This document shows positions 1 to 64,000 of a stretch of 64,000 nucleotides of DNA, piece by piece. Position 1 is the first letter of the stretch. Each line of letters starts with the position of its first letter. The DNA lies in contig OY282383.1 in assembly GCA_958295855.1 (NCBI GenBank), forward strand, positions 5,394,329 through 5,458,328. Reading direction: 5' to 3'. The notes beneath the pieces were generated by a model. That model saw only the letters and a program-made list of their open reading frames with translations, searched no databases and was not told the origin of the DNA. Made by a program: the position numbers and the translations under genes. The DNA is from an uncultured Poribacteria bacterium (GTDB lineage Bacteria > Poribacteria > WGA-4E > WGA-3G).

Positions 1-319
1 CCCCGATAGCGTTTCCACCGATGGCGACAACGCCAACCGCATTTCCGCCGATGGCAAAAATGCCAATAGCGTTCGCACCGATGGCAATCGGCGCACCCGC
101 AACATTTACGCCGATGGCAATCGGTCCAGCCAATGGTACAAGGTTTATGCCTGTAGTGAGGACGCTATAAGTTACCGTTCCACCTCCAACTATTGCCTCT
201 ATGTTAGCCACTAAGAAGATAGTGCTGGCACCCATGACAATTCCGTAAGCGATGCTCCATTTTATCAGGTACATTTTTATCGATTGTTTGAGGTTTTCGG
301 GTACGAAGGTTTCTGGCAT
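1..319 (-). CDS. Partial repeat protein with IAIG-type repeats (C-terminus beyond window)
   Basis: This frame is open from an ATG at 319 to the left edge, so only the first 106 codons are visible. The protein begins MPETFVPENLKQSIKMYLIK, has a hydrophobic stretch around residues 20-45 (WSIAYGIVMGASTIFLV), and then changes into short glycine/alanine/isoleucine repeats of the form IAIGxNAxG: PIAIGVNVAG, PIAIGANAIG, FAIGGNAVG, VAIGGNAIG. The period is about ten residues and is also visible in the DNA as repeated GCCGATGGC on the + strand. Such repeats could form a membrane-associated or beta-solenoid surface, but I do not recognise the family. A second ATG at 274 is an alternative start and no strong ribosome-binding site separates the two. 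Confidence 0.6.
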   Translation of the reverse strand, partial: MPETFVPENLKQSIKMYLIKWSIAYGIVMGASTIFLVANIEAIVGGGTVTYSVLTTGINLVPLAGPIAIGVNVAGAPIAIGANAIGIFAIGGNAVGVVAIGGNAIG

Positions 320-457
320 TTGGGTAATCCGCTCTTTCGCCTTTCCTTGCGGAAAATTTAGGAAGCAAGTTGGGTCTGATATTCGGGGTCACAAACCCCT
401 CTCACAAAATCTCGGTGGAGCAGAGATGGGCGGGCACGAGGAGCCGCCTCTACGGAT

Positions 458-1534
458 TCATGCTTTGATCCATCCACCGCCGAGGACATATTCACCGTCG
501 TAAAAGACGGTGGCTTGTCCGGGGGTAATTGCGCGGCGCGGTTGGTGAAACTTCACGACTGCTTCGGTGTCGCTGACAGGAGAAATTGTCGCGGGACCGC
601 CTTCATCCCGGGATCGGATTTTGACGTGTGCACGAATCGGTTCTGTCAACTTCTCAATAGCGATGAGGTTGATGCGCTCAACGTGCATTGTGTCCTCAAA
701 GAGGGCATTGGATTCCCCGACAACAACGATATTCTCTGCTGCGTTGAGCTGCGTCACATAGAGGGGTTTGCCGACTGCAATACCTAAGCCACGCCGTTGC
801 CCGACAGTATAAAAAGGTACTCCCTGATGCTTGCCGAGGACATTCCCTTCTGCATCCACAATATCGCCGCCCTTGATTTTCTCAGGGACCCTGTCTTGGA
901 GGAAGCGTCTATAATTGGTATCGGCAACGAAACAGAGCTCCTGGCTCTCAATCTTTTCAGCGGTGCGCAACTGATACCTTCGGGCAAGGGCGCGTACTTC
1001 AGCTTTCGTGTATTCACCGAGGGGCATCATCGCGCAGCGCAATTGCTCTTGTGTGAGCGCGGCGAGGAAATAGGACTGGTCCTTGCTGGCATCGAGTGCT
1101 TTGCGTAAGAGATAACGTTCTGTCTCTGGATGCTGTTCAATTCGGGCATAGTGTCCAGTGGCGATGGCATCGCACGCCAACGTTTTGGCGAGGGCGAGGA
1201 GCTTACCAAACTTCAATTCTCGGTTACATACCATGCACGGACTGGGGGTTCTGCCGACGAGGTATTCTTCCACGAAATAGTCGATAATCTGTTCGCGGAA
1301 AGCGTCCTCGTAGTTCACGCCGTAGAAAGGGATGCCGAGTTGCGTGGCGACGCGGCGCGCATCCTCAATGCCTTCAAGCGAACAACAGTTGGGACGTTCC
1401 GGTTCGACCTCAATGGTATCGGGCGCGCCGAGGCGCATGGTGATGCCGGTGACATCGTGGCCTGCATCAACCATCATGGCAGCAGTGACGGAACTGTCTA
1501 CGCCACCGCTCATTGCGACGAGAATTTTTTTCAT
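458..1534 (-). CDS. mnmA: tRNA-specific 2-thiouridylase MnmA
   Basis: MnmA activates U34 of tRNA-Lys, -Glu and -Gln with ATP and transfers sulfur to make 2-thiouridine in the cytoplasm. The 358-residue length is normal for the family. Residues 9-15 form the PP-loop SGGVDSS that binds ATP. The catalytic cysteines are present: C103 in the CNRELKFG motif and C200 in the QELCFVAD motif. GHYAR near residue 127 is the conserved tRNA/ATP-side motif. An additional cysteine at 100 and a CC pair at 50-51 are notable but not diagnostic. The start MKKILVAMSGG fits the family. The gene stands alone between the partial repeat gene and an enolase-superfamily gene. Confidence 0.96.
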   Translation of the reverse strand: MKKILVAMSGGVDSSVTAAMMVDAGHDVTGITMRLGAPDTIEVEPERPNCCSLEGIEDARRVATQLGIPFYGVNYEDAFREQIIDYFVEEYLVGRTPSPCMVCNRELKFGKLLALAKTLACDAIATGHYARIEQHPETERYLLRKALDASKDQSYFLAALTQEQLRCAMMPLGEYTKAEVRALARRYQLRTAEKIESQELCFVADTNYRRFLQDRVPEKIKGGDIVDAEGNVLGKHQGVPFYTVGQRRGLGIAVGKPLYVTQLNAAENIVVVGESNALFEDTMHVERINLIAIEKLTEPIRAHVKIRSRDEGGPATISPVSDTEAVVKFHQPRRAITPGQATVFYDGEYVLGGGWIKA

Positions 1535-1689
1535 TGCAGTATCCGGTTCACTTAGAAGGCTGGTGCAAAGCGCGACGCGCTGACATGAAGTAAAAAAATA
1601 GATAGGTGATTTCGTAGCCTATTTTTGGCGGATGCCCGCCCTTGTTCGGGAGCTACCCTTGTGTGACGGAAACCCACGGCGTGTGCCTA

Positions 1690-2859
1690 CTACTCTGCAA
1701 CTTGCCAATCTTCTTTTCCGGCATAGCGTGCCTCGTAAACCTCTTGATTGAGTTCTAGGCCGAGCCCGGGGGTATCCGGCACCGTGAAGTGGCCCTCAGT
1801 GAAGCCGTAAGCGGACGTATCGATGGCATCGCTGGTGAGGGTTGCGACTTCGCCATAAAGGAAATGCGGAATTGTTTTTCCGAATTGGAGGCTAAGGTAA
1901 AACCCAAGCAGAGAACCCCAGTTATGTGGTGCACATTGGACATCGTGTGCGGATGCCTTTTCAGCGAGCCTTCGCCAGCCTGTAACCCCGAGCCCTTTCA
2001 TATCGTGCTGGATGACATCGATAACGCCCGCCTCAAAGAACGCATCATAGAATTCAAGCGGGTCGCGCGTCCTTGTTTCACCATCAGCAATGAGGGTTTT
2101 TAAGCCCTTTTCTTGTATGAAATCTTTTAGGTTGCGATACAATTCAACATCTTCGTCAAACATCTCCTCAATCCAAAAGACATCACAATCACCTGTTTCA
2201 TTGAGGAAAGTGATGACTTCATCGTAGGTATACGCGTTATTTGCATCGACGAGGATATTGAACCCTTCTCCTGCGGTGCTGCGGGCGAGTCGGACGAGTT
2301 CTATATCTCGGTTTAGCCCGGCTTTGCGTTCCATTAGATGGTTGCCGCGCCCGAGCTTCATTTTGCAGGCGACGAACCCGTTGGCTAGGCTGCTTTTGAC
2401 ATCATTTTCGATGCGCTTGAGTCCTTCGGCTTTTGTGTCATAAAGCAGATCGTTAAAATAGATAGTGCTGTCGTAAGCGCGCAACGGGGCATCGTAAGCC
2501 TCATCCCCAATAAGTTGATAGGCGGGCTTGCCGAGGATTCTCCCGATGACATCCCATAAGGCGTTTTCAAGTCCGCGGAATTCTTCAACTACGCCTTCGT
2601 CTGGCCTGAGCAGGTCGAAGGGGTTTTGGTTAACTGCGCCTTGCGCTGCTTCGGGAGTAGCTGTGCCCCAGCTCGCGGCACCCCAGCCAAGTGTTCCATC
2701 GCTGGTATGGATTCGGATAATCCGTTCCTTCCATTTCGCGTTGGGATCTGGCTGCATTATTTCGCGCGCGCCAGAATTACAACCAATGGCAGGCCGGTCT
2801 ACTTCTACCGTGCTCTGCTCAACTTTGGTAATCTTGATGTCGGTTGGATAGTGCTGCAT
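1690..2859 (-). CDS. Enolase-superfamily enzyme (mandelate racemase/muconate lactonizing type)
   Basis: This 389-residue protein has the mandelate racemase layout. After an N-terminal capping domain the barrel shows CKMK (a KxK base pair), VDANNAY (first metal Asp), WIEEMF (second metal Glu), ADGETR (third acid), DVIQHDM and APHNW (His of the Asp-His dyad). These residues predict abstraction of a proton alpha to a carboxylate, most likely dehydration or epimerisation of a sugar acid; the exact substrate cannot be read from sequence. I place the start at MQHYPTD because AGGAG lies 10 nt upstream of that ATG; the longer reading from 2877 would begin inside the ribosome-binding site. It fits the sugar-acid and oxidoreductase content of the window. 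Confidence 0.87.
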   Translation of the reverse strand: MQHYPTDIKITKVEQSTVEVDRPAIGCNSGAREIMQPDPNAKWKERIIRIHTSDGTLGWGAASWGTATPEAAQGAVNQNPFDLLRPDEGVVEEFRGLENALWDVIGRILGKPAYQLIGDEAYDAPLRAYDSTIYFNDLLYDTKAEGLKRIENDVKSSLANGFVACKMKLGRGNHLMERKAGLNRDIELVRLARSTAGEGFNILVDANNAYTYDEVITFLNETGDCDVFWIEEMFDEDVELYRNLKDFIQEKGLKTLIADGETRTRDPLEFYDAFFEAGVIDVIQHDMKGLGVTGWRRLAEKASAHDVQCAPHNWGSLLGFYLSLQFGKTIPHFLYGEVATLTSDAIDTSAYGFTEGHFTVPDTPGLGLELNQEVYEARYAGKEDWQVAE

Positions 2860-2970
2860 GGCCCTGGTCTCCTTCATCTACAGAAAAGGGGTATAGAGAA
2901 TCACTCATATCGAATTAGGTGTTGCCGAGTGGGGTACCCCGGTGCTTCAAAACGGTATCTGCTCGGTTCA

Positions 2971-4161
2971 TCAATTAAGTTCAAGGAGGAGCTCGTTCAA
3001 GGTGGTTTTAACCATGTCGTTCTCTTCCTTCGTTCTGTAGTAATCGTCAAGTTTATGTGGCAGATTGTCGTACTGGTCTGCTTTTTCAACCTGCTTTATC
3101 AAAGCAGGTTTTTTCAGGAGTTGAACGATGAGGAGCCTATTTTCGTGATTGGCTATCTCTGTGTTCGTCAACAAGGCGATTAAACGTGCAGCTAATCCGT
3201 TAGCGAGTCCATTTTCCGCATAAATGTTAAGCGTATCGAGTGCTACCTGCTTTGTGTTGAGGCTTGAATCGTTGGTGAGGATGTCAACGAGATTATCAAC
3301 TGCGCCAGGGTCGCGATGCTTCTGTAGTGCCTTCGCGATGTCCCTTCGCACGGTATCATCGGTGTCCTTGAGTGCCGTTACCATCTTGGTTGTGGGCGGT
3401 TCGTTGAGGGATGCCATGGATTTGGCGGCGGCTCGGCGCACGATAACGTTGCTATCGCTGAGTCCTGCGACGATGTTTTCTTGATAGGCTTTGTTGCCGA
3501 GTTGATAGAGGGCGGTGTTCACCTCCATCTTCAAGCCTGCATTGGCAGTTGCTTTTTGCAGTGATTCTAACCCGGCACTAGCGGCTGCGTCTCCAATATT
3601 CCCTACGATTCGGATGAACTGAATCTTAACAGGGGCAGGTGTGTTTGCGTCGCCTGCTGCCGTAAGAAGTTGGGCAACCCCTTTGCTACCGATGCCATGC
3701 AAGATTTCAAGGAAATCATTCTCGATATTCTTATAGCGGCCTTTAATGAGGCTATCCAAAATGAGAGGTACGACTGGCTCGCCTTTATCGATTAGGATTT
3801 GTATGGCATCCTTTTGGACTCGGTGACGTTCGCCGAGGATTTGAAGAATTTTCTTCATCTCATATTTACCCAGTGCTGTAACGCGTTGGGCGCGCTGTCT
3901 CCGGTATTCATCTTCCAAATTGAGACTTTTTGCCATGCCGGTTGAAAGTGCATGGCTATAGGCAATAAGCAGGAGTGCCCGAGGTTCTACTTTGTTCACC
4001 TCTTCCTGTTCGGCACGTTTGAGGTGCCCCACTGCTTCAATCGTGAGCCCTGCGTCGAGCAATTTCCCTCTTCCGACTTCAAGTTGGGTGATGACCTGTT
4101 CCTGCTTGCAGCCGAAGCTCACAACCCCTATAAGCAGTGATATCATCAAAACTTTTTTCAT
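2971..4161 (-). CDS. HEAT-repeat lipoprotein (paralog 1)
   Basis: The 396-residue product starts with a lipoprotein signal (MKKVLMISLLIGVVSFGC, lipobox FGC with Cys18), so it should be anchored in a membrane facing the periplasm. The rest is a helical solenoid of PBS-lyase/HEAT-type repeats, with units such as DSNVIVRRAAAKSMASL and DTDDTVRRDIAKALQKH. An N-terminal segment (EAVGHLKRAEQEEVNKVEPR) looks TPR-like. No catalytic residues are evident, so a scaffold or protein-binding role is most likely. It is a close paralog of the next gene upstream (4632-5828) with the same domain order, and each copy has its own sigma-70 promoter; this one has boxes at 4321-4326 and 4298-4303. Confidence 0.85.
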   Translation of the reverse strand: MKKVLMISLLIGVVSFGCKQEQVITQLEVGRGKLLDAGLTIEAVGHLKRAEQEEVNKVEPRALLLIAYSHALSTGMAKSLNLEDEYRRQRAQRVTALGKYEMKKILQILGERHRVQKDAIQILIDKGEPVVPLILDSLIKGRYKNIENDFLEILHGIGSKGVAQLLTAAGDANTPAPVKIQFIRIVGNIGDAAASAGLESLQKATANAGLKMEVNTALYQLGNKAYQENIVAGLSDSNVIVRRAAAKSMASLNEPPTTKMVTALKDTDDTVRRDIAKALQKHRDPGAVDNLVDILTNDSSLNTKQVALDTLNIYAENGLANGLAARLIALLTNTEIANHENRLLIVQLLKKPALIKQVEKADQYDNLPHKLDDYYRTKEENDMVKTTLNELLLELN

Positions 4162-4297
4162 GTTCCGTTTATCTTTTCCTCCTGGAATCTCGGCTAGACT
4201 TACCTGTCCGCTTGTGTTGTGGCACGCGTGGACTTTCCCCTATACCTGGGGTGCCTACCACCTAGGGTAGCGGTTGGGCAAGTACAATGTACCGAGT

Positions 4298-4326
4298 ATT
4301 CTAAAATAGACACATTTTTGTGTCAA
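4298..4326 (-). promoter_or_regulatory. Sigma-70 promoter for HEAT lipoprotein 1
   Basis: On the minus strand TTGACA (4326-4321) is followed after exactly 17 nt by TAGAAT (4303-4298). It lies about 137 bases upstream of the ATG at 4161. Confidence 0.75.
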
Positions 4327-4631
4327 CAAAATTAAAAGAATTTGTCACGCTTTTTCTGAGTAAGCGAATGAGAGCATCCTGTATGCAGGATTTCTTGTCG
4401 TGGATGCACGTGGTCCTGCCGCCGGTAGGCGCGCTTTGTAAGGGTCTTATCTACAAAGCGCGGTTGGGGGTTACAAACCCCTCCCACGTATCCGTTCCTG
4501 CGTGCGACTACCAACCACTTACAAATTGCAACTGGGCAACGCCCAAGACGGAGTACGTCGCGATTCGGACATCGCTCCTATAGAGGAAGCATTTTATAGA
4601 AATATTCCTCATACGGGCAAACTAAATGCTC
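4327..4631. other. Gene-free stretch with dispersed-repeat remnants
   Basis: No supported gene lies here. The segment contains CTGTATGCAGGATTTC and a GCGCGCTTTGTAAG/CTACAAAGCGCGG repeat followed by GGGGGTTACAAACCCC, which matches remnants near 385-400 and 24205-24240. Short frames here have no start signals and are repeat-derived. Confidence 0.5.
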
Positions 4632-5828
4632 CTATTGAAGTGTATCAAGAAGTTGTTTGAGAGAGGTTTTGACCAGTTCGCTCTTTTCAACTTTTTGGTA
4701 GTATTCATAGAGCTTGTAATCAAGATCGTCGATTAACTTTATCGCTTTAATTTGCTTTTGAAACGGCTCTCTCTTGAGAAGTTGCACAAGATGAAGCCGA
4801 TTTTCCGCATTGCTCACTGTGCCGCCAGTGAGTAGGGTGGTAATGCGTTTGGCTAACCCTCTGGCGAGTTTGTTCTCACCGTAAACCTCAAGCGTATCTA
4901 TGGCAGCTTGCTTGGCATCTTTGTTGAGTTCACTCGTCAAGATGTTTACGAGTGCATCCACAGCGGCTGCGTCTCTGTGTACTGCAAGTGCCTCTACGAG
5001 TGCTGTTACGACTTGCGCGTCACTGTCTTGCAGTTTCTCGATGAGAATTTTCGGTGAGACTTCGCTGATGCTCACCATGGCTTTTGCTGCGGCGCGCCGG
5101 ACATCCACATCGCTATGGCTTAACCCCTCAATGAGCTCGGTTTTATAGGATTCTTCGCCGAGTTGATAGAGCGTGGTGCTAATCTCCATTGCCAGAGCAG
5201 GTGCCATGGGTGCCTTTTGGAGTGATTTTAACGCCGCTATCGCTTTTTCATCACCGATTTCTGCCAGGACCCGAACCAGTTTAACCTTGACGGTTGCGGG
5301 GGTGGTTTCATCTGTGAGTTTCTCTAAAATCATGTCAAGCCCCGCGGTCTCCATCTGGACGAGCATCTCTGTAAAATTCGTGTGAAGGCCGGGATATCTT
5401 CCTTTGCTGAGGCTCTCCAGGATTAGCGCGGCGGCCTCGGGCCCCTTATCTACCAGGAGCTGTAAGCCGTCTTTCTGGACGCGCGACTTGGTGCTGAGAA
5501 CTTGAAGAAGGTTCTTCATCTCAGTGTCGGTAAGCTCGGCTATTCTTTGCGCTCGCTGATTTTTGAACTTGGCTTCGACACCATGGATTTTCGCGCTCCC
5601 TGAGGCAAGGCCATGGGAGTAGGCGATAAGGAGTAGCACCCGTGGCTCTACCTTATTGACTTCTTCTTGTTCCGCTTTTTCGAGATGTTCAACAGCCTCC
5701 AACGCGCGCCCGCTGTCAATCAATTTACTTTTGCCTACAGATAGATGGCTCGGCCCTTTCTGTTTTGTCTCACAACCGAGGCTGGTAATCAGTAGAACGA
5801 TCAGGGGGATCATCACAACCTTTTTCAT
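4632..5828 (-). CDS. HEAT-repeat lipoprotein (paralog 2)
   Basis: This 398-residue paralog of the neighbouring gene also starts with a lipoprotein signal peptide (MKKVVMIPLIVLLITSLGC; lipobox SLGC, Cys19). A conserved EAVEHLEKAEQEEVNKVEPR segment follows, and the remainder is HEAT-like repeats including DVDVRRAAAKAMVSI and DSDAQVVTALVEALAVH. It probably sits on a membrane and binds a partner through the helical solenoid; nothing indicates catalysis. AGGAGG lies 13 nt before the ATG, and a promoter with a 17-nt spacer sits at 5940-5912. The two genes look like a tandem duplication that has diverged strongly at the sequence level while keeping length and architecture. Confidence 0.85.
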   Translation of the reverse strand: MKKVVMIPLIVLLITSLGCETKQKGPSHLSVGKSKLIDSGRALEAVEHLEKAEQEEVNKVEPRVLLLIAYSHGLASGSAKIHGVEAKFKNQRAQRIAELTDTEMKNLLQVLSTKSRVQKDGLQLLVDKGPEAAALILESLSKGRYPGLHTNFTEMLVQMETAGLDMILEKLTDETTPATVKVKLVRVLAEIGDEKAIAALKSLQKAPMAPALAMEISTTLYQLGEESYKTELIEGLSHSDVDVRRAAAKAMVSISEVSPKILIEKLQDSDAQVVTALVEALAVHRDAAAVDALVNILTSELNKDAKQAAIDTLEVYGENKLARGLAKRITTLLTGGTVSNAENRLHLVQLLKREPFQKQIKAIKLIDDLDYKLYEYYQKVEKSELVKTSLKQLLDTLQ

Positions 5829-5911
5829 TAAATTCTGTTTTCCTCCTCATACAGTAGTGTCCAAATTGGTTCAAGGGATTTATGCACACTTCCCAAAACT
5901 CGACATGTAAA

Positions 5912-5940
5912 AAGATACCACAAAATCCGTAAAAAGTCAA
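5912..5940 (-). promoter_or_regulatory. Sigma-70 promoter for HEAT lipoprotein 2
   Basis: Minus-strand TTGACT (5940-5935), 17-nt spacer, TATCTT (5917-5912). It is about 84 bases upstream of the start at 5828. Confidence 0.65.
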
Positions 5941-6082
5941 GTAACCGTTTTTGGTATTTCGTTTTCTTCGGTTTTTTGTCCGTTCTATCGGAGAAGTCGG
6001 GCTTCGGAGATTGCGCCTGCAGCAGAGGGTATCGGGATTCGGAGATTCTTCCTGCCGGTGAAGACTAAATGGTCCTACTTTG

Positions 6083-6111
6083 TTGACACATCGTGTCCTT
6101 TGTGTTATACT
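6083..6111 (+). promoter_or_regulatory. Sigma-70 promoter for the M14-type peptidase
   Basis: TTGACA (6083-6088), 17-nt spacer, TATACT (6106-6111), about 58 bases before the chosen start at 6169. Confidence 0.8.
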
Positions 6112-6168
6112 TTTGTTAGGTATAACAAATCTTAAGTCATCGGAAAACAGATGGCAGGGGAGCTGCTC

Positions 6169-8874
6169 ATGAAGATTTTTGACTTCGTTCACATCAATAG
6201 GGCATATCCACTTCGCCCGCGCATCCCAAAGGCACGCGGGCACTTCGCAATGCCGTGGTGGATACTCAGCATGTTACTGGTGTGTCTGTTTTTGATAGGA
6301 GCCTCGGAAATCAACGCACAACTGATGAAACCGGAAGAGGCACTCGGATTTCAGGTTGGCTCGGATTATCAGGTGGCTGGATGGAAAGCCGTTTCGGACT
6401 ATATGCGGCACATGGCGGAGAACTCCGATCGGATTCTGCTAGAAACCCTGGGCAAAACTACGGAAGCCAACGATTTGGTGATGGTACTGATTTCTGCACC
6501 GGAAAACTTGGAGAATCTGGCACGCTACCAGCAGATACAGCGACAGCTCGCCTACCCAGAGAAACAGTCAATAGCAGCATTGGATGCACTCTCTCAGGAA
6601 GGCAAAGCGGTAGTGCTGATTAACTGCAATCTGCATTCAACAGAGATTGCCTCCTCGCAGATGTCGATGGAGTTTGCGTATCAATTCGCCACAGCGGAAA
6701 CACCGCAAATCAAGAAGATTCTTGAGAATGTGATAATTCTGCTCATCCCCTCTGCTAATCCTGATGGATTGGACATTGTCGTGGACTGGTATAACCGTAC
6801 CGTCGGCACGCCTTATGAAGGTGCGGAAATTCCGTGGTTATATCAGAAGTATACGGGCCACGATAACAATCGCGATTGGTTTATGTTGACGCAGGCTGAA
6901 ACGCAGCTGCTCACGCGCGTGCTTTATGAGGAGTGGTTTCCGGAGGTTGTCTACGATGTGCATGAGATGAGTTATCGGGGACCGAGATTTGTGATACCGC
7001 CCTATTTCGAGCCAGTGAACCCGAATATCCCACCGCTCTTACAGCGAACGCTTTCGTTAATAGGGGCGCAACTTGCCTTCGATCTAACCACAGAAGGGTT
7101 TACTGGTGTGCTTTCGAGTGCTGTCTACGATACATGGTGGCACGGTGGATTCCGGACGGTGCCTTATCGCCACAACATGGTGGGCATTTTGACGGAGGCG
7201 GCACGCGTGGAAATTGCAACCCCGATTTTCCAACCGCATCATACCTTAAAAGGGTATCGACGCGGGCTTGATAAATATGCCCTCCGCACCAACTTCCCGG
7301 AACCGTGGCCGGGCGGCTGGTGGCGTTTGCGAGACATCGTTGACTATGAATTGGCGGCAGCGCGCTCGATCCTTGATTTTGTCGCTGCACATCGGGTGAC
7401 GCTGAAGACGAACTTTTACAAGATGGGGCTCCAGGCAATAGAGAAGGGGCAGAATGAGCCACCCCGTGCCTTCCTTATTCCCACACAACAACGCGACATT
7501 CACACAACGCTCAAGATGCTGGACATTTTGCAACGCGGCGGTGTTGAGATTCATCAGGCGAATGCACCGTTCACGGCCGATGGCGTAGAATATCCAGCGG
7601 ACACCTACGTTGTTTTGATGGCACAACCCTTTCGGGCACATGCGAAGGACCTGCTTGAGATGCAACGCTACCCAGAGCGTCGCCCATCACCGGAATCGCC
7701 GCCAGAACGCCCTTATGACATTGCGGGATGGACACTGCCTCTACAGATGGGTGTCAGAACGGTGACTGTTGTCCATCCGTTTACAGCGGATTTAAAGCGG
7801 ATAGACATGCTTCCAGCGGTACAGGGGAACCTGCTTATGGTTCCGGAACCCACCGGTTATCTGTTTGAGAATCGAACAAACGTCGAAGCAATTGTCCTGA
7901 ATCACTTGCTTTCAGCTACACTGGCGGACAACAGCCCGAAATATACGCTCTATTGGGCGAAGCGCGAGATAACACGCGGCGACAAAACATTTCCGCGCGG
8001 TAGTATTCTGATTAAAACGGCAGTGCCGCCGCTACAGCAAGTGGAGGAGATGCAGGTGTTGGCAGAGGAATTTGGCATCCATCTCTACGCCGATATATCT
8101 CTTGATGATGAAGCCTTTAGTCGCGCGTTCTCACAGTTAGCACCCTATCGCCTCGGTCTCTACAAACCGTGGACAGCGAACATGGACGAAGGGTGGACGC
8201 GGTGGGTTTTGGATACACATCAGTTCGCCTATAACAGTGTCACAAATGCCGAAATTCGCGCTGGGGCGTTAGCGGCGCGGTACGACGCGATAATTTTGCC
8301 GGACATGGGAGCCTCCGGTATTCTCAATGGGCATTCGAGGGGGAAATTACCGCCGGAGTACGTCGGGGGCATTGGGACAGAGGGATTGGCGAATCTGCGG
8401 GCGTTCGTTGAAGCAGGTGGCAGTCTTATCTGTTTGAATCGTGCGACAGAACTCCCATTGAAATACTTCGGACTCAGCGAGAAAGGCATCGTCAATGTGG
8501 TGGAGAAGGGAACCAACCAACCGAACGCAGACGCGTTTTTCTGCCCGGGCTCGTTATTGCGCGTCTGGATAGATACGAAGCACCCTATCGGATATGGGCT
8601 CGATGGGGAGATAGCAATCTTTTTTAAATCCGGGCCTGTTTTTGAGGGCGCGCGAAGCGATGCAAAGGGCGTCGCAACCTATCCGGAGTTCAATCCACTG
8701 ATGAGCGGTTGGCTTGAGGGTGAGAAGCGGATTCGACAGAAGGCTGCGCTATTAGAAATAGTCCTGGGCGATGGACGAGTTGTGCTTTTCGGGTTCAAAC
8801 CCCAGCACCGGGGGCAATCGCACGGAACGTTTAAATTGCTCTTCAATGCGATTTATTATAGCACGGTAAAATAG
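6169..8874 (+). CDS. Secreted M14-family zinc peptidase
   Basis: This 901-residue protein carries a hydrophobic signal (WWILSMLLVCLFLIGASEINA, residues 30-50) after a basic N-terminus, so it is exported. The M14 carboxypeptidase zinc site is visible: NLHSTEIAS supplies His156 and Glu159, and VYDVHEMSY supplies the third ligand. SANPDG and HDNNRDW are further M14-type motifs. The long C-terminal half (from about residue 430) has no motif I can name but includes a segment resembling a glutamine-amidotransferase-like flavodoxin fold (AIILPDMGASGIL, EAGGSLICLNRATELP). The start at 6169 is chosen because GGGAG lies 8 nt upstream; an ATG at 6151 lacks a site. Substrate specificity is unknown. Confidence 0.85.
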   Translation: MKIFDFVHINRAYPLRPRIPKARGHFAMPWWILSMLLVCLFLIGASEINAQLMKPEEALGFQVGSDYQVAGWKAVSDYMRHMAENSDRILLETLGKTTEANDLVMVLISAPENLENLARYQQIQRQLAYPEKQSIAALDALSQEGKAVVLINCNLHSTEIASSQMSMEFAYQFATAETPQIKKILENVIILLIPSANPDGLDIVVDWYNRTVGTPYEGAEIPWLYQKYTGHDNNRDWFMLTQAETQLLTRVLYEEWFPEVVYDVHEMSYRGPRFVIPPYFEPVNPNIPPLLQRTLSLIGAQLAFDLTTEGFTGVLSSAVYDTWWHGGFRTVPYRHNMVGILTEAARVEIATPIFQPHHTLKGYRRGLDKYALRTNFPEPWPGGWWRLRDIVDYELAAARSILDFVAAHRVTLKTNFYKMGLQAIEKGQNEPPRAFLIPTQQRDIHTTLKMLDILQRGGVEIHQANAPFTADGVEYPADTYVVLMAQPFRAHAKDLLEMQRYPERRPSPESPPERPYDIAGWTLPLQMGVRTVTVVHPFTADLKRIDMLPAVQGNLLMVPEPTGYLFENRTNVEAIVLNHLLSATLADNSPKYTLYWAKREITRGDKTFPRGSILIKTAVPPLQQVEEMQVLAEEFGIHLYADISLDDEAFSRAFSQLAPYRLGLYKPWTANMDEGWTRWVLDTHQFAYNSVTNAEIRAGALAARYDAIILPDMGASGILNGHSRGKLPPEYVGGIGTEGLANLRAFVEAGGSLICLNRATELPLKYFGLSEKGIVNVVEKGTNQPNADAFFCPGSLLRVWIDTKHPIGYGLDGEIAIFFKSGPVFEGARSDAKGVATYPEFNPLMSGWLEGEKRIRQKAALLEIVLGDGRVVLFGFKPQHRGQSHGTFKLLFNAIYYSTVK

Positions 8875-8894
8875 GGGAGGTAGTTACGTGCTTT

Positions 8895-8918
8895 GGCAGG
8901 TTCCGACTGCAACCTGCC
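8895..8918. other. Inverted repeat between convergent genes
   Basis: GGCAGGTT and AACCTGCC form an 8-bp stem with an 8-nt loop just after the peptidase stop codon. There is no adjacent T-run on either strand, so a factor-independent terminator is not established. Confidence 0.35.
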
Positions 8919-9019
8919 GCCTAAAAACACCGCGAATATCATACGCCCGGAAGATGTCAAGATTCATTTTTATTGCAAAAGTAGTAGGCACACTCCGTGG
9001 GTTCTCCGTATAGCCATCT

Positions 9020-9706
9020 TTAAACACAGAAGCGTTGTCGTGCATACGCCAACCGCTCAGGCACCCCAATATCGATCCAACTCGCTTCAGTTTTCAAAGC
9101 GTAGAGATTGGAAGTGTACGGAAAAACGTCCCGTTCTATTGAGAAACACTCTCGGTTTTTGGGAAACGCCTCGGCGATGTCTCGATTGAAGAGGTACACC
9201 CCACCGTTGATGTATCCCGCGCGACAAGTTGACTGTTTCTCACGAAAGGCTTGTATCTTTCCGTCGTTATCCGCTACGATTTCGCCGTAGGGGCGGATAT
9301 CTCCAACATGCACGCTCAGTAATAGCCCTGCCATCTGTTGCTCAAAATGCCCCAACATCTCTCGCAGCGAAAAGCCAGCCAGGAGAACATCACCGTTCAA
9401 GACAAAAAAGGGTGACGTGTAAATCTGCCGCATCGCGTTGACAATCGCTCCACCGGTGCCGAGTCTTTTCTCCTCTTTGGCGTAGCGAATGCGTATACCG
9501 TCGTAGCAGGCACCGACATGTTCATAAAGCACATCGTGCAGATGCCCCGATGCGAGGACGACCTCTTCTACATTCACGTCCTTTAGCATTTTAATCTGCC
9601 ATGCCAACACCGTTTGCCCGGCGATGTCAAGTAGGATCTTAGGGAACGTTTTGGTGGTTTCGCCCAGCCGCGTCGCGAGACCGCCACAGAGGATGATCGC
9701 TTGCAT
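9020..9706 (-). CDS. Sugar-1-phosphate nucleotidyltransferase (HddC/GlmU-N type)
   Basis: The 228-residue protein is a single nucleotidyltransferase domain that makes an NDP-sugar from a sugar 1-phosphate and an NTP. The signature loop CGGLATRLGETTKTFPK occupies residues 7-23, with the substrate lysine in FPK. LNGDVL near residue 100 holds the metal-binding Asp, and INGGVYLF and WIDIGVPE are typical downstream motifs. The short single-domain form resembles D-glycero-D-manno-heptose 1-phosphate guanylyltransferase, but mannose- or glucose-1-phosphate specificity cannot be excluded. AAGGAGAG stands a few bases upstream of the ATG. No other polysaccharide genes adjoin it. Confidence 0.85.
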   Translation of the reverse strand: MQAIILCGGLATRLGETTKTFPKILLDIAGQTVLAWQIKMLKDVNVEEVVLASGHLHDVLYEHVGACYDGIRIRYAKEEKRLGTGGAIVNAMRQIYTSPFFVLNGDVLLAGFSLREMLGHFEQQMAGLLLSVHVGDIRPYGEIVADNDGKIQAFREKQSTCRAGYINGGVYLFNRDIAEAFPKNRECFSIERDVFPYTSNLYALKTEASWIDIGVPERLAYARQRFCV

Positions 9707-9817
9707 CCTTATCTCTCCTTAATAACTAATCGTGAGTTTGTTATTTGAAAGTCTTGTTGCATTGTCTTTGCTCTCTGTATGAAGTGGGCAAGGCGGCAGG
9801 TTCACAGGAACGCAGGC

Positions 9818-9926
9818 TTTGAAAGAGAAGGCTTGGGCACGCCTTGTCAAATATCCGAACGGAAGAATTTCAGGAACGCCCCCGTTGTTAACACCACTGC
9901 AAAGAAACAGAGCAGCAACACATCCA
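9818..9926. repeat. 109-bp exact repeat, copy 1 (permease 3' end)
   Basis: These 109 bases are identical to 12943-13051. They hold the last codons of each permease gene plus 29 downstream bases, including AAGGC/GCCTT, a weak hairpin followed on the minus strand by CTCTTTC that may act as a terminator. Confidence 0.9.
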
Positions 9927-11274
9927 ACACAGAGTGCTCTAATGTATCGGCTAAAGGAATGTCTGTTAGATGTGGCGGAGGCGGGATTTTTTCCGTTTCT
10001 GACTTAGAAGAAGGATTCATCCGATTCGCCAATTGTAGCATCTGGGCGAGGGCATCGTCTGAAATGTTGCTGAAATACTCATCATGGAGCTGCGCATAGT
10101 ACCGGTCGCCCGTTTGAAAGTAGATATTTCTTTTCAGTTTTCCCGTTTGTGTTAAATTCATGACGAGATAGATTAAGGAAGATGTCGGCGTGATTCGAGA
10201 GAAGGTCTCGCCAACTTGTTCTTGCCGTTCCTTTTCACGCCGGTACTCCATGTCAATCTGATTTGCTTGATTCTGGAATTTCTGTCGAAACTCCTCTTCA
10301 ATGGGGCCTCTGAGTTTATCCAATTTTTCTTGTGTCTCCGGGGTTAGAGCGACACTGGTGCCCAGGATTTCAAACATTTTTTTGTTGATTCTGTCCTGCT
10401 TATCTTTAGTGAGATTATAGCGAAGTACTGTTTTTTCCATATAGACACTTTGCTCTGTTTGCGTAGGCGCGATGAGTTTGGCTGTAAGAAATCCAACCCG
10501 TGGTGCAATCAGCACCGCGAATACCCAAAAGGTAAAGGCAACGATAAGTGCTGTTTTGGCACTGTCTAGATAAGTGGAAATCACAACACCTATTGCAAAA
10601 AACACGGCAATGTAGAGAAACGAAACAAGCATGATGCAGAGAACTCTCGGAAAAATGTCAGGTTCCCCTAGGGGAAACCCTTGCCAAACAAGCAACAGTA
10701 AGCCAGCAATAAACGACACCAAGAACGGAGTAACGAAAACAAGATATCCACCCATCAATTTGCTCCACAAAAACAGATCGCGCGGCAGGGCGTTTGCCAA
10801 AGTTATACGCAGTGTTCCCGATTCTCTTTCTCCGGCAACAGCATCAAACGTAAACAACAGCGCAAGTAGACTGAAGACAGTGCTCATTACAAAGAGAAAA
10901 TCAAGATTTCCCAAAGCGTAGGAGAGGGGTGCCTGAGCGATGCCCGTTGAACCTTGCCTCACGCCATTGCGTGTCATGCCAAGATAAGTCGGCAGTGCTT
11001 CCTCTAAACCGTTCGCGAATACGCTCAACGGCGTGGGCTTGAAGAAGAGTTTGGACACTTCGGCGTTCGAGTCCTGTGTGTTCTGAGAATTCTCTTCGGC
11101 TTCTGTGTGTAAGCGTTTAACAGATTCTTGATAGTCTAACTGGTTTTGGCTATACTTGTGATAATTGATGGACAAGGTGAGCGGGATGAGCAAGAGACAC
11201 ATCAAAAGAAGTGCGACAAACCGGATGCTCAGAATATGATGCATAATCTCTTTTTGAATCAATGTGATTAACAT
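9847..11274 (-). CDS. ABC-2-type transporter permease (copy 1)
   Basis: This 475-residue membrane protein has an N-terminal transmembrane segment after a basic start (QKEIMHHILSIRFVALLLMCLLLIPLTL), a large extracytoplasmic region, then five or so transmembrane helices. The segment RESGTLRITLANALPRDLFLWSKLMGGY is the conserved cytoplasmic coupling region of ABC-2 permeases. A second charged region (residues about 290-380) precedes the final helix. No ATPase gene lies in the window, so its partner is elsewhere. The ATG has AAGGAG 8 nt upstream. It is about 60% similar by eye to the permease at 12972-14414, and the last 27 codons are nucleotide-identical. Confidence 0.85.
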   Translation of the reverse strand: MLITLIQKEIMHHILSIRFVALLLMCLLLIPLTLSINYHKYSQNQLDYQESVKRLHTEAEENSQNTQDSNAEVSKLFFKPTPLSVFANGLEEALPTYLGMTRNGVRQGSTGIAQAPLSYALGNLDFLFVMSTVFSLLALLFTFDAVAGERESGTLRITLANALPRDLFLWSKLMGGYLVFVTPFLVSFIAGLLLLVWQGFPLGEPDIFPRVLCIMLVSFLYIAVFFAIGVVISTYLDSAKTALIVAFTFWVFAVLIAPRVGFLTAKLIAPTQTEQSVYMEKTVLRYNLTKDKQDRINKKMFEILGTSVALTPETQEKLDKLRGPIEEEFRQKFQNQANQIDMEYRREKERQEQVGETFSRITPTSSLIYLVMNLTQTGKLKRNIYFQTGDRYYAQLHDEYFSNISDDALAQMLQLANRMNPSSKSETEKIPPPPHLTDIPLADTLEHSVLDVLLLCFFAVVLTTGAFLKFFRSDI

Positions 11275-11356
11275 TCAGCGTTCTCCTTTCTAACAAACTT
11301 CATGAAGAACACTCTTCCGGACGCGGTTGGCAACCACACCTACCGAAGCTGGAAGA

Positions 11357-11379
11357 ATTCTGTCCTTAATCGACAGAAT
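11357..11379. repeat. Inverted repeat flanking the redoxin gene (left)
   Basis: ATTCTGTC and GACAGAAT are separated by seven bases. A near-identical palindrome sits at 12886-12906, so the redoxin gene is bracketed by two copies. The left copy overlaps the last codons of the gene. Confidence 0.6.
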
Positions 11380-12859
11380 TAGATTCGATTAACCGTTCAA
11401 TCTTTCGTTCCAGGCTCTGTGGGTCGAAGTTCATAAACACTTCTTCAACAACCAGTTCCGGATTTAAAAGAATCGTTATGAGTTCCGTATGAGATTTGGA
11501 TGTATCTCTATTAAGTAGGGCCTGTATCTGGTCATTTTTATCGACCCAAATCGGCATTGAGAGTTGGTATTTCTCTTGGAATCCTTTAATTGCCTGCACA
11601 GAATCGCCGGTAGCAACGCCAATCGCCTCCAATTTTCCAGTGTCGTAGTTTGCAAGCAGCTTCTCCAGATGTTGTAACGCAGGGCCGCAGGCAGTAGAGT
11701 CTGTTGAAAAACTGTTCAGGAGAACGAGTTTGCCGCGGAGCCTATCTAGTGTCACAGGTTCTCCTGAAAGATTAGTAAAGGCCAGATCTGGCATCGGCTT
11801 AGCAATCAGTTTTAGTGCTTCAGGAGAGTTTGGTGAAAAATGCTGCCCTGGTAATAATTGCTTAAGTAATTCTTTTCCCTTTGGCGATTCAAGAAACGCC
11901 TCGCCGAGTTGTTCCTTGAGTTGCGCGTGTAAGTTACCCGAGGGGTTGACTTGCGCGGAAGTGATTTTCACCGTGCTGTTATTATAGATAGCTCTTTGGC
12001 GTCCATTTCGATAGAGTTTTCCGCTGACACTTAGGTTGAGAAAATGGTGTTGACACCGGACAATAGGTATCATATCGCCTTCATGTGCCAGCAGAAATTC
12101 CTGACCTGTTTTTTCGGTGAGTCGAAATTCATAGAGATAACTACACGGCAGCGTCGGATCTGCTGCGCCTTCGGTTAAAACGCCAGGCACTCCCGCTGTC
12201 TCGTCCGCAGGGCAAATCAGTGCTTTTTTATCCAAGTCTTGTGGACACAGCTCAGAAAGCCATTGACACCTCTCATTGCCATCGGCATGGTGGTTCTCGA
12301 TCGCCCTTTTTATGTTTCTCAAATTCTCCCGGCATCTCTCAATCCCTTTGGCCTCCTCAGGACTTTGTTGTTCTGAGGGTGTCGCCAACTCATGCGGGTA
12401 GGCATCTGCCAAGAGGGAGCGATTCAGATGAATCAGATCTTCACCGCTTTGTGGGTTTTGCTCAAGGAGTGCCTGGGTCTGTTCGCTGAGTTCAATATCG
12501 CTGAAACGTTTTGCTTCGTAGAGCGTCCCACCTTGGAGCAATTGATTCAAATCTGCAAGCAGTGCCTTCTGAAAGGAGGTAGAAGGGCTGCTATAACCAT
12601 CATATCCATCCAGCAGTTGTCGCGTTTGGGTAGACAACTGCGCTGCCAAGAATTTGGAGAAGGGGGCCCGCGTATCTTGGAGTTTCACCGCTAAACTACC
12701 CGGGTCTTTGAGCGCGTCCAGACTAAATAGGAAGGGGTGCTCTTCTGCGAAGGTCGCCGGGGTCCATATCAATAAAGCAGTAAGCAGAATCGTCATAATT
12801 CGGCACAGTAGGAGCGACTTGAGTGGGCGATTCTGCCAAAATAGTGTTGTTTGTAGCAT
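11366..12859 (-). CDS. Secreted redoxin-like protein with pseudopilin-like insert
   Basis: The product (497 residues from the ATG with AAAGGTG 9-10 nt upstream; a GTG at 12871 is the longer option) begins with a signal peptide (LLLCRIMTILLTALLIWTPATFA). The C-terminal 130 residues form an AhpC/TlpA-like redoxin domain: AFTNLSGEPVTLDRLRGKLV followed by STDSTACGPA. The thioredoxin CxxC is reduced to a single cysteine (CGPA), so disulfide exchange must differ from TlpA. A middle segment (CRENLRNIKRAIENHH, then ALICPADE and CSYLYEF) resembles the C-terminal part of planctomycete-type pseudopilins. It lies between two permease copies, apparently in one transcription unit. Confidence 0.75.
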   Translation of the reverse strand: MLQTTLFWQNRPLKSLLLCRIMTILLTALLIWTPATFAEEHPFLFSLDALKDPGSLAVKLQDTRAPFSKFLAAQLSTQTRQLLDGYDGYSSPSTSFQKALLADLNQLLQGGTLYEAKRFSDIELSEQTQALLEQNPQSGEDLIHLNRSLLADAYPHELATPSEQQSPEEAKGIERCRENLRNIKRAIENHHADGNERCQWLSELCPQDLDKKALICPADETAGVPGVLTEGAADPTLPCSYLYEFRLTEKTGQEFLLAHEGDMIPIVRCQHHFLNLSVSGKLYRNGRQRAIYNNSTVKITSAQVNPSGNLHAQLKEQLGEAFLESPKGKELLKQLLPGQHFSPNSPEALKLIAKPMPDLAFTNLSGEPVTLDRLRGKLVLLNSFSTDSTACGPALQHLEKLLANYDTGKLEAIGVATGDSVQAIKGFQEKYQLSMPIWVDKNDQIQALLNRDTSKSHTELITILLNPELVVEEVFMNFDPQSLERKIERLIESNSVD

Positions 12860-12885
12860 CTTCAAAATCACCTTTTCGTTTGGAG

Positions 12886-12906
12886 TTCTGTCTTTATTGG
12901 ACAGAA
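12886..12906. repeat. Inverted repeat flanking the redoxin gene (right)
   Basis: TTCTGTC and GACAGAA with a seven-base spacer, matching the palindrome at 11357-11379. Confidence 0.55.
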
Positions 12907-12942
12907 TGTGATTCGTATTTCATCGCCTGGTCTGATAATTCT
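12895..12942 (-). pseudogene. Remnant of the 3' end of the 14426-14713 gene
   Basis: The minus strand reads ELSDQAMKYESHSVQ and a stop, which matches ELADQAARYKSELL at the end of the 95-residue gene at 14426. At DNA level GCCTGGTCTG and TAATTCT are shared. It is a leftover from duplication of this cassette. Confidence 0.6.
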
Positions 12943-13051
12943 TTTGAAAGAGAAGGCTTGGGCACGCCTTGTCAAATATCCGAACGGAAGAATTTCAGGA
13001 ACGCCCCCGTTGTTAACACCACTGCAAAGAAACAGAGCAGCAACACATCCA
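12943..13051. repeat. 109-bp exact repeat, copy 2
   Basis: Identical to 9818-9926. Identity stops abruptly at both ends, which marks a recent duplication or gene-conversion tract covering the permease C-terminus and the bases just downstream. Confidence 0.9.
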
Positions 13052-14414
13052 CCATCGATTGACGAAAGGTCTCCCCTAAGGTTGTGGTTTCCAAGCGTGG
13101 CGGCTGCGTGATTTTGACAATATCGGTAGCCGGGTTGTAAGATCTTGTGGATACATAATCTACAATCTTACTGAACAAATCCGCATGAAGCGCGTCGTAG
13201 TAACGCCTGCCTGTTTGAAAGTAGTTGCTTCTTTTCCGCGTTCCCGTCTGTGTCAAATTCGTAGCGAGATAAATGAGAGAAGATGTCGGCGTGATTCGGG
13301 AAAACGTCTCGCCTATCTGTTCTTGCCGTGCTTTTTTGCGCTGATAGTCCCGGTCTATCTGGGCAGCGTGCTCCTCAGTTTTCTGCCGGTATTCCGCTTC
13401 AAGCGGTTTTACCCGTTTGTCAACCTCTTTTCCAACCTCCATTCCCAGGGCAAGTGCCTGTGTGTTCTCGGAAGATGTGAAATTTTGCTGTCGGGCTTTC
13501 CAGAGTTCTTGATGTATTTTGGCTTTTTTCGATTCCAGTTCTGCATTGTAATTCTCGCGGATGGCTGTTTTTTCCATATAGACGCTCTGAATCGTTGGGG
13601 TTGGTGAAATGAATTTCGCCGCAAGAAACCCAACGCGGGGGGCAATCAGCGCGGCGAATACCCACACGGTAAAGGCTACGATGAGTGCTGTTTTGGAGTT
13701 GTCTAAGTAGGTGGAAATGACAACACCTATCGAAAAAAAGACAGCAATGTAGAGCAGCGAGCCCAGCGTCAGGCTGAGCACTCGTGGGAAAATGTCAGGT
13801 TCGCCCAAGGGAAATCCTTGCGAGACCAGCAAGAGTAAGCCGACTAGAAACGACACTAAAAACGGCACAACAAACACAAGGTATCCGCCAATCAGTTTGC
13901 TCCACAAGAAAAGGTCGCGCGGCAGGGCGTTTGCCAAGGTTATCCGGAGTGTTCCCGCCTCTCTTTCGCCAGCAACAGCATCGAACGTAAACAGTAGTGC
14001 CAGCAAACTGAAAACAGTGCCTACCACAAACAGAAAGTCGAGGTGTCCCAAAAGATAGGAGAGGGGTTCGGAAACCAGTGCAGGGGGCCCCTGAGTAATC
14101 CCATTGCGCGTCATCCCAAGGTAGCTCGGCAGTGCGTCCCCTAGCCCGTTTGCGAAGACGCTCAAGGGTGTTGGTTTGAGGAAGAGTTTGGAAACTTCCT
14201 CTTCCGGTTCCAGGGACATCTTTGGGTTCACCGTGGTCTCTTCAATGTTGGCAAGTTTGACAGCTTCTTGATAGTCCACTGAGCTTTGGCGATAATTGTG
14301 ATAATTGATATGAAGCGTGAACGGGATGAGCAACAGACACATCAACAAGAGTGCGACAAACCGGACGCTCAGAATATGCTGCATAATCTCTTTTTGAATC
14401 ATTGTTAAGAACAT
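12972..14414 (-). CDS. ABC-2-type transporter permease (copy 2)
   Basis: This 480-residue paralog of the 9847-11274 permease shares its topology: an N-terminal helix after QKEIMQHILSVRFVALLL, an extracytoplasmic domain with SVFANGLGDALPSYLGMTRNG, the coupling segment REAGTLRITLANALPRDLFLWSKLIGGY, several helices and a charged insert before the last helix. It carries 13 more residues than copy 1 in the charged insert. AGGAG lies 9 nt before the ATG, inside the short gap after the 95-residue upstream gene, which suggests translational coupling. The cognate ATPase is not in this window. Confidence 0.85.
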   Translation of the reverse strand: MFLTMIQKEIMQHILSVRFVALLLMCLLLIPFTLHINYHNYRQSSVDYQEAVKLANIEETTVNPKMSLEPEEEVSKLFLKPTPLSVFANGLGDALPSYLGMTRNGITQGPPALVSEPLSYLLGHLDFLFVVGTVFSLLALLFTFDAVAGEREAGTLRITLANALPRDLFLWSKLIGGYLVFVVPFLVSFLVGLLLLVSQGFPLGEPDIFPRVLSLTLGSLLYIAVFFSIGVVISTYLDNSKTALIVAFTVWVFAALIAPRVGFLAAKFISPTPTIQSVYMEKTAIRENYNAELESKKAKIHQELWKARQQNFTSSENTQALALGMEVGKEVDKRVKPLEAEYRQKTEEHAAQIDRDYQRKKARQEQIGETFSRITPTSSLIYLATNLTQTGTRKRSNYFQTGRRYYDALHADLFSKIVDYVSTRSYNPATDIVKITQPPRLETTTLGETFRQSMVDVLLLCFFAVVLTTGAFLKFFRSDI

Positions 14415-14425
14415 TTAGTACTCTC

Positions 14426-14713
14426 CTAGAGAAGTTCTGATTTGTATCTCGCCGCCTGGTCTGCTAATTCTACGGTTCGGTAAAGGCGTTCTTCAACCCA
14501 TTGCACAGGTGCCCAGGTTTTCGTGAAATCGACTTCCGTGAAATCGGCTGCATCAATAATTTTGATGAACACCTTGTAGGTTCCAGCGAATAAGGGCCCC
14601 TCGTTGAGTTGATAGCCTAACCGAATCCAGTGATTGTTCAGGTACGCCTCGACCTGACTATGCCCTACGATTGTTACTTCATTTCCAAAAACTTTCAAGT
14701 TTATACACCGCAT
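14426..14713 (-). CDS. Transglutaminase-like fragment or small hypothetical protein
   Basis: The 95-residue product contains GHSQVEAYLNNHWIRLGY, which resembles the His-containing second half of a transglutaminase-core domain (H..VE.YL...W). FIKIIDAADFTEVDFTKTW follows. No catalytic cysteine segment is present, so it is probably a 5'-truncated remnant whose 3' end persists because it is coupled to the permease gene 11 nt downstream. A duplicate of its last codons survives at 12895-12942. The start codon lacks a clear ribosome-binding site. Function is uncertain. Confidence 0.45.
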   Translation of the reverse strand: MRCINLKVFGNEVTIVGHSQVEAYLNNHWIRLGYQLNEGPLFAGTYKVFIKIIDAADFTEVDFTKTWAPVQWVEERLYRTVELADQAARYKSELL

Positions 14714-14960
14714 AAGGCAAAAAGTTCCCGCTTTTTTTAGTTAGACAGGTTTATTCAGTGGGAGCCGATGGTTTCTCGAGTGCGATGGTTTTGATACGCC
14801 AAGAGGCCGCTCACACCAAATTGGCTTAATCTTTGGTTAAATCTTCTAGGTGATTCCTTCAATTCCGCTACAGATAACTTTACTGTGTAGATACCTTTTT
14901 TTGTTCGTTTTTATCAAGGAATGTGGGCGTTCATTTGATGTCAAAAACTTTACGGACATC

Positions 14961-14989
14961 GCTAAAAAGCACACGCATTTATGCGTGTG
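14961..14989 (-). terminator. Intrinsic terminator after the sigma-54 regulator
   Basis: CACACGCA/TGCGTGTG forms a perfect 8-bp stem with a 4-nt loop (14970-14989). On the minus strand the stem is followed by CTTTTTAG, the expected layout for a terminator of the regulator whose stop is at 15181. Confidence 0.65.
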
Positions 14990-15027
14990 TCTAAACCTGT
15001 GTGTCGTTATGGTGTATCAACTCATAC

Positions 15028-15056
15028 TTGACAACCAAAGGTTTTTGTGGTATCCT
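15028..15056 (+). promoter_or_regulatory. Sigma-70-like promoter with no obvious gene
   Basis: TTGACA (15028-15033), 17-nt spacer, TATCCT (15051-15056). The downstream 125 bases end at the convergent regulator gene and hold no credible frame, so it would give a short or antisense transcript, or is a relic. Confidence 0.45.
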
Positions 15057-15180
15057 ATTAAATTCCTTGTTGGGAGAGAATATCACCCGCGTCGCAAGGC
15101 GCGGTAAGACCGAAACCGCATCTAATCGGGAGCAATGCTGGAGTAAACAATCTTACGGCACATGGCGCGTGCCTACTACT

Positions 15181-16635
15181 TTATTTGTCAGCCTGTCTGT
15201 AGGCTTCAAGTTTTCGGTGGAGCGTTCGCACGCCGATGTCCAGAATCTTCGCCGCCTCGGTCTTATTGCCGCCTGCATCCTCTAATGTTTTGTCGATGGC
15301 TTCTCTCTCAATTTCTGCCATTGTCATGCCGACCCTACCGATGACTTCTTCCTCATCAAGTACCGGCAGATACTCCTGCGGGGACTGTGAATCCTCTTGA
15401 GGTTCCACCGGTGCAGAGATAGGTAAAAGCCCTTCCTGGGTACGCTGCTCACGCACATGAACAATAGTTGAGAGTACTTCCAACGCTTTCCTGAGGATGT
15501 CCGCTGTGTCACTCGTTTCCCCAATATTGGCAGTCTGCATCCAGCTGGTATCCTCATCAGGAATTTGGAATTGCATCTCTGTGGGATGGGTTTCTAACCC
15601 CGAAGCAGTTGTTGTCTGAAGCAAGCGGATTGCGGAGAAGATAAGCCCTACAATCGTCTTGTAAATGGTTGTATTTTCTGTTGCAATTTCCCCGGAGCCC
15701 TTGTCTACAACCTGTAAAGATGTGCCAGGTACATTAAGCGGTTCAGTTGTAGCAGGGGTTTCCAGCCCTGATACCGATTCTGCCGCACCCACAACCTGTG
15801 TAGGGGCAAGCTGTGTGCTCGAGGCTTGGACAGGTAGTGCGACATGCTCAGGTTCAGGATTAATCGGGAAATCTTTGAGTGCCAGTTCTTCGGTGGTGGC
15901 TACGATGATAGCGGTTTCAATGGCATTTCTAAGTTCTCGAACGTTGCCTGGCCAGTCTGCATTTTCGAGGTAATTGAGTGCCTCCGACGTGATGCCTGTA
16001 ATGGGTTTGCCGTGTTCTGTGCTTAATTCTGAAATGAAAGCAGATACGAAGAGTGGAATATCCTCACGCCGTTCCCGCAATGGGGGGACATGGATGCGAA
16101 AGAGGTTGAGGCGGTAGTAGAGATCTTGCCTAAATTTTTTCTGCTGAACCGATGTGGCTAGGTTGATGTTTGTGGCGGCGATAATGCGAACATCCACTTT
16201 AATGTTTTTATCTCCGCCGAGTCGAGTGAATTCTTGTGTTTCTAGCACGCGAAGAAACTTCACCTGCACTTCGGGCGACATTTCCCCTACTTCATCAAGG
16301 AACAGTGTGCCTCCGTTTGCTTGTTCAAACACGCCACGCCGCAGGTTTGTCGCCCCTGTGAAGGCTCCCTTTTCATGCCCGAAGAGTTCACTTTGCAGGA
16401 GTTCTGGGTAGAACGCGCCGCAGTTAAGCGCTTTGAAAGGTCTATTTTTCCGTGGACTGCTGTCATGGATAGCATTTGCAATGACATCTTTGCCAACGCC
16501 TGTTTCGCCTGTGATGAGGACAGTCGCTTTGGTGGGCGCGACCTGCTGGACGAGGCGAAAAACCTCCTGCATCGGTTCGGATTCTCCGATAATGGGGCGC
16601 GATGTATCGTTGGTAATGGGCATTGGAAGCGTCAT
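15181..16635 (-). CDS. Sigma-54-dependent transcriptional activator, no receiver domain
   Basis: This 484-residue bacterial enhancer-binding protein uses ATP to remodel sigma-54 RNA polymerase. Residues 43-50 are Walker A (GETGVGKD), 90-95 the sigma-54-contacting GAFTGA loop, and 108-119 Walker B (GGTLFLDEVGEM). The C-terminus is a Fis-type helix-turn-helix (GGNKTEAAKILDIGVRTLHRKLE). The AAA+ module starts directly at the N-terminus, so there is no receiver or sensor domain there; instead a poorly conserved insert of about 170 residues separates AAA+ from the DNA-binding domain. The start at 16635 is chosen because AAGGAC lies 7-8 nt upstream. Fragments of its 5' end are copied between the paralogous genes upstream. 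Confidence 0.92.
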   Translation of the reverse strand: MTLPMPITNDTSRPIIGESEPMQEVFRLVQQVAPTKATVLITGETGVGKDVIANAIHDSSPRKNRPFKALNCGAFYPELLQSELFGHEKGAFTGATNLRRGVFEQANGGTLFLDEVGEMSPEVQVKFLRVLETQEFTRLGGDKNIKVDVRIIAATNINLATSVQQKKFRQDLYYRLNLFRIHVPPLRERREDIPLFVSAFISELSTEHGKPITGITSEALNYLENADWPGNVRELRNAIETAIIVATTEELALKDFPINPEPEHVALPVQASSTQLAPTQVVGAAESVSGLETPATTEPLNVPGTSLQVVDKGSGEIATENTTIYKTIVGLIFSAIRLLQTTTASGLETHPTEMQFQIPDEDTSWMQTANIGETSDTADILRKALEVLSTIVHVREQRTQEGLLPISAPVEPQEDSQSPQEYLPVLDEEEVIGRVGMTMAEIEREAIDKTLEDAGGNKTEAAKILDIGVRTLHRKLEAYRQADK

Positions 16636-16867
16636 TTTTTGTCCTTGGTGCGAGGCGTGATAATTGCAATTGCAGCACAATTGGTATTTGCCCCTGCTTT
16701 GCAGGGGTTAACACCCTTAGCTCCACCGAGAGTTACCGTGTGACATCAGACCTAAGCGTAGGCACAAGGCACTACCCCTATGGCCTTCTCCGCAAGGAAT
16801 GGGGTATTCACCCCCGCGGAGCGGGGGATTTCACCCTCAGGGAAAAAACAGGTTGCAACGGTTGTGG

Positions 16868-17584
16868 TTACCTCTGCTCTAGTACAATGTCACGAATCAG
16901 TTGCGGATTCTGCCGAACCTTTTCAAAGACGTGGAAGCCTTCACGGCACGCGACTTCACACAATTTTCTGAATACTGCCCCTCGAAGGTTATAGCAATTC
17001 GCTCCAGGAAGTTTTCCCACTAAAACCTTCGCTCCAGTGCAAACAAGGTGAGTATTTGGTAAAGACTCAGGAATTGAAATCCGCCAACTTGGAGGTGCCA
17101 AGAGAACCAGGGGTACCTCACGATGTCTCTCAAACATACATTTGAGTTCCAAGACATCATATTTTTCCAACAGTGAGAAAACGAGGTCGTAACGTTCCAT
17201 TAAAGCTTCGACACGTTCAAGAGGAGCAGTCTCTCCGTAATATACACCCGCCCGGTCAGGAAGCATCTCAACATCGAAGGGAACGATTCTGTCGTTCTCG
17301 TTAACTAAGGCCTCTCTCCTGTCAACCCGATAAAAATTTGAGGGAAAATACAGATCGAGCGTTGTTTCACCATATTCCTCGTGTTTCCGAACCTGCGTTA
17401 AGCCTTTCCGCACTTCTCTATGCGATGGTCCCGTAAACATCTCTCCGGCACGAGCACTGTAGCCACTCAGCTCTCTTATTCGCCGATCAAGGCGTTCGGG
17501 TGGACTGAGATCTTCACGCCCAAGGGGGTTATCATGTTTAGATTTTTGTGTCTTTGTGTAAGAGGTCAAGACTAATATCTTCAT
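16868..17584 (-). CDS. Triplicated family, copy 1 (weakly YaaA/DUF6884-like)
   Basis: This 238-residue soluble protein begins MKILVLTSYTKTQKSK, a hydrophobic strand followed by a TS.TK turn like the start of YaaA/DUF6884 proteins. ARAGEMFTGPSHREVRKGL matches the ARELYTG..F..A position of that group, and the LDLYFPSNFYRVDRREALV..DRIVPFDV stretch matches its YILSA..GLV....I.PYD pattern. The usual early cysteine is a tyrosine here. The C-terminal half (ERVEALMERYDLVFSLLEK, then LRGAVFRKLCEVACREGFHVFE) is not assignable. Compared with the other copies it lacks 14 residues between two YSA repeats. GGAG stands 6 nt before the chosen ATG. Function is unknown; the homology is my inference. Confidence 0.65.
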   Translation of the reverse strand: MKILVLTSYTKTQKSKHDNPLGREDLSPPERLDRRIRELSGYSARAGEMFTGPSHREVRKGLTQVRKHEEYGETTLDLYFPSNFYRVDRREALVNENDRIVPFDVEMLPDRAGVYYGETAPLERVEALMERYDLVFSLLEKYDVLELKCMFERHREVPLVLLAPPSWRISIPESLPNTHLVCTGAKVLVGKLPGANCYNLRGAVFRKLCEVACREGFHVFEKVRQNPQLIRDIVLEQR

Positions 17585-17915
17585 TGATTTCTCCATTTAT
17601 TTTTAAGCTGCCCCACTGATAGTTCCGGCGCGCTGACAAAGCGCGTCTTCGGATTCTCCGGTAATGGGCATTGGAAGCGTCATTTTTTGTCCTTGGTGCA
17701 AGGCGTGCTAATTGCAATTGCAGCACAATTGGTATTTTCCCCTGCTTTGCTGGGGTTAACACCCTTAGCTCCACCGAGAGTTACCGTGTGACATCAGACC
17801 TAAGCGTAGGCACAAGGCACTACCCCTACGGACTTCGCCGCAAGGAATGGGGTATTCACCCCCGCGGAGCGCGGGATTTCACCCTCAGGGAAAAAACAGG
17901 TTGCAACGGTTGTGG

Positions 17916-18665
17916 TTACCTCTGCTCTAGTACAATGTCAAGAATCAGTTGCGGATTCTGCCGAACCTCTTCAAAGACGTGGAAGCCTTCACGGCACGCG
18001 GCTTCACACAATTTTCTGAACACTACCCCTCGAAGGTTATAGTTATTCGCTCCATCAAGTTGTCGCGCTAAATCCGTTCCAGTGCAAACAACATGAACAT
18101 TCGATAAAGCATCATTAACCACATGCCTGTAGGTTGGGGCAATGAAAAAAATCTGGGTTACGGCACTTAGTCTCTCAAAAACGCGTTTGAGTGCTCTAAC
18201 ATCGTCTTCTCTCAATAGCGAAAAAACGAGGTCGTAGTTTTCCATTAAAGCTTCGACACGTTCAAGAGGAGCAGTCTCTCCGTAATTTACACCCTTCCGG
18301 CCACGAAGCGGCTTAACATCGAAAGGAACGATTCTGTCGTCCTCGTTAACTAAGTCCGCTTTTCTGTCAACCCGATAAAAATTTGAGGGAAAATACAGAT
18401 GTAGCGTTGTTTCACCATATTCCTCGTGTTTCCGAACCTGCCTTAAGCCTTCCCGCACTTGTTCATGAAATTGCCCCGTAAACATCTCTCCGGCACGAGC
18501 ACTGTAATCTCTGCTTTTATGATACCCACCCTCTGCACTGTAACCACTCAGTTCTCTTATTCGCCGATCAAGGCGTTCGGGTTGACTGAGATCTTCACGC
18601 CCAAGGGGGTTATCATGTTTAGATTTTTGTGCCCCTGTGTAAGATGCCAAGACTAATATCTTCAT
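17916..18665 (-). CDS. Triplicated family, copy 2
   Basis: Copy 2 has 249 residues and the full segment SAEGGYHKSRDYSARAGEMF that copy 1 has lost. It shares MKILVLASYTGAQKSK, the GEMFTGQFHEQVREGL motif, LHLYFPSNFYRVDRKADLV and the C-terminal LRGVVFRKLCEAACREGFH with its siblings, but its central part (ERLSAVTQIFFIAPTYRHVV) is the most divergent of the three. GGAGAAATCTA precedes the ATG at 18665; the longer frame back to 18698 runs into the duplicated spacer. The frame is intact and shows conservative substitutions, so it is likely expressed. Confidence 0.65.
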   Translation of the reverse strand: MKILVLASYTGAQKSKHDNPLGREDLSQPERLDRRIRELSGYSAEGGYHKSRDYSARAGEMFTGQFHEQVREGLRQVRKHEEYGETTLHLYFPSNFYRVDRKADLVNEDDRIVPFDVKPLRGRKGVNYGETAPLERVEALMENYDLVFSLLREDDVRALKRVFERLSAVTQIFFIAPTYRHVVNDALSNVHVVCTGTDLARQLDGANNYNLRGVVFRKLCEAACREGFHVFEEVRQNPQLILDIVLEQR

Positions 18666-18974
18666 TAGATTTCTCCATTTATTTCTTAGCTGCCCCACTG
18701 ATAGCTCCGGCGCGCTGACAAAGCGCGTCTTCGGATTCTCCGGTAATGGGTATTGGAAGCGTCATTTTTTGTCCTTGGTGCGAGGCGTGATAATTGCAAT
18801 TGCAGCACAATTGGCATTTGCCCCTGCTTTGCAGGGGTTACCACCCTTAGCTCCACCGAGAGTTACCGTGTGACATCAGACCTAAGGGTAGGCACAAGGC
18901 ACTACCCCTACGGCCTTCTCCGCAAGGAATGGGGTATTCACCCTCAGGGAAAAAACAGGTTGCAACGGTTGTGG

Positions 18975-19739
18975 TTACCTCTGCTCTAGTACAATGTCAC
19001 GAATTAGTTGCGGATTCTGCCGAACCTCTTCAAAGACGTGGAAGCCTTCGCGGCACGCGACTTCACACAATTTTCTGAATACTGCCCCTCGAAGGTTATA
19101 GTTGGTCGCTCCTTCAAGTGTTCCCACTAAATCCTTCGCTCCAGTGCAAACAAGGTGAGTATTTGGTAAAGACTCAGGAATTGAAATCCGCCAACCTGGA
19201 GGTGCCAAGAGAACCAGGGGTACCTCACGATGTCTCTCAAACATACCTTTGAGTTCCAAGACATCATATTTTGCCAACAGTGAGAAAACGAGGTCGTAAC
19301 CTTCCATTAAAGCTTCGACACGTTCAAGAAGAACAGTCTCTCCGTAATCTACACCCTCCCAGTCATGATCATGAAGCGGCTCAATATCGAAAGGAACGAT
19401 TCTGTGCTTCTCGTTAACTAAGGGCTCTCTCCGGTCAACCCGACAAAAATTTGAATTTGAGGGAAAATACAGATCGAGCGTTGTTTCACCATATTCCTCG
19501 TGGTTCCGAACCTGCGTTAAGCCTTTCCGCACTTGTTCATGAAATTGGCTCGTAAACATCTCTCCGGCACGAGCACTGTAATCTCTGCTTTCATGATACG
19601 AACCCTCTGCATTGTAGCCACTCAGTTCTCTGATTCGCCGATCAAGGTGTTCGGGTGGGCTGAGATCTTCACGCCGAATGAGGTTATCAGGTTTATATTT
19701 TTGTGCCTTTGTGTAAGAGTTCAAGACTAATATCTTCAT
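18975..19739 (-). CDS. Triplicated family, copy 3
   Basis: Copy 3 (254 residues) is the first of the three in the direction of transcription and lies 83 bases after the secF stop. It begins MKILVLNSYTKAQKYK and holds the complete EGSYHESRDYSARAGEMF segment. Its centre (KGMFERHREVPLVLLAPPGW) is nearly identical to copy 1 but not copy 2, which indicates duplication order or gene conversion. A three-residue insertion (SNSNFCRVD) distinguishes it. GGAG is 6 nt upstream of the ATG. No signal peptide or membrane segment is present. Function is unknown. Confidence 0.65.
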   Translation of the reverse strand: MKILVLNSYTKAQKYKPDNLIRREDLSPPEHLDRRIRELSGYNAEGSYHESRDYSARAGEMFTSQFHEQVRKGLTQVRNHEEYGETTLDLYFPSNSNFCRVDRREPLVNEKHRIVPFDIEPLHDHDWEGVDYGETVLLERVEALMEGYDLVFSLLAKYDVLELKGMFERHREVPLVLLAPPGWRISIPESLPNTHLVCTGAKDLVGTLEGATNYNLRGAVFRKLCEVACREGFHVFEEVRQNPQLIRDIVLEQR

Positions 19740-19822
19740 TGATTTCTCCATTTATTTCTAAGCCGCCTCACTGACGGCTCCGGCGCGCTGACAAAGCGCG
19801 CCTACCGAAGGTTGAGGTGATT

Positions 19823-20989
19823 CTAAGCCTCCGCTTGTTGCTGCCTTTGATGCCAGATATACAGAATCGGACTGGCGATGAATACCGAGGAGTACGTGCC
19901 TACCAACACACCGACGATGAGGGCTAAAGCGAACGTGTTAATTTCCTCCCCTGCGCTGGAGAGGGTGAAGATAACCACGACGACGAACAGCGTTGTTAAC
20001 GACGTGATCACGGTGCGACTCAGTGATTGGTTGATGCTTCGGTTCAGCACCGTGACGTAGTCAGTGCCGCGCAAGGATTGTGAGTTTTCGCGAATCCGGT
20101 CGAATACCACAATTGTGTCGTTGAGCGAGTACCCGATAATTGTGAGGAATGCAGCGACGGTGGGCAGGTTAATCTCTTTTGACAGCACGGCGAAGATGCC
20201 TAAGGTGATAAGCACATCGTGAACCAGCGCAGCTATCGCACCGATGGCGAAACGGAATTCAAACCGCCACGAGATATACACCAACAAAATCACAATCGAC
20301 CAGAGGACAGACCAGAGTGCTGCCCATTTGAGGTCGCGGCCAACACTCGGGCCGACTTCAGAGACGTTAACCCCGCCAGCGAGTGCTTGCCAACCGTTTC
20401 CTCCTTCAAGCAGCGCATCCGTGAGAATTCTGCCGACGCTCGCTTGGATTTGGATAGTGGCGTTTTCGCTCAAGTCAATCCCGAATCCATTTGCGAAGGT
20501 GAGTTGAATTGCACCATCTTCAGGGCCGGGTGTCAACGCGCGGATCTCGTTGCGTCGTTGCATATCGCCATCAATCAGTTGGACGGTGTCCCCAGGTGCC
20601 AATAGATGCACTTTTTCTGCGGTACTACTCACTTGAAGCGTTGTGGCGGTTGCATCGCCCGGATCCGCCATGATGGGGATATCGATCAGCTGTTGCTGAA
20701 ATTCGGGGCGATGGCCCATGGAAATAGAAGCCTCATTTTTGTCCGGATCCAGTTGAATCTTTGCCTGAGCGTAACCCAATTCGGAGAGTTTCGCTTGCAG
20801 TTCGGCTTCAGTTACCATCCTGTTGAATTTAGCGTGGATTTTAACGCCGCCACGGAAGTCGATGCCGAAGTTCGGTCCCTGATGAATGACAAGGAAAACC
20901 AAGCCGATAACGATGATTCCCGCTGAGAATACAAATCCGGTGCGGTGTTTGCTGATAAAATCGAAGTTTGTATCTTTCAGTAATTGCAA
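19823..20989 (-). CDS. secF: Protein translocase subunit SecF
   Basis: SecF works with SecD at the SecYEG channel, using proton motive force to pull exported proteins across the inner membrane. The 388-residue form carries the signature GIDFRGGVKI after the first transmembrane segment, a periplasmic domain, and five C-terminal helices with LVHDVLITLGIFAV and GYSLNDTIVVFDRIREN, the most conserved SecF motif. A TTG start at 20989 (MQLLKDTNFDFISK) is chosen because AAAGGA lies 7 nt upstream; the frame back to 21043 runs into repeat DNA. It follows secD in the usual order, separated by a repeat-filled gap of about 180 bases. Confidence 0.94.
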   Translation of the reverse strand: MQLLKDTNFDFISKHRTGFVFSAGIIVIGLVFLVIHQGPNFGIDFRGGVKIHAKFNRMVTEAELQAKLSELGYAQAKIQLDPDKNEASISMGHRPEFQQQLIDIPIMADPGDATATTLQVSSTAEKVHLLAPGDTVQLIDGDMQRRNEIRALTPGPEDGAIQLTFANGFGIDLSENATIQIQASVGRILTDALLEGGNGWQALAGGVNVSEVGPSVGRDLKWAALWSVLWSIVILLVYISWRFEFRFAIGAIAALVHDVLITLGIFAVLSKEINLPTVAAFLTIIGYSLNDTIVVFDRIRENSQSLRGTDYVTVLNRSINQSLSRTVITSLTTLFVVVVIFTLSSAGEEINTFALALIVGVLVGTYSSVFIASPILYIWHQRQQQAEA

Positions 20990-21039
20990 TTTTTTATCCT
21001 TTCCATGTTCGCTGCGGAGTTCGCGCCTGCAAAATTGCA

Positions 21040-21166
21040 CCACAAACTTCCACTGAGATTACCGTGTGTTGTCAGACCTAAGGGTAGGCACAAGGCACTA
21101 CCCCTACAGACTTCGCCGCAGGGTAGGCACAAGGCACTACCCCTACGGACTTCGCCGCAAGGCATG
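21040..21166. repeat. Dispersed repeat cluster between secD and secF
   Basis: Contains CACCACAAACTTCCACTGAG, ACCGTGTGTTGTCAGACC and two tandem GGGTAGGCACAAGGCACTAC elements each followed by CCTAC-GACTTCGCCGCA. The same modules occur in the 16.7-18.9 kb spacers and at 26440-26580. Confidence 0.8.
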
Positions 21167-21173
21167 TCGAAAA

Positions 21174-23120
21174 CTAGATGCTTAATTTTTGCACGTCTCG
21201 GTTTCCGATTGTCAAACCGTATATTTCTCGTGTGACAATAATCGCCGTGAACATACTCGCGAGAATGCCGATACCGAGCGTTACCGCGAACCCCTTAATG
21301 GGCCCAGTGCCGAAATGATAGAGGACAAGTGCCGTAAAAAATGTGGTGAGATTGGCATCCAAAATGGTGAGAAATGCGCGTTGATAACCGCTCACAATAG
21401 CCGGCCAAACGGCTTTGCCCGTTCGCAACTCTTCGCGAATTCGCTCAAAGATAAGCACATTTGCGTCAACAGACATGCCAATCGTCAGCACCAGCCCGGC
21501 GATGCCGGGGAGCGTCAGGGCGGCACCAAATCCTGCCAAGGCACCGAGTATAATGAACATATTAAACACGAGCGCGAGGATCGCAATCAACCCGGAGAGC
21601 TGGTAGTAGATAAGCATAAACACCAGCACGCCGCCCAGGCCAATGAGTGCCGCTTTAACGCCGTCGTCAATAGATTCCTTACCGAGGGTGGGGCCGACGG
21701 TGCGTTCCTCAGCAATTTGGACACCCACCGGAAATGCGCCGGCCTTAAGGATGTTGGACAGGTAGTTGGCTTCCTCAAAATTGAAGTTGCCTTCAATGAT
21801 TGCATTGCCGACAATCTGATCTTGGATGACCGGGGCAGATTGGACTTTTCCATCGAGTAGGATTGCCAAATGTTCACCGACATGAGCCCCCGTTACCTCC
21901 GCAAATGTGCGCCTACCGGTACTATCAAAACTCATTGAGACGACAATGTCAAAGCTTGTTCTGCCTGTGGAGGGGCCGGCATCAACGATCCGGTCGCCTC
22001 TAAGGAGTACGGGACTTTGCAAAACGTACCAATCGCCGGTTTCACGATGATATCGGACTTCGCTATTTTCTGGCACACTATCTGGTGGGGGTGTGTCCGC
22101 GGAACCTCGCCACAAATTCCCCCCGGTAGGTGATTTTTCAACCAGTTTAAACTCAAGCCTGCCCATTGTTTTTACAATTTGGAGCGGCTTTGAGGAGTCT
22201 TTTGCGCCTGGCAGCTCAACGATGATTCGCGGGTGATTTGCCTCGCGCCGGATAGAGGGTTCGGATACGCCGAACGCGTCAACACGATTTCGCAACACGA
22301 TAAGCAGTTGCTCAATAGCCTGCTCGCTGTATTTTTGAATGCCCCGCTCACTGAGTTTGAGTTGGTAAGTGGATTGCGTATCCTTCTCTGTAACAAGTGC
22401 CGAGTCTTCAAAAAATTCTAACTCGTTTAAGAGGCTCTCTGCTTTTTCGAGATACTTCGCTTTTTCCGCTGCATCCGACCGGAGTCGGGAGGGTATTCCG
22501 ATAAGCACGTTCAGGGCCTCTTGCCCACTCACTTGTTGAACTTCTCGGCATAAAATATCCTCCGGTCTGAGCTTATCGGGAATAGAGCGCACGTGTTCTC
22601 GGAGCAGTTCCGCTTTCGAGGTTTCCAAATCTACCTCAAGTACGAGGTGGACTCCGCCCTTTAGATCCAACCCTAACTTTAATCGGGTACCCGGGATGAG
22701 CCGTCGGAGGGTTACCGGCAGGCTTCCGTATAGGTGTAAATTTTGTAGCGTTGCGTGTGGGTTTTGAAGTGCCTTCTCCGAGGTTAGCCGTACGTAAAAT
22801 TCCCGTGCTTCGGTGGTGTCAAATTGATAATCGATTGTTTCTTCAAAGCCGAGTTTTCTGAGATGGACCCGGAAGACATCCTGAAGTTCGAGGGTAGCAT
22901 CTTGGAAGTTGACACCTTCAGGATACTCGACTTCTGCGAGGCTAACCTTCAAAGCCTTTTCCTCGCTGATTTCAAAGGGTGGGAGTTTTTCCTGCATCCA
23001 AAGCGGTAAGTTGCCGTACAAAGGATTGTAGAAGCTATCCGGGGTAGGGATGAGATATAACGCTGAAAACAGCAAAACCCCAATGATTAAAACAATTTTC
23101 CATGTATTGACTCTGTACAT
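21174..23120 (-). CDS. secD: Protein translocase subunit SecD
   Basis: SecD pairs with SecF to drive late steps of Sec export. The 648-residue protein has an N-terminal transmembrane helix (WKIVLIIGVLLFSALYLIPTP), the P1 region with LGLDLKGGVHLVLEVDL near residue 145, and six C-terminal helices with the family motif GMSVDANVLIFERIREELR. Within P1 the RIIVELPGAKD and DRIVDAGPSTGR segments are recognisable. Two adjacent ATGs at 23123 and 23120 follow AGGAGG; I take the second because its spacing is better. YajC is not adjacent. A tRNA-Arg lies just upstream in the same orientation. Confidence 0.95.
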   Translation of the reverse strand: MYRVNTWKIVLIIGVLLFSALYLIPTPDSFYNPLYGNLPLWMQEKLPPFEISEEKALKVSLAEVEYPEGVNFQDATLELQDVFRVHLRKLGFEETIDYQFDTTEAREFYVRLTSEKALQNPHATLQNLHLYGSLPVTLRRLIPGTRLKLGLDLKGGVHLVLEVDLETSKAELLREHVRSIPDKLRPEDILCREVQQVSGQEALNVLIGIPSRLRSDAAEKAKYLEKAESLLNELEFFEDSALVTEKDTQSTYQLKLSERGIQKYSEQAIEQLLIVLRNRVDAFGVSEPSIRREANHPRIIVELPGAKDSSKPLQIVKTMGRLEFKLVEKSPTGGNLWRGSADTPPPDSVPENSEVRYHRETGDWYVLQSPVLLRGDRIVDAGPSTGRTSFDIVVSMSFDSTGRRTFAEVTGAHVGEHLAILLDGKVQSAPVIQDQIVGNAIIEGNFNFEEANYLSNILKAGAFPVGVQIAEERTVGPTLGKESIDDGVKAALIGLGGVLVFMLIYYQLSGLIAILALVFNMFIILGALAGFGAALTLPGIAGLVLTIGMSVDANVLIFERIREELRTGKAVWPAIVSGYQRAFLTILDANLTTFFTALVLYHFGTGPIKGFAVTLGIGILASMFTAIIVTREIYGLTIGNRDVQKLSI

Positions 23121-23300
23121 CATTCCTCCTATTCCGCTCTTTGTACTCTGCGGGTGCTGTTCGCATTGCAGCACAAACCTCCACTGAGATTTACCGTATA
23201 TTTCACCCTAACTTGCTTTTTCACTTCTGCGCAAGGAATGTTGAAAGAGCGAAATTTTTCTATACTGAGTATCCAAAGTTTGTGTAATTCTGTAGATAAG

Positions 23301-23373
23301 TGCGCCTGAGAGGAATCGAACCCCCGACACGAGGCTTAGGAAGCCCCTGCTCTATCCGCTGAGCTACAGGCGC
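23301..23373 (-). tRNA. tRNA-Arg (anticodon CCU)
   Basis: On the minus strand the cloverleaf is complete: acceptor GCGCCTG/CAGGCGC, D arm GCTC-AGCGGATA-GAGC, anticodon arm GGGGC-TTCCTAA-GCCTC with CCT as anticodon, five-base variable loop, and T arm with TTCGATT. The discriminator base is A and the CCA end is not encoded. CCU reads AGG arginine codons. Confidence 0.93.
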
Positions 23374-23410
23374 GCATAAAAATACCGATTTTTTTTAACA
23401 ATTGGGTGAT

Positions 23411-23500
23411 GGTATTTGCCCCTGCAAAGCAGGGGTAATATGCCCTCACTGCTCCGATTTTTCCAGGTGGCATTTGCCCTTGCAAAGCAGGGGTATCATA
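23411..23500. repeat. Two REP-like hairpins
   Basis: GGTATTTGCCCCTGC-AAA-GCAGGGGTAATATGCC at 23411-23443 and a sister at 23471-23500. They belong to the hairpin family also found at 16683, 17735, 18812, 33270, 55421 and 55699. Confidence 0.75.
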
Positions 23501-23625
23501 CCAGTGTCAAAATCGGGTTTCCGATTAGAACCTAACAGTTTGTGCGACTCATTGGTAAGAATTGCGGTACTTCGTCGAAAACCCGCTTGCAACAACAGCA
23601 GCAAGCGGAGGAGAAGTTTAATAAT

Positions 23626-24141
23626 TCAAAATTCAATCAGCGAAAAAATATCATAGTTTGCAAGTTTGTCTCGCCCGCTGAGTGCAGTCAACTCAATTAA
23701 GAGCGCGATGCCGACAAGCGTGCCGTCTAGTTTTTCAACCAGTTCAATGGATGCGGCGAGCGTGCCGCCGGTTGCCAAGACATCGTCGCAGATAAGCACT
23801 CGACTTCCTTTAGAGAACGCGTCTTGATGAATCGTAAGCGTATCGGTGCCGTATTCCAACTGATATGTGGCTTCGTGCGTATCGTAAGGCAACTTACCAC
23901 TTTTACGGATGGGTACAAATCCCACCCCCAGTCTATACGCGAGTGCGGACGCGAAAATGAAGCCACGGGCATCGATTCCGACAATTGCGTCAATTGATTC
24001 GGATTCATAACGGTTTGCGAATGCCTCAATGGCGTTCTGAAAGGCGTTCCTGTTCCCTAAAAGTGGGGTAATGTCTTTGAATAGGATACCCTGTTTGGGA
24101 AAATCCGGTATATCTCGGATAAACTGAGTAAAATCCTGCAT
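23626..24141 (-). CDS. apt: Adenine phosphoribosyltransferase
   Basis: Apt salvages adenine by condensing it with PRPP to give AMP. The 171-residue protein is full length: IRDIPDFPKQGILFKDITPLL is the N-terminal signature, GIDARGFIFASALAYRL and PIRKSGKLPY are the base-side motifs, and VLICDDVLATGGT is the PRPP-binding loop. The start at 24141 (MQDFTQF) follows GAGGAG at about 11 nt; a GTG reading at 24159 lies inside that site. It stands alone between the tRNA and a dehydrogenase gene. Confidence 0.96.
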   Translation of the reverse strand: MQDFTQFIRDIPDFPKQGILFKDITPLLGNRNAFQNAIEAFANRYESESIDAIVGIDARGFIFASALAYRLGVGFVPIRKSGKLPYDTHEATYQLEYGTDTLTIHQDAFSKGSRVLICDDVLATGGTLAASIELVEKLDGTLVGIALLIELTALSGRDKLANYDIFSLIEF

Positions 24142-24241
24142 ACGTGCTTTTCTCCTCACCTTTCTCCTTGTGTAGAGGTTCGTAACCCCGATGTCTGCGC
24201 TCCACGCGTTCTTCCGTTAGGTGCGCGGTTGGAAACCTCGC

Positions 24242-25300
24242 CTACAGCGTTGAAGATGTTGCATGAGGGTGAATCATAATTTTCATACCCTTTCGAGATT
24301 CCATCGCCTCAAATGCCTTGTCAATCTCAACAAGCGGAAAGTGATGCGTGATGAGGGGTTGCACACGAACTAATCCTTTTTCTAAGAGGCGCACTGCCAA
24401 TTCATGGTGGCGAGGTACGCACCCGTGGGAACCGGTGACGAAGCACTCCTTATAGTGAATAGTATTTGATAGAATGTTCATCGGGCGCATTGTCTTGGGC
24501 AAACCGCCAAATAGGTTGACGTAACCGCGATGGGCTACCATTTCAACGGCTTGCTCATGTGCTTCAACGGAGGCACAAGTGGTAACAACGATATCGGGTC
24601 CCTCACTGCCCGTTTCTTCACGGCATCGTTCTACCACGTCTTCCTCTTCAGAGGCAATGTAGGTATCCGCTTCGTAGAATTTTGCGAGCTCCATTCGCAA
24701 TTTGCTTCGTTGTATACCGATAACCTTAGTTGCTCCCATGACGCGAGCCAGGTCAATCATCATACACCCGATGGGGCCCAAGCCGATAATGACAACGGTT
24801 TTTCCGAGGGACATGTTCACCAATTCCAAACCATTGATAGCACATGCAAGTGGTTCAGCGAGGGCGGCTTCGTCAAAACTGAGACAAGTATCAAATGCCG
24901 TAACAGGGCCTTCGTCCAAAACGAGCCGGGGAAGTTTCATGTATTGTGCAAAGGCACCGGGAATCTGGTAGCCGATAGCGTAGTTGATCTCACAGTTGTT
25001 CCCTAGCCCGTTTCGACACCAATGGCACTGTCCGCAGGGGACATCTGCGCCGATTGAGACGCGGTCGCCCTCCTTGACTCGGGTCACGTTTGTGCCGGTT
25101 TTGACAATCACGCCCGCATTTTCATGCCCAATAATAGCCGGTGGCTTCACACGCGGATTGCCATGATGGAGGATGCGGACATCAGAGCCACATATACTGA
25201 CCGATTCGACCCGCATCAATGCGGAGTCGTTGTCAATTTCGGGCTCTGGCACTTCTTGTACGCTTAAATTGTCGAGGCTTTCAAGTATAGCCGCTTTCAT
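24242..25300 (-). CDS. Zinc-dependent medium-chain alcohol/polyol dehydrogenase
   Basis: This 352-residue MDR enzyme oxidises an alcohol or polyol with NAD(P). The catalytic zinc ligands start with Cys in SICGSDVR and the following GHENAG; the structural zinc site is CGQCHWCRNGLGNNC. The Rossmann motif is VIIGLGPIGCMM. It most resembles threonine/sorbitol dehydrogenase-type members. AAAGGAG stands 5-6 nt before the ATG at 25300. It lies 75 bases downstream of a second zinc dehydrogenase and is probably cotranscribed with it and with the epimerase upstream, pointing to a sugar or polyol pathway. Confidence 0.85.
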   Translation of the reverse strand: MKAAILESLDNLSVQEVPEPEIDNDSALMRVESVSICGSDVRILHHGNPRVKPPAIIGHENAGVIVKTGTNVTRVKEGDRVSIGADVPCGQCHWCRNGLGNNCEINYAIGYQIPGAFAQYMKLPRLVLDEGPVTAFDTCLSFDEAALAEPLACAINGLELVNMSLGKTVVIIGLGPIGCMMIDLARVMGATKVIGIQRSKLRMELAKFYEADTYIASEEEDVVERCREETGSEGPDIVVTTCASVEAHEQAVEMVAHRGYVNLFGGLPKTMRPMNILSNTIHYKECFVTGSHGCVPRHHELAVRLLEKGLVRVQPLITHHFPLVEIDKAFEAMESRKGMKIMIHPHATSSTL

Positions 25301-25375
25301 ATTTCTCCTTTTTACCCGTAGGGGCGCAGCCGCTCTTCTTGTCGGCACAGTGTCTAACAGTGCCTACCGGGAGAT

Positions 25376-26440
25376 TTATGATGGATGGATAAGCACTTTT
25401 GCGTAAAATTCGCTTTTGTCCTTCATCATGTGCAACATTTCTCTGCTATCTGTCAACGGAACTTTGTGCGTAATCAGTGGCGAAAGGGTTAACGTGCCGG
25501 AAGCTATTGCTTGAAGCACAGTCCGCCACTCGTCATCGTTGCCGGCGATGCTGTAATCAGAATTCCACGTTCCCAAGAGGTTGACTTCGCGCCGCATCAA
25601 TTGTGAGATAAGGGTTGCAGGCAGGGTTACATCTGCAACGGGGTTGCCGAGTAAAACCACACTGCCGCCACGCCCGACGCTGCCTAAGGCGTTGAGATAG
25701 GTTTGCGGGACACCTGCGGATTCTATGCAGACGTGCGCGCCCTTTCCATCCGTTTGTGCGTTCGCTACGGTAACTGCATCTTCAACTGCACTGTTAAAAA
25801 CGCTTTCAAACCCAAGACGTTTTGCCAGTTCCAACTTTTCCGCAACAATATCGAACAGAAGCACCTCCAACGCGCCCATGATTCTTGCCCATTGTGCAGC
25901 CATTAACCCGATGGGACCGGCACCAAAGATAGCAACCGTTTTGCCGACGATCGATTTTTGAACCCGTCGGAGCGCGTGGAGTGCCACAGCCGCCGGTTCT
26001 GTCATTGCAGCCTCTTCCAGTGTCACGCCCTCCGGTACAGGTATCAAGTTCTCTTTCGGTGCGACGACAAATTCGGCAAACGCGCCATTGCTGCGTGAAC
26101 CGAGGTAGCCGTAATCATGGCATTGAACATATTTTGCCTGTTCACACGCGGCGCACTTGCCACACCAGAGCAGTGGGAAGACGACAACCGCGTCCCCTGG
26201 TGCAAAATTCTCAACCCCTGCGCCGCATGCGTCAACAATTCCGGCAAACTCGTGTCCACACACTGTCGGGAAGTTGTAAGTGCCTTTGGCAAAAATTCGC
26301 GGAATATCGGAACCACAGACACCACAGAAACCGATGCGGACGCGCACCTGCCCTTCTGATAGGTTTGGGACATGTATCTGCTGTAACCGCAAATCTCCAA
26401 TGCTGTGCAGCACCAGTGCTTCCATCAAATCGTTCGGCAT
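25376..26440 (-). CDS. Zinc-dependent dehydrogenase (galactitol-1-phosphate dehydrogenase-like)
   Basis: The 354-residue protein has the MDR layout: catalytic zinc GVCGSDIPRIF and GHEFAG, structural zinc CGKCAACEQAKYVQC, and cofactor loop VAIFGAGPIGLMA. The SDIPRIFAKGTYNFPTVCGHE stretch resembles galactitol-1-phosphate 5-dehydrogenases, consistent with the ribulose-phosphate epimerase upstream, but the substrate is inferred. I start it at MPNDLMEALV because GTGGAG is 7-8 nt upstream. That site lies inside a dispersed repeat, and the open frame continues upstream through repeat DNA to 26629 giving RRGSALCLP-type residues that are not real coding sequence. Confidence 0.83.
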   Translation of the reverse strand: MPNDLMEALVLHSIGDLRLQQIHVPNLSEGQVRVRIGFCGVCGSDIPRIFAKGTYNFPTVCGHEFAGIVDACGAGVENFAPGDAVVVFPLLWCGKCAACEQAKYVQCHDYGYLGSRSNGAFAEFVVAPKENLIPVPEGVTLEEAAMTEPAAVALHALRRVQKSIVGKTVAIFGAGPIGLMAAQWARIMGALEVLLFDIVAEKLELAKRLGFESVFNSAVEDAVTVANAQTDGKGAHVCIESAGVPQTYLNALGSVGRGGSVVLLGNPVADVTLPATLISQLMRREVNLLGTWNSDYSIAGNDDEWRTVLQAIASGTLTLSPLITHKVPLTDSREMLHMMKDKSEFYAKVLIHPS

Positions 26441-26580
26441 CACAAATCTCCACTGAAATTTACCGTGTGTTGAGGGTAGGCACAAGGCACTACCCCTACG
26501 GAATTCGCCGCAAGGCACTACCCCCCTACGGAAGGGTAGGCACAAGGCACTACCCCTACGGAATTTGCCGCAAGGCATGT
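26441..26580. repeat. Dispersed repeat array upstream of the dehydrogenase
   Basis: Contains the ACAAATCTCCACTGAAATTT module, whose minus strand supplies the GTGGAG ribosome-binding site, and three partial or complete GGCACAAGGCACTACCCC elements with GCCGCAAGGCA ends. Confidence 0.75.
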
Positions 26581-26597
26581 CGACAGATTGTTTGGCA

Positions 26598-27320
26598 TCA
26601 CACCATTCTTCCCGCGAGCCCGGCTTCAATAGCCTGCTCGATGCGTTGAATATTTTCGGATTTCAAACCCGATGTGTGGAAAACGCTGCTGGTTCCACCG
26701 ACTAGGATATCCGCGCCTGCCGCTACCATTTTGGGAATATTTTCAAAGCTGACGTTGCCATCAACTTCAATCGGGAGGGTGACACCGCGGTTCTCCAACA
26801 AAGCGCGACATTCCGAAATTTTTCGGAGGGTTGCCGGCACCAATTTCTGCCCGGCAAATCCCGGATTCACAGTCATAATCAGCACAAAATCGAGCCGAGC
26901 GAGGACATAGTCTAAGGCGGAGAGCGGTGTTGCCGGGTTTAGCGCGGCACCCGCCTTGATGCCATGTGCCTGAATAACCGCCAACGTCCTATCCAGATGG
27001 GTGGCAGATTCAACGTGAACGGCTATCTGCTGAACGCCAATCTTTGCGACTGCTTCGACAAAAAAATCGTTGTTCTCCACCATCAGGTGAATATCAAAAG
27101 CACAGTCCGTTTTTGGGCGTAACTGCTCAATGAGTGCTAACCCAATCGGCATATTCGGCACAAAGTGTGCGTCCATCAAGTCGAAGTGAAGCAGGTCCAT
27201 CCCGGATGCTTCCAATTCCCGAATAGCCGTTTCCAAATTACAGAGATCGGCGCACATCACTGAAGGCGCGAGGCGAATCTCTTTACCCAGGGCACGTTGT
27301 CGCGGTTCACTCGGTGGCAA
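26598..27320 (-). CDS. rpe: Ribulose-phosphate 3-epimerase family
   Basis: The TIM-barrel enzyme interconverts D-ribulose 5-phosphate and D-xylulose 5-phosphate or a close analogue. Motifs present: RLAPSVMCADL, LHFDLMDAHFVPN (metal His and Asp), FDIHLMVENN, VNPGFAGQK and VDGNVSFENIP, with GGTSSVF at the phosphate site. The family would normally begin just before RLAPS. I place the start at a TTG (27320) that has GGAG 7 nt upstream; an in-frame TTG at 27353 would start only a few bases after the predicted transcription start. The location next to two sugar dehydrogenases suggests a carbohydrate operon and leaves open a ketohexose-phosphate substrate. Confidence 0.85.
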   Translation of the reverse strand: MPPSEPRQRALGKEIRLAPSVMCADLCNLETAIRELEASGMDLLHFDLMDAHFVPNMPIGLALIEQLRPKTDCAFDIHLMVENNDFFVEAVAKIGVQQIAVHVESATHLDRTLAVIQAHGIKAGAALNPATPLSALDYVLARLDFVLIMTVNPGFAGQKLVPATLRKISECRALLENRGVTLPIEVDGNVSFENIPKMVAAGADILVGGTSSVFHTSGLKSENIQRIEQAIEAGLAGRMV

Positions 27321-27362
27321 GATAGTTCTCCAATCAAATTGGGGTTTCTCCAAACATTAGTA

Positions 27363-27391
27363 ATTATACCATGATATGAAGGGTTTGTCAA
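27363..27391 (-). promoter_or_regulatory. Sigma-70 promoter for the rpe operon
   Basis: Minus-strand TTGACA (27391-27386), 17-nt spacer, TATAAT (27368-27363): a near-consensus promoter in the 54-base gap before the epimerase reading frame. Confidence 0.85.
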
Positions 27392-27407
27392 ATTTTGGCA
27401 TGGCAGT

Positions 27408-28448
27408 TCAGGGGGATTTCGTCAAAGCCTCGCCGAGTTGAGCACACAGATTATCCGGTGGGGCAAAGGGGATAGTGATGGGTGTGTGCGTGATAGTGCT
27501 TGCGTAGATTCCCAAAACGGCGTTCCATTGGTGCAATGCTCGTTTGAGGTTGGTTTCAATAGGATGGGTATCGTCTTCAAGCCAGTCGAACATTGCCTCA
27601 GTGAGGCCGGCTTGCGCGATGTCATTATTTTCACGCCATTCATCGGGAGTTGTTTGGTGCCCCGCTATTTCCTGAGTGGAAACAATCTGCCATCTGCCAA
27701 ATTCTTCAAAGAGGACTCTTCCGCGTTCGGCATAAGCGGCGACTCGACAGTGCTTGTATATAGCCGGGGCATCGTTAATGCGTTTGGCAGTGAACCCGGT
27801 GCACCACTGCCCATAGACACCGTTGTCAAACACCACTTGACACGCTGAGGTGTCCGGTGCGGGATAGGTACTGCGAAGAGACTCGGCACCGCTGGCAGTG
27901 GCAAAGACGCTGACGATGGGTTCATCGTTGTTTAGTGCCATCGCCCAATCGATGATATGCGTGCCTTGGGCGGAGAGGTTCATGCCGCAGGAGAAATCTA
28001 AAAACAGTATTTCTCCCAATTCGCCGCTTTGCAATGCCTCTCGGCAGCGAATTAGATAGGGGTGCCAGCGAAACTGCTTGCCAACCCCGAATTTGGTTGT
28101 TGTCTGTGCTTCCAATTCAGACAGGAGGTGCCAATCTGCCACACCACACGCGATGGGCTTTTCAACGATGCACGCTGGCACGCCAAGCGCGGATACCATC
28201 GGTAGGAGTTCACGCCACCGGTCAGGCATCGTGACGAGGTGAACCAGGTCGGGTTGCTCTGTGCGAAGCATCTCGGCTGCGTCCGCATAGCCGGTTATCC
28301 CGAAGATGTTGGCGAATTTTTCGCGTCTGCTTGTATCTGAGCGGTTGGCACATGCGACTAGCTTGCCCCGCGATATCCGTTGATAGGCGTTTGCGTGGCC
28401 ATACGCTCTGCTGCCGCAGCCTATGATGGCACACCGGTATTTTGGCAT
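27408..28448 (-). CDS. Gfo/Idh/MocA-family oxidoreductase
   Basis: A 346-residue NAD(P)-dependent sugar oxidoreductase. The N-terminal Rossmann loop is AIIGCGSRAYGHA and the catalytic motif is VEKPIACG. The C-terminal alpha/beta domain includes DFSCGMNLSAQGTHIIDWA, where the HxxDW arrangement is typical of the family. The start at 28448 (MPKYRCAIIG) has AGAGGAA 8-9 nt upstream; the upstream reading contains repeat-derived residues. Substrate is unknown. It sits between thiC and the rpe promoter in the same orientation. Confidence 0.87.
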   Translation of the reverse strand: MPKYRCAIIGCGSRAYGHANAYQRISRGKLVACANRSDTSRREKFANIFGITGYADAAEMLRTEQPDLVHLVTMPDRWRELLPMVSALGVPACIVEKPIACGVADWHLLSELEAQTTTKFGVGKQFRWHPYLIRCREALQSGELGEILFLDFSCGMNLSAQGTHIIDWAMALNNDEPIVSVFATASGAESLRSTYPAPDTSACQVVFDNGVYGQWCTGFTAKRINDAPAIYKHCRVAAYAERGRVLFEEFGRWQIVSTQEIAGHQTTPDEWRENNDIAQAGLTEAMFDWLEDDTHPIETNLKRALHQWNAVLGIYASTITHTPITIPFAPPDNLCAQLGEALTKSP

Positions 28449-28465
28449 GGATGGGTTCCTCTGTG

Positions 28466-30604
<2,139 letters not shown>

Positions 30605-30780
30605 CTACTTCCTCGACATGTTAACACAAATGCACCATTTTTGCAAGTACTATGGCAAACGCATTCGCTATACGCCATCTCCGGAGCTCTCAGAGAAGCA
30701 AATCAGGAAAAAGGATGAACTACCAGCTAAGATGTGCTAAAATAGTACGGTAATCAAACAGCGCGAGGAGGAAATACAAC

Positions 30781-31524
30781 GTGAAATGGTTAATGGGGCT
30801 GATATGTCTGTTCAACGTGTCGTGCTATTGTGCAGCTGCTGAAGTGGTAGGTGTATGGCTCTTTGATGAAGGCAACGGCAAAGTGGTCAAAGATGCTTCA
30901 GGTCAGGGCCGGGATGGCGACATCGTGGGTGAAGTGGCGTGGGCTAATGGAAAATTTGATGCTGCGCTTGAATTTGATGGAGGGCATGTGAGCGTGCCGC
31001 ATGACAACGACATGAACCTCAGGCAATGGACGATGACCGCGTGGATTAAAGTGCCAAAGATTGTAGAGCCGTACCAAGTGATCTTGGGGAAAGAGGCGTG
31101 GCCCAATCGGAATTATACGATGTGGATTCGTCCTGACGTGATGACGTTTGGCTTTACGCTTCCCGGCGGGGCACAGGACCTCCAGGTGGGTAGCAAACAG
31201 GTCACGGATGACAAATGGCACTTTGTGGTGGGCGTTTACGACGAAAAGAATCTCATTCCTTACGTTGATGGTGAACGTTTCAACCCACGGGGGGCGGCGG
31301 GCAAACCTGCAACGAACGACGCTCCGCTGATAATTGGTGCACAGGGCCCTGATGGAAAAAACGGCCCTTTGAAAGGTATCATTGATGAAGTGGCTGTCTA
31401 CAACACCGCGTTGGATGAAGATGAAATTGCCGAGGTGATGGAAGGCTTAGCGGACCGGTTTCATGCGGTGGCGGCGGCAGAGAAATTAGCGGTAACATGG
31501 GGCGCGCTTAAAATTGGACGTTGA
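30781..31524 (+). CDS. Secreted LamG/concanavalin-like domain protein
   Basis: The 247-residue protein starts at a GTG with GGAGGAA 7-8 nt upstream, has a short signal peptide (WLMGLICLFNVSCYCAAA) and then one LamG/ConA-type jelly roll: VVGVWLFDEGNGKVVKDASGQGRDG, ALEFDGGHVSVPHD, WTMTAWIKV, WHFVVGVYDEKNLIPYVDG and IDEVAVYNTALDEDEI. Such domains bind glycans or proteins outside the cell. The C-terminus has no anchor. It converges on the TPR gene with a 17-base overlap of the two stop regions. Confidence 0.85.
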   Translation: MKWLMGLICLFNVSCYCAAAEVVGVWLFDEGNGKVVKDASGQGRDGDIVGEVAWANGKFDAALEFDGGHVSVPHDNDMNLRQWTMTAWIKVPKIVEPYQVILGKEAWPNRNYTMWIRPDVMTFGFTLPGGAQDLQVGSKQVTDDKWHFVVGVYDEKNLIPYVDGERFNPRGAAGKPATNDAPLIIGAQGPDGKNGPLKGIIDEVAVYNTALDEDEIAEVMEGLADRFHAVAAAEKLAVTWGALKIGR

Positions 31525-31915
31525 TTCTATAAGCCTTTTCCACCGCTTTCCGCAGGGCGTGAATTGCTTTCTCGGATTCCGCTAACTGGATTAACAGTAC
31601 ATCACCGAGTTCGCAGTATGCTTCAATATAGTTTTCATCTGCAAGGGTGGCACGCTGAAACGCATCGGCGGCGGCGCGAAATTCCTCGAATCCACTATAA
31701 ATTAACCCCAAAACGCAGTGCGCGTCCGCTAATCCCGCATCCAGTGTGACTGCCTTTTCCAAAGCGGTTTGTGCTTTTGTCTGTGCCCCGTGAGAGAGCG
31801 CGCGCAACCCTACATCGTACAGTCTGGCTGCTTCGGGATGAAACGGCTGCGCGGCAATTGCAAGTGATGTGTGTAGAAGTATAAGCAGTGCGAGGGTGTA
31901 TCTGAATAGTTTCAT
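31508..31915 (-). CDS. Exported small TPR protein
   Basis: This 135-residue protein has a signal peptide (MKLFRYTLALLILLHTSLAIA) and about three tetratricopeptide repeats: AARLYDVGLRALSHGAQTKA, AHCVLGLIYSGFEEFRAAAD and AYCELGDVLLIQLAESEKAI. It is likely periplasmic and a protein-protein adaptor. The stop overlaps the 3' end of the LamG gene on the other strand. Confidence 0.78.
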   Translation of the reverse strand: MKLFRYTLALLILLHTSLAIAAQPFHPEAARLYDVGLRALSHGAQTKAQTALEKAVTLDAGLADAHCVLGLIYSGFEEFRAAADAFQRATLADENYIEAYCELGDVLLIQLAESEKAIHALRKAVEKAYRINVQF

Positions 31916-32010
31916 AGCCTCATTTTCATTTCAAAATAACCACAAGGTTCGTAAAGGATGAGTGCATGGGTTGTGAGTGTTTTGCATTAGGATTTTCCTT
32001 CTACTGGTCG

Positions 32011-32547
32011 TTAATCGGGTTGCGTGTTATCTGCGAATCTATCCGTACCTTCTATCTCTTCTTGTAGCTGACCTGTTCCGATGTCTCCGTTGCCCCTACT
32101 CTCTCGTTGAAACATATTGGGCAATACTTTCTTGACGTAGAAATTTAGTAGATGCACTAAAAAACCTAAAAATACTAAAAACACCGCCCCTATACCACTT
32201 ATGATCCACTTTATGATAGTTAATTCGCTCTTTACTCCATTTATGCTGGCGTTAAGTTCATTCTTCACCCCTTTTATGTCTGTGGTTAGTTCATTCTTCA
32301 CCCCATCTATTTTGGCGTTAAGTTCATTCTTCATCCCATCTATTCTGACGTTAAGTTCATTTTTTGCCCCATCTATTTTAGCGTCAAGTTCATTTTTTGC
32401 CCCATCTATTTTAGCGTCAAGTCGTCTCTCGACTCCTTTCAATTCAGCCTTAAGGACATCCACATTTTGCCCTAATGCTATAGAAGCCACAGAAAAGACA
32501 AAGAAAATTCCGAAAACTCCGCAAAGAATACCCTGTCTATTTAGCAT
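32011..32547 (-). CDS. Coiled-coil membrane protein with 11-residue repeats
   Basis: The 178-residue protein has an N-terminal hydrophobic signal or anchor (GILCGVFGIFFVFSVASIALG), six to seven hendecad repeats of the form KIDGAKNELDA/VKNELNASING, and a transmembrane helix (IIKWIISGIGAVFLVFLGFLVHLL) before a polar tail. At DNA level the repeats are 33-bp units (AAGTTCATTCTTCACCCC on +). The layout resembles membrane-anchored DUF1640/Bdr-like coiled coils, though I cannot assign it. GGGAG lies 7 nt before the ATG at 32547; longer in-frame starts exist upstream. Confidence 0.72.
   Translation of the reverse strand: MLNRQGILCGVFGIFFVFSVASIALGQNVDVLKAELKGVERRLDAKIDGAKNELDAKIDGAKNELNVRIDGMKNELNAKIDGVKNELTTDIKGVKNELNASINGVKSELTIIKWIISGIGAVFLVFLGFLVHLLNFYVKKVLPNMFQRESRGNGDIGTGQLQEEIEGTDRFADNTQPD
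32240..32440. repeat. 33-bp tandem repeats inside the coiled-coil gene
   Basis: About six units of 33 bp with the core AAGTTCATT(C/T)TT and CCATCTATTTT, in phase with the reading frame so that gain or loss of units keeps the coiled coil in register. Confidence 0.75.
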
Positions 32548-32595
32548 TGTAATTCTCCCAATTAAAAAATTCATGTTTCCAAGGTTCACTTGCAA

Positions 32596-33711
32596 CTTGC
32601 TTATCTACCATTCCGCCAGTAGGGGCAGAACTCGGCACTTGGAGTGCGACGCGGTGGAAGTGGGTTCCCTGTCCAACAAGTTATATAGAGTATAACGCAG
32701 AAACTCAAAAATTACAACAAATTCGCTCCGCTCCAATATGTTTATAGCAGCGCCGCCACGCGCATGTCTTAGTCCCGTAGGGACGGTATGTGTATAGAAA
32801 AACGTTCACGCCCGCGCCTTAGTCCCGTAGGGGCGGCGTCTCCCCGCCCACGATTTGCGGCGTATTTGCGAGGATGACACGGCTGACTTTCTCTGAATCA
32901 CGGATTTACGCGGATAACGCGGATTTTGCACGTCTGAATCGCGGATTATCGCGGATTACGCAGAATGACGCGGATTTTGGGTGTCCTCTCCATTCAACAT
33001 TTTCGGTATCTTGCTATTCATTTCTTTGTAGGGGTAGGCCTTGTGCCTACCCTGTTTTCTTGGGATCAGCCGTGCCGTGCCCCTAGGCACCGTGCATTCA
33101 GAAAATGCCGTTTATGGGGTTAGGAAACCTAACCCCTACGAAGTTTACCGAGGCGATACAGAAAGAACCGGGACATCCAACGCCCCACCAAAGAGGTTGA
33201 ACCGAGAGGATACCCCCAAATCCGCGTATTTCCGCGTCATCCGCGATACTCCGCGATTTGCGGCGTAATGGTATATTACCCCTGCTTTGCAGGGGTAATA
33301 TACCACTGCGCCCAAATGCGACGTGCATTCAGAAGAAAAAGGAAGGGTAGGCACAAGGCCTACCCCTACAAAAAATGCCCACCCGCAAGACAACCCAAAA
33401 ATCCGCGTATTTCCGCGTCATCCGCGATAATCCGCGATTCAGAAGAAAAAGGAAGGGTAGGCACAAGGCCTACCCCTACAAAAAAATGCCCACCCGCAAG
33501 ACAACCCAAACTCCGCGTCATTCTGCGTTCTCCGCGTAAATCCGTGATTCAGACAGAGGCACTACACCTATCGCCCCGCTGGGGCTTAGCACCCAGGGAA
33601 AACCGCGGTTCTATATAGTTGGACACACTAAGGAGGGCCAAAAACCTAACGCTAAAGCATTGTGTTTTTGGCGATAGAACGTGATAAGTTGGTTCGTTGT
33701 CGCAAAGGGTT
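32596..33711. repeat. Gene-free kilobase of degenerate repeats
   Basis: No gene is supported. From 32840 to 33560 the DNA is made of CGCGGAT/ATCCGCG-rich modules (AATCCGCG, TATTTCCGCGTCATCCGCG, CCGCGATAATCCGCGATT) interleaved with AGGAAGGGTAGGCACAAGG elements at 33343-33372 and 33450-33482 and one perfect palindrome at 33270-33304. Two identical segments of about 60 bases (AGAAGAAAAAGGAAGGGTAG onwards) lie around 33330 and 33438. 32750-32850 carries two CTTAGTCCCGTAGGG(A/G)CGG copies. Confidence 0.7.
33270..33304. repeat. Perfect 16-bp inverted repeat
   Basis: GGTATATTACCCCTGC-TTT-GCAGGGGTAATATACC. This is the most symmetrical member of the REP-like hairpin family seen throughout the window. 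Confidence 0.8.
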
Positions 33712-35001
33712 TCACTCCGGCGCCGCTAACACGCAGGCGTAGTAGTCCCCAACGGCGATGCTCACCGGGCGACTCGCCTGAAGCGGCGTGGCGGATAAAA
33801 ACTTACTTCTCTCTCCTTTACGGCTATTCTCTATTTTAGTCAGGCGGATAATAGAAAAGAACCCCTTTGCATTGACAACGTAAAGCAGATCCTCCGAAAT
33901 TTGAAAATCTGTGACAGGGCCCATTAATCGTCTGTTGTCGACATCTATCGTCTCGCTCGCCGGTGCTTGGGCAATTTGCTGCATTTTTCCGTGGCGTCCG
34001 ACGGCATACGCAATTGTCGGTTTTCTGCGAGTCAGCGGCTTTTCCTCTGTCGCAGAAAGATGCTCAATACTTTCCCTCCTCAGGTTATAAGGGCCGAATG
34101 CTGTGCTAATGATTGGATTCTCTCCCCCTCGCCGAATAGTGGCTGGATGGTCCATCAGCCTAGCTGCATCACCAATCAGCAGATCTGACATTGGGTCTTT
34201 CAGACTCTCTATTATCAAAAAATCTGATGAGGCACGGACTTTCTCCTGTTTGCTGCTGATGAGTGCTAAAAAACCGCGTTGAGACAGGAGTGGTTCCATG
34301 ATGCCTGAGGGTATCGGATCCCACGTCGAGAGCAGAATCTGTTCTACCTCGGAGGGGGTGGCTTTCGGATGTAATAACCACCAGCGTTTCTCTAGTTCAA
34401 CGGCTTTGACGAGGCGTGCTTGTCCGAAAACGATGGAAAAAATATACAGCGCGTCATTCGCGCCCAGAACATAGAGGTGAGTGTCACGAACGTCTATGTC
34501 TTTGATTGCGTGTTGCTCCGGTAAATGCTGGGTAGATTCAAGCACAGGATGCGACGGCTGCCCCACATCAACGAGATGAAGCTTTTTTCTTGTTGCGACA
34601 ACGATATGGTGTCCAGAGACAAGTGCCTTGCCGATGTCATCAGGAAACGCGAGGGATGTCAGATAAACGGGACGTTGCGGGATAGAAACATCAATGACGT
34701 GCAGGTGCCGTTGCGTCGTGAGATATGCGTGTTTTGCTGCGAGGACGACCGTGTTGTTTGGGCGGACGCGAAAGGGGAGGCGAATAGAAGCCGCGAGTGT
34801 CGGATAGGCCAGATCTTCTGTCTCTATCACCGTGAAAATGCTCTCTTGCGGTTTTGCGGAGGTAACCGTTTCTGGGTTTGGCTCAATCCCTCTGGTGCTG
34901 CACCCAAGGTTCACAACTGCGAGGAACGTCACACTAAGAAAAGCAAAAACTTTTTTCATCGTTGAAGTCATAAAGGCACCTGAGGTTCTTTTTGCACTCA
35001 T
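33712..35001 (-). CDS. Lipoprotein with LVIVD-type beta-propeller repeats
   Basis: The 429-residue protein has a lipoprotein signal (KKVFAFLSVTFLAVVNLGC) after a 14-residue leader. The start at 35001 is favoured by GGAGGT 7 nt upstream. The body contains LVIVD-like blades: AYLTTQRHLHVIDVSIPQRPVYL, IVVATRKKLHLVDVGQPSHPVL and LYVLGANDALYIFSI. Later sequence (ILLSTWDPIPSGIMEP, VGRHGKMQQIAQ, LLYVVNAKGFFSII) continues a propeller. It is probably a surface or periplasmic binding protein. No enzyme motif is visible. Confidence 0.75.
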   Translation of the reverse strand: MSAKRTSGAFMTSTMKKVFAFLSVTFLAVVNLGCSTRGIEPNPETVTSAKPQESIFTVIETEDLAYPTLAASIRLPFRVRPNNTVVLAAKHAYLTTQRHLHVIDVSIPQRPVYLTSLAFPDDIGKALVSGHHIVVATRKKLHLVDVGQPSHPVLESTQHLPEQHAIKDIDVRDTHLYVLGANDALYIFSIVFGQARLVKAVELEKRWWLLHPKATPSEVEQILLSTWDPIPSGIMEPLLSQRGFLALISSKQEKVRASSDFLIIESLKDPMSDLLIGDAARLMDHPATIRRGGENPIISTAFGPYNLRRESIEHLSATEEKPLTRRKPTIAYAVGRHGKMQQIAQAPASETIDVDNRRLMGPVTDFQISEDLLYVVNAKGFFSIIRLTKIENSRKGERSKFLSATPLQASRPVSIAVGDYYACVLAAPE

Positions 35002-35393
35002 TCGTTTTTACCTCCAAGGGATATTTGCGCACTTAACAAGACACCACCATAAAAACAGAAGACACCGTAGATGCAGTTTTCAATCGAGAGGTCTGTTTGC
35101 ACGCTGACAATATACGACTAAAAGTAAAGAAAAGTTGTTGATACAAGGACATAAGCAATTTCTATGCCAATGTGAAAAACGCTGAATTTGCGGTTAACCC
35201 CTGCATCAAATAGGTTCATCTACACGAAAAGGGGCAATTTCATTTTTCGATGCACGAAAAGGGGCAGTTTTCGGCAAGACGTAAAGAACTTTTGTCAAGT
35301 TAAATTTACAAAAAAAGCATGAGCCATTTTTCAACTTTTTGTCTACAGTGGTACTGATTTGCAGTCAACAGCAAATTAGCATAACAGATTTCC
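35002..35393. other. Divergent intergenic region
   Basis: No gene is seen. A direct repeat with the core CACGAAAAGGGGCA lies at 35223-35236 and 35253-35266; it could be an operator or a repeat remnant. Confidence 0.4.
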
Positions 35394-35422
35394 TTGACCT
35401 TTTGATGCTCTTAAGGTATACT
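35394..35422 (+). promoter_or_regulatory. Sigma-70 promoter for sulfatase 1
   Basis: TTGACC (35394-35399), 17-nt spacer, TATACT (35417-35422), 40 bases before the ATG at 35462. Confidence 0.72.
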
Positions 35423-35461
35423 GAAGTTATACGTTAGACTAAAGTGAAAAGTGATTCAATA

Positions 35462-36829
35462 ATGAACAAACCAAATATAATCTATATTCATTCACACGAT
35501 ACAGGGCGATATGTACAACCTTATGGGCACGCCATCCCGACGCCGAATATTCAAAAACTCGCGGAGGAGGGGGTTCTGTTTCGCAATGCCTTTTGTGCAA
35601 ACCCGACCTGTTCACCCTCGCGCGCCGCGTTGCTCACCGGCCAGTGGGCGCATAGCTGCGGCATGGGCGGATTGGCAAACCGTGGGTGGAGTCTCCCGGT
35701 ACCAGAACATCTCATCCCGCATACCTTGAACCGAGCCGGTTACGTCACCGCGTTGGCGGGGTTCCAACATGTCGTGCGCGACATCAAGGAGACAGGCTAC
35801 CAGCATATTTTATCCGATGGAAGTGTCCGTGCAGGTGCTGAAGAACGCGCCCGTGCCTTCATCGCGGAAAAACATGATGCCCCCTTCTTCTTAGATGTCG
35901 GGTTTGGTGAAACACATCGCCGGGCGAAGGGCTTCGATCCGCCACCGGATGGTGAACCGAAAACCGATCCGCGGTATGTGAAACCGCCTGCACCCTTCCC
36001 AGATACACCTGTCACCCGGCAGGATATGGCGGAATACATAGATGCAGCGCGCACGCTGGATAGAAAAATGGGCGTGGTTTTTGATGCGCTTGAAGAGAAC
36101 GGACTCGCCGAGAATACGCTTGTGATATGCACCACCGACCACGGGCTTGCGTTCCCGCGCATGAAATGTCACCTCACCGACCCCGGTATCGGTGTGATGC
36201 TCATCGTCCGCGGGCCCGGCGGTTTTGAAAGGGGACAAGTCGTAGACGGGCTGGTTAGCCAAGTAGATGTGTTTCCGACGCTCTGCGAATTGATAGGTAT
36301 TGAAGCCCCCGAGTGGTTGCAAGGCACATCCATTTTACCGCTCGTTCGCGGTGAAGCGGATGATGTCCGCGATGCCGTTTTTGCCGAAGTCAATTACCAT
36401 TGTTGTTATGAACCGCAACGCGCTATCCGAACGAAACGGTGGAAATATATCGAACGTTATGACAATGCAGAGAAATGGGCACTGCCGAACTGTGATGACA
36501 GCATCAGTAAAACCTTTATGATAGAACACGGTTGGGATGAGCAACATGTTTCATCTCGGCGGTTATATGATCTGGTGTTCGATCCCTCGGAGGCACATAA
36601 CCTCGCAGGGCATTACGATTGTGAAATGGTTTTGGCAGATCTGTGTGCCCGTTTGGACCGGTGGGGCACCGAAACGGGGGACCCGGTGCGCAGAAATCAG
36701 ATGATGGTGCCGCCAGAGACGGCTGTACTGAACGATCCGACGGATGTGTCACCTGGTGACAAGCGTTATCCGGCGGCAGAAGTTCTGGAAAAGAGCAAAG
36801 TGCTGTCACACACCAGAATCGGCGTTTGA
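35462..36829 (+). CDS. Sulfatase 1 (formylglycine, CSPSR type)
   Basis: This 455-residue enzyme hydrolyses a sulfate ester. It starts with the metal-binding IIYIHSHDTGRY, where the first Asp pair of the family is HD, and has the activation motif NPTCSPSRAALLTGQ in which the cysteine is converted to formylglycine. VICTTDHGLAFPRMKCHLTDPGIGVMLIV supplies the second metal site and the catalytic lysine. There is no signal peptide at the start I chose, so a cytoplasmic enzyme is possible; the maturase is not in the window. A GTG at 35444 is an alternative start. It lies next to the ThuA and oxidoreductase genes, suggesting sulfated sugar catabolism. Confidence 0.9.
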   Translation: MNKPNIIYIHSHDTGRYVQPYGHAIPTPNIQKLAEEGVLFRNAFCANPTCSPSRAALLTGQWAHSCGMGGLANRGWSLPVPEHLIPHTLNRAGYVTALAGFQHVVRDIKETGYQHILSDGSVRAGAEERARAFIAEKHDAPFFLDVGFGETHRRAKGFDPPPDGEPKTDPRYVKPPAPFPDTPVTRQDMAEYIDAARTLDRKMGVVFDALEENGLAENTLVICTTDHGLAFPRMKCHLTDPGIGVMLIVRGPGGFERGQVVDGLVSQVDVFPTLCELIGIEAPEWLQGTSILPLVRGEADDVRDAVFAEVNYHCCYEPQRAIRTKRWKYIERYDNAEKWALPNCDDSISKTFMIEHGWDEQHVSSRRLYDLVFDPSEAHNLAGHYDCEMVLADLCARLDRWGTETGDPVRRNQMMVPPETAVLNDPTDVSPGDKRYPAAEVLEKSKVLSHTRIGV

Positions 36830-36895
36830 GCCTCATCAGCCACTCGCAGAAATCCGATAAATCCGCGATGTGCATTCAGACATCCGGCAAACAGA

Positions 36896-37192
36896 TTAAA
36901 GCCGGGCACCTACCCACAACGCGCCCCGGCGAATAACTGTCTGAAAACTTGGATTTTCAAGCACTGCCATATCGTGCCCGAGTGCGAAGTAAAAGACTCT
37001 GCCCTCGCCGTACGTGTGGTGGAATGCCATGACATGCGTCTCATCTTTCGTCTCGTCATAAGCGTGCATCAGATGGTGTGATGCAGCAGGATTATGTTTG
37101 AGATAGTAGAGTTCATCCGTTACCTCAAAATCGGCTAAGCCTTCGGTAATCGGATGCACGGGGTCGCTCACATTGACGGTGAAGCCCATGTG
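36896..37192 (-). pseudogene. ThuA-like protein, C-terminal half (cut by IS element)
   Basis: The minus-strand frame reads HMGFTVNVSDPVHPITEGLADF, then DELYYLKHNP and VMAFHHTYGEGRVFYFALGHD, the characteristic second half of ThuA-domain proteins (trehalose-utilisation family, glutamine-amidotransferase-like fold). It joins in frame to the N-terminal half at 38616-38957 if 37193-38615 is removed, giving a normal-sized protein of 212 residues. Alone it lacks the first half of the fold and a start signal. Confidence 0.85.
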
Positions 37193-38615
37193 ATATACTC
37201 CCCCAGCTGAAGCAGTGGGGAAACCTCTTACCCCGTGCCAGCAAGGTGGATTGTGGTATCAACAAGGGTTGCTCGCCGAGGCGAGTCTGATACCCTCTCC
37301 GCCAAAGGTTGATATCCCAACCTTAAGAATGTTTATCGCCGCATTCACATCTCTATCATGCAGGGTTTTACACACATGACAATACCACTCCCGGTCTTTG
37401 AGTTCCAGAAACATCACACGCTGTCCACAATTGTGGCATATCGGAGTTGTGGCTTCCCAACGCCAGATGGTTTCCACACGCTTGCATCGTTTATGTGCCT
37501 GCCATCGTATCTTTTGCATGAACTCACCGAAGCCGAGGTCAGAGATTTTCTTTCCCCACAGGCGTTTCATACCTTTGAGATTCAAGTCCTCGAAGAAACA
37601 TACGTCAAACAGACGGACAAGGTGCAATGCCAGTTTCCAGTGATGGTCTTCGCGTTGGCGAGTGATCTTGCGGTGTGTTCGGGCGTAGTGTTTGCGTGCG
37701 CGTTCACGATTGTGACTACCGCGCTTTTTTCGCGACAACGCTCGATTCGCTTTTGCAACCTTGGCAGCAGACTTTTTGTAGAATTGTGGCGATGGGTATT
37801 TCTTACCATCAGAACAAGTCAAGAACGTCTTGAGACCGAAATCAAACCCTGCAGTCTGACCCGTCTTCGGTTCGGGACTCAAGCCTTCGTCATCGATAAC
37901 GATGGTGAGATACCAATCGCCCAGTGTGTCACGTTTCACGGTGACACGTTTCACGTTGCCTTCGAGGGGACGGTGCAGCCAAAAGCGATACCAACGCCCA
38001 GCAAGGCGTATCTTACCCACAGGGACGCGTCTTTTGTCACACAATTTATCAGATACCTGTTCTATTTTAACCTGCGTGCCAGCAAACGTCATGGAGCGGT
38101 ATTTACGCCACCCCTTGAACTTGGGAGGACGCTTCGCCCGGCGCTCAAAGAAGTTAATATAGCCACGCTCAATGCGTTTCAGGCACTCTTGCAAAGCCCA
38201 CGCAGGCGGTTTCTTCCAGTGGGAAAACTTCCTGAGACGTTTCAACTTCGTCAGGTGCTTGGCGAGGCGATAGTAATTCGCGCGTTTGTAACCTTCAGAC
38301 TTTCCGTAGATACGGTAGTGCCTACGGGACAGAGCAATGAAGTGGTTATGCACCTGACTGATGAGACGCGTGTTAGACATCAAATGCCTATTGCGTTTAT
38401 GAGATTGTATTTTGTATTTAAAGGTTCGCATTGTTTGCTCCAGCATTGTTCCCGTTTGCATACGGCTGCGGTAGAGACCGCGTCTTGCGACGCGGATGCA
38501 AATCTCTACCAACAATGCTTGAAGTATTATACACTATTTTGCAAAGTCATGCAAATGTTTTTTGCGTTTTCTACATCCCCACGCTGAAGCATGGGGTTTT
38601 GAAAACGGGGAGTTG
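37193..38615 (-). mobile_element. IS605/IS1341-type element inserted in a ThuA gene
   Basis: The element of about 1.42 kb carries only tnpB and no tnpA. Its ends hold matching subterminal hairpins: CCCCATGCTTCAGCGTGGGG at the left (38577-38596) and CCCCACTGCTTCAGCTGGGG at the right (37201-37220), minus strand. Insertion follows CCTTAT and makes no target duplication, as known for IS200/IS605 transposition. Removal restores the host frame ...GHSPY-HMGFTV... exactly. End positions are uncertain by two or three bases because CA is shared by the element and the target. Confidence 0.88.
37259..38431 (-). CDS. tnpB: TnpB RNA-guided nuclease (element in ThuA)
   Basis: A 390-residue TnpB/OrfB. The RuvC-like acids are all present: Asp in AGFDFGLKTF, Glu in CFFEDLNLKGM and Asp in HDRDVNAAINI. 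The zinc ribbon is CHNCG...WYCHVC. The N-terminus (MRTFKYKIQSHKRNRHL) matches the family and has GGAG 6-7 nt before the ATG at 38431; longer frames to 38515 are unlikely. TnpB proteins of this type are programmable endonucleases that use an omega-RNA made from the right end of the element. The intact active site suggests it is or recently was functional. No TnpA lies nearby, so it must be moved in trans. Confidence 0.92.
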   Translation of the reverse strand: MRTFKYKIQSHKRNRHLMSNTRLISQVHNHFIALSRRHYRIYGKSEGYKRANYYRLAKHLTKLKRLRKFSHWKKPPAWALQECLKRIERGYINFFERRAKRPPKFKGWRKYRSMTFAGTQVKIEQVSDKLCDKRRVPVGKIRLAGRWYRFWLHRPLEGNVKRVTVKRDTLGDWYLTIVIDDEGLSPEPKTGQTAGFDFGLKTFLTCSDGKKYPSPQFYKKSAAKVAKANRALSRKKRGSHNRERARKHYARTHRKITRQREDHHWKLALHLVRLFDVCFFEDLNLKGMKRLWGKKISDLGFGEFMQKIRWQAHKRCKRVETIWRWEATTPICHNCGQRVMFLELKDREWYCHVCKTLHDRDVNAAINILKVGISTFGGEGIRLASASNPC

Positions 38616-38957
38616 ATAAGGGCTATGCCCATTGAAAAAGCCGTTGAGCATGCCGTGGTAGCCTTCAGATTCTCGGAAGGAGGCTGCCGCGGTGTGCAAC
38701 CCGAGAAATCCGCCGCCTGTCCGGATATAGCTAAGCAAGCCTGCCTCTTGTGCTGCCGTGAGTTCCCCGACATCAGTATAGAAAAGTACGGTGTGATATG
38801 CGTCAAGCCCATCGGCGAGCACAGCGTAGTCTCGCGAGAAATCGGCTTCAATATTGTCTGTGTTGTTAAGCATCGCTGTTAAGAACTGTCCGTTCACCGC
38901 GTGAGCGTGGTAAATACCTTCTGTCCCGACAAATACGAGCAATTTAAGCGTTCCCAT
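38616..38957 (-). pseudogene. ThuA-like protein, N-terminal half (cut by IS element)
   Basis: 114 codons starting MGTLKLLVFVGTEGIYHAHAVN with AGGAGATAAAG before the ATG. FSRDYAVLADGLDAYHTVLFYTD and RTGGGFLGLHTAAASF are classical ThuA motifs. The frame continues into the IS element for 15 foreign residues before a stop. The other half is at 36896-37192. In a cluster with a sulfatase and zinc/Gfo oxidoreductases it probably belonged to sugar catabolism. Confidence 0.87.
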
Positions 38958-39067
38958 CTTTATCTCCTTTCCTATTGTTGGTTATCAGTTATGCGTTTTC
39001 AGTTAAGAGGGACTTTGGTTTAACGACAACCCGCTTTAACCGACAACTGACAACTGATAACAGCCAG

Positions 39068-40099
39068 CTAATTGTTAGGCATCACGAGTACTTTGACAGA
39101 TCCGTGTTCATCACGGCCCGCGGCAACGGCGAATGCTTGGGTAATATCGTCCAAGTTAAACCGGTGCGTAACTAGGGGGTTCGGAGCTAGTTTGCCTGCT
39201 GCGAGCAAGTCAATAGCGATTTGAAACTCGGTTTTCCCACCGCGTCTGCCGTAACAGAAGGCCCAGATCACTGTGAGTTCTCGGCTCCGTGCGAACCGTT
39301 CTGAAAAGGTGAGCGGCGTACGATGCCCACCTACCATGCAGACGCGTCCCCGTTTCGCGGCAATCTCTGTTGCCTGCTCCAGTGTATTCGCGGTGCCGCC
39401 GACTGCTTCAAAGACGACATCCGCGCCTCTGCCATCGCTCCAGTCTTTAATAGCCTCCACAGCCTCTGTCTTATCTACGTTAATAGGCACGGCTCCCACT
39501 GCCTCATGGGCGATGTGTATGGGGCCATCCGGCTTTCCCAACATAGCGATAGAGGTTGCGCCCGCAACATCTGCCACTTGTGCAATTGTCAATCCGACGG
39601 GACCGCTGCCAATAATAGCGACGCGATCTCCGGGGGACACCATCGCTCTGTTGACAGCATGGACTGCCACAGCGTAGACCTCCGCTAGCGCGCCACCTTC
39701 AGCGGAGACGCTCTCTGGCAAGGCATACACATTCGCTGTGCGTGCAACCATGAACTCCGCAAAGCCACCCCCACCATGCCGCAAATTTGAACAGATATTG
39801 TAGTAGCCGTTGAAGCATTCCGGGCAGTTGTTGCATGGGCTAATGGGTTCAACCGCCACGCGCGCCCCTTTTTCATGGCCTGTAACGCCCCTGCCTATGT
39901 CGATAATCTCTCCTGTTAATTCATGCCCGCCAATACGAGGAGTTAAAGGCTTCTCTGGTTGATGATGGTACCCGTGCAAGTCGCTCCCACAGATGCCAGC
40001 TGCTTCGACTTGTACGAGTACCTGTCCTTCTTCGGGCGTTGGATCCGGTACGGTTTCAACCCTGATGTCTTTTCCACCGTAAAATTGTGCTGCTTTCAC
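39068..40099 (-). CDS. Zinc-dependent alcohol/polyol dehydrogenase
   Basis: This 343-residue MDR protein has catalytic zinc motif GICGSDLHGYHH, GGHELTG, structural zinc segment CNNCPECFNGYYNIC and cofactor loop VAIIGSGPVGLTIA. DVVFEAVGGTANTLEQA and VCMVGGHRTPL follow. It likely oxidises a sugar alcohol or sugar acid with NAD(P). It lies upstream (on the minus strand) of the interrupted ThuA gene and is divergent from a Gfo/Idh gene, so the three probably served one catabolic pathway. The ATG has no strong Shine-Dalgarno; GCGAATGTG lies just before it. Confidence 0.87.
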   Translation of the reverse strand: MKAAQFYGGKDIRVETVPDPTPEEGQVLVQVEAAGICGSDLHGYHHQPEKPLTPRIGGHELTGEIIDIGRGVTGHEKGARVAVEPISPCNNCPECFNGYYNICSNLRHGGGGFAEFMVARTANVYALPESVSAEGGALAEVYAVAVHAVNRAMVSPGDRVAIIGSGPVGLTIAQVADVAGATSIAMLGKPDGPIHIAHEAVGAVPINVDKTEAVEAIKDWSDGRGADVVFEAVGGTANTLEQATEIAAKRGRVCMVGGHRTPLTFSERFARSRELTVIWAFCYGRRGGKTEFQIAIDLLAAGKLAPNPLVTHRFNLDDITQAFAVAAGRDEHGSVKVLVMPNN

Positions 40100-40171
40100 A
40101 TTCGCCTCCGCACTTGTAGGCGCGGTTTCTCACCGCGTACTTCTCTTCTTGAACGTTAGTAGTCTATTTAA

Positions 40172-40200
40172 AATATAGCACACATTGGGAATTGTGTCAA
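40172..40200 (-). promoter_or_regulatory. Sigma-70 promoter for the dehydrogenase at 39068
   Basis: Minus-strand TTGACA (40200-40195), 17-nt spacer, TATATT (40177-40172). It is 73 bases upstream of the ATG at 40099. Confidence 0.75.
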
Positions 40201-40352
40201 TTGCTTATGCATTCTGAGCGGGGCTTAAACACACAGGTGGAGTCTATTAACTCTAATTTATCATTAACGGAGGCAACGGTGAGATATTTTTTTATCGCAT
40301 AGCGTGGCAATTTCATGCCGAGGGTTTCAAACGTGTTTCCACAATATTTCGC

Positions 40353-40382
40353 TTGACTTCAAAGTCAGAAATGCGTTAAAAT
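40353..40382 (+). promoter_or_regulatory. Probable promoter for the Gfo/Idh gene
   Basis: TTGACT (40353-40358), 18-nt spacer, TAAAAT (40377-40382). TATAAT at 40391-40396 is a further -10-like sequence; the region between the divergent genes (40100-40415) holds nothing else recognisable. Confidence 0.5.
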
Positions 40383-40415
40383 CAATAAGGTATAATCCCT
40401 GATGAGGAGGAATGA

Positions 40416-41474
40416 ATGCGAACAGTTAAATTAGGCTTGATTGGGGCGGGGGGTATCGCGCAGGCGCATTGCGGCACGATTGCGAACATTGAGGGTGCTG
40501 AGATTATCGCCGCTGCCGACCTTATTCCTGCGAACCGAGAGCGAGCCAAAGAACAGTGGGGCATCCAAAACACGTTTGATGATTACAATGAAATGCTCAA
40601 AATGGACGAGATCGAGGCAGTGTACGTGTGTACCCCGACAGGTGTGCATGCTGCACCTACCGTCGCTGCGCTGAATGCCGGAAAACATGTTTTCTGCGAA
40701 AAGCCTATGGAGGCGACGTTGGACGCTGCCGCTTCAATGTGGCGTGCCGCACAAGAAAACGATAAAATTCTGATGATAGGTTTGAAACTCCGCTATTCGC
40801 CACAGGTGATTAAGGCGAAGGAGATTGTTGACGCTGGCACACTCGGTGATATCTACTACGTTGAGACCGTTGCCGACCGGCGGCGCGGGAATCCGGGGGG
40901 CAGTTTCATCCGAAAGGCAACAGCCGGTCTCGGCGCGTCTGCAGACATCGGCGTTTATGCATTGGATACCGCGCTCTATCTGATGGGACACCCCACACCT
41001 GTCGCGGTCTCTGGCATTACCTCTAACTATCTGAGCCGCCACAACACCTGGAACCCGGCGCTCCGAGAGACAGAGGTTGAAGATTTCGGGGTAGGCTGGG
41101 TAGTTTTCGAGAACGGTGCGCGTATGGTTTTCAAGACGTGTTGGTGCATGAATATGGACTCGCTTGGCGGCACTATTTTCCTCGGTAAGAAAGCGGGGCT
41201 CCGCCTCGGTATCGGCGAAGTCCGTGGCCCGCAGGATGGCGTGCGCGTCTATGGTGACAAAGGTGGCGAGATTCACGACCGGGAGTTCACCAAGTTTGAA
41301 TCGGTTGATGTGTTCCGGGCTGAAGATACGGCGTTTATTGATGCGGTTCGTGAGGGGAAGCCTTCGCCGATTGCCCCGTACGGTGTGATGCTCACGAACG
41401 TTATCATTCAGGGAGTCATCGATTCCTCAAATGCGGGCGGACGCGAGGTAGCCGTGACGGTGCCGACTTTATAA
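40416..41474 (+). CDS. Gfo/Idh/MocA-family oxidoreductase
   Basis: A 352-residue NAD(P)-dependent sugar oxidoreductase with Rossmann loop LGLIGAGGIAQAH, the VCTPTGVHAA strand, the catalytic CEKPMEATLDAA motif and a C-terminal domain containing GASADIGVYALDTALYLMGHP. AGGAGG lies 5-6 nt before the ATG. It is divergent from a zinc dehydrogenase and close to an interrupted ThuA gene; that trio is common in sugar-catabolic islands. Substrate not determinable from sequence. Confidence 0.9.
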   Translation: MRTVKLGLIGAGGIAQAHCGTIANIEGAEIIAAADLIPANRERAKEQWGIQNTFDDYNEMLKMDEIEAVYVCTPTGVHAAPTVAALNAGKHVFCEKPMEATLDAAASMWRAAQENDKILMIGLKLRYSPQVIKAKEIVDAGTLGDIYYVETVADRRRGNPGGSFIRKATAGLGASADIGVYALDTALYLMGHPTPVAVSGITSNYLSRHNTWNPALRETEVEDFGVGWVVFENGARMVFKTCWCMNMDSLGGTIFLGKKAGLRLGIGEVRGPQDGVRVYGDKGGEIHDREFTKFESVDVFRAEDTAFIDAVREGKPSPIAPYGVMLTNVIIQGVIDSSNAGGREVAVTVPTL

Positions 41475-41590
41475 TTTGTCAGACGAGGTGTCTGTGCCTC
41501 TGTCCTATCAGACTGACGAGGGCTCGGTGCAGTGCTGCAAAACCTATACAAATCTAATCAAACCTCGTCAAATCTTTCAGGTTAAATTCC

Positions 41591-41621
41591 TTGACATCTG
41601 GGAATAGAGATATGCTATAAT
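41591..41621 (+). promoter_or_regulatory. Possible promoter of the second tnpB
   Basis: TTGACA (41591-41596) and TATAAT (41616-41621) are consensus boxes, but the spacer is 19 nt. A 113-base leader precedes the ATG and contains GGGCGGAG...CTCCGCCC, able to form a hairpin. Confidence 0.5.
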
Positions 41622-41738
41622 AGTGTTATCGTGTGAGGGCGGAGAGTGTTAACTTCAGCATCCCGCTGTTGTCTCCGCCCACTTCAATTAGCACGGAAGC
41701 GAAGCACGTGCATACGAACCCCGAAGGAAGGTATCTCG

Positions 41739-42827
41739 ATGTCTCTGCGAACGCAGAAGATTCAACTAGACCCAAATAACAAGCAGGCGACGGCTATGGC
41801 TCAGCACTGCGGTTATGCCCGTGTTGCGTATAATGCCGCGCTGTCTTCATTCAAGAGCGGATTAGACGATGGCAATTGGAAGACACTCTATGACATCAAA
41901 AAGGAATTCAATGCTCGTAAACGTGAAGTCTTTCCTTGGTGTGATGAGATGAGTCAGAACGCCAGCAAGAATGCCATTCATCATTTTAGCGATGCAGTCA
42001 GAAGATGGAAGAGCGGTCAGAACAGGTTTCCTAAGCCTAAAAACCGAAGTGGTAAACATAGTTACCAAGCGGATAACGGCATGAATTCTGTTCGCGTGGA
42101 ACGGAAGAGAGTCGAACTGCCTGTGATTGGTTGGGTGAGAATGCATGAAGAATTGCGTTGGACAGGCGATATCGGCAGAGTCGTTGTCTCCCGAAAAGAC
42201 GACAAGTGGTTTGTATCTATTCTGGTCCACACTGATGAAGGTAATTCGATGGTTCAGATGCCACTGATTGATGACCGGCTGCCTGTAGGCGTTGATGTGG
42301 GTATCAATACACTGGCAACGTGTAGTGATGGCACAAAGTATGAGAACCCCCGGCCCCTGAAGCGTTATCTGCGAAAGTTGAGGCGTGCTGGGCGAATGCT
42401 GTCACGGAAGACAAGGTTCTCTAACAACTGGCATAAGGCACGGAAACGGCTTACCAGCATTCACTATAGAGTCTCCTGCATCAGATTGGATAGTCATCAT
42501 AAAGCAAGCACGTCCATCGTTCGGAAAGCTTCGGCTATTGGTATTGAGACGTTGAACGTCTCTGGCTTGCTGAAAAATCGGAAGCTGGCGAAGGCGTTAT
42601 CTGATTCGGCCCTGTCTAAATTCTTGACGATGATAAAGTATAAAGCCGAGCGGCGTGGTATCCCCATCACGGAAGCATCAATGTTCTTTGCGAGTAGTAA
42701 GACGTGCAGTTCATGTGGACACAAAAAAGCGGAGTTGAATCTCTCCGAACGCACATATCATTGCACCGAGTGTAGTTTCACGTGCGACAGAGATGTCAAC
42801 GCTGCAATGAACTTGTGTCCTGTATAA
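41739..42827 (+). CDS. tnpB: TnpB RNA-guided nuclease (second element)
   Basis: A 362-residue TnpB only distantly related to the copy at 37259. N-terminus MSLRTQKIQLDPNNKQATAM is typical, with AAGGAAGG about 6 nt upstream. RuvC acids: Asp in VGVDVGINTLATC, Glu in IGIETLNVSGL, Asp in CDRDVNAAMNL. Zinc ribbon: CSSCG...YHCTEC. The protein stops five residues after the last RuvC motif, shorter than many relatives, but nothing essential is missing. The downstream 150 bases should encode the omega-RNA scaffold. Confidence 0.92.
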   Translation: MSLRTQKIQLDPNNKQATAMAQHCGYARVAYNAALSSFKSGLDDGNWKTLYDIKKEFNARKREVFPWCDEMSQNASKNAIHHFSDAVRRWKSGQNRFPKPKNRSGKHSYQADNGMNSVRVERKRVELPVIGWVRMHEELRWTGDIGRVVVSRKDDKWFVSILVHTDEGNSMVQMPLIDDRLPVGVDVGINTLATCSDGTKYENPRPLKRYLRKLRRAGRMLSRKTRFSNNWHKARKRLTSIHYRVSCIRLDSHHKASTSIVRKASAIGIETLNVSGLLKNRKLAKALSDSALSKFLTMIKYKAERRGIPITEASMFFASSKTCSSCGHKKAELNLSERTYHCTECSFTCDRDVNAAMNLCPV

Positions 42828-42849
42828 TCATCTTGTCGCCTCCAGCTCG

Positions 42850-42940
42850 GGGGAGACGTAAAACGCCTCTGGAGTTCGTGTAAGCCCTACGCGGGTAGGC
42901 AGTGAACGTTGAATGAGGAAGTGTGGTAACTGATGGAAGA
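42850..42940 (+). ncRNA. Probable omega-RNA scaffold of the second tnpB element
   Basis: Downstream of tnpB, GAGACGTAAAACGCCTCTGG, CCTAC-GCGG-GTAGG (42892-42905) and GTTGAATGAGGAAGT match the relic at 55590-55690, including a compensatory change in the hairpin. TnpB elements are known to derive their guide RNA from this end. Ends of the RNA are not defined. Confidence 0.55.
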
Positions 42941-43001
42941 ACCTTGCAATATTTGTCTTGGTTTGACCAGATATGTATAAATCCCACAAAGCGGCTATCA
43001 A

Positions 43002-43607
43002 ATGGCTTATAGCAATTTTACTTTAGAATCCGTTCGGACAGCGTTTGAATTAGAAACGATTGAGTCTATAGCCCTCTTTGCTGACATGGAGCCGATAACG
43101 CCGAGTTCACATTTCACAACGCAGTTGCGGAAAAAAGTGCCGTTAGCCGTTGCAATAGGTACAGAAAAAGCCCGCTCGGAGTTCATTATTGCCGATGTCT
43201 TATTTGAACTCCGCGAGCACTTCGATGGCCGCATCAGCCTTTTTTCAGGAGTTGATTTCAGCGTTGATGCAGAAAATGACTTAACCGGGGTGTGCGATTT
43301 TTTGATAAGTTTGTCGCCAGAACAATTTTTCGTAGAGGCACCTGTCATTGCTCTAGTTGAGGCAAAGAATGCCGATGTGACACTCGGGTTGGGCCAATGC
43401 GTTGCTGAAATGCTCGCTGCCCAACGCTTTAACGCTGAAAGAGGGAATAGCATTCCGTACGTTTATGGCACGACGACCTCCGGAACAGATTGGCTCTTCC
43501 TCAAATTAGAGGGGCAAAGGCTGCATATTGACATGGCAGTCTACACAATTACCCAGTGCGACAAGATTCTCGGCATCCTCTCAAGTATGGTACAACAAAA
43601 AGCGTAA
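43002..43607 (+). CDS. Small PD-(D/E)XK nuclease-like protein
   Basis: This 201-residue soluble protein has the restriction-endonuclease-like core pattern: TGVCDFLIS supplies an acidic residue after a beta strand, PVIALVEAKNADVTLGLGQCVAEMLAAQ supplies E-x-K followed by a helix with Gln, as in the QxxxY-type variants. The N-terminal part (FTLESVRTAFELETIESIALF) is helical. Homologous stand-alone proteins are common and of unknown role. It resembles the 236-residue protein at 46371 in the core but not overall. The start is an ATG with weak upstream signals. Confidence 0.6.
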   Translation: MAYSNFTLESVRTAFELETIESIALFADMEPITPSSHFTTQLRKKVPLAVAIGTEKARSEFIIADVLFELREHFDGRISLFSGVDFSVDAENDLTGVCDFLISLSPEQFFVEAPVIALVEAKNADVTLGLGQCVAEMLAAQRFNAERGNSIPYVYGTTTSGTDWLFLKLEGQRLHIDMAVYTITQCDKILGILSSMVQQKA

Positions 43608-43680
43608 AAAGGAAGTCAGCATACTCCATTATGCTGTACTCTAATATTGACATCACATGGAGCAAAGGAGGAATATGCCA

Positions 43681-44154
43681 ATGAAGTCTATTAAGATTGG
43701 GAAGAAAAAATTCAAGTTGGCATCCCGAATGGCACGGTTATACGCGTTATTTATAGATGTTGTGCTCTTAGGTAGCGTGCAAGTAGTTTTCACACTTCCT
43801 TTCTTATTTCTGGAGCCTTGGATGTACTTGAGCACACCGGCATTTTCTGCTCTTTTTACTGCTGCCTTGTGGACATCCGGTCTGTTGTTCATAGATGGTT
43901 TCAGAAACGGGCAGGGAGTAGGGAAGAAACTGTTGTCGTTACAGGTACTCCGGTTAAAAGATGGTAAACCGTGTACCTTCAAAGATGCTTTTCTTCGCCG
44001 CCTGGCAGGTGTCTTTCAACCACTGGATTTTCTCTGGTCGCTTGGAGAAAAACGACAACGGATGGGCGATAAGCTCGCTGAGACAGTTGTAGTGAGGTTT
44101 GAGCCAGAGTCGGAGAATTGGAAGTTGAAACCGAAGACCCAGAGCGGGTTTTAG
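43681..44154 (+). CDS. RDD-family membrane protein
   Basis: The 157-residue product has the RDD domain layout: ASRMARLYALFIDVVLLG with the conserved Arg and Asp, two to three transmembrane helices, FRNGQGVGKKLLSLQVL, and a last segment RQRMGDKLAETVVV. RDD proteins are small inner-membrane proteins of unsettled function. AGGAGG is 9 nt before the ATG at 43681 and 3 nt before an ATG at 43675, so the former is preferred. Its 3' end overlaps the PspA-like frame by 37 bases. Confidence 0.85.
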   Translation: MKSIKIGKKKFKLASRMARLYALFIDVVLLGSVQVVFTLPFLFLEPWMYLSTPAFSALFTAALWTSGLLFIDGFRNGQGVGKKLLSLQVLRLKDGKPCTFKDAFLRRLAGVFQPLDFLWSLGEKRQRMGDKLAETVVVRFEPESENWKLKPKTQSGF

Positions 44155-44738
44155 AGAATACTATCGCTGAGATGAAAAACCGGCTTTCAGCGGCGCGCGA
44201 AAAGGTTGATGCCTCCATCGGCGTTGAAAAGCAGTTTCAGGACGCTTATGAAGGCGCAGTTGCCCAAGCCGAAGGGTGGAACGAGCGAGCTCTCATTTCC
44301 CTGAGCGCAGAACGTGAGGATTTGGCCCGCGAAGACCTGGAAAAACGGAACGAATACCGACGGTTAGCGGCGCAATACAAAACGCAGTGGGAAGAACAAA
44401 AGCAGATTGTCCGAGCCCTCAGTGATCTTCTGGCGCATCTCCAGCAGAAGATGATGGAGGCGGAAGGCAAAAAAGCGGGTGTCATGGCACGGCAAAAAAA
44501 CGTTGATGCGGAAGCGCACCTGCGCGAGATGCTGACAGAGATACAGGACAGCGAAGCGTTTGAGACGCTTGCCAAGATGGAGGAGGACGCTGCTGAGGCA
44601 GCGACTTTGGCGAAAGCGGCGGCTGAGGTGGATGTTGCGTATAACGATGTGAAATCAGAGCAGGAATTTGCGAGTTATGCTGAAGAAGCGTCGCTTGACA
44701 AAGACCTCGCTGAATTAAAGGCGAAATTCCAAAAATAA
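44118..44738 (+). CDS. PspA/IM30-family coiled-coil protein lacking the N-terminal helix
   Basis: The 206 residues form the long coiled coil of PspA/Vipp1: EDPERVLENTIAEMKNRLSAAREKV matches the start of helix 1, and LSDLLAHLQQKMMEAEGKKAGVMARQ the central part. PspA normally starts with an amphipathic helix that binds membrane; here the frame is closed by a TGA at 44100-44102 and the only possible start is a TTG at 44118 with GGAG too close (5 bases before it). So either a headless PspA is made by coupling to the RDD gene it overlaps, or the two frames are joined by frameshifting. The membrane role is family knowledge. Confidence 0.78.
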   Translation: MEVETEDPERVLENTIAEMKNRLSAAREKVDASIGVEKQFQDAYEGAVAQAEGWNERALISLSAEREDLAREDLEKRNEYRRLAAQYKTQWEEQKQIVRALSDLLAHLQQKMMEAEGKKAGVMARQKNVDAEAHLREMLTEIQDSEAFETLAKMEEDAAEAATLAKAAAEVDVAYNDVKSEQEFASYAEEASLDKDLAELKAKFQK

Positions 44739-44756
44739 GACTGTTAAGGGTGTAAC

Positions 44757-46364
44757 ATGCACAAAAATTGTAAAACTTCTGCCACGGGCAGAAACCTAAC
44801 AAACCCAAGGGACACAGCAGAAACCTGTACTGATGCTGTTCGCTGCCAAGCTTCAGTTGGGAGTAGCACCCCAAAATTGCCACCTGTCATCGAACCTGTC
44901 GGGAATCGAAATAACATCGTCTTTATCATGGCAGACGATATGGGTTACGGCGATGTCGGGTGCTACAACCCTGATTCAAAGATTCCCACCCCGAATATGG
45001 ATAAACTGGCAGAGGAAGGAATTCGCTTTACGGATGCACATTCCCCCTCCGCTGTCTGTACACCCACACGATACGGAGTCTTGACAGGACGCTACTGCTG
45101 GCGAAGCCCCCTCAAACACGGCGTGCTTTACGGATACGAACCGCCTTTGATCGAAACAGAACGGTTGACGGTAGCCGGCTTGCTGAAAAATGCAGGTTAC
45201 AACACTGCATGTGTCGGCAAGTGGCATTTGGGACTCGGATTTTCGACGACACCGGGATACGATTTCGATGTCAATGCCCCGCTTCCGTGGCAAAATGCAA
45301 GCCGTGAACTGGAGGAACATATTGATTTCACCGCGCCCTTGACCGGGGGGCCGGTTGACTTAGGCTTTGACTATTTCTATGGAAACGCCGGTTGTCCAAC
45401 ATGCCAACCGCCTTACGGCTTCATTGAGAACGATGCATTTGTCGACATTCCAAGCGTCTATCATGAAGTGCCAGAGTTTACCAGCCGCCCCGGCATGATG
45501 GTTCCGGGATGGGAGCATAAGCACGCCGATCCCATTATAGCCCAAAAGGCGGTCGAGTATATTGAGGGACAAGCGGATGCGGATGCCCCCTTCTTCCTCT
45601 ATCTGACACCCTCTGCGCCGCATGAACCGTGTACAGAAGCTGTTGTGCCAGACTTTGCACGTGGCAAAAGCAGTGCCGGGCCACGCGGAGATCTGGTATG
45701 GCTCGTGGATTGGATGGTGGGACAAGTGATGGAGGCGTTAGAACGCACCGGGAAAACCGATGAGACATTGATTTTTGTCACGAGCGATAACGGCGCATTG
45801 CCCGGCGACCGCATCCGAGGTGACAATCGCCCGATGCCGTATCACCTCTACGAGCACAAGTCCTGTGGCGACTGGCGCGGTTACAAGGCGCATATTTGGG
45901 AAGGCGGGCATCGCGAACCGCTAATCGCACGCTGGCCTGGAGTCATCGCGCCCAATACCGAAACCGATGCATTAACCTGCCTCACCGATCTGATGGCGAC
46001 GTGTGCCGCAATTGTGGGAACGGAGGTGCCTGACGATGCAGGACAGGATAGTTGTAATATCTTGCCTGCACTCTTGGGAGAACAGACGGAACGCCCGCTG
46101 CGAGAGTCAATTGTGCATCACTCCAGTACCGGTGTCTTTTCTATCCGGCACGCCGAGTGGAAGTTGATTCTGGGGACGCAAGGCTCAGGCGGATGGCCCC
46201 CACCTCGCGATGGCAGGCCCAAACCAGGAGCCCCTGGTCAACTTTATCATATCTATGATGACCCGGGGGAAATGAACAATGTATGGGAGACGTATCCGGA
46301 GATTGTCGCACGGTTAACGGCGTTGCTGGAGAGATACAAGCAACAAGGGCACAGCAGGATGTAA
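44757..46364 (+). CDS. Sulfatase 2 (formylglycine, CTPTR type)
   Basis: A 535-residue arylsulfatase-like enzyme. NNIVFIMADDMGYGDVGCYNP holds the paired metal Asp residues, PSAVCTPTRYGVLTGRY is the activation motif with the cysteine to be converted to formylglycine, GKWHLG the catalytic Lys/His, and FVTSDNGALPG the second metal site. The first 50 residues (MHKNCKTSATGRNL...) are not typical, contain no signal peptide and may be partly noncoding; AAGGGTG is 3 nt from the ATG. The next gene starts 6 bases after the stop. Confidence 0.9.
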   Translation: MHKNCKTSATGRNLTNPRDTAETCTDAVRCQASVGSSTPKLPPVIEPVGNRNNIVFIMADDMGYGDVGCYNPDSKIPTPNMDKLAEEGIRFTDAHSPSAVCTPTRYGVLTGRYCWRSPLKHGVLYGYEPPLIETERLTVAGLLKNAGYNTACVGKWHLGLGFSTTPGYDFDVNAPLPWQNASRELEEHIDFTAPLTGGPVDLGFDYFYGNAGCPTCQPPYGFIENDAFVDIPSVYHEVPEFTSRPGMMVPGWEHKHADPIIAQKAVEYIEGQADADAPFFLYLTPSAPHEPCTEAVVPDFARGKSSAGPRGDLVWLVDWMVGQVMEALERTGKTDETLIFVTSDNGALPGDRIRGDNRPMPYHLYEHKSCGDWRGYKAHIWEGGHREPLIARWPGVIAPNTETDALTCLTDLMATCAAIVGTEVPDDAGQDSCNILPALLGEQTERPLRESIVHHSSTGVFSIRHAEWKLILGTQGSGGWPPPRDGRPKPGAPGQLYHIYDDPGEMNNVWETYPEIVARLTALLERYKQQGHSRM

Positions 46365-46370
46365 AGAACT

Positions 46371-47081
46371 ATGGAGGCCTATAGTTTATCCCAGTTGTCT
46401 GAAGAAACGCTCAGAGCACTCGTAACACTTCACATACAGGTCGGCGTGGCTGATGAATGGACGAACATGCAAAAGGGGGATTTAACGCCGGCAGAGGGGG
46501 CCCAAATTGACTACCTCAAATCAATTTTGCGTGAACGTGACCTGGTGGTGATGAACGAAGCCACACTTTGGGCGCGTGCCATCTATCCGCTGTTGGTGCT
46601 CGCAGAGCAGGCTTACATTCAAGCTTGGACAGGCGTTTCCCTGAAAGCCACCTATCCCAATTTTCAACTGGAAGGGGAGGCAGATGGCGCACTTGCCCCC
46701 GCTGCGGCAGGAAAGCCACAACAGCCCTATCTCATTGTGCGTGAGGCAAAACGCGGCGTTAATGCTTCCGATCCGCAGATTCAACTCTACGGTGAAATGC
46801 TCGCCGCTGCATGGCTCAATTGGAAAGGTGGGGCGGATGCACAATCAGGAACGACACCTACAGCGCGCCAAGAAATTTTTGGATGCTACACCGTCTCTGA
46901 AAATTGGACTTTTGTTCGCGGTATCGTTGGCGGCATTGAAACAGAGAAACCGACGTTTGCCGTCGAATTTTCGCGCGTATACAACGGACTTTTTGAAGCT
47001 GAATGCATCGTGCAGATTTTGAAGGCTATTGTCGCGAAGCAATTGGGATGCGATACATCGCTTCGCGTACCCAAGCCATAA
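46371..47081 (+). CDS. PD-(D/E)XK nuclease-like protein
   Basis: This 236-residue protein begins six bases after the sulfatase stop. Its core shows LEGEADGALAP followed by QPYLIVREAKRGVNASDPQIQLYGEMLAAA: an acidic residue, then E-x-K and a helix with Gln and Tyr, the pattern of restriction-endonuclease-like folds. The N-terminal 80 residues are helical. Similar small proteins occur beside restriction systems or alone, and a large restriction-modification gene lies 1.1 kb downstream. No signal peptide. Function otherwise unknown. Confidence 0.6.
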   Translation: MEAYSLSQLSEETLRALVTLHIQVGVADEWTNMQKGDLTPAEGAQIDYLKSILRERDLVVMNEATLWARAIYPLLVLAEQAYIQAWTGVSLKATYPNFQLEGEADGALAPAAAGKPQQPYLIVREAKRGVNASDPQIQLYGEMLAAAWLNWKGGADAQSGTTPTARQEIFGCYTVSENWTFVRGIVGGIETEKPTFAVEFSRVYNGLFEAECIVQILKAIVAKQLGCDTSLRVPKP

Positions 47082-47120
47082 TGGTGCTATCTGGTGTGTG
47101 CGGCTCACCGATTTCCTGCC

Positions 47121-47190
47121 AAGGTAATAGGCACACTCCGTGTGCCGTCACACCAAGGTAGTAGGCACACTCCGTGTGCCGTCACACCCG
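47121..47190. repeat. Tandem palindromic repeat (two copies)
   Basis: Two copies of TAGGCACACTCCGTGTGCCG followed by TCACACC; GGCACA and TGTGCC pair within each copy. Partial relatives occur at 8985-9002 and near 1663-1690. Confidence 0.7.
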
Positions 47191-47328
47191 GCAACTAGTC
47201 CGAAGAATTAGAATTATACCCTCAAATAAACGAAAAGTTAAACCAAAATCTGGGGAACGCAATCAACCCCATATCTGTTGGATGATGTCCCTCAGTCCGA
47301 CAAACGCTTTGCAGAAGGAACTACGGCT

Positions 47329-48168
47329 ATGGAGACTGCCACTACATTTGATTCACTCTTCCGATTATCCGGTCCCTCGCAGGCGGATATTGATTCCTTT
47401 CATAACGACGGCTACATCGCTTATCCAGATGTGCTCACCGACGATGCAAGAGAAGGGCTAATTGAGGAAATCACGCAGCGTTTTGAGCCAGCGCGTCGGT
47501 ACATTGAGGCGTTGAATAACGGTGATGAACAACAGCGCGCCTATTTTGTTCGCCCTTGGAACGAGCGTCGCGAATACAGCGACCGGCTTATTGACGATGC
47601 TTTCATTACGGCACTGATACGTGCCACAATCGGCGATGCGTACCACTTCTGTCATTCCGCGCTCAACATCGCGCCGCGCGGCATCGGCCCAATTCCATAC
47701 CACCAGGACCATCACCACTGGAAGCATGAGAATCCGGTCAATCTGGCTGAACGTGACAGGTACTATGTGCAGATTCTGTACTATCCGAACGGCTTCACGC
47801 TCGGCGATCGGAATCTGAAAGTCATTCCGGGCAGCCACCGGGTTGCGCCGACTCAGGAGGCGACTCCTGAACGGATGTTGGCGGGCGATTTTGACGCGGA
47901 GGCGGGACAGAAGTTGGCAGAGAAACGGCTGGCATTGCCGCCGGGCAGCATGGTTTACATTGACGCGCGCATCTTCCACGGGGTGGAAGCCAAACCGATA
48001 GACTCACCGCAGGGCTATCGCATTTTTAACATTGACATTTTCAAGGAAGCGGGCCCGCCGCACCGTTACACGCAGGCAATCCCTGATGAATGGGTTGAAC
48101 GTGCCACACCGGAACGTAAGAAATTGTTTATCCGTGAGGCTTATACGGAAGGGTGCTGGAATGGATAG
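47329..48168 (+). CDS. PhyH-family Fe(II)/2-oxoglutarate dioxygenase
   Basis: This 279-residue protein belongs to the phytanoyl-CoA dioxygenase-like group. IPYHQDHHHW holds the HxD iron ligands, RIFHGVEA the distal His, and YRIFNIDIF the Arg that binds 2-oxoglutarate. DIDSFHNDGYIAYPDVL is the usual N-terminal motif. AAGGAACTACGGCT stands before the ATG at 47329; an upstream ATG at 47278 lacks a site. The substrate is unknown; family members hydroxylate diverse metabolites. Its stop overlaps the start of the restriction enzyme gene by eight bases, implying coupled translation. Confidence 0.87.
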   Translation: METATTFDSLFRLSGPSQADIDSFHNDGYIAYPDVLTDDAREGLIEEITQRFEPARRYIEALNNGDEQQRAYFVRPWNERREYSDRLIDDAFITALIRATIGDAYHFCHSALNIAPRGIGPIPYHQDHHHWKHENPVNLAERDRYYVQILYYPNGFTLGDRNLKVIPGSHRVAPTQEATPERMLAGDFDAEAGQKLAEKRLALPPGSMVYIDARIFHGVEAKPIDSPQGYRIFNIDIFKEAGPPHRYTQAIPDEWVERATPERKKLFIREAYTEGCWNG

Positions 48169-51100
48169 CCTCAATCTCAAACCCAATCACAAAGCTGTCC
48201 GAGACTATTACGCGACCTTGCAGCAATACGAACGGTACGATGCCACACACGAAGGCACAGTCAGCTCACCTTTTGATACGCTACTGCACGCCTGTGCAAA
48301 GCAAGCAAACGCGACGCTTATCCCACAATATGCCATGCGCACCGCAGCAGGAAACCGCATCGTCCTTGATGGCGTGATACTCGACGAGTATGGCCTCCCC
48401 TTCGCGTATTGGGAAGCGAAGGATATGCACGATGACCTCCTCAAAGCCGTGCAGGAGAAACGGGACGCAGGCTACCCACTTGAGAACACCTTCTTTCAAA
48501 CGCCACAGCGTGCCATCGTATACCAAAATGGACAGAACGTACTGGATCTGGACATCACCGAACCAGCACGCCTGATTGCTGCACTCCAATATCTGTTTTC
48601 TTATGTCCCAGCCGCGCTTGACAATTGGCATACCGCTGTCGCCGATTTCAGGGCGCACGTGCCAGCACTCGCAAGCAAGCTGAAAGAACTCATCGACAAA
48701 CAGCACCAAGCAGATGTCGCGTTTCAAAACGCGTTTGCCGACTTCTATCAAATCTGCCGCACGTCTATTAACCCAGCCCTGTCACAGGATGCAGTCGAGG
48801 AGATGCTTATCCAGCATATCCTCACCGAACGCATCTTCCGCACCGTTTTTGGACGTTCGGATTTCACCCGGCGAAATATCATCGCCCGTGAAATTGAAAA
48901 CGTCAGTGATGCCCTCATGCGGCATGCGGTGAGTCGCGACGTGTTTCTTGAACCACTCGATCGGTTTTATAGTACCCTTGAGCAGGCAGCGACGCTCTGC
49001 AAAGACTTCTCCCAAAAACAGCATTTCCTGAATACCTTTTATGAGAAATTTTTTCAGGGGTTCTCTGCAGATGTGGCAGATACGCACGGCATCGTCTACA
49101 CCCCACAACCAATTGTGGACTTCATGGTGAACAGCGTTGAACACATCCTCAATACCGAGTTCGACCGGTCGCTTTCGGATACCGGTGTGCATCTTATCGA
49201 TCCGTTCGTCGGCACCGGCAACTTTATCGTGCGGCTCATGCAGGACATCCAAGGCACAGCGTTGGAACACAAATACCGCCACGAGCTGCATTGCAACGAG
49301 GTGATGCTGCTGCCCTACTACATCGCAAGCCTAAACATTGAGCAGGAGTTCTTTCAACGCACGGGGACATACCTGCCGTTTGAAGGCCTCGCGCTTGCCG
49401 ACACCTTCGAGTTGCTTGAGCAACGCCAGACAAAACTCTTCACGCGTGAAAACACAGCACGCGTTGAGAAACAGAAGGCGGCGGATATGTTTGTGGTTAT
49501 AGGCAATCCGCCTTACAACGCAGGACAAGCAAATGAAAATGACAATAACAAAAATCGGACGTATAAGACGATGGATACGCGCGTGCGGGAGACGTATTCG
49601 CAAGACTCCAAGGCGAGGAATAAAAACGCGCTGTCGGATCCGTATGTGAAGGCGATTCGGTGGGCATCGGACCGGATTGGCGATGAAGGGGTTGTCACCT
49701 TTGTGACAAATAACGGCTTTCTGGATGGCATCGCGTTTGATGGGATGCGGAAGCACCTCGCAGAAGATTTTGACGCGATTTACATTCTGGACTTAGGCGG
49801 CAATGCAAGAAAGGGATTGAAAGTCTCCGATGCGAATGTGTTCGGCATCATGGTAGGGGTGAGCATCAATCTATTTGTGAAGAGAAAGGGAAATTCATCA
49901 GAAACCTCCCGTATCTTTTACTATCGCACCGATGAGTTGTGGAACAAAAAACAGAAATTCGATTTTCTGAATGAATGTCAACACATAGGCGGTATTGAAT
50001 GGAAACCACCGATTCAACCGGATGTGCGACACACATGGTTCACCGAAGGGCTCCACGCCGAGTTTGACACCTTTATCCCGATGGGAACTAAGGCAGCAAA
50101 AGCAGGAAAAGGCGCGGCGGTGGATGTGATTTTCAAAACTTATAGTTTCGGTGTCAACACTGCCCGCGATGCATGGGCTTACAATTTCAACCGAGACAGG
50201 CTCGCTGAGAACATTCAGCGGATGAGTGACACTTACAACGCGGAAGTGGATAGGTGGAAACGACGAGAAGACAAGGCAGCAAACCTTGATGATTTTGTGG
50301 CGTATGATGACACAAAAATCAGTTGGAGCCGAAACTTAAAGGTGAAGTTGAAGCGTGGGACAATTGCTGAATATATGGCACATAAGGTTAGGACATCCCT
50401 CTACCGCCCGTTTACCAAATTGCATCTCTACTTTGATCGGACGATAAACAATGACGTATCCGTGTTTCCATCCATCTTCCCCACGCCGGAAACTGAAAGA
50501 GAAAATCGAGTAATCTGTGTTAGTGGCATTGGAAGCAACAAACCTTTTCAAACCTTTATCGCGGATATAGTTCCGTGCGTGGATCTTCTGGAAAAAACGC
50601 AGTGTTTCCCCTTCTACACCTACGACGAGGATGGCACAAACCGACAAGAAAACATCACCGATTGGGCATTAACCCAGTTCCGCACGCACTACCAAGATGA
50701 CAGCATCAGCAAGTGGGACATTTTCCACTATAATTACGGCATCTTGCATCATCCCGATTATCGCGAACGGTATCAGGCGAACCTCAAGCGCGACTTGCCG
50801 CATATCCCCTTCGCGGAAGACTTTTGGGGATTTGCCAACGCAGGCGCGGAATTAGCAACCCTCCACCTCAACTACGAATCCTGTCCAAAATACGATAAGT
50901 TGAGATACATAGAGACACCGGGGATGCAGGTAGAGTGGCGCGTGGAAAAAATGAAACTCTCTAAAGACAAGACGCAGCTGCGTTACAACGACTTCCTGAC
51001 GCTGGACAGCATTCCTCCCGAAGCTTATGAGTATCGGTTAGGCACCCGTTCTGCGTTGGAGTGGGTAGTGAACCAATATTGCGTCAAAGTAGATAAGCGG

Positions 51101-51259
51101 AGTGGGATTGTGAACGATCCGAATCGTGCGGATGCGCCGCGGTATATCGTAGATGTCATCGCCCGCGTCATCCATGTGAGTCTGAAGACGGTGGAGGTTG
51201 TCAAGAATTTACCTGAACAAGTGCGGGCATCCAGCAATAAGCACACTTCAGAAATATAA
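48161..51259 (+). CDS. Single-chain restriction-modification enzyme (Type IIG/ISP-like)
   Basis: One 1032-residue chain combines cleavage and methylation. The N-terminus carries a PD-(D/E)XK-type nuclease: Asp70 in RIVLDGVILD and Glu85-Ala-Lys87 in FAYWEAKD. The central N6-adenine methyltransferase has motif I DPFVGTGNF and motif IV VIGNPPYNAGQ. The C-terminal third (from about HNYGILHHPDYRERYQANLKRD) is the target-recognition region seen in Type ISP/Type IIG enzymes. There is no helicase domain, unlike LlaGI-type ISP enzymes. The start at 48161 overlaps the PhyH stop and follows GGAAGG; longer frames run through the PhyH gene. Confidence 0.88.
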   Translation: MDSLNLKPNHKAVRDYYATLQQYERYDATHEGTVSSPFDTLLHACAKQANATLIPQYAMRTAAGNRIVLDGVILDEYGLPFAYWEAKDMHDDLLKAVQEKRDAGYPLENTFFQTPQRAIVYQNGQNVLDLDITEPARLIAALQYLFSYVPAALDNWHTAVADFRAHVPALASKLKELIDKQHQADVAFQNAFADFYQICRTSINPALSQDAVEEMLIQHILTERIFRTVFGRSDFTRRNIIAREIENVSDALMRHAVSRDVFLEPLDRFYSTLEQAATLCKDFSQKQHFLNTFYEKFFQGFSADVADTHGIVYTPQPIVDFMVNSVEHILNTEFDRSLSDTGVHLIDPFVGTGNFIVRLMQDIQGTALEHKYRHELHCNEVMLLPYYIASLNIEQEFFQRTGTYLPFEGLALADTFELLEQRQTKLFTRENTARVEKQKAADMFVVIGNPPYNAGQANENDNNKNRTYKTMDTRVRETYSQDSKARNKNALSDPYVKAIRWASDRIGDEGVVTFVTNNGFLDGIAFDGMRKHLAEDFDAIYILDLGGNARKGLKVSDANVFGIMVGVSINLFVKRKGNSSETSRIFYYRTDELWNKKQKFDFLNECQHIGGIEWKPPIQPDVRHTWFTEGLHAEFDTFIPMGTKAAKAGKGAAVDVIFKTYSFGVNTARDAWAYNFNRDRLAENIQRMSDTYNAEVDRWKRREDKAANLDDFVAYDDTKISWSRNLKVKLKRGTIAEYMAHKVRTSLYRPFTKLHLYFDRTINNDVSVFPSIFPTPETERENRVICVSGIGSNKPFQTFIADIVPCVDLLEKTQCFPFYTYDEDGTNRQENITDWALTQFRTHYQDDSISKWDIFHYNYGILHHPDYRERYQANLKRDLPHIPFAEDFWGFANAGAELATLHLNYESCPKYDKLRYIETPGMQVEWRVEKMKLSKDKTQLRYNDFLTLDSIPPEAYEYRLGTRSALEWVVNQYCVKVDKRSGIVNDPNRADAPRYIVDVIARVIHVSLKTVEVVKNLPEQVRASSNKHTSEI

Positions 51260-51305
51260 ACCCACTGCTGAAACCGAAATGCCCGTGGTGAGTGTGGTGC
51301 TCCTA

Positions 51306-51334
51306 TTGACTTAAATCGTTGTTTGAAGTACAAT
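51306..51334 (+). promoter_or_regulatory. Sigma-70 promoter for sulfatase 3
   Basis: TTGACT (51306-51311), 17-nt spacer, TACAAT (51329-51334), 25 bases before the ATG at 51359. Confidence 0.65.
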
Positions 51335-51358
51335 CATTGCCAAAAATAGGGAGGCATA

Positions 51359-52963
51359 ATGAGTCTACCAGATCGCCCGAACATTCTTTGGATCTCTTTA
51401 GAGGACACGACGCCGCGTTTCGGTTGCTACGGGGATACGCTCGCGCGTACGCCCAATATCGACCGGCTTGCTGCTGGCGGATGTCGGTTTCCGAACGCGT
51501 TTTCGACAGCAGGAGTCTGTGCACCGAGCCGCTCCGCAATCATTACGGGTATGTACCAGACCTCCATCGGAACGCATCACATGCGGACAACGCATACGAA
51601 CCAGAACACGCCGGAGATGCCAACACCGTATTCCGCTGTGCCGCCGCCCTATGTCAAAACGTTCACTGAATACCTGAGAGGGGCGGGTTATTATTGCACC
51701 AATAACAGCAAGACCGATTATCAGTTTACACCTCCCATTACGGCATGGGATGACTGTAGCAACAATGGACACTGGCGGAACCGAGAACCGGGGCAACCCT
51801 TCTTTTCGGTCTTCAACCCGACCGTTACGCACGAAAGTGGCATGTGGGAACGAGATGAGCGTCCGTTAACTACGAATCCTGATGACGTGCAATTACCGCC
51901 CTATCTGCCGGATACGCCGAAAGCACGGCAGGCAGTGGCGCGCCAGTACGATAATCTCGCTACTGCTGATGCAAGAGTAGGTGAATTGTTGCATCAGCTG
52001 GAAGAAGATGGGCTTGCGGAGAATACGATTGTGTTTCTCTGGAGCGACCACGGTGAAGGGCTTCCACGCGGAAAACGGTGGCCCTACGATGCCGGTATCC
52101 GGATTCCACTGATCGTCCGATCGCCGGGCACGCTGGCACCTGGCGGCCTTAGCGAGCAACTGGTGAGTCTGATCGATCTGGGACCGACGGTGCTCTCGCT
52201 CTGCGGTGTGCAGGCACCTGCACATCTGCAAGGGCAGCCCTTCATCGGGCCGCAAGCGGTGGCACGTGACTATATCTTCGCCACGCGCGACCGGTACGAT
52301 GAATCTTACGATATGGTGCGTGCTGTGCGTGATAAGCGGTATAAATACATCAAAAATTATTACCCTGAAAAGCCGTACCTGCTTTGGATTCCCTACCGCA
52401 ACCGGCATCCGGTGATGCAGGAGATGTGGCGCCTGCATGCCGCTGGGGAATTAGAAGGGGATGAAGCAGTTATGTTCCGCTATCCTCGGCCTGCCGAAGA
52501 GCTCTACGATGTTGAAAACGACCGGTATGAACTTAACAACTTGGCATCGGATGCCGCGCATCATGATGTCTTGGAACGGATGCGCGGTGCGCTGGCGCAG
52601 TGGCAATCCGAATTCGGGGATATGGGGCATCTATCCGAAGAGCAGATGGTAGCGGGGTGGTACCCTGATGGCACACAACCCCAAACAGCGGCTCCCGTTT
52701 TTATTCCGATTAACGCAGAAAACCCGGGCATGGCGGTAGCCATTGAGGATGGGCAGTGGGAAGCTCCGTTGCTTTTGCAACTTCATTGCTCTACGCAAGG
52801 CGCATCTATCGCCTATACGACAGAGCAGCAGGAAGAGGCACGCTGGCGGTTGTATACGGAACCTTTACGTTTGCCGAAAGGTGAAACCACCGTGCGCGCC
52901 AAAGCGATCCGTATCGGTTACCGAGAGAGCGATGAGAACATAATGCGGCTTAGTGTCAGGTAG
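51359..52963 (+). CDS. Sulfatase 3 with C-terminal chitobiase-like domain
   Basis: A 534-residue sulfatase: NILWISLEDTTPRFGCYGD carries the metal Asp residues, TAGVCAPSRSAIITGMYQ the formylglycine motif, and FLWSDHGEGLPRGKRWPYDAGIRIPLIV the second metal and Lys region. After about residue 455 a separate beta-rich segment (LHCSTQGASIAYTTEQQ, YTEPLRLPKGETTVRAKA) matches the chitobiase/beta-hexosaminidase C-terminal type. GGGAGG is 5-6 nt before the ATG. No signal peptide is evident. Substrate is unknown; heparan-type or other glycan sulfates are possible. Confidence 0.9.
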   Translation: MSLPDRPNILWISLEDTTPRFGCYGDTLARTPNIDRLAAGGCRFPNAFSTAGVCAPSRSAIITGMYQTSIGTHHMRTTHTNQNTPEMPTPYSAVPPPYVKTFTEYLRGAGYYCTNNSKTDYQFTPPITAWDDCSNNGHWRNREPGQPFFSVFNPTVTHESGMWERDERPLTTNPDDVQLPPYLPDTPKARQAVARQYDNLATADARVGELLHQLEEDGLAENTIVFLWSDHGEGLPRGKRWPYDAGIRIPLIVRSPGTLAPGGLSEQLVSLIDLGPTVLSLCGVQAPAHLQGQPFIGPQAVARDYIFATRDRYDESYDMVRAVRDKRYKYIKNYYPEKPYLLWIPYRNRHPVMQEMWRLHAAGELEGDEAVMFRYPRPAEELYDVENDRYELNNLASDAAHHDVLERMRGALAQWQSEFGDMGHLSEEQMVAGWYPDGTQPQTAAPVFIPINAENPGMAVAIEDGQWEAPLLLQLHCSTQGASIAYTTEQQEEARWRLYTEPLRLPKGETTVRAKAIRIGYRESDENIMRLSVR

Positions 52964-53031
52964 CCAAGTTGTTGGGGAGTGAGGCTAAAGTGGATTCTAT
53001 GCCACATAGCACTATTTGAGGAGCGTTTTTC

Positions 53032-53060
53032 TTGACACGGGTGTTTTGGTATGATATACT
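53032..53060 (+). promoter_or_regulatory. Sigma-70 promoter for the mazEF-like pair
   Basis: TTGACA (53032-53037), 17-nt spacer, TATACT (53055-53060), followed by a leader of about 65 bases. AGTATAG-CTATACT-like symmetry around the -10 could serve as an autoregulatory operator. Confidence 0.75.
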
Positions 53061-53133
53061 CAGTATAGTTTCCTGGGATCCATAAACGTTGAGCTGTCGG
53101 CACTTCGTCGAGAAATATGAGGAGGAATTTGAT

Positions 53134-53454
53134 GTGAAAGTCTGTCATCAGCAGTTGGACATGCCTATAGTAGCGGTAGATGAACCTCTCAAGCCGCATC
53201 GTTCGGAGTGCGTAGGTCGGCCTGCGGGGCTGCCGCCTGTCAAACTAACAGCCCTGTTAGCTGAAGAACCTGATAACGCCAGGCAAGGTGAAACCGCTAA
53301 TCCTGAGAATCTCAAGCCGCATCGTTCGGAGTGCGTGGGGCGGCCTGCGGGGCTGCCGCCTGTCAAACTAACAGCCCTGTTAGCTGAAGAACCTGATAAC
53401 GCCGATTCTGGGGAAATAGATACCGGACCTGCAGTAGGCAATGAAGTGTGGTAA
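53134..53454 (+). CDS. MazE-like antitoxin with internal duplication
   Basis: The 106-residue product starts at GTG with AGGAGGA 7 nt upstream. Only its last residues are familiar: SGEIDTGPAVGNEVW matches the C-terminal toxin-binding peptide of MazE antitoxins, and it overlaps the MazF gene by seven bases as expected. The AbrB-type DNA-binding fold usual at the N-terminus is not recognisable. Instead residues 19-49 and 60-90 are two copies of a segment ending KLTALLAEEPDNA. The antitoxin is therefore rearranged; whether it still neutralises the toxin is unclear. Confidence 0.65.
   Translation: MKVCHQQLDMPIVAVDEPLKPHRSECVGRPAGLPPVKLTALLAEEPDNARQGETANPENLKPHRSECVGRPAGLPPVKLTALLAEEPDNADSGEIDTGPAVGNEVW
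53188..53403 (+). repeat. 93-bp direct repeat within the antitoxin gene
   Basis: Copies at 53188-53280 and 53311-53403 differ at two positions and are separated by 30 bases, so the period is 123 bp and the reading frame is kept. Both carry GCGGGGCTGCCGCCTGTC, which resembles a dispersed GC-rich element more than antitoxin coding sequence. Confidence 0.9.
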
Positions 53455-53810
53455 CATCAACCCAGTACGACGCAAGCTACATCCCAGTACGCGGTGATGT
53501 AATAGATGTTAATTTCGACCCGCAAGCGGGGAAAGAAATCTGGGATTGGCGGCCTGCCCTTGTTCTCTCTTCGTGGGATTTCAACCGATCGAAAAACGTA
53601 GCAGTTATCTGTCCAATTACTCGCACTAGGAGAAGGAGCCGCCTGGAGATCGAGATTCCGAGCGGCTTAGAGGTGCAAGGATTTATTCGCGCAGATCAGG
53701 TTAAAAGTTTGGATTGGCGAGCCAGAAGAGCTGTCTTTTGTTGTGCAATGCCTAACGAAACGGTGGTTGCAGTCTCCAACACGGTTCAAGCGATTATATG
53801 GGGGAATTAG
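53448..53810 (+). CDS. MazF/PemK-family endoribonuclease toxin
   Basis: This 120-residue protein has the MazF fold motifs: VRGDVIDVNFDPQAGKEIWDWRPALVLS at the N-terminus, NVAVICPITRTRR, and GFIRADQVKSLDWRARRAVF. MazF cuts mRNA at short sequence motifs and slows growth when not bound by MazE. The start is a GTG overlapping the end of the upstream antitoxin, a usual arrangement for coupled synthesis. Catalytic Arg in WRPALVLS and Thr/Ser in CPIT are present, so the toxin looks intact. Confidence 0.88.
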   Translation: MVTSTQYDASYIPVRGDVIDVNFDPQAGKEIWDWRPALVLSSWDFNRSKNVAVICPITRTRRRSRLEIEIPSGLEVQGFIRADQVKSLDWRARRAVFCCAMPNETVVAVSNTVQAIIWGN

Positions 53811-53935
53811 ACAGTTCGTGCAGCCAATGCCTGAGTTGAAACTCAGGAAACACCATAAAAGTCAGTTTTATTATGAAATGGCAAGCATCGTAAAGTGTGC
53901 TTGCTGAAGCGACGCGAACATAGAGGATATTAAGT

Positions 53936-55033
53936 ATGGCACAACAAAACAATCAAGATTATTTCGTTTATGTCGGCACCTATACGCATGGAGACAGCGA
54001 GGGGATTTACGTCTATCGCTTAGATGGCGCGACCGGTGCCTTGAAATATAGCAGCAAGATAATAGGCGTTGAGAACCCTTCGTTTTTGGAGATTCACCCC
54101 CGCGGTCGGTATCTCTATGCTGTCAACGAGACTGGCGAATTTGAAGGCAAGGCGAGCGGCGCAGTCACAGCGTTTTATATTCATCAAGGTACGGGAGAGA
54201 TTAGTTTTCTCAACCAACGCGCTACCGGCGGTGGTGCCCCTTGTCATCTGAGCGTAGACGCGACCGGTCAGTTTCTGCTTGTGGCGAATTACGGCGGTGG
54301 GAGTGTCGCCTCTTTCCCGATAGGGAGCGACGGCAGGCTCGGCGAAGCCTCCGATTTTGTTCAGCACCAAGGTTCTAGCGTCAATCCACAGCGTCAGGAG
54401 GGCCCTCATGCCCACTCAATTATGATTGATGCTGGGAATCGCTATGCCTTCTCGCCCGACCTCGGGCTTGATAAAATCCTCATCTACCAGTTGGATGTGG
54501 CAAACGGGCAGCTTACTCCCAACACACAGCCGTGGGTTCGCGTGCATCCGGGGGCCGGGCCGCGCCACTTTGATTTTCATCCGAACGGCAAATACGCGTA
54601 TGTGATTAACGAGTTAGATTCAACCTTCACCGCTTTTCGGTATGACGGGAGTGCAGGAACACTCACTGAGCTCCAGACGATTTCCACGTTACCCGAGGAC
54701 TTTGATGGCACTAGCCATTGTGCGGATGTTCACGTGCATCCTTCAGGTAAATTCCTTTACGGATCCAACCGTGGGCATGACAGCATCGCCATCTGTGCGA
54801 TTGATGCAGAGACAGGGATGCTGGATTATATCGGTTGTGAATCGACGCAGGGGCAGGCACCGCGGAACTTTGGGCTGACTCCGGAAGGCACCTTCCTTTT
54901 TGCTGCCAACCAACAGACGGATACGATTGTGACGTTTGCAATTGACGCGGGAACTGGGGAATTGACCTCGACAGGAGACGTAGTAGAGGTGCCGACCCCG
55001 GTCTGTTTGAAGATGCTTCCGTGCAGTGCGTAG
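53936..55033 (+). CDS. Lactonase-family seven-bladed propeller (6-phosphogluconolactonase-like)
   Basis: The 365 residues form YbhE/Pgl-type propeller blades: YVGTYTHGDSEGIYVYRLD, PSFLEIHPRGRYLYAVNE, APCHLSVDATGQFLLVANYGGGSV, HSIMIDAGNRYAFSPDLGLDKI, GPRHFDFHPNGKYAYVINE and PRNFGLTPEGTFLFAANQ. Members hydrolyse 6-phosphogluconolactone or related lactones. AGAGGAT lies 7 nt before the ATG. No signal peptide, so it is cytoplasmic. It may connect with the sugar dehydrogenases of the window, or be housekeeping. Confidence 0.88.
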   Translation: MAQQNNQDYFVYVGTYTHGDSEGIYVYRLDGATGALKYSSKIIGVENPSFLEIHPRGRYLYAVNETGEFEGKASGAVTAFYIHQGTGEISFLNQRATGGGAPCHLSVDATGQFLLVANYGGGSVASFPIGSDGRLGEASDFVQHQGSSVNPQRQEGPHAHSIMIDAGNRYAFSPDLGLDKILIYQLDVANGQLTPNTQPWVRVHPGAGPRHFDFHPNGKYAYVINELDSTFTAFRYDGSAGTLTELQTISTLPEDFDGTSHCADVHVHPSGKFLYGSNRGHDSIAICAIDAETGMLDYIGCESTQGQAPRNFGLTPEGTFLFAANQQTDTIVTFAIDAGTGELTSTGDVVEVPTPVCLKMLPCSA

Positions 55034-55420
55034 GCAGCCATCTGATGAAAAATGATGTCCGCTTTAAAAAAGGTTGACGAACATTGGAATTGTGCATCTA
55101 ATTCACCAAAAGTGGTGCCAAAATCTCAATTGTCGCGTTTTTTCAAAAAGTGTAGACATGATTTGCAATTTAAGGCAAAATGCGCGTAAGCATGGTGGCG
55201 AGGCTGAAATTTACTCGCCACTTTCTGGTAAGCGCGCACGACTGCATGGGGTAAGTTGCAGTGGCGTAAAATCTAATCAAACCTAAACAAATGTAATCAA
55301 ATCTATCTGAAGAGGTAGTCTTATCTGACAGAGACAGAGGATGGTGAATGGAGCGTGAGTAGCGTTTCCTGCTGCACGATGCGAAGTGGCGCGCTGAACA
55401 GTCCTACCCCCCGTGAAAAA

Positions 55421-55451
55421 GGTATTTACCCTGCAAAGCAGGGCGAATACC
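55421..55451. repeat. REP-like hairpin within the relic
   Basis: GGTATTTACCCTGC-AAA-GCAGGGCGAATACC, a member of the dispersed hairpin family. Confidence 0.7.
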
Positions 55452-55698
55452 ACCTGCGGATTAATAGTTGGCAATGCGGATGCAGAACTAACGGTGGAGG
55501 GGGCGGTAAGACCTACGTGAGACCCTAACCTGCGACATCTCACTACTGCATCAGAGACGACACAAACAACTGTTACGACACGTCGCGGACAGCTTAGCCG
55601 AGACGTAAAACGCCTGTGGATGCCGTGTAAGACCTCGTTTGTGAGGCAGTGGCAGTTGAAGCAGGAAGTATGACAGCACTGACCACAAATGTGAGATC

Positions 55699-55729
55699 GG
55701 TATTTACCCCGCAAAGCGGGGATAATACC
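55699..55729. repeat. REP-like hairpin with changed stem
   Basis: GGTATTTACCCCGC-AAA-GCGGGGATAATACC. Relative to the common CCCCTGC/GCAGGGG stem the arms changed together so pairing is kept. Confidence 0.75.
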
Positions 55730-55785
55730 TTTAATGTATAGATTTGTGAGATTTGTATAAGTTCTACAGAGCGGAACGATAACTA

Positions 55786-56002
55786 ATAACCGACATGTTA
55801 ACATCCCAGGGCCGTCAGTTGCGTGCTATTTTTGTTGCATTAGGTTTCACTCTCTGTATGCCACGGCATGCAGAGAGTAAATGCTCTACCCACAAGATGT
55901 TTGGGTATTCTTATATCTGCAGGCTGCCAGGTCTAATAGATAAAACGTTTTAGGAGTAGATTGGGTTACGTGTTTTTCACACAAAAATAGGGAGGAAGAT
56001 AC
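55786..56002. other. Region upstream of the caspase-like gene
   Basis: Contains a 14-bp inverted repeat at 55849-55878 (ACTCTCTGTATGCC and its near-perfect complement). No clear promoter boxes were found. GGGAGG precedes the ATG at 56003. Confidence 0.45.
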
Positions 56003-57391
56003 ATGAAAGCGATTCGTTTTTTCACTTTTTTTATAGGATGCCTGATGCTATTCGCAACGCCGGTGCTGGAGGCTTTGGTGCAGCGAACCGTAGAGATAAA
56101 AAATCACAACACACGTGAGGCTCGCGTTGCATACTGCTTTGTAATAAAAGCGGAAGATGCCTCCGATGAGTACCCGGGCTTTCACGTCCGTGGGTGGGAG
56201 TCTGTTCCGCCTGGGCATTCTCATAAAATTAAGATTGGGGTTTCTACCCCCCAACTCTGGGTTCGGGTAGAATTTGTGGGTGGTGGGCGTCTGTCTTTTG
56301 GTAAAAAGGAAGCATCTTACTCTGTGCATCCTACAGAGAAATTTAAACTTGTTCACGCCTTTGGTTCTGGTGCTGTGCTTTACAGTTCTGTCGCTGAGGG
56401 GGCCTTGATACGGAAGAAGTTTGACACATTCTCGCTAAAGGATGGTAACCTGACTTTGCGTCTCCCAGGGCCGTTAGAGATAAAAGAAGACACCCGCCCT
56501 CTTCCGCCGGAGGAGCCACAATCTTCTTCTGCGCGGGATTTTGATGCGGTTTACAGCACGGATGGGTTTGTCCGAGAGGGTAAGGATTACGCGCTGTTGT
56601 TCGCAACGAATGAATATGAGCATTGGCCCAATCTTGGAACACCTATAAACGATGCGCGCGCCCTTAAGGCGGAGTTGGAAGCCTATGGGTTTGAGACAGA
56701 GTTGGTAGAGAACGTGCAGTCGCGGGTGGATTTTCTAACCAAGATTCATGAATACGCGGCGAAGCCGTGGGGCAGCGGCGATCAACTGTTAGTCTATATT
56801 GCCGGACATGGAGAGTTTAAGAATGTGGGTCAGCGGGGCTTCATTGCAGCGTCCAATTCGCAATTGCCCAAGAATGATGAACCGTTTGCAAGTTACGTCT
56901 CTTATTCGGATCTCCGGGACGAACTGGATGGAATGGATTGTCAACGCGTCCTATTGATGCTGGATGTCTGCCAGGGTGGCACGTTTGATAAGAAAATCGC
57001 CTTGGCCCCTGACGCATCTAGCCTACGTACAAGGGGACAAAGCAGAGGAGTCAAGCCGAAATTGGATCTGAATGACACATTGAAGGTGAAGACCCGGTGG
57101 TACCTGACTTCCGGTGGGAAGGAGGATGTCCAAGACGGTAAGGAACATTCTCCCTTTGCCGCTGCGCTGCTCACTCTCTTCAGAGACGGTGCGGGTAATG
57201 ATGGTGTTCTGACCATGCCGGAGATTGAACGGCAGCTGCCCGCAACATTTCAAAATGAATTGGACAAGGTAGAGGAGGCTTATAGAGAAGAGAACCCGTT
57301 TTGGGAAGGCGAGCTGAAGCAAAATCCTACCTCCGGTGCGTTCAATGAGCAGGCATCTGATAAGGCGTTTGTGTTCATACGTAAAGAGTAG
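56003..57391 (+). CDS. Exported caspase-like protease with DUF1036-like N-domain
   Basis: The 462-residue protein has a signal peptide (residues 1-25), then a beta domain (RTVEIKNHNTREARVAYCF, YPGFHVRGWESVPPGHSHKI) resembling DUF1036, and from about residue 195 a caspase/C14 domain: DYALLFATNEYEHWPNLGTPINDARAL, catalytic His269 in YIAGHGEF and Cys323 in LMLDVCQGGTF. Both catalytic residues are intact. SHSPFAAALL-type substrate-site sequence (EHSPFAAALLTLF) follows. Caspase-like proteases in bacteria act in regulated proteolysis or cell death; export makes a periplasmic substrate likely. It heads a cluster with a lipoprotein and DUF4384-like genes. Confidence 0.85.
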   Translation: MKAIRFFTFFIGCLMLFATPVLEALVQRTVEIKNHNTREARVAYCFVIKAEDASDEYPGFHVRGWESVPPGHSHKIKIGVSTPQLWVRVEFVGGGRLSFGKKEASYSVHPTEKFKLVHAFGSGAVLYSSVAEGALIRKKFDTFSLKDGNLTLRLPGPLEIKEDTRPLPPEEPQSSSARDFDAVYSTDGFVREGKDYALLFATNEYEHWPNLGTPINDARALKAELEAYGFETELVENVQSRVDFLTKIHEYAAKPWGSGDQLLVYIAGHGEFKNVGQRGFIAASNSQLPKNDEPFASYVSYSDLRDELDGMDCQRVLLMLDVCQGGTFDKKIALAPDASSLRTRGQSRGVKPKLDLNDTLKVKTRWYLTSGGKEDVQDGKEHSPFAAALLTLFRDGAGNDGVLTMPEIERQLPATFQNELDKVEEAYREENPFWEGELKQNPTSGAFNEQASDKAFVFIRKE

Positions 57392-57442
57392 GTTCGAGGC
57401 GTGAAAACGGCTCGGTTTAAATATATTTTTATGGAGGTAAAG

Positions 57443-58012
57443 ATGTTTAAGAAAAATGCTGTTTTTTTTCTATTGATTTATGGCGTGATGCCAATTTTCC
57501 TGGCGTGCTCTGCCAAGGAGTGCCCCCCGCCCCCAGTTCCATTTACGCCGGAAGGCTCTTGGGAAGTTGTCTCAATTGATAACAAAAGTGTGGAGAACTA
57601 CTTCGCCCTATTTGGTGGGGATTTCTCAGATATAGAGACCACGGTCGCCCAGAATGATTTTGTTTTTTTTCCGAACGGTTCGTCGTGGTATTGGACGCTT
57701 GTGCTTGACATAAAGGCGGACATGGGGGGTGGTCTCGCTTTGCTACCAAAAGTGGAGTTGGCAGGAGAAGGCGAATATACATATTCAGATACAACGAGAA
57801 CGATGGTTATCGTTCAAAACGATTTGAGTGTCCAGTTAGAACCTGAAGATTTCTGGATGTCTGCTGGCGTCTCGAAAGAGGCCTTCAAAAGCGAGGTTAC
57901 CCGGACGTGGCTCTTCGGAAAAGTAGAGAATTGGAGAGTGCAGCGCTCGGGAAGAACGCTCATCCTGACGAACTCTAGCGGAATAAAGCAGGTTCTAAGG
58001 CAAAAATTTTAG
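57443..58012 (+). CDS. Lipoprotein of unknown function
   Basis: This 189-residue protein starts MFKKNAVFFLLIYGVMPIF and has the lipobox LAC (GGAGGTAAAG sits just before the ATG at 57443). After a proline-rich linker (CPPPPVPFTPEGSWEVVSID) comes a beta-rich domain like small lipocalin/META-type proteins (VFFPNGSSWYWTLVLD, LAGEGEYTYSDTTRTMVI, LFGKVENWRVQRSGRTLIL). No enzymatic motif. It is 51 bases after the caspase-like gene, in the same direction, and is likely part of its operon. Confidence 0.72.
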   Translation: MFKKNAVFFLLIYGVMPIFLACSAKECPPPPVPFTPEGSWEVVSIDNKSVENYFALFGGDFSDIETTVAQNDFVFFPNGSSWYWTLVLDIKADMGGGLALLPKVELAGEGEYTYSDTTRTMVIVQNDLSVQLEPEDFWMSAGVSKEAFKSEVTRTWLFGKVENWRVQRSGRTLILTNSSGIKQVLRQKF

Positions 58013-58259
58013 GTTTCATTTGACATCCACTGGACTGGGGGCCGCGGTCAGTCGCATAGCGTTGACTGACCCGCCTCGGCTTAACGGGGGCTCCCCCATA
58101 CATGCGTTGCAGAATTCTCTTCATCACTCTTTTTTTTAGTGTGCTGAAGGTGCTGCGGTGTGAAACAGAAACACCGCCGGGCGGTAAGGCGCTAGCTGCC
58201 CTCTGCAGAACTTAGCGTTAATTGAATTCAATCAACCTATAAAAGGGAGATTTAAACTC
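58013..58259. other. Intergenic region before the DUF4384-like pair
   Basis: Holds GTCAGTCGCATAGCGTTGACTGAC, an imperfect hairpin at 58048-58071, GGGGGCTCCCCC at 58086-58097, and a T-run at 58130-58137. Together they may terminate transcription of the lipoprotein gene. No gene is seen. Confidence 0.4.
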
Positions 58260-59906
58260 ATGCGTAAATTTTTTGTTTGCTTCTTGCTCCTGGGGCTATT
58301 GGTAACAATCCCTTGGTTAACAAAGGCACAACAACGACTCCCGCGTTATGTGACTGCTAATTACCCAACATCGGACTACATGTCTATAGCTGTGGATCCC
58401 AGTAAAGGCTCCGGGGTTGATGCGTTAGTGGAAGAGGCCAAGAAGGAACTCATCCAACGGATGTTCCAGAATACCAATTCCATTTTTAATCCTCGCGAAA
58501 AGAAGGGGAAAAACAGATGGGCATCGAGGGAGCAACAGCAGAAATTAGAAGAAGATTACATTGAAGCCCGCTATAACCTAAAGCAGATGGCGACGGCTCC
58601 TAACTCACATCTCGCGAAGCTTTTGCACCGCACGAATGTGAGTTCAGGGGAGAAATCGTACACGCTTGTTAATGTCAAGCGCCAAGAGTTGATGCGGGCT
58701 TATGTTGAACGGGAGAAAGCGTTGGAGGAACAAATCAACGTGCTCGTTGCAAGGGCTGCGCAAGTCGAGGCTGTCAACCAGCAGCAGGCGTTGCAAGCAT
58801 ATCTGCAGACACTTCCTCTGTACGAGGAGTTGAAAGAGGCGGCACTTCTTCAACAAGTGGCAATGTCGCCGTCGGGGCAGACTCAGGATGCCGAGGCTGT
58901 ATTCCGTAAATTGCAGGAGGTAGCCACCGGGACTAACGGCGGTTCGCTGAGCATGCCCCTTCCAGATGTAAATGAACGCGTTAATCAACTTCAGCACAAA
59001 GGGAGGTTAATGCAGACTGTCGACGAAATGGCTGTTTCCATGGTACAGCAACTTTCCACGCAGACGAAGGGACTCCAGAAAGGCCTGATTAAGATAAATG
59101 GGTTTAAATATAAATCTACATCCATGGCTCAAGGCAGGGCCATGGCCTTCGAAAAGGAGTTAGCGCGGCTGCTTGAGCAGGATGGGTGGAGAGTTCATAG
59201 TCCTGATCCGCCGACGCGTGGGATGCAGCGTAAGAAGGCGTCGTTTACCATTGCAGGCACAGTCGTGGAAGGTGAAGAGGGTTCTGGGAGATTCAAGGCG
59301 GTGATATCCGATTCTACATCTGGTGACATCGTGGGAACAAGTCACTTGAATCTCGATAGGGGTGTTCTCTACAGACTTCAACCGTCGAATTATGATGGGG
59401 CAGTAGAGGTTCGAGAGGCTTTTGATTCTAACGTTCGGCAAACCCGCGTGCGGAGAGATGTCTTAACAGGTCAAGAGTTAAAAGTTGAGGTTTGGACAAA
59501 CAAGGATCAGGAGTATTCCGTTTTCCCTGATGGTGAAGATGTAATAATCTATTGTCAGGTGAATCAACCCGCCTATATCCGATTAGTCTATGTCCTCGCT
59601 GAGGACAATAACAATCTTGGCCGTCACACGCTCCTTCACGACAGCACCTATATTGATAAAGCAAAGGTTGGATTGCCGGTAGCGATTGGCGAATTTGTGG
59701 TTGCCCCACCCTTTGGTGCCGAGCAGTTAATTGTTTTGGCCCGAAAGGACCCGCATCCACAGGTTGATACTGTCCTGAGGGATGGGTATTATTATCTGAG
59801 TGCGCGGAATGCAAAAGAGGCTATGGCTGCGATGAACCCGCCGACCCGCGGTCTGAAACAACCAGCAAGTTCCACCATAATTGAGTTTAGTACTGCGGCG
59901 CGATAA
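58260..59906 (+). CDS. Exported DUF4384-like protein, copy 1
   Basis: The 548-residue protein has a signal peptide (MRKFFVCFLLLGLLVTIPWLTKAQ). Residues about 50-300 are helical (KGSGVDALVEEAKKEL, AYVEREKALEEQINVLVARAAQVEAV), then a beta sandwich, and the C-terminal 140 residues match the DUF4384 pattern: LKVEVWTNKDQEYSVFPDGEDVIIYCQVNQPAYIRLVYVL, then LLHDSTYI and PPFGAEQLIVLARKDP. DUF4384 domains are frequently joined to caspase or peptidase domains in other bacteria; here it is a neighbour. AGGGAGATTTAAACTC precedes the ATG. Function unknown. Confidence 0.75.
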   Translation: MRKFFVCFLLLGLLVTIPWLTKAQQRLPRYVTANYPTSDYMSIAVDPSKGSGVDALVEEAKKELIQRMFQNTNSIFNPREKKGKNRWASREQQQKLEEDYIEARYNLKQMATAPNSHLAKLLHRTNVSSGEKSYTLVNVKRQELMRAYVEREKALEEQINVLVARAAQVEAVNQQQALQAYLQTLPLYEELKEAALLQQVAMSPSGQTQDAEAVFRKLQEVATGTNGGSLSMPLPDVNERVNQLQHKGRLMQTVDEMAVSMVQQLSTQTKGLQKGLIKINGFKYKSTSMAQGRAMAFEKELARLLEQDGWRVHSPDPPTRGMQRKKASFTIAGTVVEGEEGSGRFKAVISDSTSGDIVGTSHLNLDRGVLYRLQPSNYDGAVEVREAFDSNVRQTRVRRDVLTGQELKVEVWTNKDQEYSVFPDGEDVIIYCQVNQPAYIRLVYVLAEDNNNLGRHTLLHDSTYIDKAKVGLPVAIGEFVVAPPFGAEQLIVLARKDPHPQVDTVLRDGYYYLSARNAKEAMAAMNPPTRGLKQPASSTIIEFSTAAR

Positions 59907-60012
59907 GCGTGTTATGGTATTTGCTTTTCATTGTAGTTGTCATTGCCCGCACTGCTTGGTTTCCCATCGAGCAGTGCGGCTTACCATTCAGATAAAAGTG
60001 AGATCTAAACTC

Positions 60013-61641
60013 ATGCGTAAATTTTTTGTTTGTTTCTTGCTCCTGGGGCTGTTGGTAACAATCGCTTGGTTAATAAAGGCACAACTACCGGGTTATGTGA
60101 CTGCTGATTACCCATTGTCTATAACTGCGGAACCCAGTCAAGCGTCCGGGGTTGAGGCGGCAGTGGAACGTGCCACGCAGGAACTTGCCAAAAGGTTCTA
60201 CCAGAATGCCAAGTCCCTTTTTAATCCTCGCGAAAAGAAGGGGAAAAACAGATTTGTCCCGTCGGAGCAACAGCAGAAATTAGAAGAAGAGTACATTGAA
60301 GCCCTCTATAACATAGAGCAGATGGAGGAGGCTCCTAACTCACATCTCGTGAAGCATTTTCACCGCACGAATGTGGATTCAGGGGAGCAACCGCACACGC
60401 TTGTTAATGTCAAGCAGCAAGAGTTGATGCGGGCTTATGTTGAACGGGAGAAAGCGTTGGAGGAACAAATCAACGCGCTCGTTGCAAGGGCTGCGCAAGT
60501 TGAGGCTGTCAACCAGCAGCAGGCATTGCAAGCATATCTGCAGACACTTCCTCTGTACGAGCAGTTGAAAGAAGCGGTGCTTCTTCAACAAGTGGCAGCA
60601 ATATCGTCGCCAGGGCAGGCTCAGGATGCCGAGGCTGTATTCCGTAAATTGCAGGAGGTAGCCACCGGGACTAACGGCGGTTCGCTGAGCATGCCCCTTC
60701 CAGATGTGCATGAACGTGTTAATCAACTTCAGAACCAAGGGAAATTAATGAACACTGTCGACGAAATGGCTGTTTCCATGGTACAGCAACTTTCCATACA
60801 GACGAAGGGAATCCAGAAAGGCCTGATTAAGATAGATGGGTTTAAATATAAATCCACATCCATGGATCGCGCCAGTGCCTTCGAAACGGCGTTACGGGAG
60901 AAGCTTGAGCAGGATGGGTGGAAAGTTTATGTGCCTGATCCGACGACGCTTGGGCTAAAGCGTAAGGAGGTGTCGTTTACCATTACAGGCACAGTCTTGG
61001 AAGGTGAAGAGGATTCTGGGATATTCAATGCGGTGATATCCGATTCTGAATCTGGTGCCATCGTGGGAAATAGTCACTTGAATCTCAGTCCTGACCTTGT
61101 CTCCCAACTTAAACCGGCGAATTATGGTGATGCGGTAAAGGTTCGAGAGGCTTTTGATTCTAACGTTCGGCAAACCAGCGTGCGGAAAGACATCGTAACC
61201 GGTCAGGAGTTAGACGTTAAGGTTTGGACAAACAAGGATTCGGCGAATTCCGTTTACCGTGATGGTGAAGATGTAATAATCTATTGTCAGGTGAATCAAC
61301 CCGCCTATATCCGATTAGTCTATGTCCTCGCGGATGGCGCGTACACGCTCCTTCATGACAGCACCCATATTGATGAAGCAAAGGTTGGATTGTCGGTAGC
61401 GATTGGCAAATTTGTGGTTGCCCCACCCTTTGGCGCCGAGCAGCTAATTGTTTTGGCCCGAAAGAACCCGCATCCACAGGTTGATACTGACCTGAGGGAT
61501 GGGTATTATTATCTGACGGCTAGGGATGCACAAGAGGCTATGGAGGCGATAAACCCGCAGCCGACAACCCGCGGGCTGCAACAACCAGCAAGTTCCACCC
61601 TTATTCCGTTTATTACTCAGCCAGATACACTTTACGATTGA
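60013..61641 (+). CDS. Exported DUF4384-like protein, copy 2
   Basis: A 542-residue tandem paralog of the previous gene with the same signal peptide (MRKFFVCFLLLGLLVTIAWLIKAQ), helical middle and C-terminal DUF4384-like domain (VWTNKDSANSVYRDGEDVIIYCQVNQPAYIRLVYVLADG). The DNA between the two copies (GCGTGTTATGGTATTTGCTT...) is repeated again after copy 2, so the duplication unit includes the spacer. I start it at 60013, aligning with copy 1; the longer frame to 59881 overlaps copy 1 and reads through the spacer. Confidence 0.77.
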   Translation: MRKFFVCFLLLGLLVTIAWLIKAQLPGYVTADYPLSITAEPSQASGVEAAVERATQELAKRFYQNAKSLFNPREKKGKNRFVPSEQQQKLEEEYIEALYNIEQMEEAPNSHLVKHFHRTNVDSGEQPHTLVNVKQQELMRAYVEREKALEEQINALVARAAQVEAVNQQQALQAYLQTLPLYEQLKEAVLLQQVAAISSPGQAQDAEAVFRKLQEVATGTNGGSLSMPLPDVHERVNQLQNQGKLMNTVDEMAVSMVQQLSIQTKGIQKGLIKIDGFKYKSTSMDRASAFETALREKLEQDGWKVYVPDPTTLGLKRKEVSFTITGTVLEGEEDSGIFNAVISDSESGAIVGNSHLNLSPDLVSQLKPANYGDAVKVREAFDSNVRQTSVRKDIVTGQELDVKVWTNKDSANSVYRDGEDVIIYCQVNQPAYIRLVYVLADGAYTLLHDSTHIDEAKVGLSVAIGKFVVAPPFGAEQLIVLARKNPHPQVDTDLRDGYYYLTARDAQEAMEAINPQPTTRGLQQPASSTLIPFITQPDTLYD

Positions 61642-61647
61642 TTAAGC

Positions 61648-62640
61648 GTGTTATGGTATTTGCTTTTCATTGTAGTTGTCATTGCCCGCACTGCTTGGTT
61701 TTCAGCAGTGCGGCTTACCATCCAGATAACGGTTGGCGCGAGGCCAACTGTCAAGGAGTCATCTCATGAATCATCTCATGAATCATCTCTCCGCCAGTTT
61801 CACCCGGGTGCTACCGTAGATTTGTCTGGAAAGCGGGGTGCCTTTGCCTGTTTACGCGCGCGCTCGCCGCAACACGCCGAAATCCTTTTCCGATTTCATG
61901 CAGATTTCAATCTGGCGGCAATGTCTGAAGGCGCATGGGTGGCAGACGAGTTTGAAAGCCTAAATGAGAAACTTCGGGAAGACATAAAGGGCCTGACGGA
62001 GGAGCTTGAGGATTTTGAGGAGCTTGAAGGCTTGTCGGAGGAGATTGAACCTCTAAAGAAGCACCTGTCAGAACACCTAAGGGGTAAGAAGGAGTTGGCA
62101 GGCCTATACGAGAAAATAGCAGCGTTGGATTTGAAGCTTGATGCGCAGTTCAGGGCACTAGAACAGGCGTTTGATAAGCGGTTCGGGACACTAGGGGACA
62201 CCCTAGCCTCACAATTAGATGAGACCTTAGCTTCACGAGAGAAACATCTCACCATGCGGTTGAATGCATTAAGCGGGCAAGTGACACAGTTAACTGCTGT
62301 CTACCTTACACCAACGTACTTTACCGGGCGTTTGCTGATAAATCGCGAGTCAGGTCAGGTGCAAGCGTTTTCGCTCGCGATTCCCGAACACGACGGAAAT
62401 GTCACACTTTCTACCTTCGGCCGCGTCGATACGGTTTTTGTGCCTCGGATGAAACTTATTTCCGAAAGCACGGATGAACAGACAGGTATTTCATGGGCGA
62501 CTGCCCTCGCGTCTGAAGAGGCCCACCTGGCATTGCACGCCGCCGCCCGTGGCGAAAAGCCGCCGCGTAGGTACTTCACGCCACTCATAAAGTCGCCGAT
62601 CAGAGAGCCGCTGATCATAGAGCCGCCGCTGACGAGATAA
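61648..62640 (+). CDS. Coiled-coil protein, start uncertain
   Basis: The frame codes up to 330 residues. The first 25 (LWYLLFIVVVIARTAWFSAVRL) are read from the repeated spacer sequence and may not be translated, or may form an accidental membrane anchor. The rest has a short N-terminal domain (ATVDLSGKRGAFACLRARSP), a charged coiled coil (DEFESLNEKLREDIKGLTEELEDFEELEGLSEEIEPL, then KLDAQFRALEQAFDKRFGTLGDTLA) and a beta C-domain (YFTGRLLINRESGQVQAFSLAI). It is unknown to me. It ends with a good terminator at 62648-62677, closing the operon. Confidence 0.6.
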   Translation: MLWYLLFIVVVIARTAWFSAVRLTIQITVGARPTVKESSHESSHESSLRQFHPGATVDLSGKRGAFACLRARSPQHAEILFRFHADFNLAAMSEGAWVADEFESLNEKLREDIKGLTEELEDFEELEGLSEEIEPLKKHLSEHLRGKKELAGLYEKIAALDLKLDAQFRALEQAFDKRFGTLGDTLASQLDETLASREKHLTMRLNALSGQVTQLTAVYLTPTYFTGRLLINRESGQVQAFSLAIPEHDGNVTLSTFGRVDTVFVPRMKLISESTDEQTGISWATALASEEAHLALHAAARGEKPPRRYFTPLIKSPIREPLIIEPPLTR

Positions 62641-62647
62641 AACTAAA

Positions 62648-62677
62648 ACAGGCGGGTTAGAATCCCGCCTGTCTCTT
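62648..62677 (+). terminator. Intrinsic terminator closing the caspase/DUF4384 cluster
   Basis: ACAGGCGGG (62648-62656), 7-nt loop, CCCGCCTGT (62664-62672), then CTCTTTTC. Confidence 0.8.
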
Positions 62678-62843
62678 TTCGTATTAGGAGGGCACCGTAC
62701 TGCAGCCCAATTGTTCCTAGCGTTGCTGTCTGTGCTGTTCTTGGAGCCGGTCCCACGGGTAGATAAAACAACGGTTAGCCCAGTCTTGGTAAAGCCCGAG
62801 AAGTTTCCACCCCTAAACATGGGAAACCTACAGGCTATGCAAC

Positions 62844-64000
62844 TCACGGCGCGATGAACAGAAAATCGCTCCCTGGTTCATTGCTACCGAATTCTCCATA
62901 GTATGGTGAAGGCTTAACCTTCTCAATGTAGCCCTTAATCTCATTGAATGTTAGAATGCCGTCTGCACCTCCGTATTCTCGCAAGGCTTGAATTATCTGG
63001 CGCGCAAACGGAGAGTGTTGTCCAGGTCTGCCGTCGGAGACGTACTCCTTACCCCCTGATGTTAGGTACAACCGTCCTTTTAAATCCAATTTTTTTCTGA
63101 TGAACTCTGCCCTGGAGTGCCCTTTGTATACCCCATCACTTCCACCGCGTTGGGCGATTCGCTCATCAAACGTCCCACTGAAGCAGGTGTCTAGTACCAG
63201 CAAGAGGTGTTTACACGGAATGCTTTCAAGGAGGGTGCTAAGCCGCGTGTGAGGGATATAACTGAGCCGCGCGAGATCACTACTAGGTAACTTTGAATCA
63301 AGGGCCACAATGTGGCCTTCTTTGTGCACCTCATCAAAATCCCCATGTGCAGCGAAAAAGAGCATCAATTGATCGTCAGGGTTGTACTGCTTCTCCGTGT
63401 ACTCGCGTAGTTTCGCGAAAATTTGCTCTTGTGTTGGGTTTTCGACGAGCTCAACTTGAAAATCGTAGGTGTTCTTCAATATCTCGCTGATGGTTTTCGC
63501 GTCGTGAATTGGATTCTGGAGAGGAGACCAGTGGTTATAGGCGTCGGTGGCGAACAACAACGCGTAATCCTGCCCCTGCCTCCCAAGAGTGCGAGTGACA
63601 GAAATGATAAGCGGTTCGGAAGTTTGCCCATCCGTATCAAAGGCAATAATCTCAATTAAGTTGCCCCCGTAGGTGAGCGGGACAGTTACGTCAATTGTGA
63701 ACCGTCGATCTGGGCGCACGCCACGCTTTTTTGCGGTTTTGACCAGTTCTTTGTTGCGCGACAGCTCAATTTTATCAATGCCTTTGTCATCGTTCGCAAA
63801 AGCGATGAATTGAAGTGTTTCCGAGGAAACCTCAGTCTGAAACTTACCCTCTTTGAGCTCGGGTTTAACCAAAATCAATGTTGGAGGGCTCTGGACGGTG
63901 TCAGGTGAATCGCGTTTTGTTTGAGGTTCCGATGTTGGAGGTCTCTGGACGGTGTCAGGTGAATCGCGTTTTGTTTGAGGTTCCGATTGGATGCCAGTCG
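62844..64000 (-). CDS. Caspase-like protease, 5' end beyond window
   Basis: At least 385 codons; the frame continues past the right edge without a start, so the tracker-style TTG at 63878 is not credible. Order: a proline-rich linker of two 18-residue repeats (SEPQTKRDSPDTVQ(R/S)PPT), an Ig-like strand domain (RFTIDVTVPLTYGGNLIEII), then a caspase/C14 domain with LLFATDAYNHWSPLQNPIHDAKTI, catalytic His in FFAAHGDF and Cys in LVLDTCFSGTF, and HSPFARQIIQAL. Catalytic dyad intact. It faces the other caspase gene across the cluster (convergent), and shares its domain with 56003-57391 but not the N-terminal part. Confidence 0.85.
   Translation of the reverse strand, partial: TGIQSEPQTKRDSPDTVQRPPTSEPQTKRDSPDTVQSPPTLILVKPELKEGKFQTEVSSETLQFIAFANDDKGIDKIELSRNKELVKTAKKRGVRPDRRFTIDVTVPLTYGGNLIEIIAFDTDGQTSEPLIISVTRTLGRQGQDYALLFATDAYNHWSPLQNPIHDAKTISEILKNTYDFQVELVENPTQEQIFAKLREYTEKQYNPDDQLMLFFAAHGDFDEVHKEGHIVALDSKLPSSDLARLSYIPHTRLSTLLESIPCKHLLLVLDTCFSGTFDERIAQRGGSDGVYKGHSRAEFIRKKLDLKGRLYLTSGGKEYVSDGRPGQHSPFARQIIQALREYGGADGILTFNEIKGYIEKVKPSPYYGEFGSNEPGSDFLFIAP
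63880..63987 (-). repeat. 54-bp tandem repeat in the caspase linker
   Basis: Two units (63880-63933 and 63934-63987) differing at one position, coding 18 residues each. The first bases of a flanking non-repeat begin at 63988, so there are only two full copies in the window. Confidence 0.85.

Follow-up and report, generated by a model that had tools for sequence, protein, structure and literature searches.

What does a caspase-like protease act on when its gene lies among genes for apparently exported proteins in an uncultured sponge symbiont? To our knowledge, hardly any substrates of caspase homologues have been identified in prokaryotes, and the main cognate pair is that of bacterial gasdermin and its caspase-like protease (bGSDM). 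Within the 64,000-nucleotide stretch of poribacterial DNA analysed here (the window), a sequence-only reading had described an exported caspase-like protease followed by a lipoprotein, two tandem proteins with DUF4384-like C-termini and a coiled-coil protein, with a second caspase-like gene facing them, and had proposed a periplasmic protease with dedicated partners or substrates. The features of this locus are collected in Table 1. Only one biochemically characterised orthocaspase is named in a review (PMC5756287).

Table 1. Features of the caspase-partner locus, in window positions (↓ marks the predicted cut).
Feature	Position	Strand	Basis or remark
Caspase-like (C14) protease, 462 aa, probably exported	56003-57391	+	Pfam Peptidase_C14 match
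Catalytic His269	56807-56809	+	present; alignment with homologues
Catalytic Cys323	56969-56971	+	present; alignment with homologues
p20/p10 linker of caspase	56990-57061	+	pLDDT <50 at residues 330-353
Predicted self-cleavage site QSR↓GVKPK, Arg348	57044-57046	+	inside p20/p10 linker
Lipoprotein-like ORF	57401-58012	+	Cys36 invariant in six homologues
Tandem duplication (boundaries approximate)	unit 1 58239-59991, unit 2 59992-61726	.	85.5% DNA identity
Partner A, 548 aa: signal peptide, LPP20-like, LpoB/TolB-N/CsgG-like, DUF4384	58260-59906	+	
Motif m1, partner A: DPPTR↓GMQRK, Arg320 at 59217-59219	59205-59234	+	alignment
Motif m2, partner A: NPPTR↓GLKQP, Arg530 at 59847-59849	59835-59864	+	alignment
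Partner B, 542 aa, tandem paralogue of partner A	60013-61641	+	
Partner B m1, Arg lost: TLGLK, Leu313	60949	+	alignment
Partner B m2, kept: TTR↓GLQQP, Arg520	61570	+	alignment
Coiled-coil protein	61648-62640	+	end domains common to large poribacterial family
Bidirectional terminator-like hairpin between convergent genes	62645-62675	.	sequence
Facing CARDB + C14 lipoprotein-like protein, C-terminal part	62844-64000	-	Pfam

The caspase-like proteases

The 462-residue protein is composed of an N-terminal domain of about 150 residues, whose family is unassigned, and a caspase domain matching Peptidase_C14 (E 6e-15, 56 bits against a Pfam cut-off of 21.4). Its hydrophobic N-terminus, as judged by eye, suggests that it is exported. 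Histidine 269 and cysteine 323, which the sequence-only reading had reported as intact, are indeed present as the His-Cys catalytic dyad of Peptidase C14, the former being invariant and the latter nearly invariant across the aligned homologues. Asp217 and Asp321 are invariant among the aligned homologues as well, and comparison with the motifs described for the acidic S1 residues of caspase-like proteases (PMC6426788) suggests that they are the equivalents of the acidic S1 pocket. On this comparison, the protein would share the pocket of the Arg/Lys-specific C14 proteases (orthocaspases, paracaspases and metacaspases). DUF1036, also brought into consideration earlier, gave no Pfam match in the window caspase (E up to 10) or in three orthologues (E up to 1).

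The AF2 model of this protease is weak overall (mean pLDDT 62) with a good p20 core, and Foldseek searches with it returned MALT1 as the top matches (E 4.5e-10, at only 13% identity). The P1 and P1' residues at a MALT1 cut must be Arg and Gly, and an aliphatic residue is preferred at P2' (PMC6207715). MALT1 also has Ig-like domains beside its protease (PMC4357240), as do the poribacterial caspases of the WD40-Ig type. It is nonetheless a cytosolic immune protein of animals, whereas the window caspase is bacterial and probably exported.

The facing gene also matches Peptidase_C14 above the cut-off (E 8e-22) and continues to genome position C1:5459913, encoding in full a 913-residue lipoprotein-like protein with CARDB and C14 domains. 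Its presence was thus borne out; its membership of the conserved unit was ruled out, as it is missing from the same place in two genomes with the same gene order (G032 and G072), and it is specific to the window genome. At the terminator proposed for the end of the gene series there is a terminator-like hairpin, and no RNA family was found in the region.

The partner proteins and their neighbours

Both tandem proteins contain DUF4384 (PF14326) above the Pfam cut-off of 27, with E 4.6e-7 and 30.3 bits for partner A and E 6.8e-9 and 36.1 bits for partner B. The earlier view of them as a DUF4384 domain separated from the protease is not supported; they are larger proteins, in which LPP20-like and LpoB/TolB-N/CsgG-like parts precede DUF4384. 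Their export, like that of the caspase, seems probable on inspection by eye. LPP20 (PF02169) was matched by Pfam in three of 14 partner homologues (best E 8e-4) and not in partner A itself, while the fold matches of the partner model were TolB (E 1e-4), HP1454 (prob 0.98), the LpoB C-terminal domain (prob 1.0) and GNA1162 (prob 0.99), a likeness to the envelope proteins of the LPP20, HP1454, LpoB and TolB kinds. A sequence search of solved structures with the partner gave chance matches only. The two partners share 77% protein identity, and the start of partner B is placed at 60013, not at 59881, where the mechanical call had put it on a TTG.

The lipoprotein and coiled-coil genes were confirmed where they had been described. 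The former has its likely start at the ATG at 57443 and is weakly lipocalin-like (Lipocalin_4, E 0.043, matched by a single homologue); its strong orthologues occur in six genomes, every one at this same locus. The coiled-coil gene is about 95 N-terminal residues shorter than its orthologues, its first codons fall in sequence shared with the duplicated partner unit, and its end domains reach up to 29 copies per poribacterial genome.

Linkage of protease and partner

Linkage of C14 and DUF4384 genes had been set in advance as the test of the proposed protease with dedicated partners, and a full-length partner gene lies at most 5 kb from a caspase gene in 26 of the 28 poribacterial loci whose flanks were long enough to resolve it. 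The caspase-partner cluster is a real conserved unit. The linkage is found in some 23 genomes and with caspases of several architectures (WD40, FGE, CARDB and the window type). Conservation of the whole gene order, which the earlier reading would have taken as support for a functional unit, is seen in part: caspase, lipoprotein, partner and coiled coil recur in this order in G032 and G072, one of them with a second caspase copy, and in G025 the same four genes are rearranged. The additional copy in G072 lacks the catalytic Cys (DVDYGG). All 27 partner-bearing genomes have a caspase, compared to 58 of 85 genomes overall (hypergeometric p 2.4e-6, not corrected for relatedness), and more diverged caspases tend to go with more diverged partners (Mantel r 0.72, p 2e-4 for 19 pairs), an association owed in part to shared descent.

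Proteins combining LPP20, LpoB/TolB-N/CsgG-like and DUF4384 parts are almost confined to Poribacteria. A link beyond Poribacteria was considered and rejected, the partner being rare there: among 80 genomes of the phylum to which the Aminicenantes locus belongs, one has it. In Larkinella, a caspase lies two genes from it.

A motif common to protease and partner

A basic-small motif, [R/K]-[G/A]-[FLMIV]-[K/Q/R], is present in partner loops near the C-terminal end and, less often, in the middle of the protein. Cognate caspases carry it at one of three places: the p20/p10 linker, the last Ig domain, or the stretch directly following the signal peptide. That protease and partner have this motif in common is new in the present analysis. 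As RG[FLMIV][QKR], it was detected in 26 of 38 partners and 20 of 36 linked caspases, against 2.4 and 3.5 expected (by shuffling for the partners), and in none of eight unlinked caspases, the sequences being homologous and the counts thus not independent. Other neighbours have it in 14 of 295 cases, with 17.3 expected, and it is all but missing from a set of 12 fused C14-DUF4384 proteins. In 10 of 11 close caspases of the WD40 type, it follows strand A of the last Ig domain at a distance of exactly 11 residues; several FGE-type caspases are without it.

In partner A, m1 sits in a loop with pLDDT <50 (residues 317-322), and the site is [RK]-G in only seven of 19 partner homologues. Motif m2 is placed by the model in a loop between a helix and the C-terminal beta strand (537-546), and is [RK]-G-hydrophobic in 17 of the 19, two of these being slightly shifted. 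The P1-P1' pairs of the caspase linker, m1 and m2 change together, being R-G in the window genome (G000), R-A in G032 and K-G in G072; this set comprises three orthologous loci only, with an exact match by permutation at about 1/6 per comparison. A further site, m0 (QTKGLQ), was rejected as a third co-varying site, as its basic residue is kept and the R-A and K-G changes are not followed. Nor is the motif a clean marker of linked caspases, since the partners of L102 and L104, where the caspase is unlinked, keep m2; genomes with unlinked loci had caspases elsewhere in all five tested. A MALT1-like cut between Arg and Gly is predicted on the basis of both the top fold match and the presence of the R-G-aliphatic motif in low-confidence linkers.

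Comparison with known systems

In bGSDM systems, a caspase-like protease cuts a loop near the C-terminus and requires Gly at P1', as at Leu247-Gly in Runella (PMC9079055). Here, too, a caspase-like protease gene stands beside one dedicated partner gene, and the predicted cut would have Gly at P1' and release a short C-terminal segment. In contrast, the predicted P1 residue is Arg or Lys, and neither protein looks cytoplasmic, both having the appearance of exported proteins. Neither Pfam nor PADLOC recognised a gasdermin in the partner, and a known defence system was rejected, PADLOC giving only a weak generic 'caspase' match and coiled-coil noise.

Orthocaspases with a fused DUF4384 have been reported in cyanobacteria and Alphaproteobacteria (PMC7475262, PMC8283722, PMC6426788), and fused C14-DUF4384 proteins also occur in more distant poribacterial relatives. 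These share the same two domain families, whereas in the window C14 and DUF4384 are encoded by separate genes, with the latter on a probably exported protein bearing LPP20 and LpoB/TolB-N/CsgG-like parts. In the literature found, LPP20-type parts together with DUF4384 and a caspase neighbour had not been described. The EACC1-caspase and VMAP/MoxR-vWA conflict systems likewise consist of two or more genes, one of them for a caspase; the window cluster, however, has no EACC1, MoxR, vWA or EAD parts, and the survey of these systems makes no mention of DUF4384 (PMC7159879).

Proposed mechanism and alternatives

We consider it an evenly balanced proposition that the locus encodes a paracaspase-like protease of the envelope with a dedicated partner or substrate, the protease processing itself and cutting the partner at the shared motifs, thereby switching it. 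Held a little less firmly is the fuller form of this reading, a cascade outside the cytoplasm, unrelated to gasdermins, in which the exported protease would activate both itself and the co-encoded LPP20/CsgG-like/DUF4384 protein through cuts at a co-evolving Arg/Lys-Gly/Ala motif that the two have in common. Following export, a trigger would lead to self-processing at [R/K]↓[G/A]-hydrophobic-[K/Q/R], which in the window caspase subfamily would take place in the p20/p10 linker. The protease would then cut the neighbouring partner at m2, just ahead of the C-terminal beta strand; some lineages would have a second cut at m1, within the LpoB/TolB-N/CsgG-like domain. Loss of the last 18 or so residues, or a nick in the middle domain, would switch the partner, in one direction or the other, between two envelope states, with the lipoprotein and coiled coil as accessory parts, perhaps an anchor or scaffold. 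Such a switch may have a use in envelope stress, in regulated lysis or in interaction with the host.

The linkage and the shared motif would also fit a docking or assembly signal, an improbable though serious alternative in which caspase and partner attach, by way of the RG-hydrophobic loop, to one another or to a common third component, forming an envelope complex while the caspase cuts something else. The conservation of m2 in place and the motif in partners without an adjacent caspase agree with docking; its location in disordered linkers, including the caspase's own interdomain linker, does not. Moreover, it corresponds to the R-G-aliphatic specificity of MALT1, the closest solved structure, and the R/K swaps preserve basic charge alone, as expected of a P1 residue.

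It is unlikely that the partner instead regulates the caspase as a sensor or inhibitor, being cut only as a by-product or competing as a pseudosubstrate, while the real target would be another envelope component or an extracellular one. The partner does adjoin the protease in WD40-type loci, the G072 copy without its catalytic Cys recalls regulatory pseudo-proteases, and in the window the partner is duplicated, with one copy having lost the Arg of m1. Nevertheless, what is conserved at m2 is an [RK]-G site that could still be cut, and no alternative target was seen. Least probable of all is mere co-location, an ordinary orthocaspase locus beside conserved secreted genes with RG motifs as structural loop features. 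Poribacterial genomes are rich in secreted paralogous families, as the many copies of the coiled-coil end domains illustrate, but against co-location stand the recurrence of the linkage across genomes and architectures, the restriction of strong lipoprotein orthologues to this locus, and the distribution of the motif, which unlinked caspases lack and fused C14-DUF4384 proteins nearly lack.

If the proposed cutting of the partner by its neighbouring protease is true, the locus would add a further type of pairing between caspase and partner to that of bGSDM, one with a specified cut site and situated in the envelope of a sponge symbiont as yet uncultured, and would bring MALT1-like Arg-Gly specificity to bacteria. 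Searching for short motifs that vary in step between the linker of a protease and a neighbouring protein would then offer a general route to protease substrates.

Gene Set and Genomic Setting

The window (G000:C1:5394329-5458328) belongs to a 5.5 Mb poribacterial genome, in which a genome search has detected only two C14 matches, the window caspase and the caspase facing it. The features of the locus are listed in the table below. A 1.74 kb tandem duplication has given rise to the two partner copies, A and B.

Features of the caspase locus and its surroundings (window positions unless stated)
Feature	Position	Strand
Sulfatase gene, upstream flank	51359-52963	
PemK/MazF-like toxin gene (E 1.6e-19), within 53089-53810	53448-53810	
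Five co-directional genes: C14 protease, lipoprotein, two DUF4384 proteins, coiled-coil protein	56003-62640	+
C14 protease (window caspase, 462 aa)	56003-57391	+
Partner A	58260-59906	+
Partner B	60013-61641	+
Coiled-coil protein	61648-62640	+
Terminator-like hairpin, 3' of the five-gene run	62645-62675	
Facing gene: CARDB + C14 protein, 913 aa		opposite
54-nt tandem repeat in the facing gene	63878-63985	
Sulfatase gene, downstream flank	genome C1 ~5460787-5462463	
Second tandem caspase copy of G072 (C10)	L095:2207-3823	

In the facing caspase, the tandem repeat encodes the peptide SEPQTKRDSPDTVQ twice, in the CARDB-Ig linker. The end domains of the coiled-coil protein come from a poribacterial family of proteins of about 280 aa, with up to 29 matches per genome and no Pfam family found in the window member; at two other loci (L143 and L144, in G039/G036), genes of this family were seen by eye to adjoin ABC-2-type permease-like genes. 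The downstream sulfatase and the genes after it are kept beside the locus in two related genomes, G032 and G072. The PemK/MazF-like gene is overlapped from upstream by an ORF without a Pfam match that contains a peptide repeat (unit about 30 aa) and could encode the cognate antitoxin.

Partner Architecture and Conservation of the Linkage

Partner homology to other poribacterial proteins spans the full length of about 550 residues at 25-30% identity, with DUF4384 limited to the C-terminal part and LPP20 matched by Pfam in 3 of 14 homologues. The AlphaFold2 model (mean pLDDT 80) matches TolB, the LpoB C-terminal domain, GNA1162 and HP1454 in Foldseek, and the protein is read as an LPP20-like domain, an LpoB/TolB-N/CsgG-like domain and a DUF4384 beta-sandwich, predicted to be exported. 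Export calls in the cluster, like the detection of a lipobox in several homologues, were made by eye.

LPP20-DUF4384 loci were gathered from poribacterial genomes, most of which are MAGs with broken contigs, and annotated with profiles built from the window families. A caspase gene lies within 5 kb of 26 partner genes and is missing near two (G042:C484, L102), five more being too close to a contig end for scoring. Linked caspases comprise WD40 + Ig + C14, C14 + PEGA + FGE-sulfatase, CARDB and window types. The partner gene occurs in at least 27 of 85 genomes. Every one of these 27 carries a caspase, recognised by Pfam in 25 and by a sequence search in the other two, as do 58 of the 85 overall (co-occurrence p 2.4e-6, kinship uncorrected). 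Secreted C14 + FGE-sulfatase proteins, often in tandem and with PEGA in the one scanned, adjoin the LPP20-DUF4384 gene in other Poribacteria, at L048, L051, L057, L059, L126, L127 and L132.

The window gene order recurs with a single partner copy in G032, where the locus is spread over two contigs, and in G072, which has two caspases; the facing caspase is missing from both. All four gene types are present but rearranged in G025, and the G012 and G033 loci have no coiled-coil gene. Strong lipoprotein orthologues (>230 bits) occur in these five genomes and the window's only, invariably at this locus.

Catalytic State and Predicted Specificity

The window caspase retains both His269 and Cys323. 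His269 does not vary among twelve relatives, and Cys323 is missing only from the second G072 copy, where it is replaced by Asp (DVDYGG); the orthologous operon of G072 thus pairs an intact caspase with a Cys-less neighbour, which is possibly a regulatory pseudo-caspase. Asp217 and Asp321, counterparts of acidic S1 residues in metacaspases (PMC6426788), are invariant in the alignment of relatives, and Arg or Lys is therefore predicted at P1. The structure model is weak beyond p20; its top Foldseek matches among solved structures are MALT1 (E 4.5e-10).

A Shared Motif in Caspase and Partner

RG[FLM][KQ]-like motifs occur at two partner sites, m1 (Arg320) and m2 (Arg530). In a 19-row alignment, [RK]-G-hydrophobic is found at m2 in 17 rows, with two slightly shifted, and at m1 in seven, with Arg-Asp-Phe in four others; the surrounding linkers are variable apart from the motif. 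In the model, m1 lies within a segment of pLDDT <50 and m2 in the loop preceding the final beta strand. Window-type caspases carry the motif in the low-confidence p20/p10 linker (SRGVK), and some FGE-type caspases carry it soon after the signal peptide. In WD40-type caspases it sits within the final Ig domain, in the loop joining strands A and B; for 10 of the 11 proteins its distance from strand A is exactly 11 residues.

Against shuffled sequences, the motif is enriched in partners (26/38, 2.4 expected) and linked caspases (20/36, 3.5 expected). No enrichment was seen in unlinked caspases (0/8) or other neighbouring genes (14/295, 17.3 expected). All these counts are drawn from related, non-independent sequences. 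In addition, twelve fused C14-DUF4384 proteins gave one RG and one RA match.

Within each of the three window-type loci, a small sample, P1-P1' is identical across the caspase linker, m1 and m2: R-G in the window (SRGV, TRGM, TRGL), R-A in G032 (TRAL at all three) and K-G in G072 (IKGI, TKGM, VKGM). R-G and R-A were found first; the K-G of the G072 partner, checked later, agreed with the caspase linker known by then. A close match is also seen in G012 (linker RGFQRP, partner RGFQRI).

Relation to Known Systems and Proposed Mechanism

Natural MALT1 substrates are cut between Arg and Gly, P1' being nearly limited to Gly, with Ser tolerated and Ala slightly so, and aliphatic residues preferred at P2' (PMC6207715); the shared RG-type motif fits this preference. 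The bacterial gasdermin (bGSDM) protease of Runella likewise needs Gly at P1' (PMC9079055). The predicted release of a short C-terminal segment from the partner also resembles bGSDM, but the partner has no gasdermin similarity and the data imply no pore formation. MaOC1, the only biochemically characterised orthocaspase in one review, requires self-processing for activity (PMC5756287). No description of the set of caspase, lipoprotein, LPP20-DUF4384 partners and coiled coil was found in the open-access literature searched. Most likely, the predicted exported protease would process itself at [R/K]|[G/A] and cleave the partner encoded beside it, at m2 and, in certain lineages, at m1 as well, a cleavage that would switch the partner.
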